A DNA stretch of 64,000 bases. It comes from Gelidibacter maritimus (GTDB lineage: Bacteria; Bacteroidota; Bacteroidia; Flavobacteriales; Flavobacteriaceae). Below, piece after piece: positions 1 through 64,000 of the stretch. Made by a program: the position numbers and the translations under genes. Below the pieces are notes generated by a model, which was not told the origin of the DNA, searched no databases, and was given only the letters and a program-made list of their open reading frames with translations. The stretch is taken from assembly GCF_014062315.1 (NCBI RefSeq), contig NZ_JACGLT010000008.1, forward strand, positions 124,001-188,000. The letters are read 5' to 3'. How positions within the stretch are numbered: the stretch's first letter is position 1; each line of letters begins with the position of its first letter.

Positions 1-2
1 TG

Positions 3-2486
3 CTAGCGTCTTGTAATGCCGTCAAGCGTGTTGCCAAAGACGAGCATCTGCTCATGGACAATACAGTTTACATCAACGATAAGAAGACCAATACAGACGC
101 GCTTAACAGTTTATTGTTTCAAAAACCAAATGGCAAATTTCCATTGTTCGGCGTTCCAATCAGATTGCATATTTACAACCTGGCCCGTCCCAATATAGAT
201 TCCATTCTAATTGCCAAATACAGGAATCCTGACGATCCAAAAACCGGTCTCAAAAATTTCATATCCCTAAAACAATATGAAGCCATCATCAATTCGAGAA
301 AGAACTTCAATACCTGGTTAAAAAATACAGGAGAGCCACCGGTCACCATCGATTTGTCAAAAACTGAAAAATCAGCAACCAACCTTAAAACTTATTACTA
401 TAAAAATGGATGGTTCAATGCGGATGCTACCTATAAGATTGATACCATAGATACGCAACGGGCAAAAATGAGCTATTATATAACCACTGGAAGCCCTTAT
501 TTTATGGATTCCATAAGAACCAGAATAGCCTCTCCCGTTATAGACACACTTTATAAGGACCTTAAAAAAAACTCGTTACTGGTAAAAGGTGAGCAATTTA
601 AGGAAGAAAATTTAACCAATGAGCGTGAGCGATTGGCAACAGAGTTGCGCAACTCGGGACTTTATCATTTTGCGCAAGATTATATCACCTATGAAATTGA
701 TACCATTGGCACCAATAAAAAAGTTAATACTGATCTTATCATCCAAAATCGGATCATTAGATATGACGACTCCACTACAACAAAACCATTTAAGGTGTAC
801 ACCATCAAGGATGTCAATATCTTTACGGATGATGCCTATCAAAATAAGAACCTGACGCCTACAGATACCATTAATTATAAAGGTTTCAATATTTACAGCT
901 ACGGGAAATCCAAATACCGGGCAAAAGCATTAACCGATGCCATATTTATTGCCAAAGGTGATATTTTTAAAGATATCAATCGTACGCGGACCTACCGGTA
1001 TTTAAGCGAATTGCAGACCTTCAAATATCCAAATATTGAGTATATAGAAAACGCAAGGGACAGTTCTTTGACCACGAATATTTATTTAATTCCCAAGAAA
1101 AAATTCGGATTAAATTTCAATACTGAAATCTCACAAAGTAATATACAAACTATTGGACTTGGGTTCAGCGGTGGGCTTCTGATCAGAAATGTATTTAGGG
1201 GCGCCGAAACATTTGAAGTCTCGGGACTTGCGGCAATTGGTTCCTCTAAAGAATCTGGCAGTAAGAAAGATGTGTTTTTTGACATCACTGAAGTAGGTGC
1301 GACCGTTAAACTTACCATCCCGCGTTTATTTTTTCCGTTAAATACTGACCGGGTCATTCCAAAATACATGTCGCCAAGCACCCGAATCAGTGCGGCCGCT
1401 ACAAGTCAGCGTAATATTGGTCTGGACAAGCAAACCTTTACGGGAAACTTAGGTTACAATTGGTATCCTAATGCTAAAGTCACCAATACCCTGGATCTCT
1501 TTAATGCGCAATACGTCAAAAACCTAAATGCCGATAATTATTTTGGGGTGTATCAAAATTCATACAATAGCCTTAACAGTATTGCAAGAAACATCAATTA
1601 TATTGCTAACACCGAAGCCTTAGCCATTCCTGATGGTGCCGATCAATTTATAAGCGATGTTTTGAGCAACAACACCCCCTTAACGCCGGCAGATCCAAAT
1701 TATAAAAATGTCAATAATATTGATCAACGAAAAACAAGATTGACGGAAAACAACCTCATCATTTCGTCCAGTTTCAATTATGTCAAAACGAGGCGAGAAA
1801 GCATTTTTGACAATGATTTCTCAACAATAAGATTTAGAGTGGAATTCGCGGGAAATATCCTCGCTAGTATTTCAAAATTTGCTGGAGTTGAAAAGAACGC
1901 GAATAATCGTTATGATATTTTTGGGGTGGCCTATTCGCAGTATTCCAAAGCTGAAGTGGATTATGTCAAATATTGGGACTTGGGGAAAAAGAATGTTTTT
2001 GCCATCCGGAGTTATGTCGGGATTGCTGTGCCTTATGGCAACTCAGACAACATTCCGTTTTCCAAGAGTTTTTTTGGCGGCGGACCTAATGATAACCGTG
2101 CGTGGACGGCCTACAATCTGGGCCCCGGACGAACCAAATCAACCAATGAGTTTAATGAAGCCAACTTTAAGCTCCATTTCAGTGCCGAACACCGTTTTAA
2201 TCTTTTCGGATCTATTTACGGTGCCTATTTTGTGGATGCCGGCAATATTTGGAACGTTTTTGATAATGTCACTGACCCCGAACAAACCTTTGATAATTTC
2301 AGTTCGCTTAAAGATATAGCCGTAGGTTCAGGGTTTGGCTTGCGCTACGATTTCAGCTTTTTTGTTCTGCGCTTGGACGTCGGTTTTAAAACCTATGACC
2401 CTTCCTATAACAAAGGAAGCAGATGGTTTAAAGACTACAACTTTGCAAATGCCGTTTATAATATTGGCATTAACTATCCTTTTTAG
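3..2486 (+). CDS. tamL: TamL-like BamA/TamA-family outer-membrane lipoprotein (5' end outside window)
   Basis: The reading frame is open to the left edge, so the gene starts outside the window; the ATG at 54 is internal. The first visible residues read LASCNAVKRV, which is a lipobox with the lipidated Cys, followed directly by the mature protein. The rest has POTRA-like repeats and a long C-terminal Omp85 beta-barrel, including the GGGPNDNRAW segment that matches the conserved GG..RGw barrel motif. In Bacteroidota a lipidated TamA relative (TamL) pairs with TamB to insert outer-membrane or envelope components. TamB is not in the window. About 828 residues are visible, so almost the whole protein is present. 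The lipobox separates TamL from ordinary BamA or TamA. Confidence 0.85.
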   Translation, partial: LASCNAVKRVAKDEHLLMDNTVYINDKKTNTDALNSLLFQKPNGKFPLFGVPIRLHIYNLARPNIDSILIAKYRNPDDPKTGLKNFISLKQYEAIINSRKNFNTWLKNTGEPPVTIDLSKTEKSATNLKTYYYKNGWFNADATYKIDTIDTQRAKMSYYITTGSPYFMDSIRTRIASPVIDTLYKDLKKNSLLVKGEQFKEENLTNERERLATELRNSGLYHFAQDYITYEIDTIGTNKKVNTDLIIQNRIIRYDDSTTTKPFKVYTIKDVNIFTDDAYQNKNLTPTDTINYKGFNIYSYGKSKYRAKALTDAIFIAKGDIFKDINRTRTYRYLSELQTFKYPNIEYIENARDSSLTTNIYLIPKKKFGLNFNTEISQSNIQTIGLGFSGGLLIRNVFRGAETFEVSGLAAIGSSKESGSKKDVFFDITEVGATVKLTIPRLFFPLNTDRVIPKYMSPSTRISAAATSQRNIGLDKQTFTGNLGYNWYPNAKVTNTLDLFNAQYVKNLNADNYFGVYQNSYNSLNSIARNINYIANTEALAIPDGADQFISDVLSNNTPLTPADPNYKNVNNIDQRKTRLTENNLIISSSFNYVKTRRESIFDNDFSTIRFRVEFAGNILASISKFAGVEKNANNRYDIFGVAYSQYSKAEVDYVKYWDLGKKNVFAIRSYVGIAVPYGNSDNIPFSKSFFGGGPNDNRAWTAYNLGPGRTKSTNEFNEANFKLHFSAEHRFNLFGSIYGAYFVDAGNIWNVFDNVTDPEQTFDNFSSLKDIAVGSGFGLRYDFSFFVLRLDVGFKTYDPSYNKGSRWFKDYNFANAVYNIGINYPF

Positions 2487-2636
2487 CACCAAAAGACCTC
2501 TCTCATATTACCAATTACGAGTTCAAATGCAACACTGATTCTGTTTTCCATTGATATTTACCATAAGTCATCACTACTACAAGGTTATCGTTGCATTTAC
2601 ATGGGCTGTTCACAAAAAACAATAAGGCCAAATCCG

Positions 2637-2644
2637 TAACTTTG
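2637..2644 (+). promoter_or_regulatory. Predicted -7 box (TAACTTTG) for fbaA
   Basis: TAACTTTG matches the Bacteroidota -7 consensus TAnnTTTG and lies 45 bases before the fbaA start. No clear -33 TTTG is present. Confidence 0.5.
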
Positions 2645-2689
2645 CTTTAATTTCATTATTTTTGAATCTAATTAAAACATAAAATTATT

Positions 2690-3757
2690 ATGAGTCACAA
2701 CATAAAACCAGGTGTTGCTACCGGCAAGGAGGTGCAAGCTATTTTTAAACTTGCAAAAGAAAAAAAATTCGCATTACCAGCAGTAAACGTCATTGGTTCC
2801 AACACCATTAACGGTGTATTGGAAACAGCGGCCGAACTTAATGCTCCGGTTATCATCCAATTTTCCAATGGTGGGGCCGCTTTTAATGCAGGTAAAGGCT
2901 TGAGCAATGAGGGTCAGAAAGCAGCTATAGCAGGATCTATTGCAGGTGCAAAGCACGTACATCAAATGGCTGAGGCTTATGGTGTTCCCGTGATATTACA
3001 TACTGACCACTGTGCTAAAAAATTATTGCCATGGATTGACGGTCTATTGGATGCCAGTGAAAAACATTTTGAGGAAACTGGCAAACCCCTTTATAGCTCA
3101 CACATGATTGATCTTTCTGAAGAGCCTCTTGAGGAGAACATTCAAATCTGTAAAGAGTATTTAGAGCGCATGAGCAAAATGGGCATGACCTTAGAAATTG
3201 AATTGGGCATTACCGGTGGTGAAGAAGACGGGGTGGACAATACGGATGTGGACGACTCAAAACTCTACACGCAACCTTCAGAAGTGGCTTATGCTTATGA
3301 AGAATTAAGCAAGGTCAGCGATCAATTTACCATTGCGGCTGCTTTTGGCAACGTGCATGGAGTTTACAAACCTGGAAATGTGAAATTAACGCCGAAAATT
3401 CTTAAGAATTCTCAAGAGTTTTTATCTGAAAAACACAACTTACCACACAACCATATTGATTTTGTATTCCATGGGGGATCGGGATCAAGCGTTGAAGAAA
3501 TTAGAGAAGCTATAGGTTATGGCGTGATCAAAATGAATATAGACACCGACATGCAATTTGCGTTTATGGGTGGAATTCGTGATTACTTCAAGCAAAATGA
3601 AGCCTATTTACAAACTCAAATTGGAAATCCTGACGGAGAAGATATTCCCAACAAAAAGTATTATGACCCTCGGGTATGGTTGAGAAAGGGTGAGGAGACT
3701 TTTGTTCAACGGTTGAAACAGGCCTTTGAAGATTTAAATAACGTAAATACCTTATAG
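2690..3757 (+). CDS. fbaA: Class II fructose-bisphosphate aldolase
   Basis: Cleaves fructose 1,6-bisphosphate to DHAP and glyceraldehyde 3-phosphate, and runs the reverse step in gluconeogenesis; cytosolic and zinc dependent. The 355-residue length matches the E. coli-type (class IIA) enzyme. HTDHC near residue 104 carries the catalytic Asp and a zinc-binding His. ELGITGGEEDGVDN near 170, the FGNVHGVYKPGNV segment near 225 with another zinc His, and the FHGGSGSS phosphate-binding segment near 265 are all intact. It stands alone with its own predicted promoter, and accD follows in the same direction with a separate promoter. Confidence 0.97.
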   Translation: MSHNIKPGVATGKEVQAIFKLAKEKKFALPAVNVIGSNTINGVLETAAELNAPVIIQFSNGGAAFNAGKGLSNEGQKAAIAGSIAGAKHVHQMAEAYGVPVILHTDHCAKKLLPWIDGLLDASEKHFEETGKPLYSSHMIDLSEEPLEENIQICKEYLERMSKMGMTLEIELGITGGEEDGVDNTDVDDSKLYTQPSEVAYAYEELSKVSDQFTIAAAFGNVHGVYKPGNVKLTPKILKNSQEFLSEKHNLPHNHIDFVFHGGSGSSVEEIREAIGYGVIKMNIDTDMQFAFMGGIRDYFKQNEAYLQTQIGNPDGEDIPNKKYYDPRVWLRKGEETFVQRLKQAFEDLNNVNTL

Positions 3758-3829
3758 TTTTACACAGGATTTGCTGGAGGGTTATTTTAATAGCCTGAAA
3801 AAAGATTGATGTGATTTTAATCATGGAGT

Positions 3830-3864
3830 TTCCTTCCCGATAGCTATCGGAATTCGCAGGAATA
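3830..3864 (+). repeat. 35-bp repeat with CCGATAGCTATCGG palindrome, copy 1
   Basis: Identical over 35 bases to 3969-4003. The core CCGATAGCTATCGG is a 14-bp perfect palindrome, and an outer ATTCC/GGAAT pair could extend a hairpin. This copy lies between fbaA and the predicted accD promoter. Confidence 0.85.
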
Positions 3865-3898
3865 GCGCATTTAAGAGTTAGATATCGTAAAAACTTCA

Positions 3899-3906
3899 TA
3901 ACTTTG
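3899..3906 (+). promoter_or_regulatory. Predicted -7 box (TAACTTTG) for accD
   Basis: Exact match to TAnnTTTG, 114 bases before the accD start. The predicted 5' UTR would contain the second copy of the 35-bp palindromic repeat. Confidence 0.45.
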
Positions 3907-3968
3907 CGGGAGGTTTTAGGATATTATAAGATCACGAAAAGAATATAAGATAATTTCTAATCATAAGA

Positions 3969-4003
3969 TTCCTTCCCGATAGCTATCGGAATTCGCAGGA
4001 ATA
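3969..4003 (+). repeat. 35-bp repeat with CCGATAGCTATCGG palindrome, copy 2
   Basis: Second identical copy, 139 bases after the first. It ends 16 bases before the accD ATG, so an RNA hairpin here would sit at the ribosome-binding region. Confidence 0.85.
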
Positions 4004-4019
4004 TAAATCGTAAATCAAT

Positions 4020-4877
4020 ATGTCTTGGTTTAAAAGAAAAACAAAAGGTATTACCACTACCACAGAGGAGAAAAAAGACACGCCTAAGGGCTTGTGGTAC
4101 AAATCTCCAACGGGTAAAATTATTGATACAGAAGAACTTGAGAAGAACTTTTTTGTCAGCCCTGAAGACGGATACCACGTAAGAATTGGCAGCAAAGAGT
4201 ATTTCCAAATTTTATTTGATGATAATAAATTCAAGGAATTGGACGCCAATCTATCTTCAAAAGACCCCTTGAAATTTGTAGATACCAAAGCCTATCCCGA
4301 TCGGTTGAAGGCTGCAGAGGAGAAAACAAAACTTAAGGATGCGGTACGCTGTGCCGTAGGAAAATCTAAAGGCAAGAACATTGTTGTGGCTTGTATGGAT
4401 TTTGCTTTTATTGGCGGCTCCATGGGGAGTGTGGTAGGCGAAAAAATTGCAAGAGCAGGCGATTATGCCCTCAAGAAAAAATTGCCGTTTGTTATCATCT
4501 CTAAATCGGGAGGTGCACGTATGCAGGAAGCTGCTTTATCCTTGATGCAATTAGCCAAAACATCGGCTAAATTGGCGCAGTTGGCTGATGCAGGCATTCC
4601 TTATATTTCTTTAAGTACCGATCCTACAACGGGTGGTACAACCGCTTCATTTGCTATGCTGGGCGACATTAATATCAGTGAACCTGGTGCGTTGATCGGG
4701 TTTGCCGGTCCACGTGTAGTAAGAGATACGACAGGACAGGAATTACCGGAAAACTTCCAAACCGCGGAGTTTTTATTGGAACACGGCTTCTTGGATTTTA
4801 TTACGGAGCGTAAGGATTTAAAGAATAAAATTAATCAGTATATCGATTTGATTACCAATCAGCCGTTGCGGGTATAG
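4020..4877 (+). CDS. accD: Acetyl-CoA carboxylase carboxyltransferase beta subunit
   Basis: Transfers the carboxyl group from biotin on AccB to acetyl-CoA to give malonyl-CoA, the first step of fatty-acid synthesis; works with AccA, which is not in this window. The crotonase-like core is intact: [15 protein letters not shown] near residue 130, [10 protein letters not shown] near 160, and the [12 protein letters not shown] and GFAGPRVV segments near 205-235. At 285 residues it has the normal length. The N-terminal zinc-finger region is present in outline (LWYKSPTGK, then [12 protein letters not shown]), but the four Cys of the canonical CxxC...CxxC ribbon are replaced. The gene is followed by a terminator-like hairpin shared with the convergent histidine kinase. 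Confidence 0.95.
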
Positions 4878-4954
4878 TCCCAATATAACGTCTCATTGTA
4901 AGAATCTAACGTTGAAAATAGCGGCGGAGTAACAGCCTCTACTGAAAAACAACT

Positions 4955-5000
4955 TGCCACGAAGTGATAGTGTTTAAACAAAAAACTATCATTCGTGGCA
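4955..5000. terminator. Hairpin between convergent accD and histidine-kinase genes
   Basis: TGCCACGAAgTGATAGT pairs with ACTATCATTCGTGGCA across a 13-base loop, with one bulged base. The T-tracts are weak on the plus strand and short on the minus strand, so it is probably a bidirectional terminator rather than a classic one. Confidence 0.55.
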
Positions 5001-5018
5001 TTTATATTAAGAATAGGC

Positions 5019-6128
5019 TTAAGATGCCAATTCAGCCTTCTGAAAATACACCCTAAAGGTGGTGCCTACACCTACGGTACTTTTAACCTCAATCTTTCCA
5101 CCCATTCGTTCCACATGGTTTTTAGTGATGAACAATCCTACACCTCTCGAATCTGAGAATTTGTGGAATGTCTTTCTGAACTGAAACAAATCATTCTGAT
5201 GGGTCTCCAAGTCGATGCCCAGACCATTATCTTCAATTTCCAAAATGACAAAATCGTCTTCAACGAATGACCGTAAGCGCACATAGGGACTTCGTTCTTT
5301 TGAGCTGTATTTGATAGCATTGGTCAAGAAGTTAAGAATGATACTATCTAAATAAACAGATACCCCCATAACATGGACATCGTGGTTGACCTCATTGATG
5401 ATTTTACAATCTTCATTTTTGGCTATGGCATTCATATTATAAATGGCATTTTCAACGAAAGCACGCAATTTTTTTGGTGATAGATTACCATGCTGAGAAA
5501 AATCATCCCTTCTGACCTCATTCAGGTTGGATATCGTAATTTCTAACTGGGACAATGACTCTTTAAGCATTTTAAAATTCTCGTCATCTTTAATCCCTGC
5601 AGTTTCTTCTTCCATAAAATCCGTAATCATGCCCAAATTACCAATATGGCTTCTAATATCATGAGTTGCGATATGTGCAAAATTCATCAGCTTGTCACTT
5701 TGATTTTTCGCAATTTCCTTGATGGAATTTATTTCCCAAAGGATCTCTTTCTGCTTTGTAATGTCCACCACCTGAGAGATAAAATATAGCGGACGTCCAT
5801 CAGCATGAAACTGCATAGAAACCGACAACAAGCACCAAATCACACTTCCGTTTTTATGAAAATAACGCATTTCAATCTGATAACTATCTATTTCCCGACG
5901 CTCTAATTTTCGAAGCTGTATAATATCAGACTCTAAATCATCCTTATGGGTGATGTCAGGAAATTTCATTGCATAGAACTCTTCTTCAGAATAGCCTAAA
6001 AGTTCAGTCATGCTTTGATTGACCTTAACCCATCTATAATCCAAACCTACAATGGCAATTCCATTGGGTGCATTTTCAAATATATTTTCGAAAAGCTTAT
6101 CCTTTATATCTACTAAGTGTCTTGGCAT
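5019..6128 (-). CDS. PAS-domain sensor histidine kinase
   Basis: Soluble sensor kinase of about 369 residues with no membrane segment. An N-terminal PAS domain with a PAC tail (roughly 10-130, ending SQVVDITKQKE) is followed by a DHp helix with the phospho-acceptor His in THDIRSH near 155. The HATPase domain has an N-box (LNFLTNAIKYS), a G1 box (DNGLGID) and a G2 box (GVGLFITKNHVERMGG). I place the start at the Met of MPRHLVDI (6128). A further 32 in-frame codons run upstream to 6224 but look like untranslated leader. There is no response regulator beside it, so it is an orphan kinase and the signal and partner are unknown. It converges with accD. Confidence 0.85.
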   Translation of the reverse strand: MPRHLVDIKDKLFENIFENAPNGIAIVGLDYRWVKVNQSMTELLGYSEEEFYAMKFPDITHKDDLESDIIQLRKLERREIDSYQIEMRYFHKNGSVIWCLLSVSMQFHADGRPLYFISQVVDITKQKEILWEINSIKEIAKNQSDKLMNFAHIATHDIRSHIGNLGMITDFMEEETAGIKDDENFKMLKESLSQLEITISNLNEVRRDDFSQHGNLSPKKLRAFVENAIYNMNAIAKNEDCKIINEVNHDVHVMGVSVYLDSIILNFLTNAIKYSSKERSPYVRLRSFVEDDFVILEIEDNGLGIDLETHQNDLFQFRKTFHKFSDSRGVGLFITKNHVERMGGKIEVKSTVGVGTTFRVYFQKAELAS

Positions 6129-6305
6129 GCGATTAACTGAATTAACCTCAAAAATAACTGTTAACAGGTCAAAAAACTGACCTATTAACAAATATTTATA
6201 CCCCAATTGGTACAAAACACCCATTGAAAACTTCGAACCATTGACACCACGTGTTGGAATTTAAGATTTTTTCATCTGAAGCATTATTCATGTAACATTA
6301 ATCAC

Positions 6306-6313
6306 TATCTTTG
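6306..6313 (+). promoter_or_regulatory. Predicted -7 box (TATCTTTG) for rpsO
   Basis: Exact TAnnTTTG match. Transcription would begin near 6320, so the in-frame GTG at 6318 cannot be the start, which supports the ATG at 6369. Confidence 0.55.
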
Positions 6314-6368
6314 CACCGTGATTCGAAAATCGAGTCCGTACATAACAATCATTTACAATAATATTAGC

Positions 6369-6638
6369 ATGTATTTAGATCAAAAAGAAAAAGAAGCCAT
6401 CTTTACAAAACACGGTAAAGGGCCAAAAGACACAGGTTCTGCAGAAGGACAGATTGCGTTGTTCACTTATAGAATCAACCATTTAACAGGACACTTAAAA
6501 AACAATCGTAAAGATTTTAACTCTGAGCGTTCTTTGGTAAAATTAGTTGGTAAACGTCGTGCCTTACTCGATTATTTAACTAAGAAAGATATCTTAAGAT
6601 ATCGTGCCATAGTAAAAGAATTAGGGTTAAGAAAATAA
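6369..6638 (+). CDS. rpsO: 30S ribosomal protein S15
   Basis: Primary 16S rRNA-binding protein of the small-subunit platform. The 89 residues from MYLDQKEKEAIF to LGLRK match the usual length, and the conserved GSAEGQIALFTYRINHLTGH and LVGKRRALLDYL stretches are intact. A longer frame starts at a GTG at 6318, but the predicted promoter overlaps that position. A strong terminator follows. The adjacent pnp has the same order as in many bacteria, although a terminator separates the two here. Confidence 0.97.
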   Translation: MYLDQKEKEAIFTKHGKGPKDTGSAEGQIALFTYRINHLTGHLKNNRKDFNSERSLVKLVGKRRALLDYLTKKDILRYRAIVKELGLRK

Positions 6639-6649
6639 TCACTATAAAG

Positions 6650-6675
6650 ACCACGCCTTTCAGCGTGGTTTTTTG
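6650..6675 (+). terminator. Rho-independent terminator of rpsO
   Basis: ACCACGC and GCGTGGT form a 7-bp stem with a six-base loop, followed directly by a run of T. Confidence 0.9.
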
Positions 6676-6891
6676 TTACATTAATATCAATTTAACTACA
6701 AGGTGTTAATCACCTAATAGGATTAAAGATAAAAGAAGCGAAGTTCCAAATTACCCCCGATAGTTATCATTCCGATAGCCCTTGGGTGGGACAAAAAAGT
6801 TTTTCATTGGTCAACACACAACACTACACAACAACACAACCCTGTCCGTCCAGTAAGGCGGAGACCATTGTTTAATTAGAATAAAAAATTT

Positions 6892-9162
6892 ATGATTCCA
6901 AAAGTTTTTAAAGAGGTCATTGACCTTGGTGATGGACGTACAATCTCCATCGAAACCGGAAAATTGGCAAAACAAGCCCATGGCTCGGTTGTTGTGCAAT
7001 CTGGAAAATGTATGTTATTATGTACAGTTGTTTCCAATTACAAACAAAGTGATGTTGACTTTTTACCGTTAACAGTAGACTATAGAGAAAAATTTGCCGC
7101 TGCAGGACGTTATCCTGGTGGCTTTTTCAAAAGAGAAGCAAGACCAAGTGATGGTGAAGTATTGACCATGCGTTTGGTAGATCGTGTATTGCGCCCACTA
7201 TTCCCAAGTGATTACCATGCAGAAACTCAAGTGATGATTCAGTTGATGTCTCATGACGACGATGTGATGCCTGATGCTATGGCTGGATTGGCTGCATCTG
7301 CTGCGATTCAATTATCAGATTTCCCATTTGAATGTGCCATTTCCGAAGCTAGAGTGGGTAGAGTCAATGGCGAATTCATTATCAATCCGACCCGCGCGCA
7401 ATTGGAAGCGTCTGACATCGATATGATGATTGGTGCTTCTGCTGATTCCGTGATGATGGTGGAAGGTGAAATGGATGAAATATCCGAAGAAGAAATGGCA
7501 GAAGCCATTAAATTTGCCCATGAAGCCATTAAAGAGCAATGTGCTGCACAGGTTAGATTGGCTGAAGCCGTTGGGAAAAAACCTGTTCGTGAATACGAGC
7601 CGGAAAGAACCGACGAAGATTTAGCGAAGAAAATCCACGATATGGCTTATGATAAAGTATATGCCATCGCAAAAGCTGGATCGGCCAAACACGAAAGAAG
7701 TGATGCTTTTGACGCCATTAAAGAGGAAATCAAAGCCACTTTTTCTGAAGAAGAATTAGAGGATTACGGTGGTATGGTATCTAAATACTATTACAAAGCC
7801 GAAAAGGATGCAATCCGCGACCTCACCTTAAATGAGGGCTTACGCTTAGACGGAAGAAAAACAGATGAGATCAGACCGATTTGGTGCGAGATTGATTACT
7901 TGCCATCTACTCACGGTTCTGCTTTATTTACACGTGGAGAAACCCAAGCCTTGGCAACCGTTACTTTAGGAACTTCAAGAGAAGCCAACCAAATTGACAT
8001 GCCATCTTATGAAGGCGAAGAGCGTTTCTATTTACATTATAACTTCCCTCCTTTTTCAACCGGTGAAGCACGTCCAATTCGTGGGACGTCCCGTCGTGAA
8101 GTAGGACACGGTAATTTGGCACAACGTGCCTTAAAAGGAATGGTTCCTGATGAGTGCCCATACACCGTTCGTGTGGTTTCAGAAGTATTGGAGTCTAATG
8201 GTTCGTCTTCTATGGCCACCGTTTGTGCTGGTACAATGGCCTTGATGGACGCTGGGGTACAGTTAAAGAAACCGGTTTCTGGTATTGCCATGGGCTTGAT
8301 CTCTGATACCGATTCTGGAAATTATGCGGTATTGTCTGATATTCTTGGCGATGAAGATCACCTTGGCGATATGGACTTTAAAGTGACTGGAACTGCAGAT
8401 GGAATTACCGCTTGTCAAATGGACATCAAGGTCAAAGGTCTGTCATACGAGATTTTAGTGAATGCATTAAAACAAGCCCGTGATGGCCGTTTGCACATTC
8501 TTGACAAATTGGTAGAAACCATTGCTGAGCCAAACTCAGACGTTAAAGCACATGCTCCGAAAATGGTGACCCGTGTGATTCCTAACGAATTCATTGGTGC
8601 ATTGATTGGACCTGGAGGAAAAGTCATCCAAGAATTACAAAAAGAGACCAAAACGACGATTGTTATCAACGAAGATCCGGATACTGAAGAAGGTATCGTG
8701 GAAATTTTAGGTACCGATCAGGAAGGGATCGATGCGGTATTGGCAAAAATCGATTCGATATTGTTCAAACCTAGCGTTGGTAATTCGTACTTAGTAAAAG
8801 TCATTAAAATGCTCGATTTTGGTGCGGTCGTTGAATATGAAGATGCGCCAGGAAACGAAGTGTTGCTACACGTGAGTGAATTGGCTTGGGAACGTACAGA
8901 AAATGTTTCGGACGTTGTGAATATGGGTGATGTTTTTGAAGTGAAATACTTCGGAGTCGATCCTAAGACGCGTAAAGAAAAAGTGTCTCGTAAAGCATTG
9001 TTGGAAAAGCCTGAAGGTTTTAAGGCAAGACCACCAAGAGATAACAACCGAGATAATAGAAGTGGCGGACGTGATAACCGTGGCTCACGCGATAATCGTG
9101 GCTCACGTGACAATAGAGGTCGTGATGACCGCAAACCAAGAGAAAATAAAAAAGAGGATTAA
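6892..9162 (+). CDS. pnp: Polyribonucleotide nucleotidyltransferase (PNPase)
   Basis: Phosphorolytic 3'-5' exoribonuclease of mRNA turnover. Its 756 residues hold two RNase PH-like domains (about 10-230 and 320-550) joined by a helical linker, then a KH domain (near 560-620, [17 protein letters not shown] with the GxxG loop) and an S1 domain (near 625-700). The first PH core has [13 protein letters not shown] and the second has [19 protein letters not shown]. The C-terminus (about 705-756) is a low-complexity tail rich in R, D, N and G, with repeated RDNRGS units, probably a disordered RNA-binding extension. A terminator follows. Confidence 0.97.
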
Positions 9163-9190
9163 TTTTCCCTTATCATTCTGAATACTTTCC

Positions 9191-9227
9191 AAACCTGACA
9201 GGTTTTAAACATCTGTCAGGTTTTTTT
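9191..9227 (+). terminator. Rho-independent terminator of pnp
   Basis: AAACCTGACAG pairs with CTGTCAGGTTT (11 bp) and runs into seven T. The remaining spacer to proC (9228-9467) shows no gene or further clear motif. Confidence 0.9.
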
Positions 9228-9467
9228 ATGGCCATTTTTAAGATAGTAACCCGACAAAATTGCAAATTCCCGACAACCTGTCACCTTTATAAAATTTAAC
9301 AATTGAGAATATGACAAGTTTTCTCTACCCTAATTCAGAAATATGTGATGATAGCTATTCATAATTATGAAATTGATGAATCCCTAAATTGATTTTCTAA
9401 AACTGGACTTCCGTACAGTCCTTGCAGCTATAATGGAAATTTATATTGATAATCAATACACTAAAAA

Positions 9468-10271
9468 ATGAAAGTATTAGTCATTGGAGCAGGAAATATG
9501 GGATTGACCTATGCAGAAGGCATGGCCAACTCTCCCTTGCTCAATAAACATAAACTTCGGATTTTTGACACGGATCCAAAAAAAATCGAAACCTTAAGAC
9601 AACAACCTCAATTTGATGTCTATGACACGCTTGACGATTGTCTGCCAAAAGCGGACCTCGTTTTTATAGCGGTAAAACCTTACCATAGTGCCGATCTTTT
9701 CAAGATCATGATACCAATGCTCAACGACGACCAGATCTTTGTGTCGCTGATGGCTGGAGTGACTATAGAAACCATTCAACAGCAATTGGGCAAAAGTAAG
9801 GTGGTACGAACCATGCCAAACCTTCCGGCGCAAGTTGGAAAAGGCGTGACTTCCTATACCGAATCGGACACGGTCTCAAAAGTAGAGTTACTGATGGTAA
9901 GAAATCTATTAGATACCACTGGAACTTCCATACATGTTGATACAGAAAAATTTATTGACGCCTCAACAGGAATCTCAGGAAGTGGTCCGGCTTATGTATT
10001 CTATTTTATGCAATCAATGTTGGATGCAGCCTTAAAAATGGGCTTCTCACCATACGATTCCAAAGTCTTGGTGAGCAACACGTTTGAAGGAGCCATTGAG
10101 CTCTTTAATCAGAATGATATGTCACCAAAAACATGGATTGAAAAAGTGGCCTCCAAGGGTGGTACAACCCAAGCGGCCATTGATTGTATGGACGATAATA
10201 ATGTAAAACAACTCATTCAGGACGCGGCCTATGCAGCATTTGATAGAGCCGTCGAATTGGGAAAAAAATAA
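9468..10271 (+). CDS. proC: Pyrroline-5-carboxylate reductase
   Basis: Last step of proline synthesis: reduces 1-pyrroline-5-carboxylate to L-proline with NAD(P)H. The N-terminal Rossmann glycine motif GAGNMG is at residues 7-12. MPNLPAQVGKGVT and the C-terminal ISGSGPAYVFYFMQSMLDAAL plus ASKGGTTQAAI segments are characteristic of the family. The 267-residue length is normal. proB starts two bases downstream, so the two are cotranscribed; proA completes the set after a 197-base gap. Confidence 0.96.
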   Translation: MKVLVIGAGNMGLTYAEGMANSPLLNKHKLRIFDTDPKKIETLRQQPQFDVYDTLDDCLPKADLVFIAVKPYHSADLFKIMIPMLNDDQIFVSLMAGVTIETIQQQLGKSKVVRTMPNLPAQVGKGVTSYTESDTVSKVELLMVRNLLDTTGTSIHVDTEKFIDASTGISGSGPAYVFYFMQSMLDAALKMGFSPYDSKVLVSNTFEGAIELFNQNDMSPKTWIEKVASKGGTTQAAIDCMDDNNVKQLIQDAAYAAFDRAVELGKK

Positions 10272-10273
10272 TA

Positions 10274-11104
10274 ATGGAAACGAAACGAATAGTAGTAAAA
10301 GTTGGTACCAACGTACTGACCAATAAAGACAATAGAATTTTAGGCCCTGTTTTAAGGGAACTGGTAAGACAAATATCGGTATTGAACGAAAGGGACGTTG
10401 AAGTGATTCTTGTGTCCTCCGGATCGGCCATTGCCGGTAAGGAAATTTTAGGTGAGACCAGCATTCAGGATCCCTCCATCAGAAGACAAGTGTACTCATC
10501 TGTAGGTCAACCTCGAATGATGCGTCATTATTACAGTCTCTTTCATGATTATGGCATGCGGTGCGCCCAGGTTCTGGCCACCAAACGCGATTTTGACCCA
10601 GGCAAACACCGAGAAAACATGATCAACTGTTATGAGGGGCTTCTTGCTGAAGGAATCACACCCATTGCCAATGAGGACGATGCCACATCATTGACCATGT
10701 CCATGTTTACTGACAACGACGAACTGGCGAGCCTTGTGGCGGAATTACTGGATGTTGACCGATTGATTATCCTCTCGGATACCAATGGTCTATATACCGG
10801 TCACCCTGATGATGAAGACTCCACCCAATTGAAAGAAGTCTCAGTCAATCAAGCCGTTGAGCAATATGTCAAGGCTTCCGGCAAAAAAGAAGGCGAAGGT
10901 CGCGGCGGAATGGCTTCAAAATTAAAGATTGCCAAAGGAACAGCCAGAAAGAATATCCCAACGTATATCGCCAACGGAAAATTGGAAAATGTCATCGTGG
11001 ATATTGTTGATAACAAAGAAATTGGAACAAAGTTCATTAACAAAAAAGAGGGCAGCACCACCCATAGCGGCAAAACGCCACTCCCTGGAATAAAAGTGCA
11101 ATAA
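10274..11104 (+). CDS. proB: Glutamate 5-kinase without PUA domain
   Basis: Phosphorylates L-glutamate to glutamyl 5-phosphate, the committed and usually proline-inhibited step of proline synthesis. The amino-acid-kinase fold is clear: KVGTNVLTN near residue 8, LVSSGSAIAGKE near 46, ANEDDATS near 133, LSDTNGLYTG near 162 and GRGGMASKLKIAK near 210. At 276 residues it stops after the kinase domain and lacks the C-terminal PUA domain of the roughly 370-residue enterobacterial enzyme. It sits between proC and proA and probably shares one transcript. Confidence 0.94.
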   Translation: METKRIVVKVGTNVLTNKDNRILGPVLRELVRQISVLNERDVEVILVSSGSAIAGKEILGETSIQDPSIRRQVYSSVGQPRMMRHYYSLFHDYGMRCAQVLATKRDFDPGKHRENMINCYEGLLAEGITPIANEDDATSLTMSMFTDNDELASLVAELLDVDRLIILSDTNGLYTGHPDDEDSTQLKEVSVNQAVEQYVKASGKKEGEGRGGMASKLKIAKGTARKNIPTYIANGKLENVIVDIVDNKEIGTKFINKKEGSTTHSGKTPLPGIKVQ

Positions 11105-11301
11105 TCTTAAGCTCGACGTATTTATAGATGGCTTCGCTCGAACAGTAGAATGGCGATGCATTCCGTGAAATCGGAATAAGGATGAAAGGGTTACAAGTTT
11201 TACCCTTGAAAGATTTCCAATGGTGGTTAGCTTTTATATAGCCAAGATAAATGGATTGGCAAAAAACTTAACAGTAATATTATTTAAAATAAACACATAT
11301 T

Positions 11302-12501
11302 ATGAAACTCTTAAAAACAGATATAAAAAATAAAGTGCTTAAATCAATGATGACCATTATTGATAAAGAGCGCAACAATATTTTAGAAGCAAACAAAAAA
11401 GATTTGGATGCCTTTGGCAAAGATGATCAAGCGCTATATGACCGCTTGGTGGTTGATGATTCCAAAATTGATGGGATGATCACTGCCATATCAGAGGTGG
11501 AAGCCCAAGACGATCCTGTTGGTCAGGAAATCTCCGATTTAATTTTAGATAGCGGATTGCAGATTACCAACAAAACGGCGCCTTTTGGGACCATTTTGAT
11601 CATTTACGAATCCCGACCGGATGTGACTATTGAAGCGGCTGTGTTAGCTTTTAAGGCCAATAATAAAATCCTTTTAAAAGGCGGAAAAGAAGCCTTGAAC
11701 AGTAACCTCATTCTCGAAAAGTGTTGGCACCAAGCCTTGGAAGAAAATGGACTTAGCAAAGACTGGATCAAGCTTCTTCATTTACAGCGTGAAGAAACTC
11801 AGGAATTCTTAAGGAATCCGACCGAAAAAATTGATTTGATCGTGCCAAGAGGTGGCGAACGCTTGATTAAATTCGTTAAGGACCATGCTACCTGCGCCGT
11901 CTTGATCAGCGGAAGAGGAAACAATTTCCTATATGTTGCCAAAGATGCCGATTGGGAGAAAACAGTCAAGGTCATCGTTAATGCTAAAACCGATAAAATT
12001 TCGGGTTGTAATGCCTTGGACAAGGTTTTAATCGATAAAAACATCCCAAATTATGAAACAAAGCTAAAAGACCTTCAGGCTATCTTACAAAATCTGAACG
12101 TCGAATTGCTGGTGGATGATAAGGTTGGTAAAATTTTAACCGATGTTGCCCAAATTAAAACGGATGACACCTGGTACGAAGAATTTTTAGCCATGAAGCT
12201 CGTTATTGCAGAAGCTGAAAATGAAGATGAGGCTATTGACATGATCAACACCTATTCTGGTGGACATTCAACCTCTATCCTTACTGAAGACCCTGCCCTG
12301 GCACAAAAATTTATGGAGCAAGTAGATAGTGCTGCGGTTTACCATAATGCCTCTACCCGATTTACTGATGGCGGACAAATGGGCGTTGGCGCCGAATTGG
12401 CCATTAGTACGGATAAGCTACACCACAGAGGCCCATTAGGATTGAAACAATTGGTCACCAATAAATATTATGTATTTGGTGATGGCCACGTGAGAGTGTA
12501 G
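11302..12501 (+). CDS. proA: Gamma-glutamyl phosphate reductase
   Basis: Reduces glutamyl 5-phosphate to glutamate 5-semialdehyde with NADPH, the second step of proline synthesis. It is an aldehyde-dehydrogenase-fold protein of 399 residues. The catalytic Cys is C236 in KISGCNALDK, and the IIYESRPDVTIEAA and LKGGKEALNSN segments mark the family. The C-terminal FTDGGQMGVGAELAIST and HHRGPLGLKQLVTNKYYVFGDG segments are intact. It is the third gene of a proC-proB-proA cluster. No strong terminator follows; instead a spacer rich in heptad repeats begins. Confidence 0.96.
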   Translation: MKLLKTDIKNKVLKSMMTIIDKERNNILEANKKDLDAFGKDDQALYDRLVVDDSKIDGMITAISEVEAQDDPVGQEISDLILDSGLQITNKTAPFGTILIIYESRPDVTIEAAVLAFKANNKILLKGGKEALNSNLILEKCWHQALEENGLSKDWIKLLHLQREETQEFLRNPTEKIDLIVPRGGERLIKFVKDHATCAVLISGRGNNFLYVAKDADWEKTVKVIVNAKTDKISGCNALDKVLIDKNIPNYETKLKDLQAILQNLNVELLVDDKVGKILTDVAQIKTDDTWYEEFLAMKLVIAEAENEDEAIDMINTYSGGHSTSILTEDPALAQKFMEQVDSAAVYHNASTRFTDGGQMGVGAELAISTDKLHHRGPLGLKQLVTNKYYVFGDGHVRV

Positions 12502-12890
12502 ATGGTTTGAGGTTTTTGAGTAATTAGCGCCCCGTCCGAACCTGCCTTTTCATGTCCGAATGAACACATTCAGGCAGACGGTACGGGCGGGTTAGGGATG
12601 AGAATTAATGATTGTTGATTGTTGATTTTTGATTGTTGATTATTGATTGTTGATTTTTTGAAGAAGGAATAACGAATAATAATCAACTCTAATCGAAGAC
12701 AAAGATTAACGATTGTTGATTTTTGATTGTTGATTGTTGAATCAATGAATAACGGTCCACTCTCATCAGGGGTGTTCAGTGAGAGGAGAGCGAGATGTCA
12801 ATGCCGACTGCGGCCTGTCAACTGCTGACTTTAAAAGTTAAAGATTCCTAAAAATTTGTATTTGTCAGAAATAAAAGTATATTCTTTATT
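12502..12890. repeat. Heptad-repeat spacer between proA and the next gene
   Basis: No gene is seen. Block 12609-12657 is seven consecutive 7-mers of the type TGATTGT/TGATTTT/TGATTAT. Block 12710-12744 holds five more of the same kind. They are followed at 12751-12771 by a motif AACGGTCCACTCTCATCAGG, which recurs elsewhere in the window in variant form. The segment before the arrays (about 12530-12595) contains a degenerate GC-rich inverted repeat. Confidence 0.8.
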
Positions 12891-13265
12891 ATGGTTCATA
12901 CAGATAAAGAGAAGTATACGGAAGTTTTAAGTACCTCATTAGAGTACTTAGAAAACATTGGTTTTGAGAATATCAAAGCAGACGCAGAGGGTTACGAAAC
13001 CCCAAAATCATATCTCAAAAAGGGTAGTGATATTAACATTACACCGGATATTGTAGCCGAAAAAGAAGGCAGGAAGCACTATTTTGAACTGAGTTTAAAA
13101 TCGGATAAAACTCGTCTTTTAAAATCAAAATGGTTGTTTTTAAACACGTTGAGTGCCATGAGCGCTTCCCGTTTTAAAATCATTACCACTCGTGGACATT
13201 ATAAGTTTACGAATGAGATGCTTGAAGACATCAATTTGACAGATAAGAAATTGATCAAACTTTAA
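12891..13265 (+). CDS. Small conserved-looking protein, possible PD-(D/E)xK-type fold
   Basis: I do not recognise a named family. The 124-residue protein is soluble and rich in Lys and Glu. The middle reads DINITPDIVAEKEGRKHYFE followed by LSLKSDK. An Asp on one strand, then an acidic residue and a Lys on the next, is the general layout of PD-(D/E)xK nuclease-fold proteins. The spacing E-L-S-L-K is not the canonical ExK, so catalytic activity is doubtful. It has its own strong terminator and stands alone between proA and rpoD. Coding potential is supported by the clean ATG start and the terminator directly after the stop. Confidence 0.6.
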   Translation: MVHTDKEKYTEVLSTSLEYLENIGFENIKADAEGYETPKSYLKKGSDINITPDIVAEKEGRKHYFELSLKSDKTRLLKSKWLFLNTLSAMSASRFKIITTRGHYKFTNEMLEDINLTDKKLIKL

Positions 13266-13270
13266 TTATA

Positions 13271-13311
13271 AAAATGGTTTTTAGTAGCTTTACTAAAAAC
13301 CATTTTTTTTT
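13271..13311 (+). terminator. Strong rho-independent terminator
   Basis: AAAATGGTTTTTAGTA pairs perfectly with TACTAAAAACCATTTT (16 bp, loop GCTT) and continues into a T-run. It ends the transcript of the 124-residue protein. Confidence 0.92.
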
Positions 13312-13506
13312 ATGCCACGCTATCTCAAAAGAGATCTACACTTCTGATTAACTGACACATATCCCCCAAGTCAGGTCACCTCAATCACTCAAAAAACATC
13401 TCACTTTAAAATATATTTGACTTTCTTGTAACATTTCGAACCCCTTTTACGTATAACTACTTACGAAAGGATTATTCACTATATTAAATAAGAGAGGCAC
13501 ATTTAA

Positions 13507-14370
13507 ATGAGACAACTCAAAATTACGAAGCAAGTTACCAATAGGGAAACGGCTTCGCTAGACAAGTATCTTCAAGAAATTGGAAAAGTTGACTTAATTA
13601 CCGCAGATGAGGAAGTGGAATTGGCGCAACGTATTAAAGCTGGAGATCAACTGGCTTTAGAAAAGTTAACCAAAGCCAACCTACGATTTGTCGTATCGGT
13701 AGCAAAACAATATCAAAATCAAGGCTTGACCTTACCCGATTTAATCAATGAAGGTAACTTAGGTCTTATTAAAGCGGCGCAACGTTTTGATGAAACCCGC
13801 GGATTCAAATTTATTTCCTATGCCGTATGGTGGATCCGTCAGTCCATTTTACAAGCTTTGGCCGAGCAATCGCGTATTGTTCGATTGCCATTGAATAAAA
13901 TTGGCTCCATCAATAAGATCAATAAGACGTTTGCATTTTTAGAGCAAAGTCATGAGCGTCCGCCAAGTGCCGAGGAAATTGCCAAAGAACTGGACATGAC
14001 TATCAATGACGTGAAGGAGTCCATGAAAAACTCTGGCCGTCACGTATCGATGGATGCGCCTTTGGTGGAAGGTGAAGATTCGAACCTTTATGATGTTTTA
14101 CGCTCTGGCGAATCGCCAAATCCGGATAAAGATTTATTGCATGAGTCGTTGCGTACAGAGATTGAACGTGCGTTGGAAACATTGACACCTCGTGAAGCCG
14201 ATGTCATCCGTTTGTACTTTGGTTTGGGCGATCAACACCCGATGACCTTAGAAGAAATCGGCGAAACATTCGATTTAACGCGGGAACGTGTCCGTCAGAT
14301 TAAAGAAAAAGCAATTCGTAGATTGAAACACACCTCAAGAAGCAAAATATTAAAAACTTATTTAGGATAG
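13507..14370 (+). CDS. rpoD: Primary RNA polymerase sigma factor (short RpoD/SigA type)
   Basis: Housekeeping sigma-70 factor. Its 287 residues are typical of Bacteroidota, whose primary sigma lacks the long region 1.1. Region 1.2 is near 14-45 ([20 protein letters not shown]). Regions 2.1-2.4 lie at about 50-125, including [20 protein letters not shown] and [16 protein letters not shown]. Region 3 follows. Region 4 ends with the helix-turn-helix [20 protein letters not shown] near 245-270. Two hairpins follow the stop, the second being a good terminator. This factor presumably reads the TAnnTTTG boxes noted in the window. Confidence 0.95.
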
Positions 14371-14477
14371 TCGCACTTAGTGATGATTACTAAATGACAG
14401 CAACAAACAGCACATTCTCTTAAATGAGACACCTGCATTCGCAGGTATTAAGCTGTTCGTTTTTTGATTGATGAAAG

Positions 14478-14511
14478 AACCCTCGGCTGATTACCGGGGG
14501 TTTGTTTTTTT
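14478..14511 (+). terminator. Rho-independent terminator of rpoD
   Basis: AACCCTCGG pairs with CCGGGGGTT (one T-G pair, loop CTGATTA) and is followed by a T-run. A smaller ACCTGC/GCAGGT hairpin lies upstream at 14431-14446. Confidence 0.85.
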
Positions 14512-14541
14512 GAAAATGAAAATGAAGTCGAAATTGCTAAT

Positions 14542-16070
14542 GAATGTTGAACATTCAATCTCGAAGTTGAGATGCTATTTCACAAAAGACACAAAGAAGA
14601 ATTTGATAAAATCCTTTGTGTAACTTTGAGTATCCTTTGTGGAACTTCGTGTCATAGCTCCTATAACTGAAAACCTCCCGCAGATGACGCTGATTTTCGC
14701 AGATGAGAACTTCCTATTCTGGCTGTGGAAAAAGAGATTAAATTGCCTGTCCGTCCGAAGATTCATTGAACGCGGAAAGTTGAAATTGAAATCCCTAATT
14801 GTACTTCGCTAATTGGAGTTGACCGCTATACATTCAACAATCGTCAATCACTAATCAACAATCGTTCAATAATCTCTCCGATAACTGAAAACCTCCCGCA
14901 GATTACGCTGATCTTCGCAGATAAGAACTTCCTATTCTGGCTGTGAAAAGAGAATAAATTGCCTGTCCGTCCGAAGATTCATCGAAGGCGGAATGTTGAA
15001 GTCAAAACCTGAAACCTGAAAACAATAGAAACTAAATTCAAACGTAGCTGCTAAAAACTGAGACTGCATGCTGCCGACTGCCAAGTGTATACTGTCTACT
15101 ACAAAATACCCTCTAAAGAAAGTTTTTAATATCGAATAATGAATGTTGAACACCCAATCTCGAAGTTGAGATGCTATTACACAAAAGACACAAAGAAGAA
15201 TTTGATAAAATCCTTTGTGTAACTTTGAGTATCCTTTGTGGAACTTCGTGTCATAGCTCCTATAACTGAAAACCTCCCGCAGATGACGCTGATTTTCGCA
15301 GATAAGAACTTCCTATTCTGGCTGTGGAAAGAGAGTTGCAATTACCTATCCGTCCGAAGATTCATCGAAGGCGGGAAGTTGAAGTCGAAGCTTGAAACTT
15401 GAAACCTGAAACCAATAGAAACTAAATTCAAACGTAGCTGCTGAAAATTGAGACTGCATACTGCCAAGTGTATACTGTCTACTACAAAATACCCTCTAAA
15501 GAAAGTTTTGAATATCGAATAATGAATGTTGAACATCCAATCTCGAAGTTGAGATGCTATTTCAAAAAAGACACGAACCAGTCGACCGACAGGCAGGGAA
15601 GTCACAAACGACACAAAGAAGAATTTGATAAAATCTTTTGTGGAACTTTGAGTATCCTTTGTGCAACTTCGTGTCATAGCCCCTATAAACCTGAAAACCT
15701 CCCGCAGATTACGCTGATTTTCGCAGATAAGAAATTGCTATTCTGGCTGTGGAAAGAGAGATTAAATTGCCTGTCCGTCCGAAGACTCATTGAAGGCGGA
15801 AAGTTGAAATTGAAATTCCCAATTGTAATTCGCTAATTGGAGTTGACCGCAATACATTCAACAATCGTATATCACTAATCAACAATCATTCAATAATCTC
15901 TCCTATAATCCTGAAAACCTCCCGCAGATGACGCTGATCTTCGCAGATAAGAAATTGCTATTCTGGCTGTGGAAAGAGAGTTGCAATTACCTCTCCGCCC
16001 GAAAATTCATCTAAGGCGGAAAGTCGAAACCTGAAACCTGAAAACAATAGAAACTACATTCAAACGTCTC
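14542..16070. repeat. Degenerate higher-order repeat array between rpoD and rpe
   Basis: About 1.5 kb without a credible gene. A CCTCCCGCAGAT-starting module (continuing with the CGCTGAT...TCGCAGAT and TATTCTGGCTGTGGAAA segments) occurs five times, starting at 14674, 14892, 15273, 15698 and 15918. A second module starting GAATGTTGAACA occurs at 14542, 15141 and 15524. The first and third large units each contain two CCTCCCG modules 218-220 bases apart; the middle unit has one. This gives a roughly 1-kb higher-order organisation. Short period-7 runs (GAAACCT-like) appear near 15395 and 16025. Open frames inside the array in both strands are repeat shadows. Confidence 0.85.
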
Positions 16071-16131
16071 TGCTAAAAACTGAGACTGCATACTACCGAC
16101 TGAAGACCGTCAACTGCGGACTTTTTTTCTC

Positions 16132-16139
16132 TATCTTTG
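16132..16139 (+). promoter_or_regulatory. Predicted -7 box (TATCTTTG) for rpe
   Basis: Exact TAnnTTTG match, 34 bases before the ATG at 16173. It makes the in-frame start at 16137 unlikely. Confidence 0.5.
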
Positions 16140-16172
16140 CAAAAACTTTACAACAACACAACAATAACAAAT

Positions 16173-16835
16173 ATGTCTTCAAAACTTATTGCCCCTTCAA
16201 TTTTAGCAGCAGATTTTGCCAACCTTCAACGTGATATCGAAATGGTCAACCAGAGTGACGCCGATTGGTTCCATATTGATGTGATGGATGGTCATTTTGT
16301 ACCCAACATTTCCTACGGAATGCCGGTGATTTCAGCCATTAAAAAACACGCCACCAAACCCTTGGATGTGCATTTAATGATTGAAAAGCCTGAGCGCTAT
16401 ATTGAAGAATTCGCGAATGTTGGCGCAGACATTATTACGGTGCATTATGAATCCACCGTGCATTTGCATAGAACATTAAGACAAATCAAAGATGCAGGCT
16501 GTAAGGCAGGTGTTGTGCTTAATATCACGACTCCTCTCGTGGTTTTGGAAGACATCCTTCCAGAATGCTATATGGTGTTGTTAATGTCCATTAATCCCGG
16601 CTTTGGCGGTCAGAAATTTGAAGAGGTTACTTATAAACGTATCAAGAATCTGCGTCAAATGATTGATGCGCAAGGCTTGGACACGCGAATTGAAGTTGAT
16701 GGTGGCGTCACCGATAAAAACATCCAAAAACTGGTGGAAGCAGGCGCTGATACTTTCGTCGCCGGAAGCCATGTCTTTGGAAGCGATAATCCAACCGAAA
16801 CAATCAAGGTTTTACGAGAATTGGCCAACGCATAA
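16173..16835 (+). CDS. rpe: Ribulose-phosphate 3-epimerase
   Basis: Interconverts D-ribulose 5-phosphate and D-xylulose 5-phosphate in the pentose phosphate pathway; cytosolic TIM-barrel metalloenzyme. It is 220 residues from MSSKLIAPSILAADFANL. Metal and substrate motifs are visible: DWFHIDVMDGHFVPN, LDVHLMIEKPE, MSINPGFGGQKF and EVDGGV, followed by GADTFVAGSHVFG. The ATG at 16173 is preferred over an in-frame codon at 16137, which lies at the promoter. It stands alone, and a gene-free spacer follows. Confidence 0.96.
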   Translation: MSSKLIAPSILAADFANLQRDIEMVNQSDADWFHIDVMDGHFVPNISYGMPVISAIKKHATKPLDVHLMIEKPERYIEEFANVGADIITVHYESTVHLHRTLRQIKDAGCKAGVVLNITTPLVVLEDILPECYMVLLMSINPGFGGQKFEEVTYKRIKNLRQMIDAQGLDTRIEVDGGVTDKNIQKLVEAGADTFVAGSHVFGSDNPTETIKVLRELANA

Positions 16836-17326
16836 GTGCAACTATCCTATCGACTTTCTAAGACGGATTTTTGATTTACGACTGTTGCCCGAACGTACCG
16901 TTTCCTTCCCAATGGAATTCATATAATCCTGGCGGTACCGGTCGGACGGGCTGAGGTGCTTAATTTTCCTATTTTTTGGTCAATCGGTTAATTTTAGACA
17001 ATCGATTATAGTCGTTGAAATAGTAGAGTTCAATTAGGTGAACCTATTCCATAATCCATTGGGTAATATATTTAACACGAGTAGCCTTAAGGTGGCTTTA
17101 TCCTGCCTTTATCCTGCCACTATCCCGCCGCTATCCCAACAGCACCTACGGAGTTAAATTTCGGTATCTTTTGATTTATTTTCCTTCAAAAATTCTAAAT
17201 TCAACAACCCAATATCAATTTCACCAAACAGAGGGCTATGAGACAGTATCTGAAACCAATTATTAAGTTCTTTATTCAGGGACAACCCACTAAAAACTAC
17301 CCACTACAAGCCACCCACCCCTCACT
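16836..17326. other. Gene-free spacer with an 11-bp tandem repeat
   Basis: No gene is supported. At 17096-17139 there are four 11-bp units (CTTTATCCTGC twice, then CACTATCCCGC and CGCTATCCCAA). A GC-rich degenerate segment near 16890-16950 resembles the one after proA. Confidence 0.6.
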
Positions 17327-17743
17327 CTAAAGCCTCATAATCAAAAATTCAATCAAATCTGTGGTGGTCACAATTCCCACTAATTCGTTATCATCCACAA
17401 CCGGCAGTGCATGAAATTCTCTTTTAGTCAGAATTTCGGCAACCTCCTTGATACTCGCCGTAGAAGACACGCTCACCACATTTTTTGCCATCACCTGTTC
17501 AATGGTAAACATATTATAGACCAAGCTTTCAATCTCACCATCATCATCAACAGCGTCTACGAAACTAATTCGCAGCAGATCGGTGTAACTCAACATTCCG
17601 ATAATGGACTTCCCATCAACCACAGGGATGTGTCTAATTTTATGTTTTTTAAATAAATATTCTGCCCTTTCAAGATCATCGTCTTTTTTGAGTTTGACAA
17701 TTTTAGTGGTCATTATTGCAGAGACTAATTGGATATTTTTCAT
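17327..17743 (-). CDS. CBS-domain pair protein
   Basis: A 138-residue soluble protein made of two CBS motifs (about 8-60 and 75-135). Characteristic segments are HKIRHIPVVDGKSIIGMLSYTDLL and EFHALPVVDDNELVGIVTTTDLIEF. Stand-alone CBS pairs bind adenine nucleotides and act as energy or ligand sensors, but nothing in the sequence says what this one controls. It is the last gene before the polysaccharide locus and is transcribed toward rpe. No terminator is obvious. Confidence 0.85.
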   Translation of the reverse strand: MKNIQLVSAIMTTKIVKLKKDDDLERAEYLFKKHKIRHIPVVDGKSIIGMLSYTDLLRISFVDAVDDDGEIESLVYNMFTIEQVMAKNVVSVSSTASIKEVAEILTKREFHALPVVDDNELVGIVTTTDLIEFLIMRL

Positions 17744-17957
17744 GGTATTTCGTTTTATGATTCAATGATAAAAATAAACCATTGTTTGCGAAAAAATCAT
17801 GATATATATCACTCCTTAAACCTATTCCAACCCACAAAAATTTCTCTACGCCATCATAAGCACCAGTTCATGCCCTCGAACCTCAGACCTCAATAAACAC
17901 CCCAATAATCAATGTTTCACCCCCAACACCATATAGAACACCCAAAACCCAAAACCA

Positions 17958-18070
17958 ACAACAGACAACCGACAACCCCACAACCGACAACCCATAACAG
18001 ACAACAGAGAACCCACAACAGAAGACAGACAACCGACAACCGACAACCGACAACCCACAACCGACAACCA
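17958..18070. repeat. ACAACCG-type heptad array
   Basis: Sixteen consecutive units of the form ACAACCG/ACAACCC/ACAACAG with the 7-bp register kept except for one extra C. It fills the spacer just downstream of the wzc-like gene. Two roughly 65-codon frames across it are products of the repeat. Confidence 0.85.
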
Positions 18071-18073
18071 AAA

Positions 18074-18108
18074 AAATCCGACCCACAAATAAATTGCAAG
18101 TCGGATTT
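18074..18108 (-). terminator. Terminator at the end of the polysaccharide locus
   Basis: On the minus strand AAATCCGAC pairs with GTCGGATTT and continues into a T-run. It lies just after the stop of the wzc-like gene. Confidence 0.85.
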
Positions 18109-18131
18109 CAATGATTAGATATTATTCTACA

Positions 18132-20465
18132 TTAACTATTCCCATAACCATAGTTATACCCATAGTTATAGCTGTATCCGTACGACTTGCTTGCACCAAC
18201 GCTATTGATCACATAAGCCATATTTTTCAACTTGCCACTTTCCGATAAATCTTTAGAGAATTTCAAGAGATTCTTCTCGGTAAAATCGGCTCTTGCTATA
18301 TAAACGGTAGCATCCGCTAACTGAGAGATCAGCATGGTATCGGTCACCAAAATGGTTGGTGCGGTATCGACAATAATATAGTCAAATTCCTCTTTGGCTT
18401 CTTCAATAAGCTTTGTAAAACGGCCATTGGTCAAAAGGTGCGCAGGATTTGGAGGAATGGTGCCTGATAACAAAATACGGTGTCGTGGGTGTTGCTCAAA
18501 ACCACTCACCAACATCTCTTTCCAATTAAAGCTATCATCATGGAGATAATTGGAAAGTCCTGGCGTGTCTTTGCCTTCTTCAATATGCACATGGATCTGC
18601 GGATTTCTTAAATCGGCACCCACCAGTAACACTTTCTTATTGATACTGGATAACGCCAAGGATAAATTGATACTTACATAAGTCTTGCCTTCACCTTTGA
18701 TGGTTGAGGTACAGTAGATCACTTTTCCTTTTCCATCGTCCTCTGCCGGCAAAATATAATTAACATTGGAACTTAAAATTCGAAAAGATTCTGCCAATAC
18801 CGACCGCGCATTTGGATCGTCAAAAACAAAGCCCTTATCTTTCTTCATATCCGGAATTTCACCAATCACCGGTACCTTAGGGTTAATCTTTGTAACATCC
18901 TCTTTACTGTGCAATTTGGTGTCCAGCAAGAAGATAAGATACAGCAATCCGAATGGAACAAGCAAGCCGCCAACAAAGGCACCTAAATAAACGATTCGCG
19001 ACTTCGGTGAAATTGGCGCGTTCCCCGTCAAAGCATGCTCTACAATCTTTATAGATGGCTCCGTAATGGCTAAATTAATTGCAGCTTCTTCGCGTTTTTG
19101 TAATAATAGGAGGTATAGACTCTCTTTAATATGCTGCTGACGGTCAATGGCGCGCAATAACTTTTCCTTTTCAGGAATCTGTGCTACTTTTCCGCTGAAT
19201 CGTTGATTTCTGTTTTCCAATTGTTGGCTGGACGTTTCCAATTGGTTGACGTAGTTATTGAGAGAGCGGTTGATATTCGCTTTAAGGTCTTCAATTTCGG
19301 CTATAGCCTGTTTCACGATGGGGTTATTGGCACCACCACTATTTAAAAACTTATCCCTATTAAGTACGGCTGTATTATAATTAGCAATTAATTCATTAAT
19401 GCCGCCGTTATTAATCCCAATATTGGCCGGTAACAAATCGGACTCCGTGTTCTCGGTAAGCGACTGTTTCAATAAGCGGGATAAGGCCAATTGGCTCTCT
19501 ATTTGAAAGGCTTCCTCTTCGGATTTAGTGCGTTGCTCCAAGCCGAGTTCTGCATCTACCTTAATATCCACCAAATTATTCCGCTGCTTAAAATCTTGAC
19601 GTCCTGATTCAATCGAATCCAATTCTTCAGCCAAGTACACAAAACGATCGTCAATAAAATCTAAGGTCCGTTTGGAGATCAACTGCCGGTCGTTGATGCC
19701 ATCATTATCAAACACCTCCATCAACGTGTTGACGATGTTTTCCGAAAGGGCCTTACTTTCGCCCTTAGTCGATATTTTCAACAAGTCACTTTGTTTACCT
19801 ATAGGCTCCACCGAAATTGCAGATTTTAAGCTTAAGGCGACATTTTCTATCGGTCTAAAGGTTATAATAAAAGTCTTCCCTATCATATCTGATTTGGAGC
19901 CTTCAGCTCTAAGATCTACTTCAAAAGGCAGCTCATGGAGTTTGCTATAGGTTGAAAAACCATCAAAAGACACGGTAGCTTCATCATCTCCACTGATAAT
20001 TTCTAAACCTTTGTTCTTAATTTTAAGTTTATAGGATGAACTTTTTAAGATACTATCTGGATGAATTAGTTGCTCAAACTCAAAAGGTAGGCTTTCTTGC
20101 TGGGTCGTTCTTACTGTCCCCTCCTCATAGAAACTCGTATTTAAGTTTAATTCCCTTACCACACGGTCCATCATAATATAAGACGTTAAAATTTCCGTCT
20201 CATTTTCCAAATTGATGTTTGAACGTTTAAAAATAAAAGCCGCCGTTGGCAATTCCAAGCCATCAGATTTATCCAAAATTTTGATTTTAGAATAGGTCTG
20301 ATAAATACGAGGTGAAAACCTCACGTATAGATAGGCGCTGATTAAGGCAATAACTAAGCTTAGTACAAACCAAGGCCAGTATCTTAAATAGCGTAAAATT
20401 TCCTGCTTTAAATCGAGATGCTCCTCTTCTTCAAACGCATAAGGTTTATTGACAGAATCTTCCAT
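18132..20465 (-). CDS. wzc: Wzc-like tyrosine-protein kinase / polysaccharide co-polymerase
   Basis: Inner-membrane protein that sets chain length and drives export of the surface polysaccharide by cyclic autophosphorylation. N-terminal Wzz domain with a first membrane helix near residues 31-50 (WPWFVLSLVIALISAYLYV), a long periplasmic coiled-coil region, and a second membrane helix near 493-512. The cytoplasmic BY-kinase domain has a Walker A variant STIKGEGKTYVSINL near 587 and Walker A' VLLVGADLR. The last 16 residues form a Tyr cluster (SYGYSYNYGYNYGYGNS), the usual autophosphorylation tail. The gene follows the wza-like lipoprotein with a two-base gap. Confidence 0.93.
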   Translation of the reverse strand: MEDSVNKPYAFEEEEHLDLKQEILRYLRYWPWFVLSLVIALISAYLYVRFSPRIYQTYSKIKILDKSDGLELPTAAFIFKRSNINLENETEILTSYIMMDRVVRELNLNTSFYEEGTVRTTQQESLPFEFEQLIHPDSILKSSSYKLKIKNKGLEIISGDDEATVSFDGFSTYSKLHELPFEVDLRAEGSKSDMIGKTFIITFRPIENVALSLKSAISVEPIGKQSDLLKISTKGESKALSENIVNTLMEVFDNDGINDRQLISKRTLDFIDDRFVYLAEELDSIESGRQDFKQRNNLVDIKVDAELGLEQRTKSEEEAFQIESQLALSRLLKQSLTENTESDLLPANIGINNGGINELIANYNTAVLNRDKFLNSGGANNPIVKQAIAEIEDLKANINRSLNNYVNQLETSSQQLENRNQRFSGKVAQIPEKEKLLRAIDRQQHIKESLYLLLLQKREEAAINLAITEPSIKIVEHALTGNAPISPKSRIVYLGAFVGGLLVPFGLLYLIFLLDTKLHSKEDVTKINPKVPVIGEIPDMKKDKGFVFDDPNARSVLAESFRILSSNVNYILPAEDDGKGKVIYCTSTIKGEGKTYVSINLSLALSSINKKVLLVGADLRNPQIHVHIEEGKDTPGLSNYLHDDSFNWKEMLVSGFEQHPRHRILLSGTIPPNPAHLLTNGRFTKLIEEAKEEFDYIIVDTAPTILVTDTMLISQLADATVYIARADFTEKNLLKFSKDLSESGKLKNMAYVINSVGASKSYGYSYNYGYNYGYGNS

Positions 20466-20467
20466 AA

Positions 20468-21229
20468 TTATCGCGTTAATAAGATGGTTATACTTAAGAC
20501 AAGAGAGATGACAGTGGCCACGGTACCTACATTACCAACAAATCCTGACGATTTAACTTTCGGATCATTAGGATTCACCACAATCAAGTCGTTGGGTTTA
20601 ATAAAATAGAATTCACTATTCATGAATTCCGCCGAGGTTAAATCAATATGGGTCACTTTTCGGATGCCATCCACCTCTCTCGTCATCAAGATATCCTTGC
20701 GTTCCCCATTAATGGTTAAATCTCCTGCAATCCCAAGCGCTTGTAAAAGCGTCATATTTTGATCGGTGTAATTAAAGGTCCCTGGCTTATTGACTTCACC
20801 AAGAATAGTGACTTTAGCGTTAATCAAGCGTACGTTTACCCGAGCATCCAAAAGATGTCCTTCCGAAGTCAATTTATTTTTTATAAACTCTTCAAGCTCT
20901 TCTGTTGTTTTATTTTTAGTAGATATGGTTCCTAAAACAGGAAAGCCAATAGTATTGTTTAGTGACACCACGTATCCATCAAGTTGCATGATTTCCAAAT
21001 TACTTGTGGGCTGTGCTTTTGAGGCCATCTTATTATATGGTAATGCGGCTTCAGGTGACAGACTCTCTACCGTGATCTTTAGGATATCATTAGGCTGAAT
21101 ATTCGGGGTTTGATAAGGAATTTCCCTACTCCCTTTGGTTTCAATATCCTGTAAATAAAGGATTTCTTTTTTAGAGGCACAGGAACTCAGAAGAAAGAGT
21201 GCGGATAAAAACAATAAGAGGTGTTTCAT
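20468..21229 (-). CDS. wza: Wza-like polysaccharide export lipoprotein
   Basis: Outer-membrane export channel component. The 253-residue protein starts MKHLLLFLSALFLLSSCASKK, a signal peptide with lipobox LSSC, then the polysaccharide export domain (about 35-125, DILKITVESLSPEA) and an SLBB domain (INAKVTILGEVNKPGTFNY). A C-terminal hydrophobic helix (VGTVATVISLVLSITILL) is present. I chose 21229 over an in-frame start at 21271, since the predicted promoter at 21280-21287 would place the transcript start between them. It is the first gene of a two-gene unit with wzc. Confidence 0.92.
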   Translation of the reverse strand: MKHLLLFLSALFLLSSCASKKEILYLQDIETKGSREIPYQTPNIQPNDILKITVESLSPEAALPYNKMASKAQPTSNLEIMQLDGYVVSLNNTIGFPVLGTISTKNKTTEELEEFIKNKLTSEGHLLDARVNVRLINAKVTILGEVNKPGTFNYTDQNMTLLQALGIAGDLTINGERKDILMTREVDGIRKVTHIDLTSAEFMNSEFYFIKPNDLIVVNPNDPKVKSSGFVGNVGTVATVISLVLSITILLTR

Positions 21230-21279
21230 TAAAATGATCTTGAAATGTTTAAACGATAAGCCATGACACAAATTGTGTG

Positions 21280-21287
21280 CAAAAGTA
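21280..21287 (-). promoter_or_regulatory. Predicted -7 box for the wza-wzc operon
   Basis: On the minus strand this reads TACTTTTG, an exact TAnnTTTG match, 51 bases before the wza-like start. It gives a short leader and supports that start. Confidence 0.5.
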
Positions 21288-21315
21288 AGGCGTTTTATTT
21301 AAAAATAGTACGAAA

Positions 21316-22440
21316 TTAACGGGACTGTTCAACAATTTTAGATTGTGATTTATTTTTCAAGAGCCAATGGTAAATAAATGCCACCGAATACAGGACCGTA
21401 CCAATAGCAAGCAATAAACATAATTGCAAATGGATCTCAAAGTCCTTAAACAAAAGTGCCAAAATAAACAATACGGTATTGATAATCACAATGCACAAGG
21501 TGGTTTGTTTATGCGAATAGCCTAAATTAATAAAGCCGTGGTGCAAATGGTTTCTATCCGCCTTAAACGGACTTTTCTTATGAATAACGGCACGAATAAA
21601 GAAAATACGTAAGGTATCCAAAAGCGGAAAGAACACAATAGCCAATGCTAAAATGGGGGCCGAGGTGTAATAAAGCGAGGTTGGGAACATTTGTGCTTCA
21701 CTAAGAAAGCGTACCACAAAAAAAGCAATCAGAAATCCAACAATCATCGAGCCGGTATCACCCATAAATATCTTTCGTTTTTTCGAAAAATTAAATCGTA
21801 AAAACGGCACCAAGGAACCGATAGTAGCCACCGCAATGGTGGTCATACTGACATCCTGGGTTTTCCAAAATAGAAAAGCCAAGGCCGCACAAGCAAAAAG
21901 CGCCAAACTCCCCGCCAAGCCATCCACCCCATCAATCAGGTTATAGGCATTAATGATCAATATATATACAAATAGGGTAAAGAGCACGGACACCACATAA
22001 GGTAAGGTAGTGATGCCGAAAATCCCAAAAAAGCCAACAATACGGGTGTCCGTAAAAATAATCAGCACCCCTGCCACTAATAATTGGGCCAAGAACTTTG
22101 TTCTCGGTGCTAAAACCAGCAAATCGTCTTTAAGACCTAAAAAGAAAAGCACGGTCAGACCGCCTAAAAGCAACATCAATATTTTGGTATCCAACACCCC
22201 ACCAATTGTGGTGATGACCACCGCCAAGCTGAAAAAAATTGCAATCCCACCTAAAGTTGGCGTTTTGGTAGAATGCGAACTTCTTGAACCAGGTTCGTCC
22301 ATCAATTGCTTTACTTGCGCCACTCTTATAATAGTAGGGAAAGTCAACCAAGAGACAATAAAAGCCAAGATAAATGCCCACAATAACCAAATCCCTAGAT
22401 AATCTAAGGGATCAAAATAAGCAAGTAAATCTTGAATCAT
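21316..22440 (-). CDS. WecA/TagO-like undecaprenyl-phosphate sugar-1-phosphate transferase
   Basis: Polytopic membrane enzyme (about ten helices, 374 residues) of the MraY/WecA family. It transfers a HexNAc-1-phosphate, usually GlcNAc-1-P, to undecaprenyl phosphate to start a glycan. Visible family motifs are the cytoplasmic Asp pair in LKDDLLVLAP, NAYNLIDGVDGLAGSL, MGDTGSM near residue 215 and the HLHHGFINLGYS loop that binds the nucleotide. It has its own promoter. Together with two WcaJ-like enzymes the locus holds three candidate initiating enzymes, so it may serve another glycan as well. Confidence 0.9.
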   Translation of the reverse strand: MIQDLLAYFDPLDYLGIWLLWAFILAFIVSWLTFPTIIRVAQVKQLMDEPGSRSSHSTKTPTLGGIAIFFSLAVVITTIGGVLDTKILMLLLGGLTVLFFLGLKDDLLVLAPRTKFLAQLLVAGVLIIFTDTRIVGFFGIFGITTLPYVVSVLFTLFVYILIINAYNLIDGVDGLAGSLALFACAALAFLFWKTQDVSMTTIAVATIGSLVPFLRFNFSKKRKIFMGDTGSMIVGFLIAFFVVRFLSEAQMFPTSLYYTSAPILALAIVFFPLLDTLRIFFIRAVIHKKSPFKADRNHLHHGFINLGYSHKQTTLCIVIINTVLFILALLFKDFEIHLQLCLLLAIGTVLYSVAFIYHWLLKNKSQSKIVEQSR

Positions 22441-22488
22441 GACTGTATAGGTTTAAGAATCAATAGATAATATAAAGGGGAACTTTGG

Positions 22489-22496
22489 CAAAGATA
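22489..22496 (-). promoter_or_regulatory. Predicted -7 box for the WecA-like gene
   Basis: Minus strand TATCTTTG, an exact consensus, 49 bases before the start codon. Confidence 0.55.
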
Positions 22497-22669
22497 CATT
22501 TAAAGTGTAATATGTCACAATGTTTTAGAATCTAAACTCAAATTTCTACCACGACTATTGATGATATTTTCAAAAGTAGTGCTTCTTACAAGCTCATATT
22601 AACGCAAATCCTAAAATTATTTCACTTTCTTTAAATATCCTTCAAAAATCACTTTTTTGAGTATCAAAC

Positions 22670-22866
22670 GCTGTACTGCCAGGTCAAGCTGAACGCAGTC
22701 CAAGCACACTGTTAGGCTGAGCGCTTCCGGCGCTTCGGAACGAAGCCCGTTTATTATGCCAAATGGCGTTATACTGGACAACTTCTATAATTTCGGCTGT
22801 ACCCCCGTCCCCTAAAGGGGTGACGCAGAATTTGGCCGACAATTTCCCCTGTTATAGGGAGGGGTT
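22670..22866 (-). repeat. Inverted single copy of the 52.6-kb repeat unit
   Basis: Read on the minus strand, this segment carries the CCCCTTTAGGGG palindrome, a GGGGGTA...AGCC stretch, a TTGTCCAGTATAACG stretch and a TTCGTTCCGAA...GAAGCGCTCA stretch, in the same order as one unit of the array at 52.6-53.5 kb. Confidence 0.75.
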
Positions 22867-23290
22867 AAGGAATAGTGGTGAGTGGTGAATGGTGAGATAA
22901 AAAATTCTGTGTCTTTTTATCTCTTTTTACTTATTTCGCCGCCTCTTGGGTCCTGCCTCCTGCCTCTATTTTCTATTCTCTTTTGTCTTAATTCTTAATA
23001 CTTTGTACTTAATACTTTGCACTTCACACCCAACACCGCCTCGCTAATAATTGTGTGCATTCCACAAACATCATGCTTCCTGCCTCCTGGCTCATTTGTC
23101 TTTCGTCTTAATTCTTAATACTTAATACTTAATACTTAGTACTCTGCACTTCACACCCGACACCGTCTTGCTAATTATTGTGTGCGTTTCAAAAACATCA
23201 TGCCTCCTGTCTCCTGGCTCCTGATTCCTTTGCCTTTTGTATTTCGTCTTAATACTTAATACTTAATACTTTGTACTTAATACTTAGCAC
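22867..23290. repeat. TTAATAC-type heptad arrays in the spacer before a sugar transferase
   Basis: No gene is seen in 22441-23289. Three period-7 blocks lie at 22988-23029, 23108-23156 and 23249-23290, built from TTAATAC, TTTGTAC, TTAGTAC, TTTGCAC and TTCACAC. Copies of GCCTCCTGCCTC-like 7-mers lie between. A GTGGTGA-type run is at about 22870-22900. The last block touches the stop of the next gene. Confidence 0.85.
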
Positions 23291-23961
23291 TAAAACGGCC
23301 GCCTCGGCAAATCCTTAAACCATTTATAAACAATCTCATTTTCTGGATTTAAAATAACCCAAGCTGTAACAAGAATGACTTTCACATCAGTCAAAAAAGA
23401 TTCATGGGCTTGGTACCATTGTTCAACCTCTCCTTTAAAAGGGTAAATCTGGTTCTTATAAAACGCCCAAGTGTCCTCACCTCTATTTTTCACTTGTGTA
23501 ATCAATTCTTCCTCATCCCTGAAAATAATAGAGCCTATGCCGGTCAGCCCAGGCTTGACATTATAGATCACCTCTTGCACCGCCTTAGGATAGGTTTCAA
23601 AACTGACCCGCATCAACGGACGCGGCCCTACAATACTCATATCGCCTTTAAATATATTGATCAATTGAGGCAGTTCGTTGATCTTACTTTTTCTTAAAAA
23701 CCCGCCCATAGGGGTTATGCGCGGATCTTTTTTAGTGGTCAGCACCCCACCCGCCATATTGGGACTGTCTTTTAACATGGTAGCAAACTTCCAAATCAGA
23801 AAAGGTCGGTTCTTATAGCCCACCCGCTCCTGCTTATACCAGATATAACCCTCGCCCGTCAGTTTAAGGCCAATCATAATAGGGATTAACAATGGCGCTA
23901 AAATGACTAAGGCAATTCCCGAGACCACAATATCACAGCCTCTTTTAAATGCTCTATACAT
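23290..23961 (-). CDS. WcaJ-like undecaprenyl-phosphate sugar phosphotransferase (copy 1)
   Basis: Bacterial sugar transferase of 223 residues with one N-terminal hydrophobic segment (about 10-35) and a cytoplasmic catalytic domain. Family signatures are the YKQERVG, KINELPQLINIFKGDMSIVG and PRPL segments and PGLTGIGSIIFRDEE. It moves a sugar-1-phosphate from a nucleotide sugar to undecaprenyl phosphate and so primes a repeat unit. The legB-like dehydratase ends three bases upstream, so the two are cotranscribed and the dehydratase product may feed the priming sugar. A paralogue lies at 30651-31376. Confidence 0.9.
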   Translation of the reverse strand: MYRAFKRGCDIVVSGIALVILAPLLIPIMIGLKLTGEGYIWYKQERVGYKNRPFLIWKFATMLKDSPNMAGGVLTTKKDPRITPMGGFLRKSKINELPQLINIFKGDMSIVGPRPLMRVSFETYPKAVQEVIYNVKPGLTGIGSIIFRDEEELITQVKNRGEDTWAFYKNQIYPFKGEVEQWYQAHESFLTDVKVILVTAWVILNPENEIVYKWFKDLPRRPF

Positions 23962-23964
23962 AAA

Positions 23965-25176
23965 CTACATTTTTTGATCCAAACTCTTTCCGGTTTCAAT
24001 ATGCTCAAAATCCGGAAGCTGTTCCTTTAATAAATCCACAATGGCCGTTTTGTCGTAACTACCTGAATCCATAAGGTTTTTTAAGTCTAAAATGGTTCGG
24101 CTGATTTCCGCCTGCGACAGTTTTCTGGCATTTTTTATAACGCCTAAGCTCTCATAAGTATCTTGATCAACCACATCGGTATCTGTAAAAAACTCCTCGT
24201 ATAACTTTTCACCAGACGTATCCGTATCGAAAAAGTAAACAGGATACGGATCTCCCTCTTTAGTGGTCAATGCTTTTTGCTTTGCTTCCTCATCCGACTG
24301 GCATTCCAGAATAGGTCTTTGGGACGCCTTGAAAAAGTCGATGGTAATGTCCTTGAAAAACGCCATCTGTTCTTCGGCCAATTTCGGAAAAAAGATGTCA
24401 CCCGATTTCCCAAGCATACAGGCCAACATACAAATTTGGCCACTCTCTTCCGGCGACACAAAAAAGCGTTTTACATCTGCTGGGCAAGAGATGGGTTGAT
24501 TTTGAAATAAACGCTCAATATACCCTGCCAATAAGGATCCATTGGAAAAAGCCACATTGGCAAAACGCGCTGTCGTGATCTGCAAGTCGTTGCTATAGGC
24601 CATAATCACTTCCTCCATGAGTTTTTTACTCGCACCCATAACATTCACCGGATTCGCCGCCTTGTCCGTAGATACGCAAAAGAAATGCTCAGGCTTATGG
24701 TCCATTAATAAATCTAAAAAGGCTTTAGCCTTAAAGACATTATTATCAATCATCGCCTCAATTGAATACTTATCCTTTTCACTCCGCACGTGCTTATGCG
24801 CCGCAAAATTGGCTACAATATCAAAGGGCCCTTCCGCCAAGAAAAGTTTTTCAAAAACCGGATCTCCAAAACTCATCGGATAGGTTTTATAGTCTTCCGG
24901 AACAAAGGTATTGGCGTCCGATCGTAAGGTGCGGGTCAATTCCGTTAATCCATTCTCATTGGTATCCACCACATAAAGCTTTCCTGGCTCAAACTTCAAA
25001 ATAGCTTTGATATAGGATGATCCGATGGTTCCGGCGCCACCAATCACCAAAACCGATTTGCCTTTTATTTTTTCGCTAAGAATAGCAGCATTGGCCTGGA
25101 TATCCTTTTCAAAAAGACTCGTGTCTCTTTTTGTGATGTATGTGTTTATAAAATTTGGGATGTCTATGATGTTCAT
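23965..25176 (-). CDS. legB: LegB-like NDP-HexNAc 4,6-dehydratase
   Basis: Short-chain dehydrogenase-fold nucleotide-sugar dehydratase of 403 residues; NAD motif GGAGTIGSSY near 46. The catalytic segment reads STDKAANPVNVMGASKKLMEE near 165-185, with Met in the place of the usual catalytic Tyr, as in the FlaA1/CapD/WbpM group. A C-terminal extension of about 100 residues is typical of the longer LegB type. It would make the 4-keto-6-deoxy-HexNAc intermediate that the LegC-like aminotransferase at 27694 uses. The two genes are separated here by about 2.5 kb of repeats, a DUF559 gene and a RAYT gene. UDP or GDP use cannot be told from sequence, but a PtmE-like enzyme in the locus hints at GDP. 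Confidence 0.82.
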   Translation of the reverse strand: MNIIDIPNFINTYITKRDTSLFEKDIQANAAILSEKIKGKSVLVIGGAGTIGSSYIKAILKFEPGKLYVVDTNENGLTELTRTLRSDANTFVPEDYKTYPMSFGDPVFEKLFLAEGPFDIVANFAAHKHVRSEKDKYSIEAMIDNNVFKAKAFLDLLMDHKPEHFFCVSTDKAANPVNVMGASKKLMEEVIMAYSNDLQITTARFANVAFSNGSLLAGYIERLFQNQPISCPADVKRFFVSPEESGQICMLACMLGKSGDIFFPKLAEEQMAFFKDITIDFFKASQRPILECQSDEEAKQKALTTKEGDPYPVYFFDTDTSGEKLYEEFFTDTDVVDQDTYESLGVIKNARKLSQAEISRTILDLKNLMDSGSYDKTAIVDLLKEQLPDFEHIETGKSLDQKM

Positions 25177-25239
25177 TTGTTTGTGTTTTATTTTCTGTTT
25201 TTGTGAGTTTTGAAGATATGTGTTATTTGGGTTTGGTCA

Positions 25240-25395
25240 CCTGCCTCTAAAGGGGTGACGAAAAATTCGGCCGACAAGCCCCCCTCCTTTAGGAGGGGCC
25301 AGGGGGAGGTCAATTCTTGCTTACCCCGGCCCCCTAAAGGGGTGACGAAAAATTTAGCTGACAAACGCCCCTATTTTTGGAGGGCCAGGGGGAGG
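25240..25395. repeat. CCCCTAAAGGGG-type palindromic repeats left of the DUF559 gene
   Basis: The unit 25240-25327 contains CTCTAAAGGGGTGACG, then CCCCTCCTTTAGGAGGGG, and ends in GGGGGAGGTCAATTC. It recurs nearly unchanged at 25901-25989 on the other side of the DUF559 gene. A more degenerate second unit fills 25328-25395. Confidence 0.85.
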
Positions 25396-25812
25396 TCAAA
25401 TTCCCTTTCTTATTGAAATATTGATCGTTTTTATTACGTCTTTAATTTTTGTTACTACCATATCTATTTCTGTGTGCACCTCTTCATTTGTAAAACGTAT
25501 CACCGTTAAGCCTTGATAATTCAATAATTCTGTTCGTTTTTCATCTTGCTGTTTCTGCTCTTTAGTTGCATGGTATGGGCCATCAACTTCAATAATCAAT
25601 CCTAATTCATGGCAATAAAAATCGACAATAAAAAGATGAATGGGATGTTGACGTCTAAATTTATAGCCTTCTAATTTTTTATTTTTTAAATAACTCCATA
25701 ATATCTTTTCTGCGGAAGTCATCTTATTACGTAAAAGCCTTGCTTTAAGGAAAGTACTTTTTGGTGCTCCTTTGAACATACTTTCATCATGATAAAAATT
25801 ATTGTTATCCAC
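25396..25812 (-). CDS. DUF559 endonuclease-domain protein
   Basis: A 138-residue protein with the DUF559 domain, related to the Vsr (very short patch repair) endonuclease fold. Marks are ARLLRNKMTSAEKILWSYL at the N-terminus, KFRRQHPIHLFIVDFYCHEL with the conserved Asp, then GLIIEVDGPYH, and RTELLNYQGLTVIRFTNEEV. The frame opens with a GTG at 25812; the ATG at 25779 (MFKGAPK) is an equally possible start. The role of the family is not established; many are encoded near restriction or repeat regions. It sits alone inside palindromic repeats present on both sides, between legB and legC, and has no metabolic link to them. Confidence 0.85.
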   Translation of the reverse strand: MDNNNFYHDESMFKGAPKSTFLKARLLRNKMTSAEKILWSYLKNKKLEGYKFRRQHPIHLFIVDFYCHELGLIIEVDGPYHATKEQKQQDEKRTELLNYQGLTVIRFTNEEVHTEIDMVVTKIKDVIKTINISIRKGI

Positions 25813-25848
25813 TAAACTACATAATTAAAATTAGGTTAGCTTGCTTGC

Positions 25849-26045
25849 GCTATACCCCCCGCCCCTAAAGGGGGACCCAAAATCGGTTAGGGCTCTACCC
25901 CCTGCCTCTAAAGGGGTGATCGAAAATTCGGCCGACAAGCCCCCCTCCTTTAGGAGTGGCCAGGGGGAGGTCAATTCTTGCTTACCCCCTGCCCCTAAAG
26001 GGGTGACGCAGAATTTGGTCGACAATTTCCCCTGTTATAGGGAGG
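25849..26045. repeat. CCCCTAAAGGGG-type palindromic repeats right of the DUF559 gene
   Basis: Contains a near-identical second copy (25901-25989) of the unit at 25240-25327, plus partial units at 25849-25900 and 25983-26045, the last sharing GGGTGACGCAGAATTTGG with the copy at 22.8 kb. Short frames here are repeat shadows. Confidence 0.85.
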
Positions 26046-26480
26046 GATTAGGGATTAGGGAATAGTGGTGAGTGGTGAGAGGTGAGAGGTGAGAGATGAA
26101 AAAGTGAGTGAAAGAAAAGATTTTTTGATGTCTTATTTTGATTCTTTACTCCTATTTCTATTCTCTTTTATCTTTATTCTTTTGTCTTCGCACTTGACTC
26201 TTGGCTCTTGACTCCTGCCTCCTGATTCTATCCTATTTTATCTCTATTCTTTAGTCCTGATTCCCACCTTCGCTTCACTGCGAACGTGCAAGCTTGGCTT
26301 CTGATTCTATTCTCTCTTAATACTTGATACTTAATACTTGATACTTTTTTTAACGCCTCTTGACTCTTGACTCTTGACTCCTGGCTCCTGGCTCCTGCCT
26401 CCTGCCTCCTTATGCAATTTTCTATTCTCTATTCTCTTTCGTCTTAATTCTTAATACTTAGTACTTAATACTAATTATGA
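26044..26480. repeat. Mixed heptad arrays with drifting consensus
   Basis: At 26044-26099 eight 7-mers change stepwise from GGGATTA through GTGGTGA to GAGATGA. At 26193-26222 there are TTGACTC/CTGCCTC units. At 26318-26345 TTAATAC and TTGATAC alternate. At 26358-26413 eight units change from TCTTGAC through TCCTGGC to TCCTGCC. The stretch up to 26680 shows no gene. Confidence 0.85.
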
Positions 26481-26683
26481 TAAAACCCCTTTATCACCGT
26501 CACCACCGTCTCCAATATGTCTATGATGTTCATTTATTCACATTTTACTGTATCAAATCCAAAGTTCAAGGTTAAAGTTCCAGATTAAGAAAACTTCAGA
26601 TTCTAATTACAAGATTATTAATAATTAAAGTCTATGATTTAAAATTTAAGGTTTAAAGCCATAAAATAGTAATTTATTCGGCC

Positions 26684-26833
26684 AAGTTTCAACGGGACGA
26701 TAAGCAACAACATAGGACGCAATTCGATGGTTAAAATTCAAACAAGTCCCAACGGGACGACATTTGAAAACATAGGACGTAAGTCCTTGATGATGTAAAC
26801 ACCCCGTGGATATAAAAGTCCTGGAGGGACGAC
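26684..26833. repeat. REP-like palindromes downstream of the RAYT gene
   Basis: Three palindromic motifs occur: AACGGGACGA at 26691-26700 (degenerate left arm), GTCCCAACGGGACGA at 26746-26760, and GTCCTGGAGGGACGAC at 26818-26833. AGGACGTAAGTCCT lies between them at 26773-26786. The same GTCCC/GGGAC theme recurs on the other side of the transposase gene. Confidence 0.8.
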
Positions 26834-26884
26834 ACCTTAAGTACAACGAGCTTAGTTAAATAGCTTAGTTAAAACAAACGCAAG

Positions 26885-27337
26885 CTAATCCCATACGTAT
26901 CTCTCGTCATACTCCTGTTTATACATCGATAAAAAACCAAGATATTCTTCCTTAAAAGTCATTTTTTCATGATGCTCATGTTGTTTCCTTATATAGTTGA
27001 TCAAAACATCTGTTTCACTTGGATTCACCGAAAACGCCCCATATCCATTTTGCCAAGAAAATTGTTTTAACCTTTCATCTTCATATTTGATCCACTTCGA
27101 CGAGTTTGCTTTAATCTTTTGAACCAAGGTCATTAAAGCTATCTTTTTAGAAAGCATACATAAGACATGAATGTGATCTGTATACCCACCTACTATCAAA
27201 GCTGGAGATTCCAGTGCATTACATATGCCACTTATATACGCATGAAGCTTATCTTCATACGGTGGTTGAATCAATGGTTGTCGACCTTTTGTACTAAAAA
27301 CAATATGGATGTAGTTTTTCACTAAGGATTGTCCCAT
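26885..27337 (-). CDS. RAYT-type IS200/IS605-family Y1 transposase
   Basis: Single-domain HUH (Y1) transposase of 150 residues. The HUH pair is HIH in GGYTDHIHVLC near residue 56, and the catalytic Tyr is probably the one in VLINYIRKQ near 112. The N-terminal YIHIVFSTKGRQPLI and the KIKANSSKWI segment are typical. Solitary genes of this type flanked by REP palindromes are called RAYTs and are thought to maintain or spread the REPs. Here palindromes of one family lie on both sides (26684-26833 and 27581-27667), and no TnpB or second transposase is present, which fits a RAYT rather than an active insertion sequence. Confidence 0.87.
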   Translation of the reverse strand: MGQSLVKNYIHIVFSTKGRQPLIQPPYEDKLHAYISGICNALESPALIVGGYTDHIHVLCMLSKKIALMTLVQKIKANSSKWIKYEDERLKQFSWQNGYGAFSVNPSETDVLINYIRKQHEHHEKMTFKEEYLGFLSMYKQEYDERYVWD

Positions 27338-27580
27338 GATTATGCTTTATAATTAATACCAATTTGATTTTGTAATGTCGTACAGAAAGCGATGTTGCTT
27401 TTTTGTTCTATGACGCTGTGATTAATTTGCATAGCCTTAGCTATGGAAATTATGAACAAGGAAATAGAACGGAAAATGAACAAGCTTGAATGCGACATTG
27501 CATTGTTAACTTGGTATAAGTTATAAACCTATAGATAATATTACATATTTTACTATAAAACAATAGCTTAATACTTTGTA

Positions 27581-27667
27581 TGGTCCCTTCAGGACTTGTT
27601 TGAACGCATTTTATATCATTAGCATAGAACTTGCGTTCTATGCTAATGTGTATCGTCCCTTCGGGAC
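27581..27667. repeat. REP-like palindromes upstream of the RAYT gene
   Basis: GTCCCTTCAGGAC at 27583-27595, a perfect 14-bp stem CATTAGCATAGAAC/GTTCTATGCTAATG with loop TTGC at 27617-27648, and GTCCCTTCGGGAC at 27655-27667. They match the GTCCC/GGGAC motifs downstream of the transposase in opposite order. The rest of 27338-27693 shows no gene. Confidence 0.85.
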
Positions 27668-27693
27668 TATTTTAGACAACATGAGTTCAAGCA

Positions 27694-28842
27694 CTACATC
27701 TCGTAAAGCTCTCGAATAATCCTCACCACCGTCTCCAATTGCTCCTGCGTAATCCCCGCTGAACTCGGAATACTGATACTATTTTGATAAACCGATGCGG
27801 AGACGTCATTTTTGGTGATATACCTATCATCTTTAAACATCTCCAATTGATTCATGGGCATCCAAAACGGACGCGACTGCACGCCGTTAGCATTTAAATA
27901 CTCTAACAACTCGCGCATCCGTGAGGTCGAGAAGGTAAACAACCAACAATTGGGATTGGTACCTTCTGGGATTTCCTGGAATTTGATATCGCCCACCCCT
28001 TCCAATTCGCTTCTGTAAAAAGCATCCATGGCTTTTTTAGCTTTAAGTGCCTCTGGAAAGGTTTCCATTTGTGCAACACCAATCGCCGCAAGCACATTCA
28101 CCAAGCGGTAATTATAGCCAATGGCGTCGTGGATATAATCCATAGCACTGATTTTTGCTTGGGTAGTGAGATGTCTTGCTCTTTTGGCCAAGGCTTCGTC
28201 ATCGGTAACAATCACGCCACCGCCGCCGGTGGAGATAATTTTGTTGCCATTGAAACTGAACACACCAATTTTGCCAAAGGTTCCAGCGTGCTTGTTTTCA
28301 AAAGTACTTCCTAGCGCTTCTGCAGCGTCCTCAATGATATCCAAATGGTAGGTTTTAGCAATGGCCACCAGACTGTCCATATCCCCCATATTCCCTAACA
28401 CATGAACGGGCATAATGGCGCGCACACGTTTGTTGGTGGTCGTATCATAACTGAAAGTCCCTGCCGCTGTGGTTCTTAATTCCGTTTGATCGTTAAGGTA
28501 GTTGACCAGCAATTCCAAATCCATTTGCCAATCGTCAGCATTCACATCAATCAAAATCGGTGTGGCGCCAGTATATTTAATGGCGTTAAGTGTCGCAATA
28601 AACGTGATGTTCGGGGCAATGACATGATCATTCTCGGTCACACCCAATAGCACTTGGGCAATATGAAGTCCGGCGGTACCGTTCATACAGGCCACGCCAT
28701 ATTTGGCGCCTGCATAATTGGCAACCATTTCTTCAAATTGGTTGACATAACTCCCTGCGGAAGAAATCCAACCAGTATTTAAACAATCTAAAACGTACTT
28801 GGACTCGTTGCCCTCAATTTTCGGAATGGATAATGGTATCAT
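27694..28842 (-). CDS. legC: LegC-like PLP-dependent sugar aminotransferase
   Basis: DegT/DnrJ/EryC1-family aminotransferase of 382 residues. It would convert the 4-keto-6-deoxy-HexNAc product of LegB to the 4-amino sugar. The PLP lysine is in FSFNGNKIISTGGGG near residue 220, IIEDAAEALGS carries the PLP-contacting Asp, and the start MIPLSIPKIEGNESKYVLDCLNTGWISSAG is typical of the LegC subgroup. It is upstream of legB in transcription order but separated from it by repeats and a RAYT gene. The next gene upstream in transcription order is more than 1 kb away, so it needs its own promoter, which I could not identify. Confidence 0.85.
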   Translation of the reverse strand: MIPLSIPKIEGNESKYVLDCLNTGWISSAGSYVNQFEEMVANYAGAKYGVACMNGTAGLHIAQVLLGVTENDHVIAPNITFIATLNAIKYTGATPILIDVNADDWQMDLELLVNYLNDQTELRTTAAGTFSYDTTTNKRVRAIMPVHVLGNMGDMDSLVAIAKTYHLDIIEDAAEALGSTFENKHAGTFGKIGVFSFNGNKIISTGGGGVIVTDDEALAKRARHLTTQAKISAMDYIHDAIGYNYRLVNVLAAIGVAQMETFPEALKAKKAMDAFYRSELEGVGDIKFQEIPEGTNPNCWLFTFSTSRMRELLEYLNANGVQSRPFWMPMNQLEMFKDDRYITKNDVSASVYQNSISIPSSAGITQEQLETVVRIIRELYEM

Positions 28843-29891
28843 TGATTGTGTTTTATTAAATTTTACAGAATGTAGGGTTAATGGTTTCTATTTTAAACAT
28901 GACATTATAATTTAAGATTCTTCCCACCAGTGGATCTTACAACCGTATGGGCTTGCGCGCCCTTGCCACTCGGACGCACGCCGAAGTTCTTAATTAGTAT
29001 AAGATAAAAATTCAGAAAACTTTTAATACTTTACTTTGTAATTGATTTACGTGATATCGCCCCTACAGAGCTCGATTTCTACTGGTTATGTTTTACAAAG
29101 GTGCCATCCCTCTGGGATTTTATGAGAATGATGATAAAATTTATTGGTGATTGATGAGCTTTGATTTGATTTGCATCGAATTAAGTTAGCATCGGCAGTT
29201 TCTAAATCCAAGGTTTCCTTCGGATAGTTATCAGTTGTCGGTGACTATTAATAATTAGTTCTTACCTTTAGGCATGTCCGAACGAATCCGTAGATACGAG
29301 CAGATTCTTCATACATAATTCTTGATATTTGATACTCTATCTTGTTTCCCGCCTTCACTTTGCTATGACAGGCTGGTTTTTGTTTCTTGTTTCTCGTTTC
29401 TCGTTTCTCGTTTCTCGTTTCTCGTTTCTCGTTTCTAAAAGAGAGAATATTTTTTATTTAATCTGATGTCTAATTGCCGATCAAAATACGTAAGAACCAA
29501 TGTTGACAAGCAGTCTATAGTTCTTTTTGTCCTGCATCATGTCTCTTGACTTCTGATTCTATTTTATTTTGTCTTGTTCCCCGCCTTCGCTTCGCTGCGG
29601 ATGGGCAGGCTTGATTCTTCCTTCTTTTCTATTATCTTATATCTCTGTTCTTTTTCTTTTGTCATGGCTCTTGTTTCCTGACTCTTGACTCATGGCTCCT
29701 GAATCATGCCTCCATCTTCTATTTTCTATTTTACTTTTTTCTTTAGTCTTCCGTCCTGACTCCTGGCTCATGAGTCCTGACTCGTGACTCCTGACTCCTG
29801 ACTCCTGACTCCTAAACCATGCCTTTTTCTCAATTCTACTGTCATATGTCTCGGCTCTTGGTTCCTAAATCTTGCCTCATTATTCCTTTGT
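28843..29891. repeat. 1-kb gene-free spacer with GTTTCTC and TCCTGAC heptad arrays
   Basis: No gene is supported on either strand. At 29382-29437 eight 7-mers (GTTTCTT, six GTTTCTC, GTTTCTA) lie in perfect register. At 29754-29816 nine units are built from TCCTGAC, TCCTGGC, TCATGAG and TCGTGAC. Looser text of the same kind (GACTC/TGGCTC words) fills 29520-29880. The left part (28850-29340) shows only scattered degenerate inverted repeats. Confidence 0.8.
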
Positions 29892-30647
29892 CTATTTCTT
29901 CTTTAAAATCCGATAATACACATGTTTAAGCTGCGCAACATGATAGCTATTCATCAATTCAAGAGAACTGATTGAAGGTAAGGTAATTCCGTTGTAACTT
30001 GTGTCATCTTCTTTATACAAATAACCAGTTGGAGCGGAAATGACCTTTAGGCCTTGATCTTTAAAGATCTCTACCGCTCTTGGCATATGTACGGCACTTG
30101 TTACTAAGATAATATTTTTGTTGGTTCCAATTTCCGTTTTAAAAGCCAAAGCCTCTTCCAAGGTGGTGATAGGCGTTTTCAACATTTCAATATCTCTCTC
30201 ATTTACCCCTAAAGATATCGCGGCGTCTTTACTGATTTCTGCTTGACTTATAGGTTCGTTGGTTGAAGCGGCTGAAGTCACCAAGATAGCCTGATCCAAG
30301 TAATTGTAAACCCGGATACCTTCGATTAGTCTAATCAGCGTTTCTTGATTTAGATTCATTGAGGCCGGCAAGCGTGCATCCCTTGAAGCACCAGCACCTA
30401 AGACATGTATATAATAAGATTCTGAACGGTCAATGAGGTCAAGATCAATAGGGTCATAAGCACTTTCAATAGACGCAATTAATTTTTTAGGCACATAATT
30501 GGTTGCGCTTAATAAGAACAGCACAATTCCAATGATAATAATTAAAGTCGTCAATCTGTGTTTGTTTTTATGCAGCCAATATGCGAAAATCACCCAAATG
30601 CTAAAGTATAAACCAATATTGGGTAACGCTTTTAAAAGACTAAGCAT
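29892..30647 (-). CDS. YdcF/SanA/ElyC-family (DUF218) membrane protein
   Basis: A 251-residue protein with an N-terminal hydrophobic pair (about 5-55) and a DUF218 domain (about 75-235). Typical segments are YIHVLGAGASRDARLPAS, LVTSAASTNEPISQAE and the conserved LKTPITTLEEALAFK region. E. coli relatives (ElyC, SanA) affect envelope integrity and use of the undecaprenyl carrier, so a place in a polysaccharide locus is sensible, but the reaction is unknown. The gene lies three bases after the upstream sugar transferase and is the last of a long minus-strand gene run that begins at 51.3 kb. Confidence 0.85.
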   Translation of the reverse strand: MLSLLKALPNIGLYFSIWVIFAYWLHKNKHRLTTLIIIIGIVLFLLSATNYVPKKLIASIESAYDPIDLDLIDRSESYYIHVLGAGASRDARLPASMNLNQETLIRLIEGIRVYNYLDQAILVTSAASTNEPISQAEISKDAAISLGVNERDIEMLKTPITTLEEALAFKTEIGTNKNIILVTSAVHMPRAVEIFKDQGLKVISAPTGYLYKEDDTSYNGITLPSISSLELMNSYHVAQLKHVYYRILKKK

Positions 30648-30650
30648 GAC

Positions 30651-31376
30651 TTACAATTTCTTTATACCTGCTACGGTCAAGGACTCTGGTTTAGAGGGTA
30701 GATTTTTAAAGGTTTTATAGACCAACTCTGAATTAGGACTCACCAGAGACCAAAAAGTTAGAAAAAGGATTTTAAAATCGACATGAAGAGAACAGTGGTT
30801 ATAATACCATTGTTCAAGCGCACCTTTATATGGATAAATGTACGTTTTATAATAAACCAAGGGGTCTTTTCCAAGTTCCTTATAAGTACTCACTAAAAGC
30901 TCCTCATCTCTAAATATCAGCGACCCAATGCCCGTTATACCTGGTCTATTTTTATAAATGACATTTTGCACTTCTAATGAATATTTCTTGAAACTAGCCA
31001 CCAAAAGTGGGCGCGGACCGACCAAAGCCATATCACCTTTCACAACATTTATAATTTGAGGTAATTCATTGATTTTAGTCATCCGTAGCAGTTTGCCAAA
31101 TTTAGTAATTCTCGGATCATTTCTAACTGTAACCGTTTTCCCTCCAATATTTGGACTGTCTTTTAACATGGTCGCAAATTTATAAATGAAAAAAGTTTGA
31201 TTATTGAAACCCATGCGTTTTTGGAGGTAAAAAACCTCACCTTCTCCAGTAAGTTTAAGAATGATGATAATTACCAAAAACAAGGGAGATAAGAGTAACA
31301 ATCCGAATAGAGATAATAATAAATCCAATGCTCTCTTCAAGAATGAATATGCACTAACGCTACCTGTTCGTTTCAT
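30651..31376 (-). CDS. WcaJ-like undecaprenyl-phosphate sugar phosphotransferase (copy 2)
   Basis: Bacterial sugar transferase of 241 residues, a paralogue of the protein at 23290-23961. N-terminal hydrophobic hairpin (about 17-40, LLLSLFGLLLLSPLFLVIIIIL), then YLQKRMGFNN, KINELPQIINVVKGDMALVG, PRPL and PGITGIGSLIFRDEELL. It would prime a repeat unit on undecaprenyl phosphate. A 111-base gap separates it from the ATP-grasp gene upstream. Having two such enzymes in one locus suggests two priming sugars or one specialised copy. Confidence 0.9.
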   Translation of the reverse strand: MKRTGSVSAYSFLKRALDLLLSLFGLLLLSPLFLVIIIILKLTGEGEVFYLQKRMGFNNQTFFIYKFATMLKDSPNIGGKTVTVRNDPRITKFGKLLRMTKINELPQIINVVKGDMALVGPRPLLVASFKKYSLEVQNVIYKNRPGITGIGSLIFRDEELLVSTYKELGKDPLVYYKTYIYPYKGALEQWYYNHCSLHVDFKILFLTFWSLVSPNSELVYKTFKNLPSKPESLTVAGIKKL

Positions 31377-31487
31377 TGAAATATAAGCTTTTTAAAGAAA
31401 TTATAAATGGATTACAGCTTGATAACATTAATAAAGCACCAAATATTTATTTTGCAATTTTCCTCAAAGGGTTGTAACAGCAATAGC

Positions 31488-32552
31488 TTAATTTTTTATT
31501 AAATCTGATTCGTTCATTAAAATAGGTTCAACATCAACATCTCTAAGAAAGATGGTGCCAGGCTCAAATTCGTACATTTTATAGTTTTTATCAAAACTCG
31601 GATCCTCACTAAGCAAACCTAAAATATCTTCGGAAAAATTTGCGCCTCCCTTCGCAAAACTATAATTAAAAGCGACCATTCTAACATTAATTTCAGTAAT
31701 GTAAGGGCGCCCATTGACATCTTCTTTGAAATCGGCAGTAAAAAAACCATGTTTAGGTGTGTTCGTCGCATTGAAAAGCTTGTCCATCGCTTTGATAGCT
31801 AAATCCACCAAGTTAGGTTCATTTAATAAGCGGCCAAATGAGGTATTACCAGTAATCCCAGATGGTGCCACCTTTGACATGATATAATTAACACGTTCAC
31901 CCGAGGCTGACCGTATTAATTCGCCATTATGGTAAAGAAGTTTGCATGCTAAATTCCTGCCTGGCAAAAAGGTGCTTGCAATAAATTCAGAAACATCAGG
32001 GTTTATGGTCATCCAATTATTCAGACTCTCCCGATTTTCAACTTTCAATGAGCCTAAACCACTAGAGCCCGAAGTACTGCGAATCCAAAATGGATAACTC
32101 AGTGATTTTTCAAGCTCAATAAAATCTAAATCCTTCGGTTTAAGAACGTAAGAAACAGGAACTAAGCCTGTGTCTTTTAAAATTTCAGTCATAGCGCCTT
32201 TGTCTATTAAAACTTTTACTAAGTCATAATCTGGGAGTATAGTTTTGCAAGGCCATTCGCCACCCTGTTTTTTAAGTAGAGACCAAGCCAATACAGCTTG
32301 TTCTGGATGTATCATTGCGTACTTAATATCGTTCTCCGTTACGAATGCTTCTAAAGTACCCCAATAGCTTTCATCTCTAGAACGCGGAACTAAAATGTTT
32401 TTTTCATAAAGCTCAGATTCATAAAACCCATAAGTTAGCGGATTTACCTCCGTTCCGTAGAGTTTAGAATCTTGAGCATACTTACTGATTTTAATACTAC
32501 GTGATATACTTCTCGGCGTAGGTCCACCAACACCACTTATTAAAATTTTCAT
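31488..32552 (-). CDS. ATP-grasp enzyme (carbamoyl-phosphate-synthase-like)
   Basis: A 354-residue protein with an N-terminal pre-ATP-grasp Rossmann segment (MKILISGVGGPTPRSISRSI) and an ATP-grasp core. The core includes PFWIRSTSGSSGLGSLKVEN (the nucleotide lid) and YITEINVRMVAFNY with the metal-binding Glu-Asn pair. ATP-grasp enzymes join a carboxylate to an amine or thiol through an acyl phosphate. In polysaccharide loci such proteins are candidates for attaching amino acids or similar groups. A second, unrelated ATP-grasp gene lies 11 bases upstream, so the two probably act together. Substrates cannot be assigned. Confidence 0.8.
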   Translation of the reverse strand: MKILISGVGGPTPRSISRSIKISKYAQDSKLYGTEVNPLTYGFYESELYEKNILVPRSRDESYWGTLEAFVTENDIKYAMIHPEQAVLAWSLLKKQGGEWPCKTILPDYDLVKVLIDKGAMTEILKDTGLVPVSYVLKPKDLDFIELEKSLSYPFWIRSTSGSSGLGSLKVENRESLNNWMTINPDVSEFIASTFLPGRNLACKLLYHNGELIRSASGERVNYIMSKVAPSGITGNTSFGRLLNEPNLVDLAIKAMDKLFNATNTPKHGFFTADFKEDVNGRPYITEINVRMVAFNYSFAKGGANFSEDILGLLSEDPSFDKNYKMYEFEPGTIFLRDVDVEPILMNESDLIKN

Positions 32553-32563
32553 ATCTTTCTTTT

Positions 32564-33568
32564 CTATAAGTTCTTATAATTTTCCAGCATTGGCTTTAAA
32601 CCTTTATTTACAGGCAATTGCCACACCAATTTACACCAATCGTGATTTCCTTCTATAAATCCAGGGCCATCATCCGTAACTACGATATCCCATCCTATTG
32701 ACTTGTTTTGAGGATGTTTCAAGGCTGCTTTTTCAGTCATTTCCAAAATTTCTTCCCAGTATGGGATTTGAAAACCTAAGATGTCAATTCCGGTTATTGG
32801 ATGTTTTTCTTGAGGTAGTTTTGTTATATCAGAATATACTCCTGGACCAGTAATTACCCCAGTATTCACATCAACAGGAGCCGCTAAATTTCCAGCGGCC
32901 ATATTATCTACAGGACTATCAACAGAAATACGCATTCTACAACCTAATATTTCATAGGTACCATCATTTCTAATTTGTGTAAATATACGAACCGTATTTA
33001 CCGCTGAAGGCGACAACTCTTGAATTTTAGCATGTTGCTTGACGTAAGTTTCCAATACACCAAAACGATTCTGCTTCATAAAACTCAACAAATTTGATGC
33101 CTCTATCTCAGAAGTCTCTAAAATTTTAATACCTCCTCCAGCCTTCCCACTTGACTCTTTCAAAACAATCCGTGCATTGGAAGCATAGATTCGATCCACT
33201 AACCCCTTGTCACTTTCTAACTCTTCTAATGTGTACATCTGATGTTTAAAGAATTCTTTATAATTACTATAAAAAAGCCGTTTGTCATCTAATATAACTC
33301 GTTGCTTCGGAGGATTGGCTAATTTTTGAAATTCATATACCGTTCCAGTACCTGCCCAAAATTGCTTCTCTTCCGCAGTTTTATTATAAAACCCAAACTG
33401 AAAGTACTCCAAAATTGATATATTATATTTATATACATCTCGAATACTTGCCAACAATAATTGCGTCTTTGACCTGCCCGTCAACTGAGAGGTATGTGTT
33501 AAAAACTTTTTGAGCAAATCCCATTTCATTTGCTTAAAATAATATCCTAAATACAGTGTTCTATTCAT
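32564..33568 (-). CDS. Sugar-transfer-associated ATP-grasp protein
   Basis: A 334-residue protein resembling the ATP-grasp family found among glycan genes (ATPgrasp_ST). Visible features are RIVLKESSGKAGGGIKILET near residue 135 (ATP-binding lid), SAVNTVRIFTQIRNDG, NMAAGNLAAPVDVNTG and the C-terminal GWDIVVTDDGPGFIEGNHDW with the metal-binding Glu-Gly-Asn. The family is associated with surface glycan synthesis, but its reaction is not established. The gene overlaps the upstream (de)acetylase gene by eight bases, which indicates translational coupling. Confidence 0.8.
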   Translation of the reverse strand: MNRTLYLGYYFKQMKWDLLKKFLTHTSQLTGRSKTQLLLASIRDVYKYNISILEYFQFGFYNKTAEEKQFWAGTGTVYEFQKLANPPKQRVILDDKRLFYSNYKEFFKHQMYTLEELESDKGLVDRIYASNARIVLKESSGKAGGGIKILETSEIEASNLLSFMKQNRFGVLETYVKQHAKIQELSPSAVNTVRIFTQIRNDGTYEILGCRMRISVDSPVDNMAAGNLAAPVDVNTGVITGPGVYSDITKLPQEKHPITGIDILGFQIPYWEEILEMTEKAALKHPQNKSIGWDIVVTDDGPGFIEGNHDWCKLVWQLPVNKGLKPMLENYKNL

Positions 33569-34688
33569 CTATTTTCTCTTTAGAAATTATATCTCCCAAC
33601 TGATCAGCACTTATAAATTCAACATCAGGCCAGCGATTTACAATTTTATCTAGTAGTTGTTTTAAGGCACTTAAACCTACTTTTCTGTTTTCTTCGTCAA
33701 TATGACCACAAAAATTGACCCGATGAGAACTAATATTTGCAGGTTTTTTCATTTTGAAAGCTGCTTCGATTTGTTTAAAGCTAAAATCAACCCAATTCGT
33801 GATCCTAGGAGTCGTTGGTTCAAAAACAACATTTCTAACTAATTCTTTCATTACAGTTCCACCACCTAATCTATGTTTCTCCATTTGGTACTTTCCATCA
33901 CCCAAATATCTCTTTAAACTGCGAGGGCGATCTATAAACTCAAATCCCAGGTTATATAATTCATTTTCTAAATGTAATGGAAATTGTTGTGCTGGAGGGG
34001 TGAATGTATTTGGAGCATAGCCGTAAACCCTCTTAAAGGCTTTTACTCCATCTGCTACATTCTCTAAAAATCCGAAAGTTTCATCAAGTTTATCAAATGA
34101 ATAAGCGGCAGTCCATCCATTTTTATAACTTTTATGCCCTGGAATTGTCACATGTGAATGTTGCTTCAAAACAGTAATTAAGTCCTTATCCTTTTTTTTA
34201 AGAAGATCTTTAAAAATATGCATATTAAAGTGTTCTCTACCATGAAACTGTGGTTTCATTAGACCTTTTTTAATGCCATCCTTCCATAATTCCCAAGTTC
34301 CGGCATATGCATTTGTATCTTTCAGGGTTAATTTCTCATAAGTTTCTGGCAATAACTCATAAATGTATTCTGTATACTTATTATTCGCCATGGAATCAAA
34401 ATCTATATTACAAGGAAGTGAATAGGGTGTAAAAATAGCTGGATTTTCGTGTTTATCTTTTACCGATGATAAAACATCAAACAGGTCTTCTAAATCGGCA
34501 CGTGTTTCCAGAGTGTCAAAACGATCGAAATGCGAATCCAAAGGAATATTGGCCGCCTCAATTCTATTAAGAGATTCTTTAGAATTCAGCCGTACATTTC
34601 CGTAATCATCGATTGAAAATATTACCAATTTCCGATTTGATCGCCAACCAGAAAAATTTTTTAAATAATTATATAAAGTTTGCTTCAT
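33561..34688 (-). CDS. Polysaccharide (de)acetylase-like protein, paralogue A
   Basis: A 375-residue protein with NodB-like features. FSIDDYGNVRL near residue 24 offers the catalytic Asp pair, FHGREHFN near 160 a His pair for metal binding, and SSHRVNFCGH near 320 another His. It shares layout and motifs with the 376-residue protein at 40391-41521 (DDWGSIR, FHAREHLN, CMHRINF), so the two are paralogues in one locus. The likely role is removing acetyl groups from sugars before or during modification. No signal peptide is seen, so it probably works on lipid-linked intermediates in the cytoplasm. The adjacent ATP-grasp gene suggests that the freed amine is then acylated (inference). Confidence 0.65.
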   Translation of the reverse strand: MKQTLYNYLKNFSGWRSNRKLVIFSIDDYGNVRLNSKESLNRIEAANIPLDSHFDRFDTLETRADLEDLFDVLSSVKDKHENPAIFTPYSLPCNIDFDSMANNKYTEYIYELLPETYEKLTLKDTNAYAGTWELWKDGIKKGLMKPQFHGREHFNMHIFKDLLKKKDKDLITVLKQHSHVTIPGHKSYKNGWTAAYSFDKLDETFGFLENVADGVKAFKRVYGYAPNTFTPPAQQFPLHLENELYNLGFEFIDRPRSLKRYLGDGKYQMEKHRLGGGTVMKELVRNVVFEPTTPRITNWVDFSFKQIEAAFKMKKPANISSHRVNFCGHIDEENRKVGLSALKQLLDKIVNRWPDVEFISADQLGDIISKEKIDE

Positions 34689-34736
34689 GAATAAAAGTAA
34701 ATCAAACTACTATGACTACTGTTTTGTTTATTTGGC

Positions 34737-35858
34737 TCATACATTCAAATAGATCTTATAAATATTCGTCATGCTCTTTAATGAGTTTTCAATTCTAAAT
34801 TCCATAGATTTTTCAAGTGCATTTGCTCCTAATTCGTTTCTTAACTTATCATCAGTATATAGTAACCTTATATAAGAAATAAATTCATCGGTATTTCCTT
34901 GAGAAAACATATAACCAGTTCTTCCGTGAATAATCATTTCCTTATGACCTCGGTCATAACTTGCTACAATTGGTAACCCGCACATCATTTCTTCAGCCAG
35001 TCCCAACCCAAGTCCTTCATGTTTACTGGATGAAACTCCAATATCAGCTATGCCACTTAATTCTGGCACATCATTTCTAAATCCTAAGAAATCAATATAC
35101 GTCGATACTCCCAAAGTTTTTGCCAATGACTTCATTCTTTCCAGAGAAATTCCTTTACCAGCGAAAACAATCTTAATATTTGGAATGGTTTTAATCAGTT
35201 TCGGTAAAGCTCTAATAATAAATTCATGATTTTTGCGAGGAATGAATTCGGCTACATATAATAAAACAAATGAATCATGAGAAATTCCCAATTCAAAGCG
35301 TTTCTTTTTCTTTTCTGATTCAGTCAGAGGCCGAAACCTTGAGCTATTAACACCAATCCCTTTGATGTAATATGACGCATTATGCAACATTTTATTATTT
35401 ACATAATTATAATCTTCTTGATTTATTGTGATAATGGCGTCGGTATAATAACTTAATATAAATTCAGATGGATAATAGAGTAACCAACGACTTATAGGAC
35501 CACCTTTATAGAAATGGAAACCATGAGCAGTATATAATACCTTCGTCCCCTTAGTTCTCGCTTTTATAGCGGCTAATCTCGTTAACATGCTAGGTATGGG
35601 AGTATGGCAATGTACTACATCATACTCCCCTTCATCTATTATTCTTTTGAGCTTCCGATAAGATCGAAATAATTTTTTATTAAACAAGGATCTCGGAAAA
35701 TCGAGATAATAGGCTACATGGATATTTTCAATGATTAATTTCCCCCTGTTTTCTACAGCAATATCTACTTGTACTCCCTCTTCAGATAACCATTTAATAT
35801 ATGGTTTATGGAAAGTAGCTAGATGAATATCACTCGTGGCTATATAAAGTATCTTCAT
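34737..35858 (-). CDS. GT4-family glycosyltransferase
   Basis: GT-B glycosyltransferase of about 373 residues. It has an N-terminal GT4 domain (MKILYIATSDIHLATFHKPY, VVHCHTPIPS, YTAHGFHFYKGG) and a C-terminal GT1 domain with VAEFIPRKNHEFIIRALPKL. The nucleotide-sugar binding E-x7-E region reads SSKHEGLGLGLAEEMMCGLP. The start at 35858 (MKIL) is preferred over an in-frame upstream codon at 35876. This type resembles HexNAc transferases that add the second sugar of a repeat unit. Donor and acceptor are not predictable. Confidence 0.88.
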   Translation of the reverse strand: MKILYIATSDIHLATFHKPYIKWLSEEGVQVDIAVENRGKLIIENIHVAYYLDFPRSLFNKKLFRSYRKLKRIIDEGEYDVVHCHTPIPSMLTRLAAIKARTKGTKVLYTAHGFHFYKGGPISRWLLYYPSEFILSYYTDAIITINQEDYNYVNNKMLHNASYYIKGIGVNSSRFRPLTESEKKKKRFELGISHDSFVLLYVAEFIPRKNHEFIIRALPKLIKTIPNIKIVFAGKGISLERMKSLAKTLGVSTYIDFLGFRNDVPELSGIADIGVSSSKHEGLGLGLAEEMMCGLPIVASYDRGHKEMIIHGRTGYMFSQGNTDEFISYIRLLYTDDKLRNELGANALEKSMEFRIENSLKSMTNIYKIYLNV

Positions 35859-35980
35859 TTGAATGACGAATATCACATTTTGTTAAAACTTGAACTATTG
35901 ATCAAATCATGGAATAAATATTTCGAAACCGAAAAACTCGTGATTTTATTAAAATCAATTAACTTCGTTATCTCGCCTTA

Positions 35981-36532
35981 TCATATCACCTTTATGGTTG
36001 TCTCTCTTTTCTGGATAATTAATGAATTATCGGGATATGAACCACTAATAACACATCCCGCACCAATGACACAATTCTTTCCAATGTAAGTATTCTTTAA
36101 AATTATAGTGCCTGCACCTATCCAAGAATTTTCACCAATAATAATTTCACCATCTTTATATTTATTAGCTTTTAATCCACCCTCTACTCTAAAATCGTGA
36201 TCATGATCATAGAGTAATACATTAGGTCCGAACTCCACACCTTTATGAATATGAATCAACCGACGAGCAGTAACTATGCACCCATAATTAAATGAAACAT
36301 TGTCATCAACAATTAATTGAGCAGAATTTATAGAACGAAATTTAACAAGAGAATGGGCTCGAACTTTATGCCCCAAATTAATTTCTCCCTTATTAATAAA
36401 AAGAAGTTGTGTTTGTGGAGAAAAGCGTTGTATCCCATCAAAATAAAATCTCTTGCCATGTATGATTTTTAAGATTGAAAACCTCAATAAGGAATATAAT
36501 ACAGATATAACATTTCTAAAAAATATAGACAT
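35981..36532 (-). CDS. Left-handed beta-helix acyltransferase (WbbJ/maltose O-acetyltransferase type)
   Basis: A 183-residue hexapeptide-repeat protein. Repeats run from about residue 55 (INLGHKVRAHSLVKF) to 175, with the active-site loop YDHDHDFRVEGG and the IGENSWIGAGTIILKN and IGKNCVIGAGCVISG coils. It probably adds an acetyl group to a sugar hydroxyl of the surface glycan, using acetyl-CoA. It lies between GT4 genes in the same direction, with gaps of 100-200 bases on each side that are AT-rich and show no gene. Confidence 0.87.
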   Translation of the reverse strand: MSIFFRNVISVLYSLLRFSILKIIHGKRFYFDGIQRFSPQTQLLFINKGEINLGHKVRAHSLVKFRSINSAQLIVDDNVSFNYGCIVTARRLIHIHKGVEFGPNVLLYDHDHDFRVEGGLKANKYKDGEIIIGENSWIGAGTIILKNTYIGKNCVIGAGCVISGSYPDNSLIIQKRETTIKVI

Positions 36533-36735
36533 TTTTAACGATTTATTTTATGTTATTATGAAATTTCTAATATATATTATGGATTATCCTAATGCAATTA
36601 TTTAAATATCAGAATTAATTTTATTATAACGAAAAAATAAATTTAAAATAAAATTTTTAATTTGCATCTCGTTATATCATTTAGAATTGCTGAAATCGAA
36701 CATTTATATTGGGATAAATTCAGAAATATTTAACA

Positions 36736-37932
36736 TCATTCTTTATCGGATTTCTTTAGTATTAAACATCTATAAACGTCCTCTCTTCGTTTTTCCAAAA
36801 TTTCATATTGATATGTTCTTGCTTTCTCAAGATTTTTTTTTGCTTGTCTGTTTAAAGCATTTAAATTATCCAGGAAGTATATAACTTTATTTACTAATTG
36901 GTCTATATTATCTTTATCTATCAAAGCTTCTTCATCTAATAACTCTGGTATTCCACCAATTCTCGTCCCTATGCATGGCAAACCTTTTGCCATTGCCTCG
37001 ATCACAGCTCTCGGCAAACCTTCCGTGCGGGACGCTTGAAGATATAAATGTGAATTTTCTAATTCTTGAAATACTACTTCAGGACTGACATTCCCTTTAA
37101 AAAATACAGCCTCACTAATTTCAAGCTCTTTTGATAATTGAATCATAGAGCTTTTATGAAAACCACCTCCCAACCAGGTTAGCTGAACATTTTTTCCAAG
37201 ATCTCTTATTTTCTTTATCGCCTTTAATACGATATCTGGAGATTTGTATAACTGTTCTAATGAACCAATTGAACAAATTTTAAATACATTCGGTGGTGTG
37301 GAAAGTTCTAATGGTTTATTACTAAACGATTTTTTCTTTAAGACTACATTGGAGGCATGTGTAGTTATCGCTTTTTTTTGAGCTGGATATCTTTTTTGAA
37401 GAATATACTCTGTTACGTAAATAACGCCCTTAGCATTTCTTACAGATTTTCTTAATGTAAATAGGCTTCTATATTTATTGAATGTTAAAAAAAAAGGATT
37501 CATTGATTTTTTTAAACTACCTGCACTATATACATCCCACGGATCGGCAACTAATTCAACAACGTAGGGAATATTTTTACGTCTTAAATGCTTTATTAAT
37601 AAATTTCCAGACATATTTGGAAGACGACAAATATAGGCTCGATCTCTCCTTATCAATTTTGCAAGAGTTTTATTTATTTTGAAATAATTTTTTATGAATT
37701 CTTTAGGTCCAACAAAATAGGGGATGGCAACAAAAGATATATTTTTCTGAGAAATTAAAAACCTTTCATCAACCTCTTCTTCTACTTCTTGTATTCTAGC
37801 CAATACTGTTAAGTGAGTAAAAACTTTTAAATACCTATCCCAAATTAAATTACTTTCAACATGATTAATTGTAAACACATTGCCATTCCTATCTCTTTGA
37901 AATCGATGCGTAAGTATTAAAATAGCTTCCAT
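36736..37932 (-). CDS. GT4-family glycosyltransferase
   Basis: GT-B glycosyltransferase of 398 residues. The GT1 domain has ICSIGSLEQLYKSPDIVLKA and the E-x7-E element in ASRTEGLPRAVIEAMAKGLP, followed by CIGTRIGGIPELLD. The N-terminal half is Lys/Arg-rich, as is common for membrane-associated enzymes. The next glycosyltransferase gene upstream ends three bases away, so both are in one operon. It should add one sugar of the repeat unit; specificity is unknown. Confidence 0.87.
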   Translation of the reverse strand: MEAILILTHRFQRDRNGNVFTINHVESNLIWDRYLKVFTHLTVLARIQEVEEEVDERFLISQKNISFVAIPYFVGPKEFIKNYFKINKTLAKLIRRDRAYICRLPNMSGNLLIKHLRRKNIPYVVELVADPWDVYSAGSLKKSMNPFFLTFNKYRSLFTLRKSVRNAKGVIYVTEYILQKRYPAQKKAITTHASNVVLKKKSFSNKPLELSTPPNVFKICSIGSLEQLYKSPDIVLKAIKKIRDLGKNVQLTWLGGGFHKSSMIQLSKELEISEAVFFKGNVSPEVVFQELENSHLYLQASRTEGLPRAVIEAMAKGLPCIGTRIGGIPELLDEEALIDKDNIDQLVNKVIYFLDNLNALNRQAKKNLEKARTYQYEILEKRREDVYRCLILKKSDKE

Positions 37933-37935
37933 AAT

Positions 37936-39042
37936 TTATGAATTGTTTAAAATCAATTTGAGTTCTTTAAATCTTTTGTTGGGATCAAAATTCTCTTTTG
38001 CCCATTTTTCATGTTTATATAGTTCAGTATAAATATTACCTGTGTAAAAACCTTTCAATATTTCATAAGAAGCATTTACGTCTAAAGGACTCAGTGCTAA
38101 AAACTCACTTTCTGCGGGCAATGTTTCAAGAATTGGGCTAATATTAGACGTAACCACAGGCAAACCACTAATCATAGCCTCAATCAAGGCATTAGGTTGT
38201 CCTTCTGTTATAGAAGGGAAATAAAACACATCTAATGCTCTGTAAAGCATGGGTAAATCGCTTCTTAACCCCAAAGCTATAACTACATCTTGAATATTAT
38301 ATTCCTCTAATTTACTTATGAAGGCAACTGAATTGGTATCTTTCCCACAAAAGACAAAACGGAAATTGTTATGATTCTCTTTAAAGGACTGGATGACCTT
38401 GAAAATAGTTTCATGATTTTTTGCAGGATCAAAGCGTCCCACATGCCCAATCATAAAACAATCATTAGGAAAATTAAATCGTTTTCTCGCTTCATAATTG
38501 GAAAATGGTATATTAAAGTCACCAGCACTTACCCCATTTTTGATTATTTTATACCTTGAATCTGATTGATAGACATCTCCATGAAAATTTTTAAATGCGG
38601 TTTCCGAATTAGACAAGATAAAGGTGGCATTTTTTCGTACCAAGCTATTAACAAAATTGTTGTATAGCCGTTTCAACTTATTATTCCCAAACGCATTGGT
38701 AGATCGTCGATAAAAAGCGATTCTGTTTTCAACGCCAGCAGTTTTAGCTATGGTTAAAGGTACCCCACCAAAGTTGCCGTTAAAAGTACAAACTGTATCG
38801 TAAGCATTGTTTTTTAAAAGTAAATAGAAGCTCCTAAATTTTTTAAGATTAAAATAACCAAGAGTGTGATGGAAAATGGTTACATCTAATTCTTTAAAAT
38901 CTTGATAAAGATCCCCTCTTTCCATATTTACCGAAAGTACATGAAACTCAAAATCTCCCAAATTATGCTTTATGAACCGTAAAGCATAGTTTTCGGCACC
39001 GCCAGCACTTAAGGTAGGTAATATGAAGAGGACTTTTTTCAT
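37936..39042 (-). CDS. GT4-family glycosyltransferase
   Basis: GT-B glycosyltransferase of 368 residues. The N-terminus MKKVLFILPTLSAGGAENYALRF has the GGAE motif of GT4 enzymes. The C-terminal GT1 domain has IGHVGRFDPAKNHETIFKV and SITEGQPNALIEAMISGLPV with the E-x7-E pattern. It lies directly before the GT4 gene at 36736 and shortly after the CapK-like gene. It is expected to add one sugar of the repeat unit on the cytoplasmic face of the inner membrane. Confidence 0.88.
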   Translation of the reverse strand: MKKVLFILPTLSAGGAENYALRFIKHNLGDFEFHVLSVNMERGDLYQDFKELDVTIFHHTLGYFNLKKFRSFYLLLKNNAYDTVCTFNGNFGGVPLTIAKTAGVENRIAFYRRSTNAFGNNKLKRLYNNFVNSLVRKNATFILSNSETAFKNFHGDVYQSDSRYKIIKNGVSAGDFNIPFSNYEARKRFNFPNDCFMIGHVGRFDPAKNHETIFKVIQSFKENHNNFRFVFCGKDTNSVAFISKLEEYNIQDVVIALGLRSDLPMLYRALDVFYFPSITEGQPNALIEAMISGLPVVTSNISPILETLPAESEFLALSPLDVNASYEILKGFYTGNIYTELYKHEKWAKENFDPNKRFKELKLILNNS

Positions 39043-39055
39043 TTGACACTAATTA

Positions 39056-40384
39056 CTATAGATCTATTTCGGAATATACATACATGATTTTTCCAGTAGA
39101 AGTTAAATCAATCTGATCTTTAAATTCTAAGTTTACTATAACATCATCACCCAACTCATGTTTAATTTTATCAATAATTTCATCTAACTGCTTGTTTGAG
39201 AATTTATCAGATTTCACTATATTCAATTGAATATTATAAAGAGATTTTTGAACAATCTGAAAACTTTTGATACCGTCTTTATTAAAGAATAAACTAGTGA
39301 AAAATTGACCATCTATCTTCGATTTGTCCTTTTTATGAATTACGCCTAATGTTCTACCAGTAACATTATCCAATTTGAGAGTTCCATAAATCAAGTCATC
39401 TCCTTTGATTCCACGATCCCCAATTTTATAACGAATCAAAGGCATATAATCGTTATTTAAAGTGGTTATTACAATATTACCTTCAACCCCATTTTTGACT
39501 GGTTTGTCATTATCATCCAAAATCTCTACAAAAACATTATCGTAGAGAACATACAGACCTTTTTCATTGAAAATTTCAGTAGCAATTGCAGAAACCTCTC
39601 TAGAACCATAAAAATTATAAACATAAGCATTATTAAATGCTGCCCTTATTTCATTTCTCATCTCAGGATAAAGTGGCCCTGTAGTACAGTGGATTGTAGG
39701 TGTAAACTCAATCTTTATTTTATTCTTATTTATAAATTTTGATATATCATATATTGAATGTACGTAAGCTTTAATAAATGGGGGTTTTATTTGATTTATT
39801 GTTTTAATATATTGTTGGATGATTTCATCACTTAATACAAAAGTATTTAAGTTGGTAATATCATTTAGGTAAGATTTTATATTATAAGAGGGTTTATGAT
39901 TATGCATATCTCTTTGTGCCCCCCATAAATTAATAGATTTATTATTTATATCAACTTTATTTAAATGGAGCGCGTGCCAATAATTTCCGGTTCCATAGTG
40001 CGCTTGTTCTTCTGTTTTATAAAACTCAACGGGTTCGCCCGTTGAACCTCCTGAGGTGTTTCGAAATACTTCAGACATTTTTTTGTAATTCTCATTAACA
40101 AGAGAATTTCTATATTCCCTAATTATGTCTTTGGTCATTAATGGGATTTTTTGAAACTCATCATAGGAAATTCTACCTAATCGAAGATGATTTAAACCTT
40201 GATAATATTCAACATTTGTCGAAGCAAGTTTAAGCACTCTTGCAAGTTTTAAAGTTTGATAATCTAAATTTTTAGTAAATTTCAATATATCCCTGTTTTT
40301 AAGATTATTATATATCTTGATTTGTCTCTGGTTAAAAAGAGATTTATATAAAATAGCTAAAGATTTTCTTGTGTTACTAAACAT
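39056..40384 (-). CDS. CapK/PaaK-like AMP-forming adenylating enzyme
   Basis: A 442-residue member of the adenylate-forming superfamily, close to the CapK group in capsule loci. RNTSGGSTGEPVEFYKTEEQ near residue 105 is the ATP-binding P-loop, YNFYGSREVSAIATEIF near 235 the adenine-binding motif, and YMPLIRYKIGDRG near 310 carries the hinge Asp. Such enzymes activate a carboxylic acid as its adenylate and pass it to CoA or an amine. The substrate is unknown. With two ATP-grasp enzymes and two (de)acetylase-like proteins in the same run, it may help attach an acyl or aminoacyl group to the glycan (inference). Confidence 0.82.
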   Translation of the reverse strand: MFSNTRKSLAILYKSLFNQRQIKIYNNLKNRDILKFTKNLDYQTLKLARVLKLASTNVEYYQGLNHLRLGRISYDEFQKIPLMTKDIIREYRNSLVNENYKKMSEVFRNTSGGSTGEPVEFYKTEEQAHYGTGNYWHALHLNKVDINNKSINLWGAQRDMHNHKPSYNIKSYLNDITNLNTFVLSDEIIQQYIKTINQIKPPFIKAYVHSIYDISKFINKNKIKIEFTPTIHCTTGPLYPEMRNEIRAAFNNAYVYNFYGSREVSAIATEIFNEKGLYVLYDNVFVEILDDNDKPVKNGVEGNIVITTLNNDYMPLIRYKIGDRGIKGDDLIYGTLKLDNVTGRTLGVIHKKDKSKIDGQFFTSLFFNKDGIKSFQIVQKSLYNIQLNIVKSDKFSNKQLDEIIDKIKHELGDDVIVNLEFKDQIDLTSTGKIMYVYSEIDL

Positions 40385-40390
40385 GGCAAT

Positions 40391-41521
40391 TTAGTTTTTG
40401 TTCTTGTGTATTAAATTCGATAGATCAGACGATGACATAAACTCTATATCTGGATAGAATTGTATAATTCTTGATACAAGGGTTTTCAAGGTTTTCAAAT
40501 TATCATCTCTGTTTTTTATATTCATTTCACTGACAAAGTTTATTCTATGCATACATATTATAGCAGGTTTCTTCCATAAAAAAGCATTCTCAACTTCGCT
40601 CATTGCGGAATCTACCCAGTTCTTATTTGGATTAGAGTAAGGTTCAAAAATCACATTCCTCACAGTAAATAATTGATTATATGTGTTCCTTTTACCTGTA
40701 TAGAATCTTTTTATTGAAGATTTACCTGTTGTATAATCCGTTTCCAAATTACCGCGCAACGTTTGTAACCCTCGTACTCCACTTTTATCTAAAATGGATT
40801 CCAAGTCTACGGGCCAACAATAATTTGATGCAATAAATGTTTCTGAGTTAAATCCAAATTCATCTTTAAACATTTCTAAACCATCAGTTGTTGCGGCAGC
40901 AACTCTTTTAAACTCTTCTTCTGTTTCAGAAAAATAGGTGGCCAAGTAGTGATTTCTTAATTTAGAAGATGTTTTTGTCTTTAAGGCAAAGTAATCATGT
41001 TCAAAACCTAATAATGTGTCTTTAAAACCAAGTTTTAGATCTTTTAACCACAAGTACTCATTTAGATGTTCTCTTGCATGGAACTGTGGTTTTATCAATT
41101 TTTCATCTATTCCTTTTGTCCATAAGTCTTGTAATTTATCTCCATAATATTGCTGATATGACTGATGGAAGGGCACTCCAAAAAACCTATTATAGCCAGA
41201 CTCCTTAATTTTAACAAAATCGGGGTTTTGCATAACCGTGTTTAACGTAAAAACCAATGGATTATTTTCGCTGTCTTTAAATTGATTTGCGACCTCAAGA
41301 AGGATTTGAAAATCATCACGTCGCTCTAAACTATCCAATTTGTCATACATGGATAAAGTATTACCTATTCTTGAATTTTGGAGCTTGTTATATGTTCTCT
41401 TATCCGGCATTCTAATACTTCCCCAGTCATCGCTTTCAATGACAATTATTTTTCGATCAGTACGCCATCCTCGGGCATTTGTAAAATTCCGAGAAACTTG
41501 TGATTTAATTTTTTTTATCAT
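40391..41521 (-). CDS. Polysaccharide (de)acetylase-like protein, paralogue B
   Basis: A 376-residue paralogue of the protein at 33561-34688. Shared landmarks are the N-terminal GWRTDRKIIVIESDDWGSIRM (Asp pair), KPQFHAREHLNEY near 145 and ICMHRINFVSEMN near 320. The spacing between these motifs is the same in both paralogues. There is no signal peptide. It follows the CapK-like gene's upstream side by six bases and overlaps the Wzy-like gene by four bases, so all three are cotranscribed. The likely chemistry is hydrolytic deacetylation, but I cannot name the substrate. Confidence 0.65.
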   Translation of the reverse strand: MIKKIKSQVSRNFTNARGWRTDRKIIVIESDDWGSIRMPDKRTYNKLQNSRIGNTLSMYDKLDSLERRDDFQILLEVANQFKDSENNPLVFTLNTVMQNPDFVKIKESGYNRFFGVPFHQSYQQYYGDKLQDLWTKGIDEKLIKPQFHAREHLNEYLWLKDLKLGFKDTLLGFEHDYFALKTKTSSKLRNHYLATYFSETEEEFKRVAAATTDGLEMFKDEFGFNSETFIASNYCWPVDLESILDKSGVRGLQTLRGNLETDYTTGKSSIKRFYTGKRNTYNQLFTVRNVIFEPYSNPNKNWVDSAMSEVENAFLWKKPAIICMHRINFVSEMNIKNRDDNLKTLKTLVSRIIQFYPDIEFMSSSDLSNLIHKNKN

Positions 41522-42726
41522 AGAATGCTAAATAATTCAAAAGTGAAGTTAGAAAACCAAAAATTGACACTAATCAAATTTTTAACCAATATTAAAGACA
41601 CTAAATTGTTTAATAGTAAACATGGAATTAATAAATACATGAGCGGCTTAAACTTTAATGCGGAATAATTTATTTTTTGAAGAAAATAAATATAAGTAGC
41701 TAAGACCATAAAACCACTAAAAAAGTAAAATCGCTCTCCTTGGGATATATTAAGCATTAAGTTTGTAATGGCCATGCATGCAATGCTTAAATTAAGCAAA
41801 TCCAGTAAGGTTTTATCATCATGATATTTTTTACGGTTCATGTATAAAACAAATAATAACAAGGGAATAATCAATTTGTTGGTAATCTCTCTTATATCTT
41901 TAAATAGTCTATAATTCGAATTACCTGTCTGATAACCTTCGGCATAGCGATTATCCATACGCTCCATTCCTTTTTCAGAACCATAAGCTCTAAACTTTTC
42001 CTCAAACACGGTATCACTATCTTGTAATTTAGTTTGAACATTTGTTAATAAAAAAGTTTGTGATAAAATTGTAAATGTAATAAGTAATAAAATGTATAAG
42101 TTAGTGCGTTGTCTAAAAAGAACAAAAAACATTGGGACCAATAAAAGAGGCGTCAATCCAATATGAAACAAAGGAGTTACAAAAATCAATAAAAAATATT
42201 TTTTAGTGTTCTCATTTAGTATTATCTGTAATAGAAAGTATAAGAAATAGATGCCTCCTGTATAAAATGCATAATTGAAAACAGTCAAAATGGAATAAAA
42301 GAAAGCAAAGGTCACAAATCCAATTAAAACTGGAAAGCTTGATTTTTTTAGCACTTTTATTCGTAGTAAATTAACAGCACCTACTAGAAAGTAACCATAA
42401 AACCCAAATAAAAAAGCAAAATAAATATGATGATTATCAAAAACAGAAAAAAGCATAGCAGTGAAATCAGTAAAGAATTTACCTGCCTTAAGATTTAAGA
42501 ACATATCGAATAAGTACCCTAGTTGATCATTAGTTGCTTCATAATATACTGTTGCATAACGCTCTAAATCTCCAGAATCTATAGCTGTGTATCCCAAAAA
42601 AGCAAACGCAGCGATTAAGAGTTTTCTACCAAATGCAGAATCGAAATTCCTTAGTCCAATGACCACGGCAGAAAATGGCCATAGTACATATAAGATTATT
42701 GATATTGCCTTAACCTGCCTATCCAT
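41518..42726 (-). CDS. wzy: Wzy/EpsG-like polysaccharide polymerase
   Basis: Polytopic membrane protein of 402 residues with about ten hydrophobic helices and one large loop between about 215 and 270. It resembles EpsG-type polymerases, and the loop holds EKGMERMDNRYAEGYQTGNS, a segment common in this group. It would join repeat units in the periplasm. Sequence conservation in this family is low, so the call rests on topology, length and position next to wzx and transferase genes. It overlaps the preceding gene by eight bases. Confidence 0.7.
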   Translation of the reverse strand: MDRQVKAISIILYVLWPFSAVVIGLRNFDSAFGRKLLIAAFAFLGYTAIDSGDLERYATVYYEATNDQLGYLFDMFLNLKAGKFFTDFTAMLFSVFDNHHIYFAFLFGFYGYFLVGAVNLLRIKVLKKSSFPVLIGFVTFAFFYSILTVFNYAFYTGGIYFLYFLLQIILNENTKKYFLLIFVTPLFHIGLTPLLLVPMFFVLFRQRTNLYILLLITFTILSQTFLLTNVQTKLQDSDTVFEEKFRAYGSEKGMERMDNRYAEGYQTGNSNYRLFKDIREITNKLIIPLLLFVLYMNRKKYHDDKTLLDLLNLSIACMAITNLMLNISQGERFYFFSGFMVLATYIYFLQKINYSALKFKPLMYLLIPCLLLNNLVSLILVKNLISVNFWFSNFTFELFSIL

Positions 42727-43762
42727 TTGGAAATCTCATTAATTCCGGCTTGTTCACCAAAGTTATATGATCTAAAATTATGGGATAAGATTGATTTAAA
42801 AACTTTAAGTCTATATCCTTATAAATAGGATAATTAAAATAATAATTACAAGTATTGTTTTCAGTTATCAATACGGACGACCATCCTGTAAAAACAATAC
42901 AGTTTTTAAGGCTTATCAATATTACCTCTGCTGGTACTGAAGATTCTATTATTTTTAAACCATTCAATGATCGATACATTTTCTTAGTTTTTTCAGAGGT
43001 AAGCGGATGGAGTTTTAAAACTATAATTTTATCTGGAAAATTATTTAAAACGCCTTTCAGAAAATCGAACTCTTTATCTATCAATTCAGGCCAGAGGGGC
43101 TGGTTAAAATAATAAATAACATCGTGAGTTGGAAAGCTATCATTAAATTCAAAACAAGTTTTTATAAATTCTATACAAGTATCATTGAATTTTGGCAACT
43201 TTAAAACAGTAGGCCTGTTCTTTGCTACATGTATATATTGCTCTGGATGAGTTATCCAAATATTATCTAAAAACCGCTGATTGCCGTACTTATAATAATC
43301 AAAAAGATAGATGTTGCCATTAAATAATCTATTTTTAATTAAGTAAATGTTAGCTTTATAAGAATCCTTAAGAAGTGATAAAAACGCATGTTTTTTGTTA
43401 AAAACACCGTATGAGTTATATCCATCTGGACCCAAAGAAATCTCAGCTCCTCTTTCTGACAATGTAGCACCTAAAAAAACATTTAACGGTAAATTGCCTT
43501 GAAATATAAAAAAGTGTTGCGGTTTTTCATCCAATATAGAGTTTGCAATCTCATTTGGACTTTTTCGATCTAGGATATTTACCAGTGTATTATCTATGCT
43601 CCAATTTCTCTCTGAATTAATGCCCATTAATCTTTTACCGTTTCTTGCAATGTAAATAATATTTTCATAATTGGAAGAAGCATAAACACTAGTCGATATA
43701 TTAAGCGCTTGTAGAAATTGGTATTCTGTTAATACAACATATACATTTTTCCGTTTATTCAT
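42719..43762 (-). CDS. Candidate nonulosonic-acid (sialyltransferase-like) GT-B glycosyltransferase
   Basis: A 347-residue protein I cannot place by overall similarity. It contains, in order, the three short motifs shared by bacterial sialyltransferase families GT38, GT52 and GT80: an acidic-Gly motif (SLGPDGYNSYG, DG at 113-114), an HP motif (VLKLHPLTSE, HP at 252-253) and a paired Ser motif (FTGWSSVLI, SS at 295-296). Its position inside a nonulosonic-acid operon, between wzx and wzy, fits an enzyme that transfers CMP-legionaminic acid or a derivative. The motif reading is direct; the substrate is inference. It could also be a different GT-B enzyme. Confidence 0.55.
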   Translation of the reverse strand: MNKRKNVYVVLTEYQFLQALNISTSVYASSNYENIIYIARNGKRLMGINSERNWSIDNTLVNILDRKSPNEIANSILDEKPQHFFIFQGNLPLNVFLGATLSERGAEISLGPDGYNSYGVFNKKHAFLSLLKDSYKANIYLIKNRLFNGNIYLFDYYKYGNQRFLDNIWITHPEQYIHVAKNRPTVLKLPKFNDTCIEFIKTCFEFNDSFPTHDVIYYFNQPLWPELIDKEFDFLKGVLNNFPDKIIVLKLHPLTSEKTKKMYRSLNGLKIIESSVPAEVILISLKNCIVFTGWSSVLITENNTCNYYFNYPIYKDIDLKFLNQSYPIILDHITLVNKPELMRFPNG

Positions 43763-43763
43763 T

Positions 43764-45203
43764 TTATTTATTAATATGTTTTATAACATCTTGTAGCACC
43801 CTCATCTTTAAAATAAATGCGGTCAATATATACAAAGTAAAAAAAACGGTAAGACTCGCTCCCATATTACCTAAGTCTGGAAGTTTATTAAACCTTTTTA
43901 TTTGTAAAATATACAAGATTAGTCCTAAAAAAGCATTTAGGCCTAGTATTGGTAATATATCTTTCAATTGATCTCTTAAGCCATACTCAATCAATTTACC
44001 AGAAAAATAAGCATTAATAAAAGTTATCAGGATATTAATTACAATTAAACTATACAAGAGCCCATAGATGCCAAACCAAATCGCGCTAAACGCACCAACA
44101 AGCAACATAATGTTTTGTAACACAGATAACTTAAGCACCATATCACTTCGTCCTTTGAGTTTGCAGATATTGAGATTATATTGATGGATAGGATAAAAGA
44201 TTCCCGAAATCAATAATAATTGAAAATACGGCACTGCTGGCAACCACTTCTCGGTTAAGAGCCATCTAAAAAATGGCTCAGCAACCACACCTAAATACAC
44301 CAGAATGGGAGTTACTATAAACACTACGATTATCATCAATTGAGAATACACTCGTCTTAATTGCTGATTATCATCATTCACTTTTGCTAATAAAGGATAA
44401 AATACGCGATTGAAAGCATTATAAAAAAACAATGTAGGCAATTGTTCTAAAGATCTTGCTCGGGTAAAGAACCCTAACTGAGCAGCGGAGAAATACTTCC
44501 CTATAACCACATTGTAGAGGTTATTAAAACTGGTGTTTATAATTTGGGTCAAAGAAAGTTTATAACCAAAATTAAAATGATACTTAAATTTTTCTCTATC
44601 AAAGACAAAACTCGGCATCCATTTGGCATACCACCAAAGCTGCAGAGTTGCTAGTAATGCATAAGCAAGATCTTTTACGACCAAACTCCAAACCCCATAA
44701 TCATTATACGCCATCCATATCGCTACTAATGAACTAATAATTAAAGAAGGTAATTGTAATTTAAACTGGGTTTTAAACTGTAATTCTTTATTTAGTTTCG
44801 TTGATTGTACTAATGAAAATGCATTTATAATCAAAATCAAACCTACTACTCGTATTAATTTAATTAGAATTTCTTCTTCATAGAACTCCGAAATTAACGG
44901 AGCAGTTGTGAATAAGAGTCCATATAAAAAAGCTGAACTGATAAGATTAACAAAAAAAACTGTGGAATAGTCTACATTATCAGCATCCTTAGTCCTAATT
45001 AAGCTCGAAACGAAACCACCATCTAATAAAGCACGACTGATTGCTATGAAAATGGCAATCATCCCAATAAGGCCAAATTCTTCCGGCATTAAAAGTCGGG
45101 CTAAAAGTACAGTCACAACAAAATTGATGGCTTGAGTTCCTCCTTGTATTAAAAAAGACCAAAGCATGCCAGCTTTTCCAGAAGCTCTTAAAGAGTGAGC
45201 CAT
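43764..45203 (-). CDS. wzx: Wzx-like lipid-linked oligosaccharide flippase
   Basis: Polytopic membrane protein of 479 residues with about 14 helices, of the polysaccharide transport (PST/MATE-like) family. The start MAHSLRASGKAGMLWSFLIQGGTQAINFVVTVLLARLLMPEEFG is characteristic, as is the LPTLFFYNAFNRVFYPLLAKV segment. It moves the undecaprenyl-linked repeat unit across the inner membrane before polymerisation by Wzy. The gene overlaps the upstream cytidylyltransferase by one base, so it is translationally coupled to the sugar-activation genes. Confidence 0.9.
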   Translation of the reverse strand: MAHSLRASGKAGMLWSFLIQGGTQAINFVVTVLLARLLMPEEFGLIGMIAIFIAISRALLDGGFVSSLIRTKDADNVDYSTVFFVNLISSAFLYGLLFTTAPLISEFYEEEILIKLIRVVGLILIINAFSLVQSTKLNKELQFKTQFKLQLPSLIISSLVAIWMAYNDYGVWSLVVKDLAYALLATLQLWWYAKWMPSFVFDREKFKYHFNFGYKLSLTQIINTSFNNLYNVVIGKYFSAAQLGFFTRARSLEQLPTLFFYNAFNRVFYPLLAKVNDDNQQLRRVYSQLMIIVVFIVTPILVYLGVVAEPFFRWLLTEKWLPAVPYFQLLLISGIFYPIHQYNLNICKLKGRSDMVLKLSVLQNIMLLVGAFSAIWFGIYGLLYSLIVINILITFINAYFSGKLIEYGLRDQLKDILPILGLNAFLGLILYILQIKRFNKLPDLGNMGASLTVFFTLYILTAFILKMRVLQDVIKHINK

Positions 45204-45877
45204 TAAGCCAAGAGTTTTTCAGCCAATTGCCAATCCATCATCGTATCAATATCAATTGAAGAAAACTCATCCATAACGTATTTCTTCACTTTAGTGAATT
45301 GATTTATTGGCTTTTTTTTAAGTGTGTTGGTGTTAATAATGTATATGGCTCCATTCAACTCCCAAACTTTGGGCACATCTTGACGACGATCCGCAGTAAA
45401 GGATTTGGAAGGTACTAAATAACCTTTTTCATCTTCTTCCCTTAAAACAAAATAGGGATTGGCTTTTGTTTCTTTGACAGAAACAAGCATATCCATATTG
45501 TCATTATACAATTTTAACGCCTCCTTTATCTGTTTACCAGTTCTAAATGGAGAAGTAGCCTGAAGAAAAATTAAATAATCGTAGAATTTCCCTTTTTTTT
45601 CTAATTGATTTATTTCATGAAGTAAGACTTCATAAGTCCCTACCCTATCAGTAGCAAGTTCTTTTGGACGTAACGACGGCACTCTAATGCCTATCTCTTC
45701 AACCACAGATTTTATTTCAGGACTATCCGTACTGACGATAATATTTTCCTTAGTGGTTATTTCTAGTGCAGCTTCAATAGTATATTGAATTAAAGGTTTT
45801 CCATTCAATAATTTAATATTTTTACCTGGTACTCCCTTAGATCCTCCTCTTGCTGGAATTATAATTAGTGGTTTCAT
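45203..45877 (-). CDS. neuA: Acylneuraminate/legionaminate cytidylyltransferase
   Basis: Activates a nonulosonic acid with CTP to its CMP form. The 224-residue protein has the N-terminal CTP-binding motif IIPARGGSKGVPGKNIKLLNG, then LIQYTIEAAL, LQATSPFRTGKQIKEAL and VWELNGAIYIINT. It could equally be called LegF, since the surrounding pathway looks legionaminic rather than neuraminic; the sequence of this family does not separate the two safely. It starts directly after the PtmE-like gene with no gap. Confidence 0.88.
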   Translation of the reverse strand: MKPLIIIPARGGSKGVPGKNIKLLNGKPLIQYTIEAALEITTKENIIVSTDSPEIKSVVEEIGIRVPSLRPKELATDRVGTYEVLLHEINQLEKKGKFYDYLIFLQATSPFRTGKQIKEALKLYNDNMDMLVSVKETKANPYFVLREEDEKGYLVPSKSFTADRRQDVPKVWELNGAIYIINTNTLKKKPINQFTKVKKYVMDEFSSIDIDTMMDWQLAEKLLA

Positions 45878-46927
45878 TTAGAATCTGATATGCTTTACAT
45901 CATTTTGGGCCTTTTCAAAATCTTCATGTTTCCCAATATCCAACCAATAGCCATTTATCGGATACGTAAGCATTTTTAAATTCATCTCTAAAATTCGTTT
46001 TATGAGATCGGTGATGTCATAAAATTCATCTTGTGGAATCATTTTTAAGAGATGCTTTTTAAGGATATAGATCCCTGCATTGGAATAGTAGGTGTATCGA
46101 GGCTTTTCTTTTAAGGAAAGGACCTTATTTGATTCATCAGCTTCCAACACACCATATGGCACATCAACATGGTAAGAGGTTGCCGCAACGGCCATATCCG
46201 CTCCAGAATCCTTATAACACTTATAAAAATCGTGAAAGTCAATATTGGTCAGCAAATCACTATTCATCACAATTATATCCTCGTGGTAAAATTCTTCTAC
46301 TAACAATATAGAACCGATAGTGCCCAAAGGCTTATCCTCGCGAACGTACTGAATATTTAATCTTCTACTTTCACCATCTCCGAAATAATCAACCAATTGA
46401 TCTCCTAGATAGTTGATGCTGAGGGTAATATTCTTTACACCAACCTGTTGTAATCTATCAATATTATATTCTATAATAGGTTTATCCCCCACTTTCAATA
46501 ATGGCTTCGGTGTGGCTTCAGTCAATGGACGAAGACGTTTGCCCTCCCCTCCTGCCATAATAATAGCATCGGCGGGAATAATAGTGGATTGTTCCCTAAA
46601 ATTGATAACTTCAACAATTTGCTTAGTATGGTTTAGAACTGGAATTATTTTAAAATTTTTAGCCTTATACTCCTCAAGCTTGTCCATAACAAACTCTCCC
46701 TCTACAATAAAAGAAGGATTAGGCTGAATAAATTTCAATAACGCATCTTCAAAACCGAGTCCTTTAATAAACCCTCTTCTTAAATCTCCATCCGTCAGGG
46801 AGCCTAATAAAATATTCTCAGTATCTGTAACAAATAATATAGCATCACTTGCAAGTATATCTAATTTAATAAGAGCTTCTCTGACACTCGCATTTTCTCT
46901 TATAACATGTCGACTTATTTTGTTCAT
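45878..46927 (-). CDS. ptmE: PtmE-like sugar-1-phosphate nucleotidyltransferase with CBS pair
   Basis: A 349-residue fusion: an N-terminal CBS pair (about 1-115, with SVREALIKLDILASDAILFV and ENILLGSLTDGDLRRGFI) and a C-terminal NTP-transferase domain (about 120-349) with ADAIIMAGGEGKRLRPLTEA and TPKPLLKVGDKPIIEY. This architecture matches PtmE of Campylobacter jejuni, which makes the GDP-activated amino sugar that starts legionaminic-acid synthesis. Its presence argues that the LegB and LegC steps here use GDP-linked sugars. The PtmA and PtmF partners were not found in the window. It is four bases from the PIG-L gene. Confidence 0.8.
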   Translation of the reverse strand: MNKISRHVIRENASVREALIKLDILASDAILFVTDTENILLGSLTDGDLRRGFIKGLGFEDALLKFIQPNPSFIVEGEFVMDKLEEYKAKNFKIIPVLNHTKQIVEVINFREQSTIIPADAIIMAGGEGKRLRPLTEATPKPLLKVGDKPIIEYNIDRLQQVGVKNITLSINYLGDQLVDYFGDGESRRLNIQYVREDKPLGTIGSILLVEEFYHEDIIVMNSDLLTNIDFHDFYKCYKDSGADMAVAATSYHVDVPYGVLEADESNKVLSLKEKPRYTYYSNAGIYILKKHLLKMIPQDEFYDITDLIKRILEMNLKMLTYPINGYWLDIGKHEDFEKAQNDVKHIRF

Positions 46928-46930
46928 AGT

Positions 46931-47605
46931 CTATTTGTCTATTGATTTTACAAGTTGAAAAGCTTCCGCATATATAACGCCCGCACTAGCACCTCTGTAT
47001 GTGGCTAGTGCTTCAATATTTTTTAAGCTTCGAGGGAATGGATGAATCCCCAATTCTGATTTATAAATGCCCATTATTCTAAGCTTATCTTCCATATAAT
47101 CCGAGATATCAACATAATGATTTGGCAAGAATGCTTTCTCTGCTAATACTGGAGCAAATTCAGTTTCCGATAAACACTCATACATATAAACCTTTTTTAT
47201 ATAAGGATACCTAAAAGATTTAGTACAAGCCATTACCGCATTAAAGGTTACTCGATGGTCAGAATGCGCATCAGATCGGTTTAAACAATAAATTACTTCT
47301 GGCTCTACCTCCGTAAAAATTTTTGAAATTTCAGGCACCATAGTAATTAAACTTGACGAAGACAAAGCCATCGTTGGATAAGGCAGTATAAATGTTTTTA
47401 CTATGCCTAACTCTTTGGCTACTTGTTTAATTTCCTCTTGTCTGGATTTTAAAAATTCTTCAGAAAATCCATCTTTCTCGTATGCTGTAGTAGTTATCAA
47501 CCAATAGATAGAATCTCCATTCATTTTATGTTTTAGTAGAGTACCTCCGACTCCAAGAATCTCATCATCGGGATGCGCTGAAATTATGATAACATTTTTA
47601 CTCAT
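46931..47605 (-). CDS. PIG-L family N-deacetylase
   Basis: A 224-residue LmbE/PIG-L metal-dependent deacetylase. The zinc site is visible: IISAHPDDEILGVGGTLLKH near residue 8 (AHPDDE) and NRSDAHSDHRVTFNAV near 110. Such enzymes remove an N-acetyl group from small amino sugars. The start codon overlaps the stop of the formyltransferase gene (47602-47605), so the two are coupled, which suggests sequential action: free an amine, then formylate it. The acceptor is probably the nonulosonic acid or a precursor (inference). Confidence 0.87.
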   Translation of the reverse strand: MSKNVIIISAHPDDEILGVGGTLLKHKMNGDSIYWLITTTAYEKDGFSEEFLKSRQEEIKQVAKELGIVKTFILPYPTMALSSSSLITMVPEISKIFTEVEPEVIYCLNRSDAHSDHRVTFNAVMACTKSFRYPYIKKVYMYECLSETEFAPVLAEKAFLPNHYVDISDYMEDKLRIMGIYKSELGIHPFPRSLKNIEALATYRGASAGVIYAEAFQLVKSIDK

Positions 47606-48495
47606 AAGTATTCATTTATTTTAGGTAATTCTTTAAACTCATGTCTTATTAAAACGATTGCCCCATCATAAGATTTAACGACAACTTCACCTTTATCTGA
47701 AATATCAAGAATTTTTCCCGGCTCTAAATTATTCGGATATTCAACTTCGGAAATAGAAGTTTTCCAAACTTTCACATCACCATTGTTGGTCTCTATATGG
47801 GCTCCAACATAAGGGTGAGTTAATGCTCTAACCAAGTTATAAATGGCATTTGAAGTCATACGAAAATCAATCTTCCCATCCATCTTCTCTCTTTTTCTCC
47901 AATTATTTCCAAGAATTTTGTTTTGAATTACTTTATTAGAAATTTCACCCTCATTCTCATAGATATAAGAAAATTCTAATAATTGATTTAAAGCACTGAC
48001 TTTGATCTTCTCATATAATGTGGCTGCGTCATCATGCGGTGAAATTTTAATATCACGCTGAGAAATAATATCACCGGTATCAGCGCCCTCATCCATTTCA
48101 AAAAAGGTAGAACCAGTTTTATCCAGACCTAAACACAAAGCCCATATAATAGGGTGTCTACCTCGATTATTTGGTAAAAGTGCAGGATGAAATCCGACTA
48201 CACCATATTTTGCGGCATTAAGAATACTTGGTCGAAGAATGTGAGACCATCCAAAACAGTATATTATATCAGGGCGATGTTCAGCTATAAATTCTTCCTT
48301 TGTCTGAGGATTAAGCCTTTCGTCAAAATAAAGGGGAATATCATTACTTATACAAAGGGGAGATAAATCCTTAAAGTCTGAATTGAACTTCGAATACCTT
48401 TTTGTTATGACTCCACATAAATTAAAATTATTATCTATTAAATGTTCTAAACATGAATAGGAAAAATCTACAGTGCCAATAAAAAGTATTTTCAT
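47602..48495 (-). CDS. Formyltransferase-family protein (candidate sugar N-formyltransferase)
   Basis: A protein of about 297 residues with an N-terminal formyl_transf_N domain and a C-terminal Fmt-like domain. MKILFIGTVDFSYSCLEHL opens the domain; GFHPALLPNNRGRHPIIWAL near 107 has the catalytic His; STFFEMDEGADTGDIISQ near 133 has the catalytic Asp. The Asn usually two residues before the His (N-x-H) is Gly here. I place the start at 48495 (MKILF); five more in-frame codons upstream lie inside neuC. It is not the housekeeping methionyl-tRNA enzyme, because it sits in a nonulosonic-acid operon between neuC and a deacetylase. N10-formyl-THF is the likely formyl donor. Confidence 0.8.
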   Translation of the reverse strand: MKILFIGTVDFSYSCLEHLIDNNFNLCGVITKRYSKFNSDFKDLSPLCISNDIPLYFDERLNPQTKEEFIAEHRPDIIYCFGWSHILRPSILNAAKYGVVGFHPALLPNNRGRHPIIWALCLGLDKTGSTFFEMDEGADTGDIISQRDIKISPHDDAATLYEKIKVSALNQLLEFSYIYENEGEISNKVIQNKILGNNWRKREKMDGKIDFRMTSNAIYNLVRALTHPYVGAHIETNNGDVKVWKTSISEVEYPNNLEPGKILDISDKGEVVVKSYDGAIVLIRHEFKELPKINEYL

Positions 48496-48496
48496 T

Positions 48497-49660
48497 TTAT
48501 TCAAGGTCATAAAATTTCTTTTTAATTAAATTATCCAATTCAACATTTTTTAAAATTGAAACAATACTTTCAGAAGAATTCTCCTTTTCATATGGATTAG
48601 CGACCTTTTTAAGAGTTTCTTGAAAATCTTTAGACAAAGCCTTTCTAATAGCGTTTGATATACTCAATTTATCAGGATCGCAGTCAATTACGCTTTCAGC
48701 TTTTATTCTACCTTTCTGTCTGTCTCCTATATTTACAGTAGCCTTCTTAAATGAAGGGACTTCAATCAAGCCACTAGAAGAATTTCCTACAACCACATCA
48801 ATAAACTGCAGTGCAGAAAGATATCGAAGCTGTCCAAGCGATGCGAATACAACCGATTTACCTGGATATTTTTTCACGAACTCATCAACGAGAGTATTTA
48901 TAATTCTACCGTCAGTATCAGAGTTTGCTTTTGTAAAAATTACTTTAACATTTGTCATTTCTTCGAACACCTCTAATAATTGGCTAATCTGCTTCTCAGC
49001 GGTAGACTTCTCAAGAGTTACAGGATGAAATGTGACCAAAAAATGATGTTGCTCATCCAGTTTAAAGTTAATTGATTCCTCAAAATCTTCCTTACTTAAA
49101 AGTTTTAGTTTTTTAATATTTTCTATTCCTAGTGCACCAACATTATGCACATTTTCAGGAGTTTCTCCTAATTGAATAATTCGATTTTGATAAGCACACG
49201 TTGAAGGAAAATGTATGTGAGACATTTTGGTGATAGAATGTCTAATAGGCTCATCTATTAAGCCTTCCGTTGCTTCCCCACCGTGACAATGAGCAATAGG
49301 GATACGGGCAATCATGGCTGCACTTACAGAAGAGAAAATCTCGAATCTGTCGCCAAGGACTAAAATAATATCTGGTTTTAAATCCTCAAAGGTCTCTGCA
49401 AAAGAAATCATGCCCAGGCCCATACTCTTAGAAATTCCCACAGGCGTATCGGAAGACAGCAACATTTCAACCTTTTTATCAATTTGAAAACCGTCGTTCT
49501 CAATTTCTTTATAGGTGTTTCCAAATTCTGGAGATAAATGCATACCCGTCACAACAACTTGCAACTTTAAATCTATATCACTTTCAATGGCTCTCATTGT
49601 CCAATATAAAAGCCCATACTCTGCTCGTGTACCAGTTATGACGCAAACTTTTCTTTTCAT
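48497..49660 (-). CDS. neuC: NeuC/LegG-like hydrolysing NDP-HexNAc 2-epimerase
   Basis: A 387-residue UDP-GlcNAc 2-epimerase-fold enzyme of the hydrolysing type, which frees the 2-epimerised sugar from the nucleotide to feed the synthase. Landmarks are VITGTRAEYGLLYWTMRAI at the N-terminus, LVLGDRFEIFSS, IAHCHGGEATEGLIDEPIRHSITKMSH near 120-146, VTFHPVTLE and VVGNSSSGLIEVPSFKKATVNIGDRQKGR. In a legionaminic-acid pathway this is the LegG step. It overlaps neuB by four bases. Confidence 0.9.
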   Translation of the reverse strand: MKRKVCVITGTRAEYGLLYWTMRAIESDIDLKLQVVVTGMHLSPEFGNTYKEIENDGFQIDKKVEMLLSSDTPVGISKSMGLGMISFAETFEDLKPDIILVLGDRFEIFSSVSAAMIARIPIAHCHGGEATEGLIDEPIRHSITKMSHIHFPSTCAYQNRIIQLGETPENVHNVGALGIENIKKLKLLSKEDFEESINFKLDEQHHFLVTFHPVTLEKSTAEKQISQLLEVFEEMTNVKVIFTKANSDTDGRIINTLVDEFVKKYPGKSVVFASLGQLRYLSALQFIDVVVGNSSSGLIEVPSFKKATVNIGDRQKGRIKAESVIDCDPDKLSISNAIRKALSKDFQETLKKVANPYEKENSSESIVSILKNVELDNLIKKKFYDLE

Positions 49661-50664
49661 AGCTCTATTAGTTGATCATCAGTAAAATCTTTATTAGCAA
49701 TTTTTCCAATAATAGCATTCCACTTCATTGGACTAATTCCTGAACCAGGTCTTTTCACTGCCAAATTATTATTTGAAAATGTTTGACCTTTCTTTATTGG
49801 TCCTTGCGCTACAATACTTTTACGAACAATCTCTTTATTTTTCGATTCCGAATCAGAAGGTTCTTTGATACCACTCCCACTGATCGCCTTTTCAATATTT
49901 CTGATGGATGCAACCATCGCTTTTAATTCTGTAGGTTCTAAAGACGCTCTATGGTCTGGACCTGGCAATGATCTATCTAAAGTAAAGTGTTTCTCAATGA
50001 CTGTCGCTCCTAAAGCCACAGCAGCAATTGGCACTTCAATTCCTAAAGTATGATCGGAATATCCTATAGCTGTACCCAACTCTTTTTCGATATGCAACAT
50101 GGCTCTTAAATTGACATCTTGCATTGGCGTAGGGTATTCTGTGTTACAATGTAATATGGTGATGCTTGAAGGCTTAACACCAGCTTCAATCAAGACTTGA
50201 TAGGCATCCTTGACTTCCTGTATATTCGCCATCCCTGTAGAAAGAATAAACTCAGAATATAATTCTGCCATCTTTTCCAGATATGGTAAATTGGTAATTT
50301 CACCAGAGGGAATTTTAGCTAAGGTGATTCCAATATCAGCGAGAAATTGTAAACTATCCAAATCAAAGCCAGTAGATAGAAATTTTACATTCTTAGTTTG
50401 ACAGTAAGCTATCAATTCCAAGTGATCTGCTTCAGAAAGCTCCAATTTCTTGAGCATTTCATATTGAGAATCGCTGTTTTTAGTATTTGTATTTTGATAC
50501 TCGGCGCGCTCCGCTGATTTCGTAACAAGTTTAGCGGCTTTAAAGGTTTGAAACTTCACATAGTCCACACCTGCCTCCGCAGCAACGTCTATAAGTTGTT
50601 TGGCGGTGTCAATACTCCCATTATGATTGACCCCTGCTTCTGCGATAATCAATGTTTTGTTCAT
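49657..50664 (-). CDS. neuB: NeuB/LegI-like nonulosonic-acid synthase
   Basis: Condenses a 6-carbon amino sugar with phosphoenolpyruvate to give a 9-carbon acid. The 335-residue protein has a TIM-barrel domain (IIAEAGVNHNGSIDTAKQLI, DYVKFQTF, KIPSGEITNLPYLE, HCNTEYPTP, GYSDHTLG, EKHFTLDRSLPGPDHRASL) and a C-terminal SAF/antifreeze-like domain (about 280-335, KGQTFSNNNLAVKRPGSGI). The catalytic and metal residues of the family look complete. It lies in a tightly overlapping set with neuD and neuC. Legionaminic substrate is preferred over neuraminic because legB and legC are in the same locus. Confidence 0.93.
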   Translation of the reverse strand: MNKTLIIAEAGVNHNGSIDTAKQLIDVAAEAGVDYVKFQTFKAAKLVTKSAERAEYQNTNTKNSDSQYEMLKKLELSEADHLELIAYCQTKNVKFLSTGFDLDSLQFLADIGITLAKIPSGEITNLPYLEKMAELYSEFILSTGMANIQEVKDAYQVLIEAGVKPSSITILHCNTEYPTPMQDVNLRAMLHIEKELGTAIGYSDHTLGIEVPIAAVALGATVIEKHFTLDRSLPGPDHRASLEPTELKAMVASIRNIEKAISGSGIKEPSDSESKNKEIVRKSIVAQGPIKKGQTFSNNNLAVKRPGSGISPMKWNAIIGKIANKDFTDDQLIEL

Positions 50665-51287
50665 TTTTTAAGTAGTTTTGCCGGATTTCCAATCCAAACT
50701 TGATGGTCAGGAACATCCCTAATAACAGTACTTCCTGCACCAATAACAACATTCCGCCCAATCGTCACCCCTTGTTTTACCACGGAATTTGCCCCTATAA
50801 AAGCATTTTCGGAAACCTTAACATTCCCCGCCAATACTGCACCTGGCGCAATATGGACTGCATTTTCAATAACACATTCGTGTTCTATAATTGCTCCTGT
50901 ATTTATGATACAATAATCGCCTATTTCAACGAGTGGATTTATGGCAGCATTTCTGGCAATAAAATTACCTGATCCCAAAGTTAACATTTTCGTAACTGAG
51001 GCTGATGGGTGTATAATATTCAAAATTTTCTTGGATTTGGATTTTATAAATCTCCCAAGTTTTTCTCTTATCTGATTATCCCCCATTCCTAATATAAAAT
51101 TAATATCTCTATCCCATTCAAAATTAGGATCCATTTCAAAGCCTAAATAATTTAGATTGAAATGGTTCGGAAAAACTTCTTTTGGTTCAAGATAACCATC
51201 AATTTTTATATTGGAAAGTAAAGCTGCTTCCGTGACTACGTATCCATGCCCAGAGTATCCTGCTAAAATTGTTTTAGTACTGTTCAT
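50661..51287 (-). CDS. neuD: NeuD/LegH/PglD-like sugar O/N-acetyltransferase
   Basis: A 208-residue protein with an N-terminal PglD-type Rossmann segment (ILAGYSGHGYVVTEAALLSN, binds the sugar nucleotide) and a C-terminal left-handed beta-helix (about 95-208). The active-site His is in GAIIEHECVI, and later coils include APGAVLAGNVKV and IGRNVVIGAGSTVIRDV. In this setting it would acetylate the 4-amino sugar made by LegC (the LegH role). It is the first gene of the nonulosonic-acid operon and overlaps neuB by four bases. Confidence 0.87.
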   Translation of the reverse strand: MNSTKTILAGYSGHGYVVTEAALLSNIKIDGYLEPKEVFPNHFNLNYLGFEMDPNFEWDRDINFILGMGDNQIREKLGRFIKSKSKKILNIIHPSASVTKMLTLGSGNFIARNAAINPLVEIGDYCIINTGAIIEHECVIENAVHIAPGAVLAGNVKVSENAFIGANSVVKQGVTIGRNVVIGAGSTVIRDVPDHQVWIGNPAKLLKK

Positions 51288-51493
51288 ATTAAGATGTTTC
51301 TGAGATCATAAACCTATTACTCCAAATAACCTCATCATATGTTAAGCAACTTGATTTCCGAAATAATTTCCAACTAAGAGGCTCAGTCTGAACACGGCTT
51401 CGCCGCCATCAGTCACATTATATTTTATAACATGATGAAAATCAATCTTTTAAATTAAAAGACAAAACGCCACAAAAGCGCTTTAAAAGTGTG

Positions 51494-51501
51494 CAAAACT
51501 A
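51494..51501 (-). promoter_or_regulatory. Possible -7 box for the nonulosonic-acid operon
   Basis: On the minus strand this reads TAGTTTTG, a match to TAnnTTTG, about 207 bases before neuD. No -33 element is clear, and the leader would be long. Confidence 0.3.
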
Positions 51502-51525
51502 CAACATTATTAAGAAACTACCATT

Positions 51526-52404
51526 TTAAAATGGCATTTGTTTTTGTACTACAAACCACGGGTTCAACAGGTTCTTTTTATTATATCTCAAGGGCTGCAT
51601 CGTCTTCCAATCAATAACCTCGACTCCAGCTTGCTTACAAATGGCTTGCCCAGCAGCGGTGTCCCACTCCATTGTAGGTCCAAATTTCGGATAAGAATCG
51701 GCCTGCCCTTCCGCAATCAAGCAAAACTTTAACGAACTGCCCTTAGCAACGATTTTGACCTCCCCGTATTTTTGACGCATCTTTTGGATATACGTTGCTG
51801 TGGCTTCAGACGGATGTGAGCGACTGGCCAGAATGGTAAAGTTGTTGTTGGCTTTGTGAAGAGGGAGTTGTGCAGCGGCCGCTATTAAGGCCTCTATGCT
51901 ATAGTGATTGAGATCCTTTACTTTCACTTTAAATGCGCCAGAGATAGACGTTGAACTTGAAATTGAACTAGCCCGCCTGCCGTCCGCGTGAATGACTTCC
52001 GCGGGCAGGGCGAGGCACGAAAAATACAAGTCTCCTGAAACGGGCACAAAAATGACTCCCAATATGGGTTTTTGATTTTCAATCAGGGCGATGTTGACGG
52101 TGAATTCGCCATTGCGTTTAATAAATTCCTTGGTGCCATCAATCGGGTCAACAATCCAAAGTTGTTTCCAATCCTTTCGAATAGTGTACGGAATAGCCTT
52201 GCCTTCTTCAGATAGTACGGGAATATCCGTAGCACTTAAATGCGCCATAATAACATGGTGCGCAGCAGTATCAGCTTTGGTTAAAGGCGAGTGATCCTCT
52301 TTAAGCTCAACTTCAAAATCATCGGAATTGTAGATGTCCAAGATGACTTTTCCTGCTTCTAAGGCGGCAGTGATGGCGGTTTGTAGGGGTAAAAAATTAG
52401 GCAT
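51526..52404 (-). CDS. cysQ: 3'(2'),5'-bisphosphate nucleotidase
   Basis: Inositol-monophosphatase-fold enzyme of 292 residues that hydrolyses 3'-phosphoadenosine 5'-phosphate from sulfate activation. Metal-binding motifs are DHSPLTKADTAAH near residue 37, EEGK near 65, WIVDPIDGTKEFIKRNGEF near 88, and GPTMEWDTAAGQAICKQAG near 238. It lies upstream of the nonulosonic-acid operon with a 238-base spacer and is not obviously part of it. A repeat region begins 48 bases beyond its start codon. Confidence 0.92.
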   Translation of the reverse strand: MPNFLPLQTAITAALEAGKVILDIYNSDDFEVELKEDHSPLTKADTAAHHVIMAHLSATDIPVLSEEGKAIPYTIRKDWKQLWIVDPIDGTKEFIKRNGEFTVNIALIENQKPILGVIFVPVSGDLYFSCLALPAEVIHADGRRASSISSSTSISGAFKVKVKDLNHYSIEALIAAAAQLPLHKANNNFTILASRSHPSEATATYIQKMRQKYGEVKIVAKGSSLKFCLIAEGQADSYPKFGPTMEWDTAAGQAICKQAGVEVIDWKTMQPLRYNKKNLLNPWFVVQKQMPF

Positions 52405-52452
52405 GAGGAATTAGGGATTTGATTAACGATTGAAGCATGTTGATTTTTGAAC

Positions 52453-53530
52453 AACGGTCAACACTAATCAGGGAAATTTAATGAGTTTCAGTTTAAAATT
52501 AATAATTAAGCACCCGTAAAGGTAGTTTAAATTATTTGAGGCCAGCTTACTACTTTTTTATACTTAGCATTTACGTCACTTTGATAACGCTGATATATTG
52601 ATAAACAATAACATAAATTCGGCATAACTAACGGGGTTCGTTCCGAATAGTCAGAAGCGCTCACCCTAATACATGAAAGCAAAATCTCACCTCACCCCTT
52701 TAGGGGACGGGGGCAATGCCCAAATCAAAGAAATTGTCCAGTAAAACGCAATTTGTTATAAATAACGGGCTCGTTCCGAATAGTCGGAAGCGCTCACCCT
52801 GACACATGAAAGCAAAATCTCACCTCACCCCTTTAGGGCCAGGGGGTAAAGCCAAACCTCTTACCCAATCCAATATCTGGATAAGCACCAATAAAATTCA
52901 TTAAATATAAAAGGGTTCCTTATGAATAGTCTAAGCGCTCACCCTGACACTGGACAGCCAAATCTCTCCTCTCCCCTTTAGGGGCAGGGGGGTAAAGCCC
53001 AAAACAAAGGAATTATTCAGTAAAAATACAATTCGTTATAACAAAAGGGTTCCTTCCGAATAGTCAGAAGCGCTCACCCTGACATTGTGAAGCCAAATCT
53101 CTCTTCTCCCCTTTAGGGGCAGGGGGTAAAGCCCAAATCAAAGAAGTTGTCCAGTAAATCAAAAGTCGTCATAATAAAGGGGTTCCTTCCGAATAGTCAG
53201 AAGCGTTCACCCTAATACATGAAAGCCAAATCCCACCTCACCCCTTTAGGGGCAGGGGGTCAAGCCAAATCTCATACCCAATCCAATATCTGGATAAGCA
53301 CCAATAAAATTCATTAAATATAAAAGGGTTCCTTATGAATAGTCTGAAGCGCTCACCCTGACACTGAGCAGCCAAATCCACCTCACCCCTTTAAGGGACG
53401 GGGGTAAAGCCCAAATCAAAGAAATTGTCCAGTAAAAATACAATTCGTCCAACTACGGGGTTCGTTCCGAATAGTCGGAAGCGCTTACCCTGACATTGCG
53501 TTGTCACCCTGAATAGCCTGCCCTGAGCAG
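52453..53530 (+). repeat. Seven-unit higher-order tandem repeat (about 133/146/134 bp units)
   Basis: The marker GAATAGTC occurs at 52645, 52778, 52924, 53058, 53191, 53337 and 53469, giving spacings of 133, 146, 134, 133, 146 and 132 bases. Units three apart are 411-413 bases apart. The two 146-base units share an insert (ATCTGGATAAGCACC...TTCATTAAATAT) absent from the others. Each unit carries GAAGCGCTCACCCT, then a CCCCTTTAGGGG palindrome, then a GGGGGTAAAGCC stretch. At 52453-52474 lies a copy of the AACGGTCAACACTAATCAGG motif. No credible gene lies in 52405-53789. Confidence 0.88.
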
Positions 53531-53789
53531 AAAACGACGGATGAGCGACGTGTCAAGTGTGAAGCATTCACTAACACCTAAATTAAAAAACAATCAATTG
53601 TTAGTAATCTGTTTATTATGGCGCCAAAACTTTGAGATTGCTTCGTCCTGCATCCCTGCCCTGCCGGTAGAAAGCGACGAAGGAGCGACGCGGCAATCTT
53701 TAGGTACAACCTTCCAATTAATAAATGACGTCCCATTCTCTATAAAGGCCTAACGTTGTTAGTGGAAAAAATCAACAAAGCGTATTATC

Positions 53790-54107
53790 TTATTGGTTTT
53801 TTTTAAACTCGACAATGTCTGCTTCCGAAATTGAATCAAAAATGGTAGCAAAGTCTAGCATCGTGTACCCTAAAGATTCAACAATCATAATTACGGTAGT
53901 AGAATTTGGACCTGATTTTGATTTTGCATTAAATGCGTCTGAGACAGTGGCCTTTCTAACATCTACTGCTAAAGCAATCTCATTATAACTATTAACACCC
54001 TCTTCTTCTATAGAAGAAAATGATTTATCTTTCTTTCTGGAGTCCAATAGTCTATGTAAGCTAATTGCAATTTTATATTTTATAGATGTAACTAACTCCT
54101 TTTTCAT
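53790..54107 (-). CDS. XRE-like helix-turn-helix regulator
   Basis: A 105-residue DNA-binding protein. The helix-turn-helix core is SYNEIALAVDVRKATVSDAF near residues 40-58, followed by the helices STTVIMIVESLGYTMLDFATIF typical of XRE/Cro-type regulators. The first 35 residues are basic. The start codon at 54107 lies 22 bases from a long inverted repeat (54129-54170) that is a good candidate for its own operator. It is divergent from the SusC/SusD operon, with a large structured element between. The regulated genes are not known. Confidence 0.8.
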   Translation of the reverse strand: MKKELVTSIKYKIAISLHRLLDSRKKDKSFSSIEEEGVNSYNEIALAVDVRKATVSDAFNAKSKSGPNSTTVIMIVESLGYTMLDFATIFDSISEADIVEFKKNQ

Positions 54108-54128
54108 ATAGGCAATAAACTATTTCTA

Positions 54129-54170
54129 AAATAAAATATCGGTACGGTTTGGCGTATCGATATTTTATTT
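54129..54170. promoter_or_regulatory. 18-bp-arm inverted repeat, probable operator of the XRE gene
   Basis: AAATAAAATATCG-g-TACG, a six-base spacer (GTTTGG), then CGTA-t-CGATATTTTATTT. The arms match at 17 of 18 positions. It is 22 bases upstream of the XRE start and has no T-tail suggesting a terminator. Confidence 0.65.
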
Positions 54171-54220
54171 ATATATTTGACTACGTATCTTATATTTTAG
54201 GATACCTATTTTATAATTTT

Positions 54221-54401
54221 GCGAAAGCATTTCTAAAAAATTAGAAGCATTCGCTTTGAATCTCGTTTTCAAAAACTGGTAATTTTTAAAATGCACGAGA
54301 TGATAAGTAAGATGCTCACGACCTAGGCGTGAGCTCACTTATTCGTGCAACGGTATACCAGTACCTTGAAAACGTGTAAGCTGAGTTCCACGCCTTTTTT
54401 T
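54221..54401. ncRNA. Large nested inverted-repeat structure, candidate structured RNA
   Basis: Five coaxial perfect stems nest around one loop: 54264-54272/54366-54374 (9 bp), 54275-54281/54356-54362 (7 bp), 54292-54298/54343-54349 (7 bp), 54303-54308/54337-54342 (6 bp) and 54314-54320/54328-54334 (7 bp). The loop ACCTAGG contains a palindromic CCTAGG. A separate hairpin with loop AAAA precedes it at 54221-54254, and a T7 run follows at 54395-54401. A possible -7 box TAATTTTG is at 54214-54221. It is unannotated by any family I can recall, and strand and transcription are not proven. The stretch 54402-54726 is AT-rich without a gene. Confidence 0.5.
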
Positions 54402-54730
54402 ATTCAAGGTTCTACTCACTTTATTCTTAGCACTGCTCTTCTATTTTTAAAAGTTTCGCACTAAAACAGTTAGAATTAGTTATTAAATTTTTAAGCATTT
54501 GCCTATGCAGATATAAGTTGTAGACAAAAAAATCCTCCAACCTAAAGTATTAATAGCACCAATAATAACAATGAAAAATGATTAATTAGAATTAGTCTTG
54601 GGAACGGGCCGTTGTTGGTTGGAATTTAGAGTAAAAAAGGTGGCGGCCCCTCTTCCCTAAAAAACTAAAACACATAAAGCCTATGATATAACATAAAGTC
54701 ACCTAAGCCTTTGGCTTACAATAAAAAAAC

Positions 54731-54766
54731 CCGCTCTTAGTTTTCGAGGACATCAGAGCAGGCTAA
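54731..54766 (-). terminator. Minus-strand terminator just upstream of susC
   Basis: On the minus strand CCTGCTCT pairs with AGAGCGGG (one T-G pair) across a loop of about 17 bases and runs into seven T at 54724-54730. No minus-strand protein gene lies upstream of it, so it may end an RNA antisense to the susC start. A small hairpin TAAGCC/GGCTTA is at 54704-54718. Confidence 0.55.
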
Positions 54767-54803
54767 GTTAAAACAATTGTATCACTTTAACCAACACAAA
54801 ACT

Positions 54804-57800
54804 ATGATAAATAATCATAATTCAATAAGGTGGCGGCGTATTTTTATCTGCTGTCTTTTCTTTCTAACCTCTATTATGCCACTCACGGCCCAACAAATAC
54901 TGGTATCTGGCAAGGTTACCGATGGCAACCTGCCCATCTCCGGCGCCAATGTGCTTATTAAAAACACAAAAACTGGCGTAGTCACAGACTTTGATGGTCG
55001 CTACAACATTACCGCCAAACCGACAGACACGCTCCAAATATCCTATTTGGGGTATACTACGGTTACGATTCCAATTCAAAGCCACACAACCATACATGTC
55101 ACACTCCAGGAAGATGTAACAGCTCTAGGAGAGGTGCAAATCAATGCAGGCTATTACACTACTACTGACCGTGAAAGGACGGGGAGTATTTCTAGGATTA
55201 CAGCGAAGGAGATCGAGGGGCAGCCTGTGAATAACCCGTTAGCTGCTATGCAAGGTTACATGTCAGGAGTAAATATTGTACAAACCACGGGCGTGCCAGG
55301 TGGAGGGTATGATATACAAATTAGGGGAAAGAACTTTATTAATGGCGGGACAGATCCACTTTTTATAATTGATGGCGTTCCATTTAGCTCACAATCTTTA
55401 GGAAGCAACAGCGTATCTGCTCAAATCACTGGAGGAAATATTAGTCCATTAAACGCTATAAACCCTAACGATATTGAAAGTATTGAAGTATTAAAGGATG
55501 GTGATGCCACAGCCATTTATGGCTCTAGGGGAGCCAATGGAGTGGTGTTAATTACAACGAATAAAGGAGGGACAGGTAAAACACAGTTCAAAGCAAATAT
55601 CAGCAGTGGTGTGGGTCAAGTGTCACATTTTATAGACCTTATGAACACCGAGCAATATTTAGAAACACGTAACGAAGGAATAATAAATGATGGATATCAA
55701 ACTTTATTGAACGATCCAGCCTATGATTACATATGGCCGGACGTTAAATCTTGGGATCAAAATCGCTATACAAACTGGCAAAAGGAACTTATAGGAGGTA
55801 CTGCTCATCGAAATAATGCGCAACTCTCTGTCTTAGGAGGAAACGCTGAAACAAGGTTTTTGATCAGCGGCTCCTATAACAAAGAAACCACGGTATTTCC
55901 CGGAGATGCCAAGTACAAAAAGATGACGGTGTTTAGTTCATTAAATCATCGTTCCATGAATAACCGCTTCTCAATTGATTTCTCCTCTACTTATTCCAAC
56001 GAAAAAAACAACTTACCTCGATCTGACTTTACGTCCCTTGCTTATTCTCTTGAACCGAATGCACCCGCTTTATATGATCAACAAGGAAATCTGAATTGGG
56101 AGAACAATTCATGGGACAACCCTCTTGCTTCTTTGAACGAACAATATGAAGCTTCCTCAAATACTCTTTTTTTCAATTCTTTAATTTCCTTTCAACTACT
56201 ACCGAATCTGGCATTGAAATCAAATCTGGGTCATAACAATTATAGTTTGCACTCATATAGAACTTTACCAAGCTCCGCAAGGAATCCAAAATTCGGCTTC
56301 ACTCCCCAAAGTTATTCGTCTCTAACCACTAATGGTTCTGAGCGCCAATCTTGGATTGTAGAGCCACAATTACATTGGAGCAAACAGTGGAGAAGGACAA
56401 CCTTAGACGCATTAATTGGCACGACTTTCCAACAAGAGACAGGTAGCCAATTTGTTCAAAATGGAAAAGGCTTCCCAAATAATAATCTACTTCTAAATTT
56501 AACAGCAGCAAACAATGTAAATGTACTCCAGGATGACAACAGCAAATATAATTATAATGCAATTTTTGGACGTTTGAACATGAACTATTTAGGGAGATAC
56601 ATTATAAATTTAACAGGTCGTAGAGATGGTTCTTCAAGATTTGGACCTGGAAAACAATTTGGAAACTTTGGAGCGGCAGGAATCGCTTGGCTCTTTTCTG
56701 AAGAAGCCTTTTTAAACAAGAATTCCCTGCTAAGTTTTGGAAAGCTACGTGGCAGCTATGGAGTTACTGGAAGCGATAATATTGGAAACTATAAGTTTTT
56801 AGACACCTACAATGTTACGGGACTGGATTACAATGGGATAACAGTTCTAGAGCCAACAGGAATATTCAATCCTTTATTTGGATGGGAATCAAATAAAAAA
56901 CTGGAATTGGCTTTGGAACTCGGCTTTTTCAAAGAACGTTTATTCATAAACACCTCCTGGTATCGAAACCGGTCTTCTGATCAGTTGATTGGTATTCCAT
57001 TACCTGCAACCACAGGATTTTCAACTCTGACAGGAAATTTCAATGCAACAGTTGAAAACTCAGGATTTGAAATTGATTTTCGGATAATTGATTTACTTCA
57101 AGAAAAAATTAAATGGACGGCCGCATTTAACATTGCGGTACCCAAAAATAAACTAATAAAATTTGACGGACTTGAAACATCCACATTCTCTAACCAATAT
57201 ATCATTGGCAAACCACTTTCTATCCTAAAGTTATACAATGCCTTAGGGGTAGACCAAGAAACTGGAAGCTATAAATTTGAAGATTACAACGGTGATGGAA
57301 ACATTAGTAGTCCAGAAGACAGACAGTGGCTTGAGGATCTTTCACCTAAGTTTTATGGCGGATTGAGCAATACTTTAAGTTACGGCAACTTTACACTTAA
57401 TATGTTTTTGCAATTCAAAAACCAAAAAGCATTTAATGAATTTGTAGTACAAGCAACCCCCGGCCTTAAAGGTAATGCTTCTATAAAACTGCTAGATAGA
57501 TGGCAACAGCCAGGCGACACAAATCCCATTAAAATGGCGTCAGGAGGTTTATCTCGTGGACGAGATAATGGTAGTTTTCTAAAACAAAGCAATGCCGCGA
57601 TATCAGATGCTTCATTTATCCGATTGCGCAATGTATCCCTAAACTATTATATACCCACACTTAATACTTTTGATATCAATGTGTACTTACAGGGTCAGAA
57701 TTTACTAACATTTACCAATTTTGGAGGACCTGATCCAGAACAGTCGTTCTATAACACCCTACCTCCTTTAAAACAAATAACCCTTGGAATAAAAATAGAC

Positions 57801-57806
57801 TTTTAA
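54804..57806 (+). CDS. SusC/RagA-type TonB-dependent outer-membrane transporter
   Basis: About 1000 residues. A signal peptide ends near AQQ (residue 30), then a carboxypeptidase-regulatory-like domain (ILVSGKVTDGNLPISGANVL to about residue 110), a plug domain (GYYTTTDRERTGSISRI, NPLAAMQGYMSGVNIVQTTG, IQIRGKNFINGGTDPLFIID, GSRGANGVVLITT) and a 22-strand barrel. The GYY...RTGSIS and NPL.A..GY..GV sequence type is the one often found with peptidases and redox proteins rather than glycan PULs (recollection, not checked). The ATG at 54804 is preferred over 54777. It is followed 20 bases later by susD. It imports a ligand with SusD; the substrate is unknown and may be peptide. Confidence 0.9.
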   Translation: MINNHNSIRWRRIFICCLFFLTSIMPLTAQQILVSGKVTDGNLPISGANVLIKNTKTGVVTDFDGRYNITAKPTDTLQISYLGYTTVTIPIQSHTTIHVTLQEDVTALGEVQINAGYYTTTDRERTGSISRITAKEIEGQPVNNPLAAMQGYMSGVNIVQTTGVPGGGYDIQIRGKNFINGGTDPLFIIDGVPFSSQSLGSNSVSAQITGGNISPLNAINPNDIESIEVLKDGDATAIYGSRGANGVVLITTNKGGTGKTQFKANISSGVGQVSHFIDLMNTEQYLETRNEGIINDGYQTLLNDPAYDYIWPDVKSWDQNRYTNWQKELIGGTAHRNNAQLSVLGGNAETRFLISGSYNKETTVFPGDAKYKKMTVFSSLNHRSMNNRFSIDFSSTYSNEKNNLPRSDFTSLAYSLEPNAPALYDQQGNLNWENNSWDNPLASLNEQYEASSNTLFFNSLISFQLLPNLALKSNLGHNNYSLHSYRTLPSSARNPKFGFTPQSYSSLTTNGSERQSWIVEPQLHWSKQWRRTTLDALIGTTFQQETGSQFVQNGKGFPNNNLLLNLTAANNVNVLQDDNSKYNYNAIFGRLNMNYLGRYIINLTGRRDGSSRFGPGKQFGNFGAAGIAWLFSEEAFLNKNSLLSFGKLRGSYGVTGSDNIGNYKFLDTYNVTGLDYNGITVLEPTGIFNPLFGWESNKKLELALELGFFKERLFINTSWYRNRSSDQLIGIPLPATTGFSTLTGNFNATVENSGFEIDFRIIDLLQEKIKWTAAFNIAVPKNKLIKFDGLETSTFSNQYIIGKPLSILKLYNALGVDQETGSYKFEDYNGDGNISSPEDRQWLEDLSPKFYGGLSNTLSYGNFTLNMFLQFKNQKAFNEFVVQATPGLKGNASIKLLDRWQQPGDTNPIKMASGGLSRGRDNGSFLKQSNAAISDASFIRLRNVSLNYYIPTLNTFDINVYLQGQNLLTFTNFGGPDPEQSFYNTLPPLKQITLGIKIDF

Positions 57807-57826
57807 CATTAAAACACAAAAAAAAA

Positions 57827-59257
57827 ATGAAAGACATACTTTATTTGGCCTACTTCCTATGGCCATCAAAATACTTATCGAAATTTAAGTATTATTTAAA
57901 TCAAATAGCCTTCTTCCTTTTGGGATGTTGGCTACTTGGTTGCTCGGACTTTGTGGAAGTAGATTCACCAAAAAACATTCTCATTTCGGAAACCGTATTC
58001 AACGATCCAGCTACTGTAGAATCTGCATTGGCAAATATCTACTATAAACTTCGAGACCAAGGCATGGTAAGTGGCAATTTCGGATTGACAACTTTGATGG
58101 GAATTTATGCTGACGAGCTGGATTATTATGGCACCAATCATAGCTATCATGAATTTTATAACCATACTGTTGCTAATGAGAATTCCATTCTATTGAGTTG
58201 GTGGAATCATGCATATCATCTAATTTATGCATCCAATGATATTTTAAAAGGATTAGAAGCTTCACATAATATACCATTCGAAAAACGAGAAAGCTTGACC
58301 GGTCAGACACTTTTTATAAGAGCGTATATCCACAGTCATTTGGTGTCCTTGTTTGGTGAGATACCTTACATTACATCCACGGATTATTTAAAAAACCAAG
58401 AGATATCTCGAACTGCTGAATCAGAAGTCTATGAACACATAATAGCAGACCTTAGAAATGCCATTGATTTTCTAAAAAATACAGAAAACAAAGTTGGTGA
58501 ACGGGTGATTCCTGACCAAAATACTGCGAAGGCTTTATTGGCAAGAATTTATCTTTACACAGAGAAATGGGATCTTGCTTCATCCTTGGCTACAGAAGTA
58601 ATTGAGGCCTATGCCATAGAACCAAATTTAGACGATGTATTCCTGAAAACTTCTCAAGAAACCATATGGCAGTTAAAACCAGGCGTCAATCCAAAAAACA
58701 CACAGGAAGCCAATCAGTTAATAATCCAAGGGATTCCTGGTCAAAATTATGCTTTGAGCGAATCACTACTATCAAATTTTGAAAATGGCGATTTACGTTA
58801 TATCAATTGGATAGGTACCAAGTCTAACACAGACAATGACGTCACATTAAAATATGCACATAAATACAAACTTTTATTTCATGAAATGGAGTCTTTAGAA
58901 TACTCTATTCTTTTTAGACTGGCCGAGCAGTATTTGATTCGCGCTGAAACTATGGCAAAGCTAGGAAACTTTGCACGCGCTCAGCAAGACCTCAATGTTA
59001 TTAGAAACCGTGCAGGATTGTCAAATACTACAGCCAATTCGCTAAACGAGATTTTGGACGCTATCCTCCAAGAACGACAGGTAGAATTATTTTCTGAGCA
59101 TGGCCATAGATGGTTCGATCTAAAACGTACTGGCAAGGCTCCAGAAGTTTTAAGTGTACTTAAATCAAATTGGGAGCATTACAATCTTCTTTTTCCAATT
59201 CCAGAAAAGGAATTATCAATTAACCCCAATTTATTACCTCAAAATAATGGTTACTAA
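57827..59257 (+). CDS. SusD/RagB-type surface lipoprotein
   Basis: A 476-residue partner of the SusC transporter. The lipobox is LLGC in FFLLGCWLLGCSDFVEVDSP, so the mature protein starts near Cys42. The N-region before it is unusually long (about 25 residues). The SusD fold is seen in the TPR-like helices and in the C-terminal YLIRAETMAKLGN, ARAQQDLNVIRNRAG and ILQERQVELFSEHGHRWFDLKRTG segments. It caps the SusC barrel and binds ligand at the cell surface. The metalloprotease gene follows after 36 bases, so all three are one operon. Confidence 0.92.
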   Translation: MKDILYLAYFLWPSKYLSKFKYYLNQIAFFLLGCWLLGCSDFVEVDSPKNILISETVFNDPATVESALANIYYKLRDQGMVSGNFGLTTLMGIYADELDYYGTNHSYHEFYNHTVANENSILLSWWNHAYHLIYASNDILKGLEASHNIPFEKRESLTGQTLFIRAYIHSHLVSLFGEIPYITSTDYLKNQEISRTAESEVYEHIIADLRNAIDFLKNTENKVGERVIPDQNTAKALLARIYLYTEKWDLASSLATEVIEAYAIEPNLDDVFLKTSQETIWQLKPGVNPKNTQEANQLIIQGIPGQNYALSESLLSNFENGDLRYINWIGTKSNTDNDVTLKYAHKYKLLFHEMESLEYSILFRLAEQYLIRAETMAKLGNFARAQQDLNVIRNRAGLSNTTANSLNEILDAILQERQVELFSEHGHRWFDLKRTGKAPEVLSVLKSNWEHYNLLFPIPEKELSINPNLLPQNNGY

Positions 59258-59293
59258 AGTACAATCTCTTTTCATAAAACTAATTTTAAAAAC

Positions 59294-61594
59294 ATGAAAC
59301 ATATAATTACGACATGCTTGTTTTTGATATATACTACAGGTTTTTGTTACCCCACGAACACATCTTTACAAGGCAATAAAACCACTGTGCAAAATTCCGA
59401 TTTGGTGCCCTTCATTACTTCTCTGATAGAAGGCAATCAACTCTACTTAGAAATCCCAAGGCGCATATTAAATCAACCTATTATATTTGTGAGATATGAC
59501 AATAAATATGACCATAAATACATGCAAGTGATTTGGTCAAAACTTGAGGATAAAATTCTATTGAAGGTTCCGAGCATAACCTCTACGGCCGGGATAATAC
59601 TGCCGATAAAGCCTAAACTTATCCTTTCAGATAACATCCTTGCAATATTTCCAATTGAAAAAGCAAAGAGTGAGGGCGATAAGTATCGTATCAATATTAC
59701 ATCACTTCTTCTTGAACAAAATATCCCATGGAGCCAAGGATTTTCGGAAACCGCAGTTCCTCAAATTAGCATGGTGTTGGATTCTGCCAATATGGATAAG
59801 GAAGTGGTCATAAAAATCCGAAAAGGAGTATTAATGGACCAAGCTAAAATATCACTCCCCATGTATTTTTCCTTCTGCGCTCTTGGAGAACCAATGAAAG
59901 CAAGACCTTATGATTTTCGCATGGGTTTTTTCAATGAAAAACTTCTAGACATTCCATATGGTGTGGAAAATCGTCGAGCTAACATAATGAGATGGCGCCT
60001 AGAGAAAGACGATGAAGACCAAGCTATTAGCAGACCTAAAAACCCCATCACCTTTGTTATGTCACCAGACATACCTAAAAAATGGAGACCCTATGTTAAA
60101 GCCGGTATTGAAGAATGGCTACCAGCTTTTGAAGAAGCTGGCTTTAGGGATGCCTTAGTGGTAAAAGAAGTAGATAGCTTAAGTGAATGGCAAGCCCATA
60201 GCATTAATACGTCTGTAATATACTGGGGAGATTCACTCAGGCTAAGAGGTTCTGAATTTGGAGTTTTTGGAGGCACCGTAGGCACTATTGTTGATGAGAG
60301 AACGGGTGAAATTCTTAAGGGTGATATTTATATGGCCATCTCGCGAGAAGAGTATTCAGAACGCTATTTTGTAAAATCAGCGCCCTTGGATATAAGAGCT
60401 CAAAAATTTCCATTTCCAGATGACCTTTTGGGCGAATTGTACCAAACAATGGTGGCCCACGAAGCCGGGCATGTTTTTGGATTAATGGATGCAAACTTTG
60501 GTAAGTTTAGCTATCCAATTGACCTCATAAGTAATGTCGATTGGGTAAATACTATGGGACACACTCCAAGTGTCATGAACTATACCCGGTCAAATAATAT
60601 AGCTCAACCAGAAGATAGCATACCTCCTTCGCTTCTCATTCAAAAAGTGGGACCTATGGATCATTACAATATACGTTGGGCTTATACCCAATTTCCAGCT
60701 GGAACTTCTCCTAAAGAAGAGCGAGCTGCATTGGAACTCATCATACGTCAGCAGGACTCTATTCCATGGTATCGGTATGATTATGGCGGCCATGAATCTA
60801 TCGGACCGGCACGTATGAACGAAGTTATAGTAACTCGCAACCCAGTAAAAAGTACCGAAATGGCATTAAAAAATTTAAAACGTGTTGTTGAATTGATTCC
60901 TGAAGTCTGCAATGATCAAAAAGACAACGCCCGTTTAGAACGTTTATATGCTAAAACTTTAGAAGTGTGGTTCGATCAAATGATGTATGTTGGTTCTCTG
61001 ATTGGAGGGTATGACATACATTACAAATCTATTAATCAAACAGGAAACATGTATGTGCCTATTCCGTCTGAAACTCAAGATGATGCACTTGATTTTCTAT
61101 TTATGAATGCGTTTAATCTTCCTGAATGGTTGATCCGACCAGAATTTTATAAAAAAATTAAATATTCAACTTTTCCTGATAAATTATTAGAATATCAACA
61201 ACGGCTCTTATTTGAATTATTAGAGGCCAAAAGAACAAAACGTTTTGAATATTTAGAATCCTTAGAGGGCTATGAAGGAGCATTACCTATGTATTTGACA
61301 AAACTACAATATGGACTATTCAATGATTTAGAGAGTTTGCATTCAAGTGTAAAACCTAGAAATCAAGAATTACAAATGACTTATATTGAAAAGTTGATTT
61401 CGATGGTACAGCAGGAAAGAGAGACTATAACTGCAGCTCGCAAAGCTTTTGCATATAGCGACTATACCAAAGGTTACATTATGGAACAATTAATGATTTT
61501 AAAGGATCGTATTCAAAACGGATTGGATAACAAAAAGGTAAATGCATCTTTGGGCCATTGGCACCTATGTCTCGAAAAACTGAATACAATCTAA
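59294..61594 (+). CDS. Zinc-dependent metalloprotease of the DUF5117/DUF4953 type
   Basis: A 766-residue protein with a signal peptide (MKHIITTCLFLIYTTGFCYP). The middle holds a metzincin site: MVAHEAGHVFGLMDANFG near 386-403 (HExxHxxGxxD) with a Met-turn PSVMNYTR near 425. N-terminal and C-terminal segments resemble the DUF5117 and DUF4953 regions of a Bacteroidota family of large secreted or periplasmic proteases. No T9SS C-terminal domain is visible. Its place directly after susD suggests it degrades or processes what SusCD imports, or matures a partner protein. It is followed by a bidirectional terminator and the convergent DUF6520 gene. Confidence 0.85.
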   Translation: MKHIITTCLFLIYTTGFCYPTNTSLQGNKTTVQNSDLVPFITSLIEGNQLYLEIPRRILNQPIIFVRYDNKYDHKYMQVIWSKLEDKILLKVPSITSTAGIILPIKPKLILSDNILAIFPIEKAKSEGDKYRINITSLLLEQNIPWSQGFSETAVPQISMVLDSANMDKEVVIKIRKGVLMDQAKISLPMYFSFCALGEPMKARPYDFRMGFFNEKLLDIPYGVENRRANIMRWRLEKDDEDQAISRPKNPITFVMSPDIPKKWRPYVKAGIEEWLPAFEEAGFRDALVVKEVDSLSEWQAHSINTSVIYWGDSLRLRGSEFGVFGGTVGTIVDERTGEILKGDIYMAISREEYSERYFVKSAPLDIRAQKFPFPDDLLGELYQTMVAHEAGHVFGLMDANFGKFSYPIDLISNVDWVNTMGHTPSVMNYTRSNNIAQPEDSIPPSLLIQKVGPMDHYNIRWAYTQFPAGTSPKEERAALELIIRQQDSIPWYRYDYGGHESIGPARMNEVIVTRNPVKSTEMALKNLKRVVELIPEVCNDQKDNARLERLYAKTLEVWFDQMMYVGSLIGGYDIHYKSINQTGNMYVPIPSETQDDALDFLFMNAFNLPEWLIRPEFYKKIKYSTFPDKLLEYQQRLLFELLEAKRTKRFEYLESLEGYEGALPMYLTKLQYGLFNDLESLHSSVKPRNQELQMTYIEKLISMVQQERETITAARKAFAYSDYTKGYIMEQLMILKDRIQNGLDNKKVNASLGHWHLCLEKLNTI

Positions 61595-61685
61595 ATATGT
61601 GTAACCCACTCATTGTTTTGTACAGTGCTATCTTACTTATAAGAAAAAACCAACTATACCTAAGTTTTTGTTTTTTGCGTTAACC

Positions 61686-61717
61686 AAGAAGGTGCCTTAT
61701 AAGGCACCTTCTTTTAA
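61686..61717. terminator. 28-bp perfect palindrome, bidirectional terminator
   Basis: AAGAAGGTGCCTTA and TAAGGCACCTTCTT form a perfect palindrome (61686-61713) between the convergent metalloprotease and DUF6520 genes. It has T-rich sequence after it on the plus strand and a shorter T-tract on the minus strand. Confidence 0.85.
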
Positions 61718-61733
61718 AAATAACCATAGTAAA

Positions 61734-61982
61734 TTACGGATTTAATTTTCGCAATGGATTCATTAACTCCATTTCTGCATACAATTGAAAGCCGTCGAAT
61801 TCACAATTAAAACCAGTTCGAGGCTGACATTCTATTCCTATGGGAACAGATTGAACTCCCAATGCAGGGTCTAAATAGTAACCCATAGTAGTGGAGGTCT
61901 TTGCATCCATTGCAAACGACAGCCCAATAGCCAAAATCATTACTAAAAACGGCATTACACTTTTAAAAAATTTTGTTTTCAT
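61734..61982 (-). CDS. DUF6520-like small exported protein
   Basis: An 82-residue protein. A signal-like N-terminus (MKTKFFKSVMPFLVMILAIGLSFAMDAKT) is followed by a short mature part with two Cys (GIECQPRTGFNCEFDGFQLY). This layout matches the DUF6520 family of flavobacterial small proteins, whose function is unknown. The start at 61982 is an ATG; an in-frame TTG at 61991 is less likely. It lies 77 bases after the MauE-like gene on the same strand, an arrangement I recall as common for this family. It may be the substrate or a partner of the neighbouring SusCD/metalloprotease set (inference). Confidence 0.75.
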   Translation of the reverse strand: MKTKFFKSVMPFLVMILAIGLSFAMDAKTSTTMGYYLDPALGVQSVPIGIECQPRTGFNCEFDGFQLYAEMELMNPLRKLNP

Positions 61983-62059
61983 AATATTCAAATTTATAAG
62001 TTATGATCTACTCTTTTTACAGGTTTTCGATCTTCCCCCTGTCACTACGTAGTATTATG

Positions 62060-62497
62060 TTACTTATAAGTTTCTGCTTCCTTTTCAACAAAAATTCCGA
62101 TTAACGCAACTCCAATAAAGAGACTATTAAAAATCAGATGTTCTTTCCATCCCAAGGCTTCCAACACCCCACCACAAGAGCAAGGCACAAAATCAGTAAA
62201 GTTCAGGATGATGACTATGTAGGTAGTAAACATCACCATCATGGCAAAAAAACCATAAAGAGCAATCCGTCTGGTGCGCTTAAACATCAAGAAAAACGAT
62301 ATAAGCAACTCCAACAATGGCACCCCAATGGCCACGGGTTTGGCATAAGCACTCAATAACGGAGATTGCCCCAACTGGGTTTCAAAAGTCTCAAAGTCCA
62401 TCAATTTGCTCACGGCGGCATACACAAATAAGAACGCACACAAATAAATACCAATCTCTACGAAGTAGTTTCTCAATATGTCCCATTTCAATTTCAT
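62060..62497 (-). CDS. MauE/DoxX-like redox-associated membrane protein
   Basis: A 145-residue membrane protein with four hydrophobic helices. The FVPCSCGGVLEALGW segment near residues 102-116 holds a CxCGG Cys pair, the mark of MauE-type proteins, which are linked to disulfide chemistry or maturation of Cys-containing exported proteins. The neighbour DUF6520 protein has two Cys, so the pair may be a thiol-redox module. It is the first gene of a two-gene minus-strand unit. No promoter was found. The spacer 62498-62870 has no gene but holds a 9-bp stem hairpin (62637-62661) and CGTTATT heptads. Confidence 0.82.
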   Translation of the reverse strand: MKLKWDILRNYFVEIGIYLCAFLFVYAAVSKLMDFETFETQLGQSPLLSAYAKPVAIGVPLLELLISFFLMFKRTRRIALYGFFAMMVMFTTYIVIILNFTDFVPCSCGGVLEALGWKEHLIFNSLFIGVALIGIFVEKEAETYK

Positions 62498-62786
62498 AAC
62501 TGAATCTTAAGTAGGAATAAAATTCGTGAATTGTAATGTTTTCAAAAGGATAACCGATGGTCCCTAAGGGATTTTTCATAAGTTCCATGTATGAAATTTG
62601 GAATATATACAATAATGAGACTCTCTTTAATTAGAAATTGTTGGTAAAAAACACCAACAATGGCAAAGGCTCTCAATGATTTTTTAAGACACATCCCCGC
62701 ACTCCTTCTTCTGTCGCCAGGCTCCGTCGAGATGGATGCTAATTCATTATTCTACTATTCAAAAATCTCAATCTTCAATGAACAAT

Positions 62787-62828
62787 CGTAAATCGTTATT
62801 CGTTATTCGTTATTCGTTATTCAAAAAT
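62787..62828. repeat. CGTTATT heptad array
   Basis: CGTAAAT, four CGTTATT and CAAAAAT in perfect 7-bp register. Confidence 0.8.
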
Positions 62829-62870
62829 CCTCAATCAACATGTACTTCCCTGAATAGAGTTGACCGTTTT

Positions 62871-63707
62871 TTAGTTATTTATTTCATTGTTAAAAATAGT
62901 TGTTTTTGGTCTATCTTCAGGTTTCAAGGTCGACCAATATTCCTCAAAATTGTTTGGGCTCATTTTCGGTAAATTTTTATGTGTTCTTATTTCATTGTAA
63001 TTTTTTACAGCTTTCGCTACACATTGTTTTAACTGAAGGAATGTTTCAGGTTTCCAATAATCTAGATACTCTTCCTTTATAGTTCTATTGATACGTTCCG
63101 CATATGCATTGTCCAATCCACTTAAGGACATACTTATCTTGGTTCCATTGCTTACCAATAAATCTATATACTTATGATAAGTGTATTGGCTTCCTCTGTC
63201 CGAATTATGAACCTCAGGTGCATTATTTTCCTTTAGCGCCATTTTAAGAGCTTCTAAATTGGCTTGGGCCCGCATGTTATCCGATACTATAAATCCAACA
63301 ATCTTTTTTGTATAAACATCTATTATGAACACAGCGTAATAGTGTTTGCCATTAAGTGGCAAATAGGTTATATCCGATTGTCATAATACGTTTGGTGCGT
63401 TTATTCTTAAGCCTTTTATTAGATTGGGATAAAACTTCTTGCCTGCTATTGTTGTACGTTTATAATTCTTCTTCCTTTTTATCCTGTAACCGAGATCCAT
63501 CATGGTTTCTATAAACCGATCCCTACCTATAAAATCCGGATTTAATATATCGTACATCTTTTCAACTCCACAACCAGGATGGTCCTCCCGAAGATCATCT
63601 GCCTCTAAAATTAATTGAGACACTCGGCCATCGAAAACTGCTTGTCGCCGTGCATACTGACTGACAGCTTGTTTACTTATGCCTATGGTGTGATAAAGCT
63701 GGTTCAT
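62871..63707 (-). pseudogene. IS3-family transposase OrfB with one in-frame stop
   Basis: The frame is open from 63707 to 62871 except for a TGA at 63378-63380. The conserved context is NAPNVL-stop-QSDITYLPLN; this family normally has Trp there (VWQSDITY), so a TGG to TGA change is the simplest cause. The DDE triad is otherwise intact: Asp in QSDITY, Asp in NSDRGSQYT, Glu in RINRTIKEEY. The two halves are in one frame with no other damage, so the mutation looks recent. Without readthrough the product lacks the catalytic core. Confidence 0.85.
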
Positions 63708-63715
63708 ACTAAAGC

Positions 63716-64000
63716 TTATTTTTTCTTTATGTGTCCTGAACCAGTTGATTGTGGAGTGCTGAAGTTTTTTTTGATATCTATATTTAAATCGTCCTTTGCG
63801 ATATCAATCATCTTCTCCAAATAATCTATCTTGATCTGTTTGCGCCCAACTATGGCTTCAAGCTCCTTTATTCGAGCCTGTTGTTCTTTCATCTTCTGGG
63901 TGCTACTGTTTTTCATCTCTACAATTCTTGAACCTTTTTCATTAAAGGTAGAAAATTTATGAATCCATTTGTAAATCGATACATTACTTATATTATGCAA
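63716..64000 (-). CDS. IS3-family transposase OrfA (5' end outside window)
   Basis: The visible 94 codons carry the end of a helix-turn-helix (ISNVSIYKWIHKF) and a leucine-zipper-like coiled coil (KEQQARIKELEAIVGRKQIKIDYLEK), as expected for OrfA. It ends in GHIKKK at a run of six A (63720-63724 region), after which the -1 frame is open into orfB, so a fused OrfAB product by -1 frameshifting is plausible. The start lies beyond the right edge. Confidence 0.85.
   Translation of the reverse strand: MHNISNVSIYKWIHKFSTFNEKGSRIVEMKNSSTQKMKEQQARIKELEAIVGRKQIKIDYLEKMIDIAKDDLNIDIKKNFSTPQSTGSGHIKKK

Follow-up and report, generated by a model that had tools for sequence, protein, structure and literature searches.

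The window analysed here, a stretch of 64,000 nucleotides from Gelidibacter maritimus, carries on its + strand a susC gene (54804-57806, TIGR04056), followed by susD (57827-59257, with a weak NCBIfam SusD match) and a met-zincin gene (59294-61594, DUF4953/DUF5117 by domain match), the last adjoined by a small DUF6520 protein at 61734-61991. Upstream of susC, on the - strand, lies a small divergent ORF of 105 amino acids (53790-54107) that is regulator-like in position, size and likeness to the neighbours of other copies of the element described below. It matched no Pfam, NCBIfam or HTH family, and it is 60% identical to the ORF at the equivalent place beside one of those copies (L111). The intergenic sequence beyond this ORF (53460-53760) contains repeated GAGCGACG-type pieces. 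Elsewhere in the window we observed a gene row resembling nonulosonic acid synthesis (47602-51287: UDP-GlcNAc 2-epimerase, hexapeptide transferase and neighbours, the other names being given by eye), an Acido-Lenti-1 RNA match (27623-27668, 48.9 bits, gathering score 37) and an S15-Flavobacteria ribosomal protein leader (6306-6371).

Between the divergent ORF and susC lies a conserved element of 184 positions, here called R1, which includes a long hairpin at 54264-54374 (+ strand). Folded alone, this hairpin forms nested stems of 9, 7, 7, 6, 2 and 7 pairs around a single apical loop, inside which CCTAGG is found. Its + strand DNA fold has an energy of -27.7 kcal/mol and a z of -8.3, and 0 of 200 dinucleotide shuffles equal it, which bears out the nested five-stem structure, far beyond chance, of the preliminary description; the - strand fold has a z of -7.2. 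The statement that no protein gene explains the hairpin also holds, as none of the 12 ORFs of at least 80 amino acids listed in 48000-62000 lies over it. Some 400 bases separate the T-run of R1 from susC, and the interval between R1 and susC contains, at 54726-54763, a sequence resembling a stem whose - strand reading would end in a T-run.

A palindrome at 54129-54170, with 18-nt arms that are 94% complementary, is the probable operator of the divergent regulator. Directly 3' of it lies box A, TATATTTG (54172-54179, + strand), a TAnnTTTG-like sequence and probable -7 promoter box, placed 42 bases before box B, TAATTTTG (54214-54221, + strand), a second -7-like box at which the model of R1 starts. 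TAnnTTTG occupies -12 to -5 in Flavobacterium psychrophilum (PMC9723704), and by this rule an RNA from box A would start near 54184 and contain the whole of the 5' hairpin P0 (54221-54254, + strand; 54221-54224 pairing with 54251-54254). From box B, part of P0 would be left untranscribed, and since P0 covaries (97.2% of cells paired, three of four pairs changing on both sides), box A is our preferred, if unproven, candidate for the promoter box in use. Boxes A and B were assigned independently of the sigma-70 promoter and terminator scan, which relies on an E. coli-type consensus.

The same arrangement recurs at other copies of R1. A divergent ORF of 60-179 amino acids, mostly of HTH type, is found near R1 in 98 of 147 contexts, with its start at -112 to -82 in 86 of the 98. 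Among the 90 of these 98 ORFs that were scanned (the window's own replacing that of L051), HTH_3 was matched by 54 and HTH_26 by 50, one protein being able to match both. Palindromes, boxes and T-runs were counted in the 90 copies with an ORF start at -150 to -60 from R1. In 76 of the 90 copies the best inverted repeat between ORF and R1 scored higher than the mean of its own shuffles, and several regulator groups have a specific palindrome over the promoter: in the window's group the half ATCGGTACG is present in 6/6 copies and the right arm CGTACCGAT in four, one base off in the window and L095, while a GTGGG..CCCAC-like palindrome occurs in 5/5 copies of a second group, a TGTAATCC..GGATTACA-like one in 4/4 of a third and a CGGTCG..CGACCG-like one in 4/6 of a fourth. 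Several HTH groups have no common palindrome, and 40 of the proteins are singletons. Box B retains at least five of six consensus letters in 87/90 copies, and a TAnnTTTG-like box A with at least five of six letters stands 19-20 bases upstream of it in 29 + 21 of the 90. The divergent regulator is likely to control the R1 promoter.

Two folds of the same sequence

When the stretch folded as + strand RNA was extended by 20 bases at either end of the hairpin, the best structure differed, consisting of a 5' helix plus a 3' stem in which the 3' half of the hairpin pairs with 54377-54394, just before TTTTTTT; this difference from the isolated hairpin gave the earliest hint that two structures compete. 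Four segments of the + strand are involved. Segment 2 (54297-54316) and segment 3 (54326-54343) pair with each other in the long hairpin, a candidate antiterminator that also contains outer and inner variable stems, while in the second fold the same letters form a helix of segment 1 (54246-54264) with segment 2 (helices 1-3) and a stem of segment 3 with segment 4 (54377-54394, helices 4-6), segment 4 being the 3' arm of a candidate terminator and followed by the T-run (54395-54401, + strand).

Both folds are maintained by compensatory changes. A covariance model of R1 was built from nine copies (alignment A2) and used for aligning 91 copies (A3), L016 being excluded from the former and included in the latter. 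In A3, the long hairpin with P0 has 98.3% of its cells paired, 28 of its 36 pairs have changed on both sides (0/500 shuffles reach this) and pairing falls to 31-42% when partners are slid by 1-3 columns, although A3 was fitted to a model containing this very hairpin and leans towards it. Two of the stems are nearly free in sequence, with pairing kept. The structured RNA that the preliminary description had considered is thus supported, compensatory changes in homologues having been named beforehand as part of the test. The second fold, which is absent from the model used for the alignment, has 97.0% of cells paired in the 91 copies, two-sided changes at 12 of its 26 pairs (0/500 shuffles) and 31-51% of cells paired with slid partners, and RNAalifold picked it unprompted on a plain MAFFT alignment of nine copies. 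The T-run, scored when the nine-base tail of the 3:4 stem contains at least five T, is present in 87/90 regulator-linked copies and in 54/57 others.

In the window, the two folds have predicted energies of -52.9 and -53.1 kcal/mol. Over 90 of the 91 rows of A3 the long hairpin is favoured by a mean of 4.6 kcal/mol (sd 5.3) and predicted to be the more stable in 73/90 copies, so that termination need not be the common state. The loop of the 3:4 stem, of about 35 bases with a small hairpin of its own, is unusual for an intrinsic terminator, and the terminator scan, which covers E. coli-type consensus terminators with loops of 3-8 only, did not list this stem. Read on the + strand, the non-Watson-Crick cells over all helices comprise 438 GU vs 35 AC, much of the GU count coming from a few positions with GU as the commonest pair, and this polarity makes the + strand, towards susC, the likely functional one. 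G-T is tolerated in single-stranded DNA too, so that wobble polarity fixes the strand, not RNA versus DNA chemistry.

Segment 4 has a further frequent partner, a fifth segment beyond the T-run (54402-54460 in the window, and in other copies), with pairings such as GCTGAG to CTTAGC; this pairing is above its own shuffled mean in 69/98 regulator-linked and 35/48 other copies. A conserved leader peptide was considered and rejected: several copies contain open frames such as AUGAUAAG.., though by eye neither start nor stop is conserved.

Distribution and genomic neighbours of R1

The genome of G. maritimus (4.7 Mb) contains two further copies of R1, 81% and 77% identical to that of the window, each between a divergent small regulator-like ORF and susC, and six of nine genomes of the genus have a match. 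Across the family, R1 is present at E <= 0.001 in 73 of 397 genomes and 60 of 237 genera, with 125 matches and at most six per genome, a patchy distribution. A phylum-wide sample yielded R1 in 49 of 395 genomes, of which 20 belong to the same family, 7 to the same order, 14 to the same class and 8 elsewhere in the phylum, the last eight all being weak matches (E 1e-7 to 3e-5). An exact-core pattern search returned at least 119 stretches; among the matches listed (80 loci) are Flavobacterium, Chryseobacterium, Maribacter, Arenibacter, Leeuwenhoekiella, Mucilaginibacter, Niabella, Bacteroides sp. 519 and Parabacteroides sp. PF5-9, as well as two metagenome bins named for other phyla. Four IMG/VR contigs carry the exact core pattern, and the exact hairpin arm was found in 0 viral contigs. 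By blastn, R1 matched no phage record and a single plasmid record, the 30-kb pB3-10 of Rhizosphaericola mali (L306), where an R1-like stretch lies between the replication initiation gene and a hypothetical gene.

Comparison with Rfam, proposed as a check in the preliminary description, was run against release 15 and gave no family for R1: none reached the gathering score with the window and L103, and with E up to 5 the best matches of the R1 of the window and of L213 had 17.5 and 19.2 bits vs gathering scores of 100. We found no description of R1 in the open-access papers and few subscription papers searched, a body of literature exclusive of bioRxiv. Judged by Rfam 15 and the open-access literature, R1 is apparently an undescribed two-state RNA of many Bacteroidota.

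Flanks were fetched for 80 places of the 125 family matches, and 14 more R1 places were added later. The 147 contexts are not all independent, since L234 and L103 have the same neighbours, L199 and L211 are near copies, and some loci of named genomes duplicate those of other sampled genomes. Downstream of R1 in all 147 (blastp within 2.2 kb) we found SusC in 66, dCas12f in 13 and a family of 110-amino-acid proteins in 13. For the 98 regulator-linked contexts the counts are SusC 60, dCas12f 12, the 110-amino-acid family 12, a sigma factor alone 1 and other genes 13; for the 49 contexts without a linked regulator they are other genes 40, SusC 6, and dCas12f, the 110-amino-acid family and a sigma factor alone 1 each. 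The 110-amino-acid family follows R1 at L052, L054, L056, L059, L120 and others, and the one member scanned had no Pfam match. Among 29 downstream proteins scanned (28 without a linked regulator and this one), there were four response regulators and two proteins with a RibD domain. The downstream genes are unrelated, which suggests no common ligand.

Guides of dCas12f-sigmaE that match segment 3

A 365-amino-acid protein encoded beside some R1 copies matches the 'Nuclease-deactivated Cas12f' of PDB entries 9n9c, 9n9m, 9n9o and 9n9q (E 1e-194), and its neighbour matches RpoE of 9n9q. This pair we take for the system described by Hoffmann et al. 2025, in which sigmaE is guided by RNA. Of the 397 family genomes, 19 have a dCas12f match, which in 16 of them is nearly full length, and R1 is present in 18 of the 19 vs 73 of 397 overall (1e-13, relatedness ignored), the sole exception, G384, having a dCas12f fragment near a contig end. 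The guide scaffold lies 3' of dcas12f, and its exact pattern occurs in 14/397 genomes, all among the 19; as this scaffold is a different RNA, we rejected R1 itself as the guide RNA. In three genomes, L141 (G107), L145 (G151) and L140 (G263), two or more scaffolds follow dcas12f in tandem, each with another guide; the guides of G107 match no R1.

Guides were compared with the R1 copies of their own genome. A match to segment 3 with no more than 3/17 mismatches was seen for 12 of 30 guides, which come from 11 of 17 genomes, and the best matches in R1 are all on the + strand and at the same place (54327-54343 in window numbering) after a G (54326); this G is conserved in R1 anyway and is not independent evidence. 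Where the background minimum was above 0, the best background window had 4-6 mismatches, with a median of 7-8; the minima of 0 are presumably the guide RNA itself. The 18 guides without an R1 match are two at L154 (G101), that at L153 (G169), one each of G386 and G263, two of G315, three of G107, those of G038, G335 and G307, and five of G151, and some of them share only their first five to seven bases with R1. In G132, G328, G376 and G260, a single guide matches both the R1 before dcas12f and the R1 before susC.

The search of the window's genome, run without a positive control, gave no dCas12f match, and no guide scaffold was found in it; compared with one guide RNA stretch, this genome gave two weak hits, 16-17 guide bases in its other two R1 copies. 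R1 should consequently have a function of its own there.

Proposed function of R1 and likeness to known systems

R1 is a conserved + strand element with two mutually exclusive conserved folds, one of them ending in a T-run, with a linked regulator ORF and group-specific palindromes, and it stands in sense orientation upstream of the downstream gene. Taking folds, strand, T-run and linked operon together, the best explanation, to which we give a probability of about 0.6, is that R1 is a cis-acting terminator/antiterminator leader RNA that runs rightwards into susC-susD-metallopeptidase from a promoter with the divergent regulator's operator. Each segment of this RNA could pair with the next one. 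Pairing of 2 with 3 would form the long hairpin and lock the terminator arm away, so that RNA polymerase reads through, while pairing of 1 with 2 and of 3 with 4 would place a stem before the T-run and stop transcription near 54400. We infer that the regulator governs the promoter, that the 3:4 stem terminates and that some factor shifts the balance between the two folds.

The strongest alternative, which we nevertheless consider unlikely, is that R1 acts in trans, as a small RNA terminated at the 3:4 stem that base-pairs with mRNAs elsewhere, the adjacency of susC being gene order only. The promoter-like boxes and the T-run do delimit an RNA of roughly 190-220 nt, and the segment sequences are conserved across unrelated downstream genes; however, in many contexts R1 is closely linked to its downstream gene and oriented alike, and of the 45 listed copies that lack a linked regulator, 19 have their gene start 35-60 bases after R1. 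Far less probable is that R1 serves chiefly as a place on the DNA where dCas12f-sigmaE or a comparable guided factor lands, with the RNA structure as a by-product. The co-occurrence in 18 of 19 dCas12f genomes and the 12 guides matching segment 3 fit such a site, but 55 of the 73 R1 genomes, the window's own included, have no dCas12f match, the scaffold pattern is confined to genomes with dCas12f matches, and the freely varying, still pairing stems fall outside the guide match. Slightly less probable still is that R1 works as single-stranded DNA, for example as a recombination site or the end of a mobile element, a reading with which the long hairpin of freely varying stems, the patchy distribution, an integrase-like ORF upstream of L019 and an IS200-like ORF near L109 (both by eye), the plasmid copy and the four IMG/VR contigs would agree, but against which stand the T-run, the promoter-like boxes, the linkage to a gene start, the lack of a recombinase as constant neighbour in the ORF listings and the blastn search without a phage match. 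The cruciform site and the mobile-element end that the preliminary description had also considered are not supported, given the 438 GU vs 35 AC cells, the placing of copies between promoter-like boxes and a T-run, and a blastn search with no phage record and one plasmid record.

To return to the leader RNA, the guide matches suggest that segment 3, its terminator arm, probably doubles as the place where a sigma factor guided by RNA lands. Transcription in the system of Hoffmann et al. reportedly starts some tens of bases downstream of the guide match. In relatives with dCas12f-sigmaE, guides to segment 3 would then let polymerase start beyond the terminator's 5' arm, and as an RNA started there lacks segment 3, the 3:4 stem could not form and the attenuator would probably be bypassed. 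Our wider and more tentative proposal is that R1 may be a shared regulatory socket, a regulator-controlled promoter with a two-state leader whose segment 3 would serve as antiterminator arm, terminator arm and dCas12f-sigmaE landing site, such that one guide could reach several R1 operons, including that of dcas12f itself, and a start beyond the terminator's 5' arm would amount to RNA-guided bypass of attenuation.

As a leader, R1 would bring into the regulation of SusCD uptake operons a structured-RNA family that Rfam 15 lacks, and it suggests a target of natural dCas12f-sigmaE guides together with a reason for the choice of that spot. Two questions become directly testable, namely what switches the R1 operons and how a sigma factor guided by RNA was fitted to a regulatory element that already existed.

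Transcription attenuators, such as trp-type leaders and riboswitch expression platforms, use overlapping 1:2, 2:3 and 3:4 pairings. Like them, R1 has candidate antiterminator and terminator folds that exclude each other and precede an operon; unlike them, it yielded no leader peptide or ligand, has a long terminator loop, serves unrelated genes as a single element, is linked to a divergent regulator and matches dCas12f guides with its segment 3. Small RNAs are also known as repressors of polysaccharide operons in Bacteroides; their genes are, like R1, linked to susC-type operons, but they lie antisense to these, whereas R1 runs in the sense direction. The Flavo-1 motif is likewise a widespread structured element of the Flavobacteriaceae, the same bacterial family (PMC9723704), but the Rfam scan of R1 with E up to 5 gave no Flavo-1 match. 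As for dCas12f-sigmaE (PDB 9n9c, 9n9m, 9n9o, 9n9q), its guide RNA follows dcas12f, R1 is not that RNA and occurs also in the 55 genomes without a dCas12f match, yet the two are linked in that R1 precedes the dCas12f operon in 12 of the 98 regulator-linked contexts.
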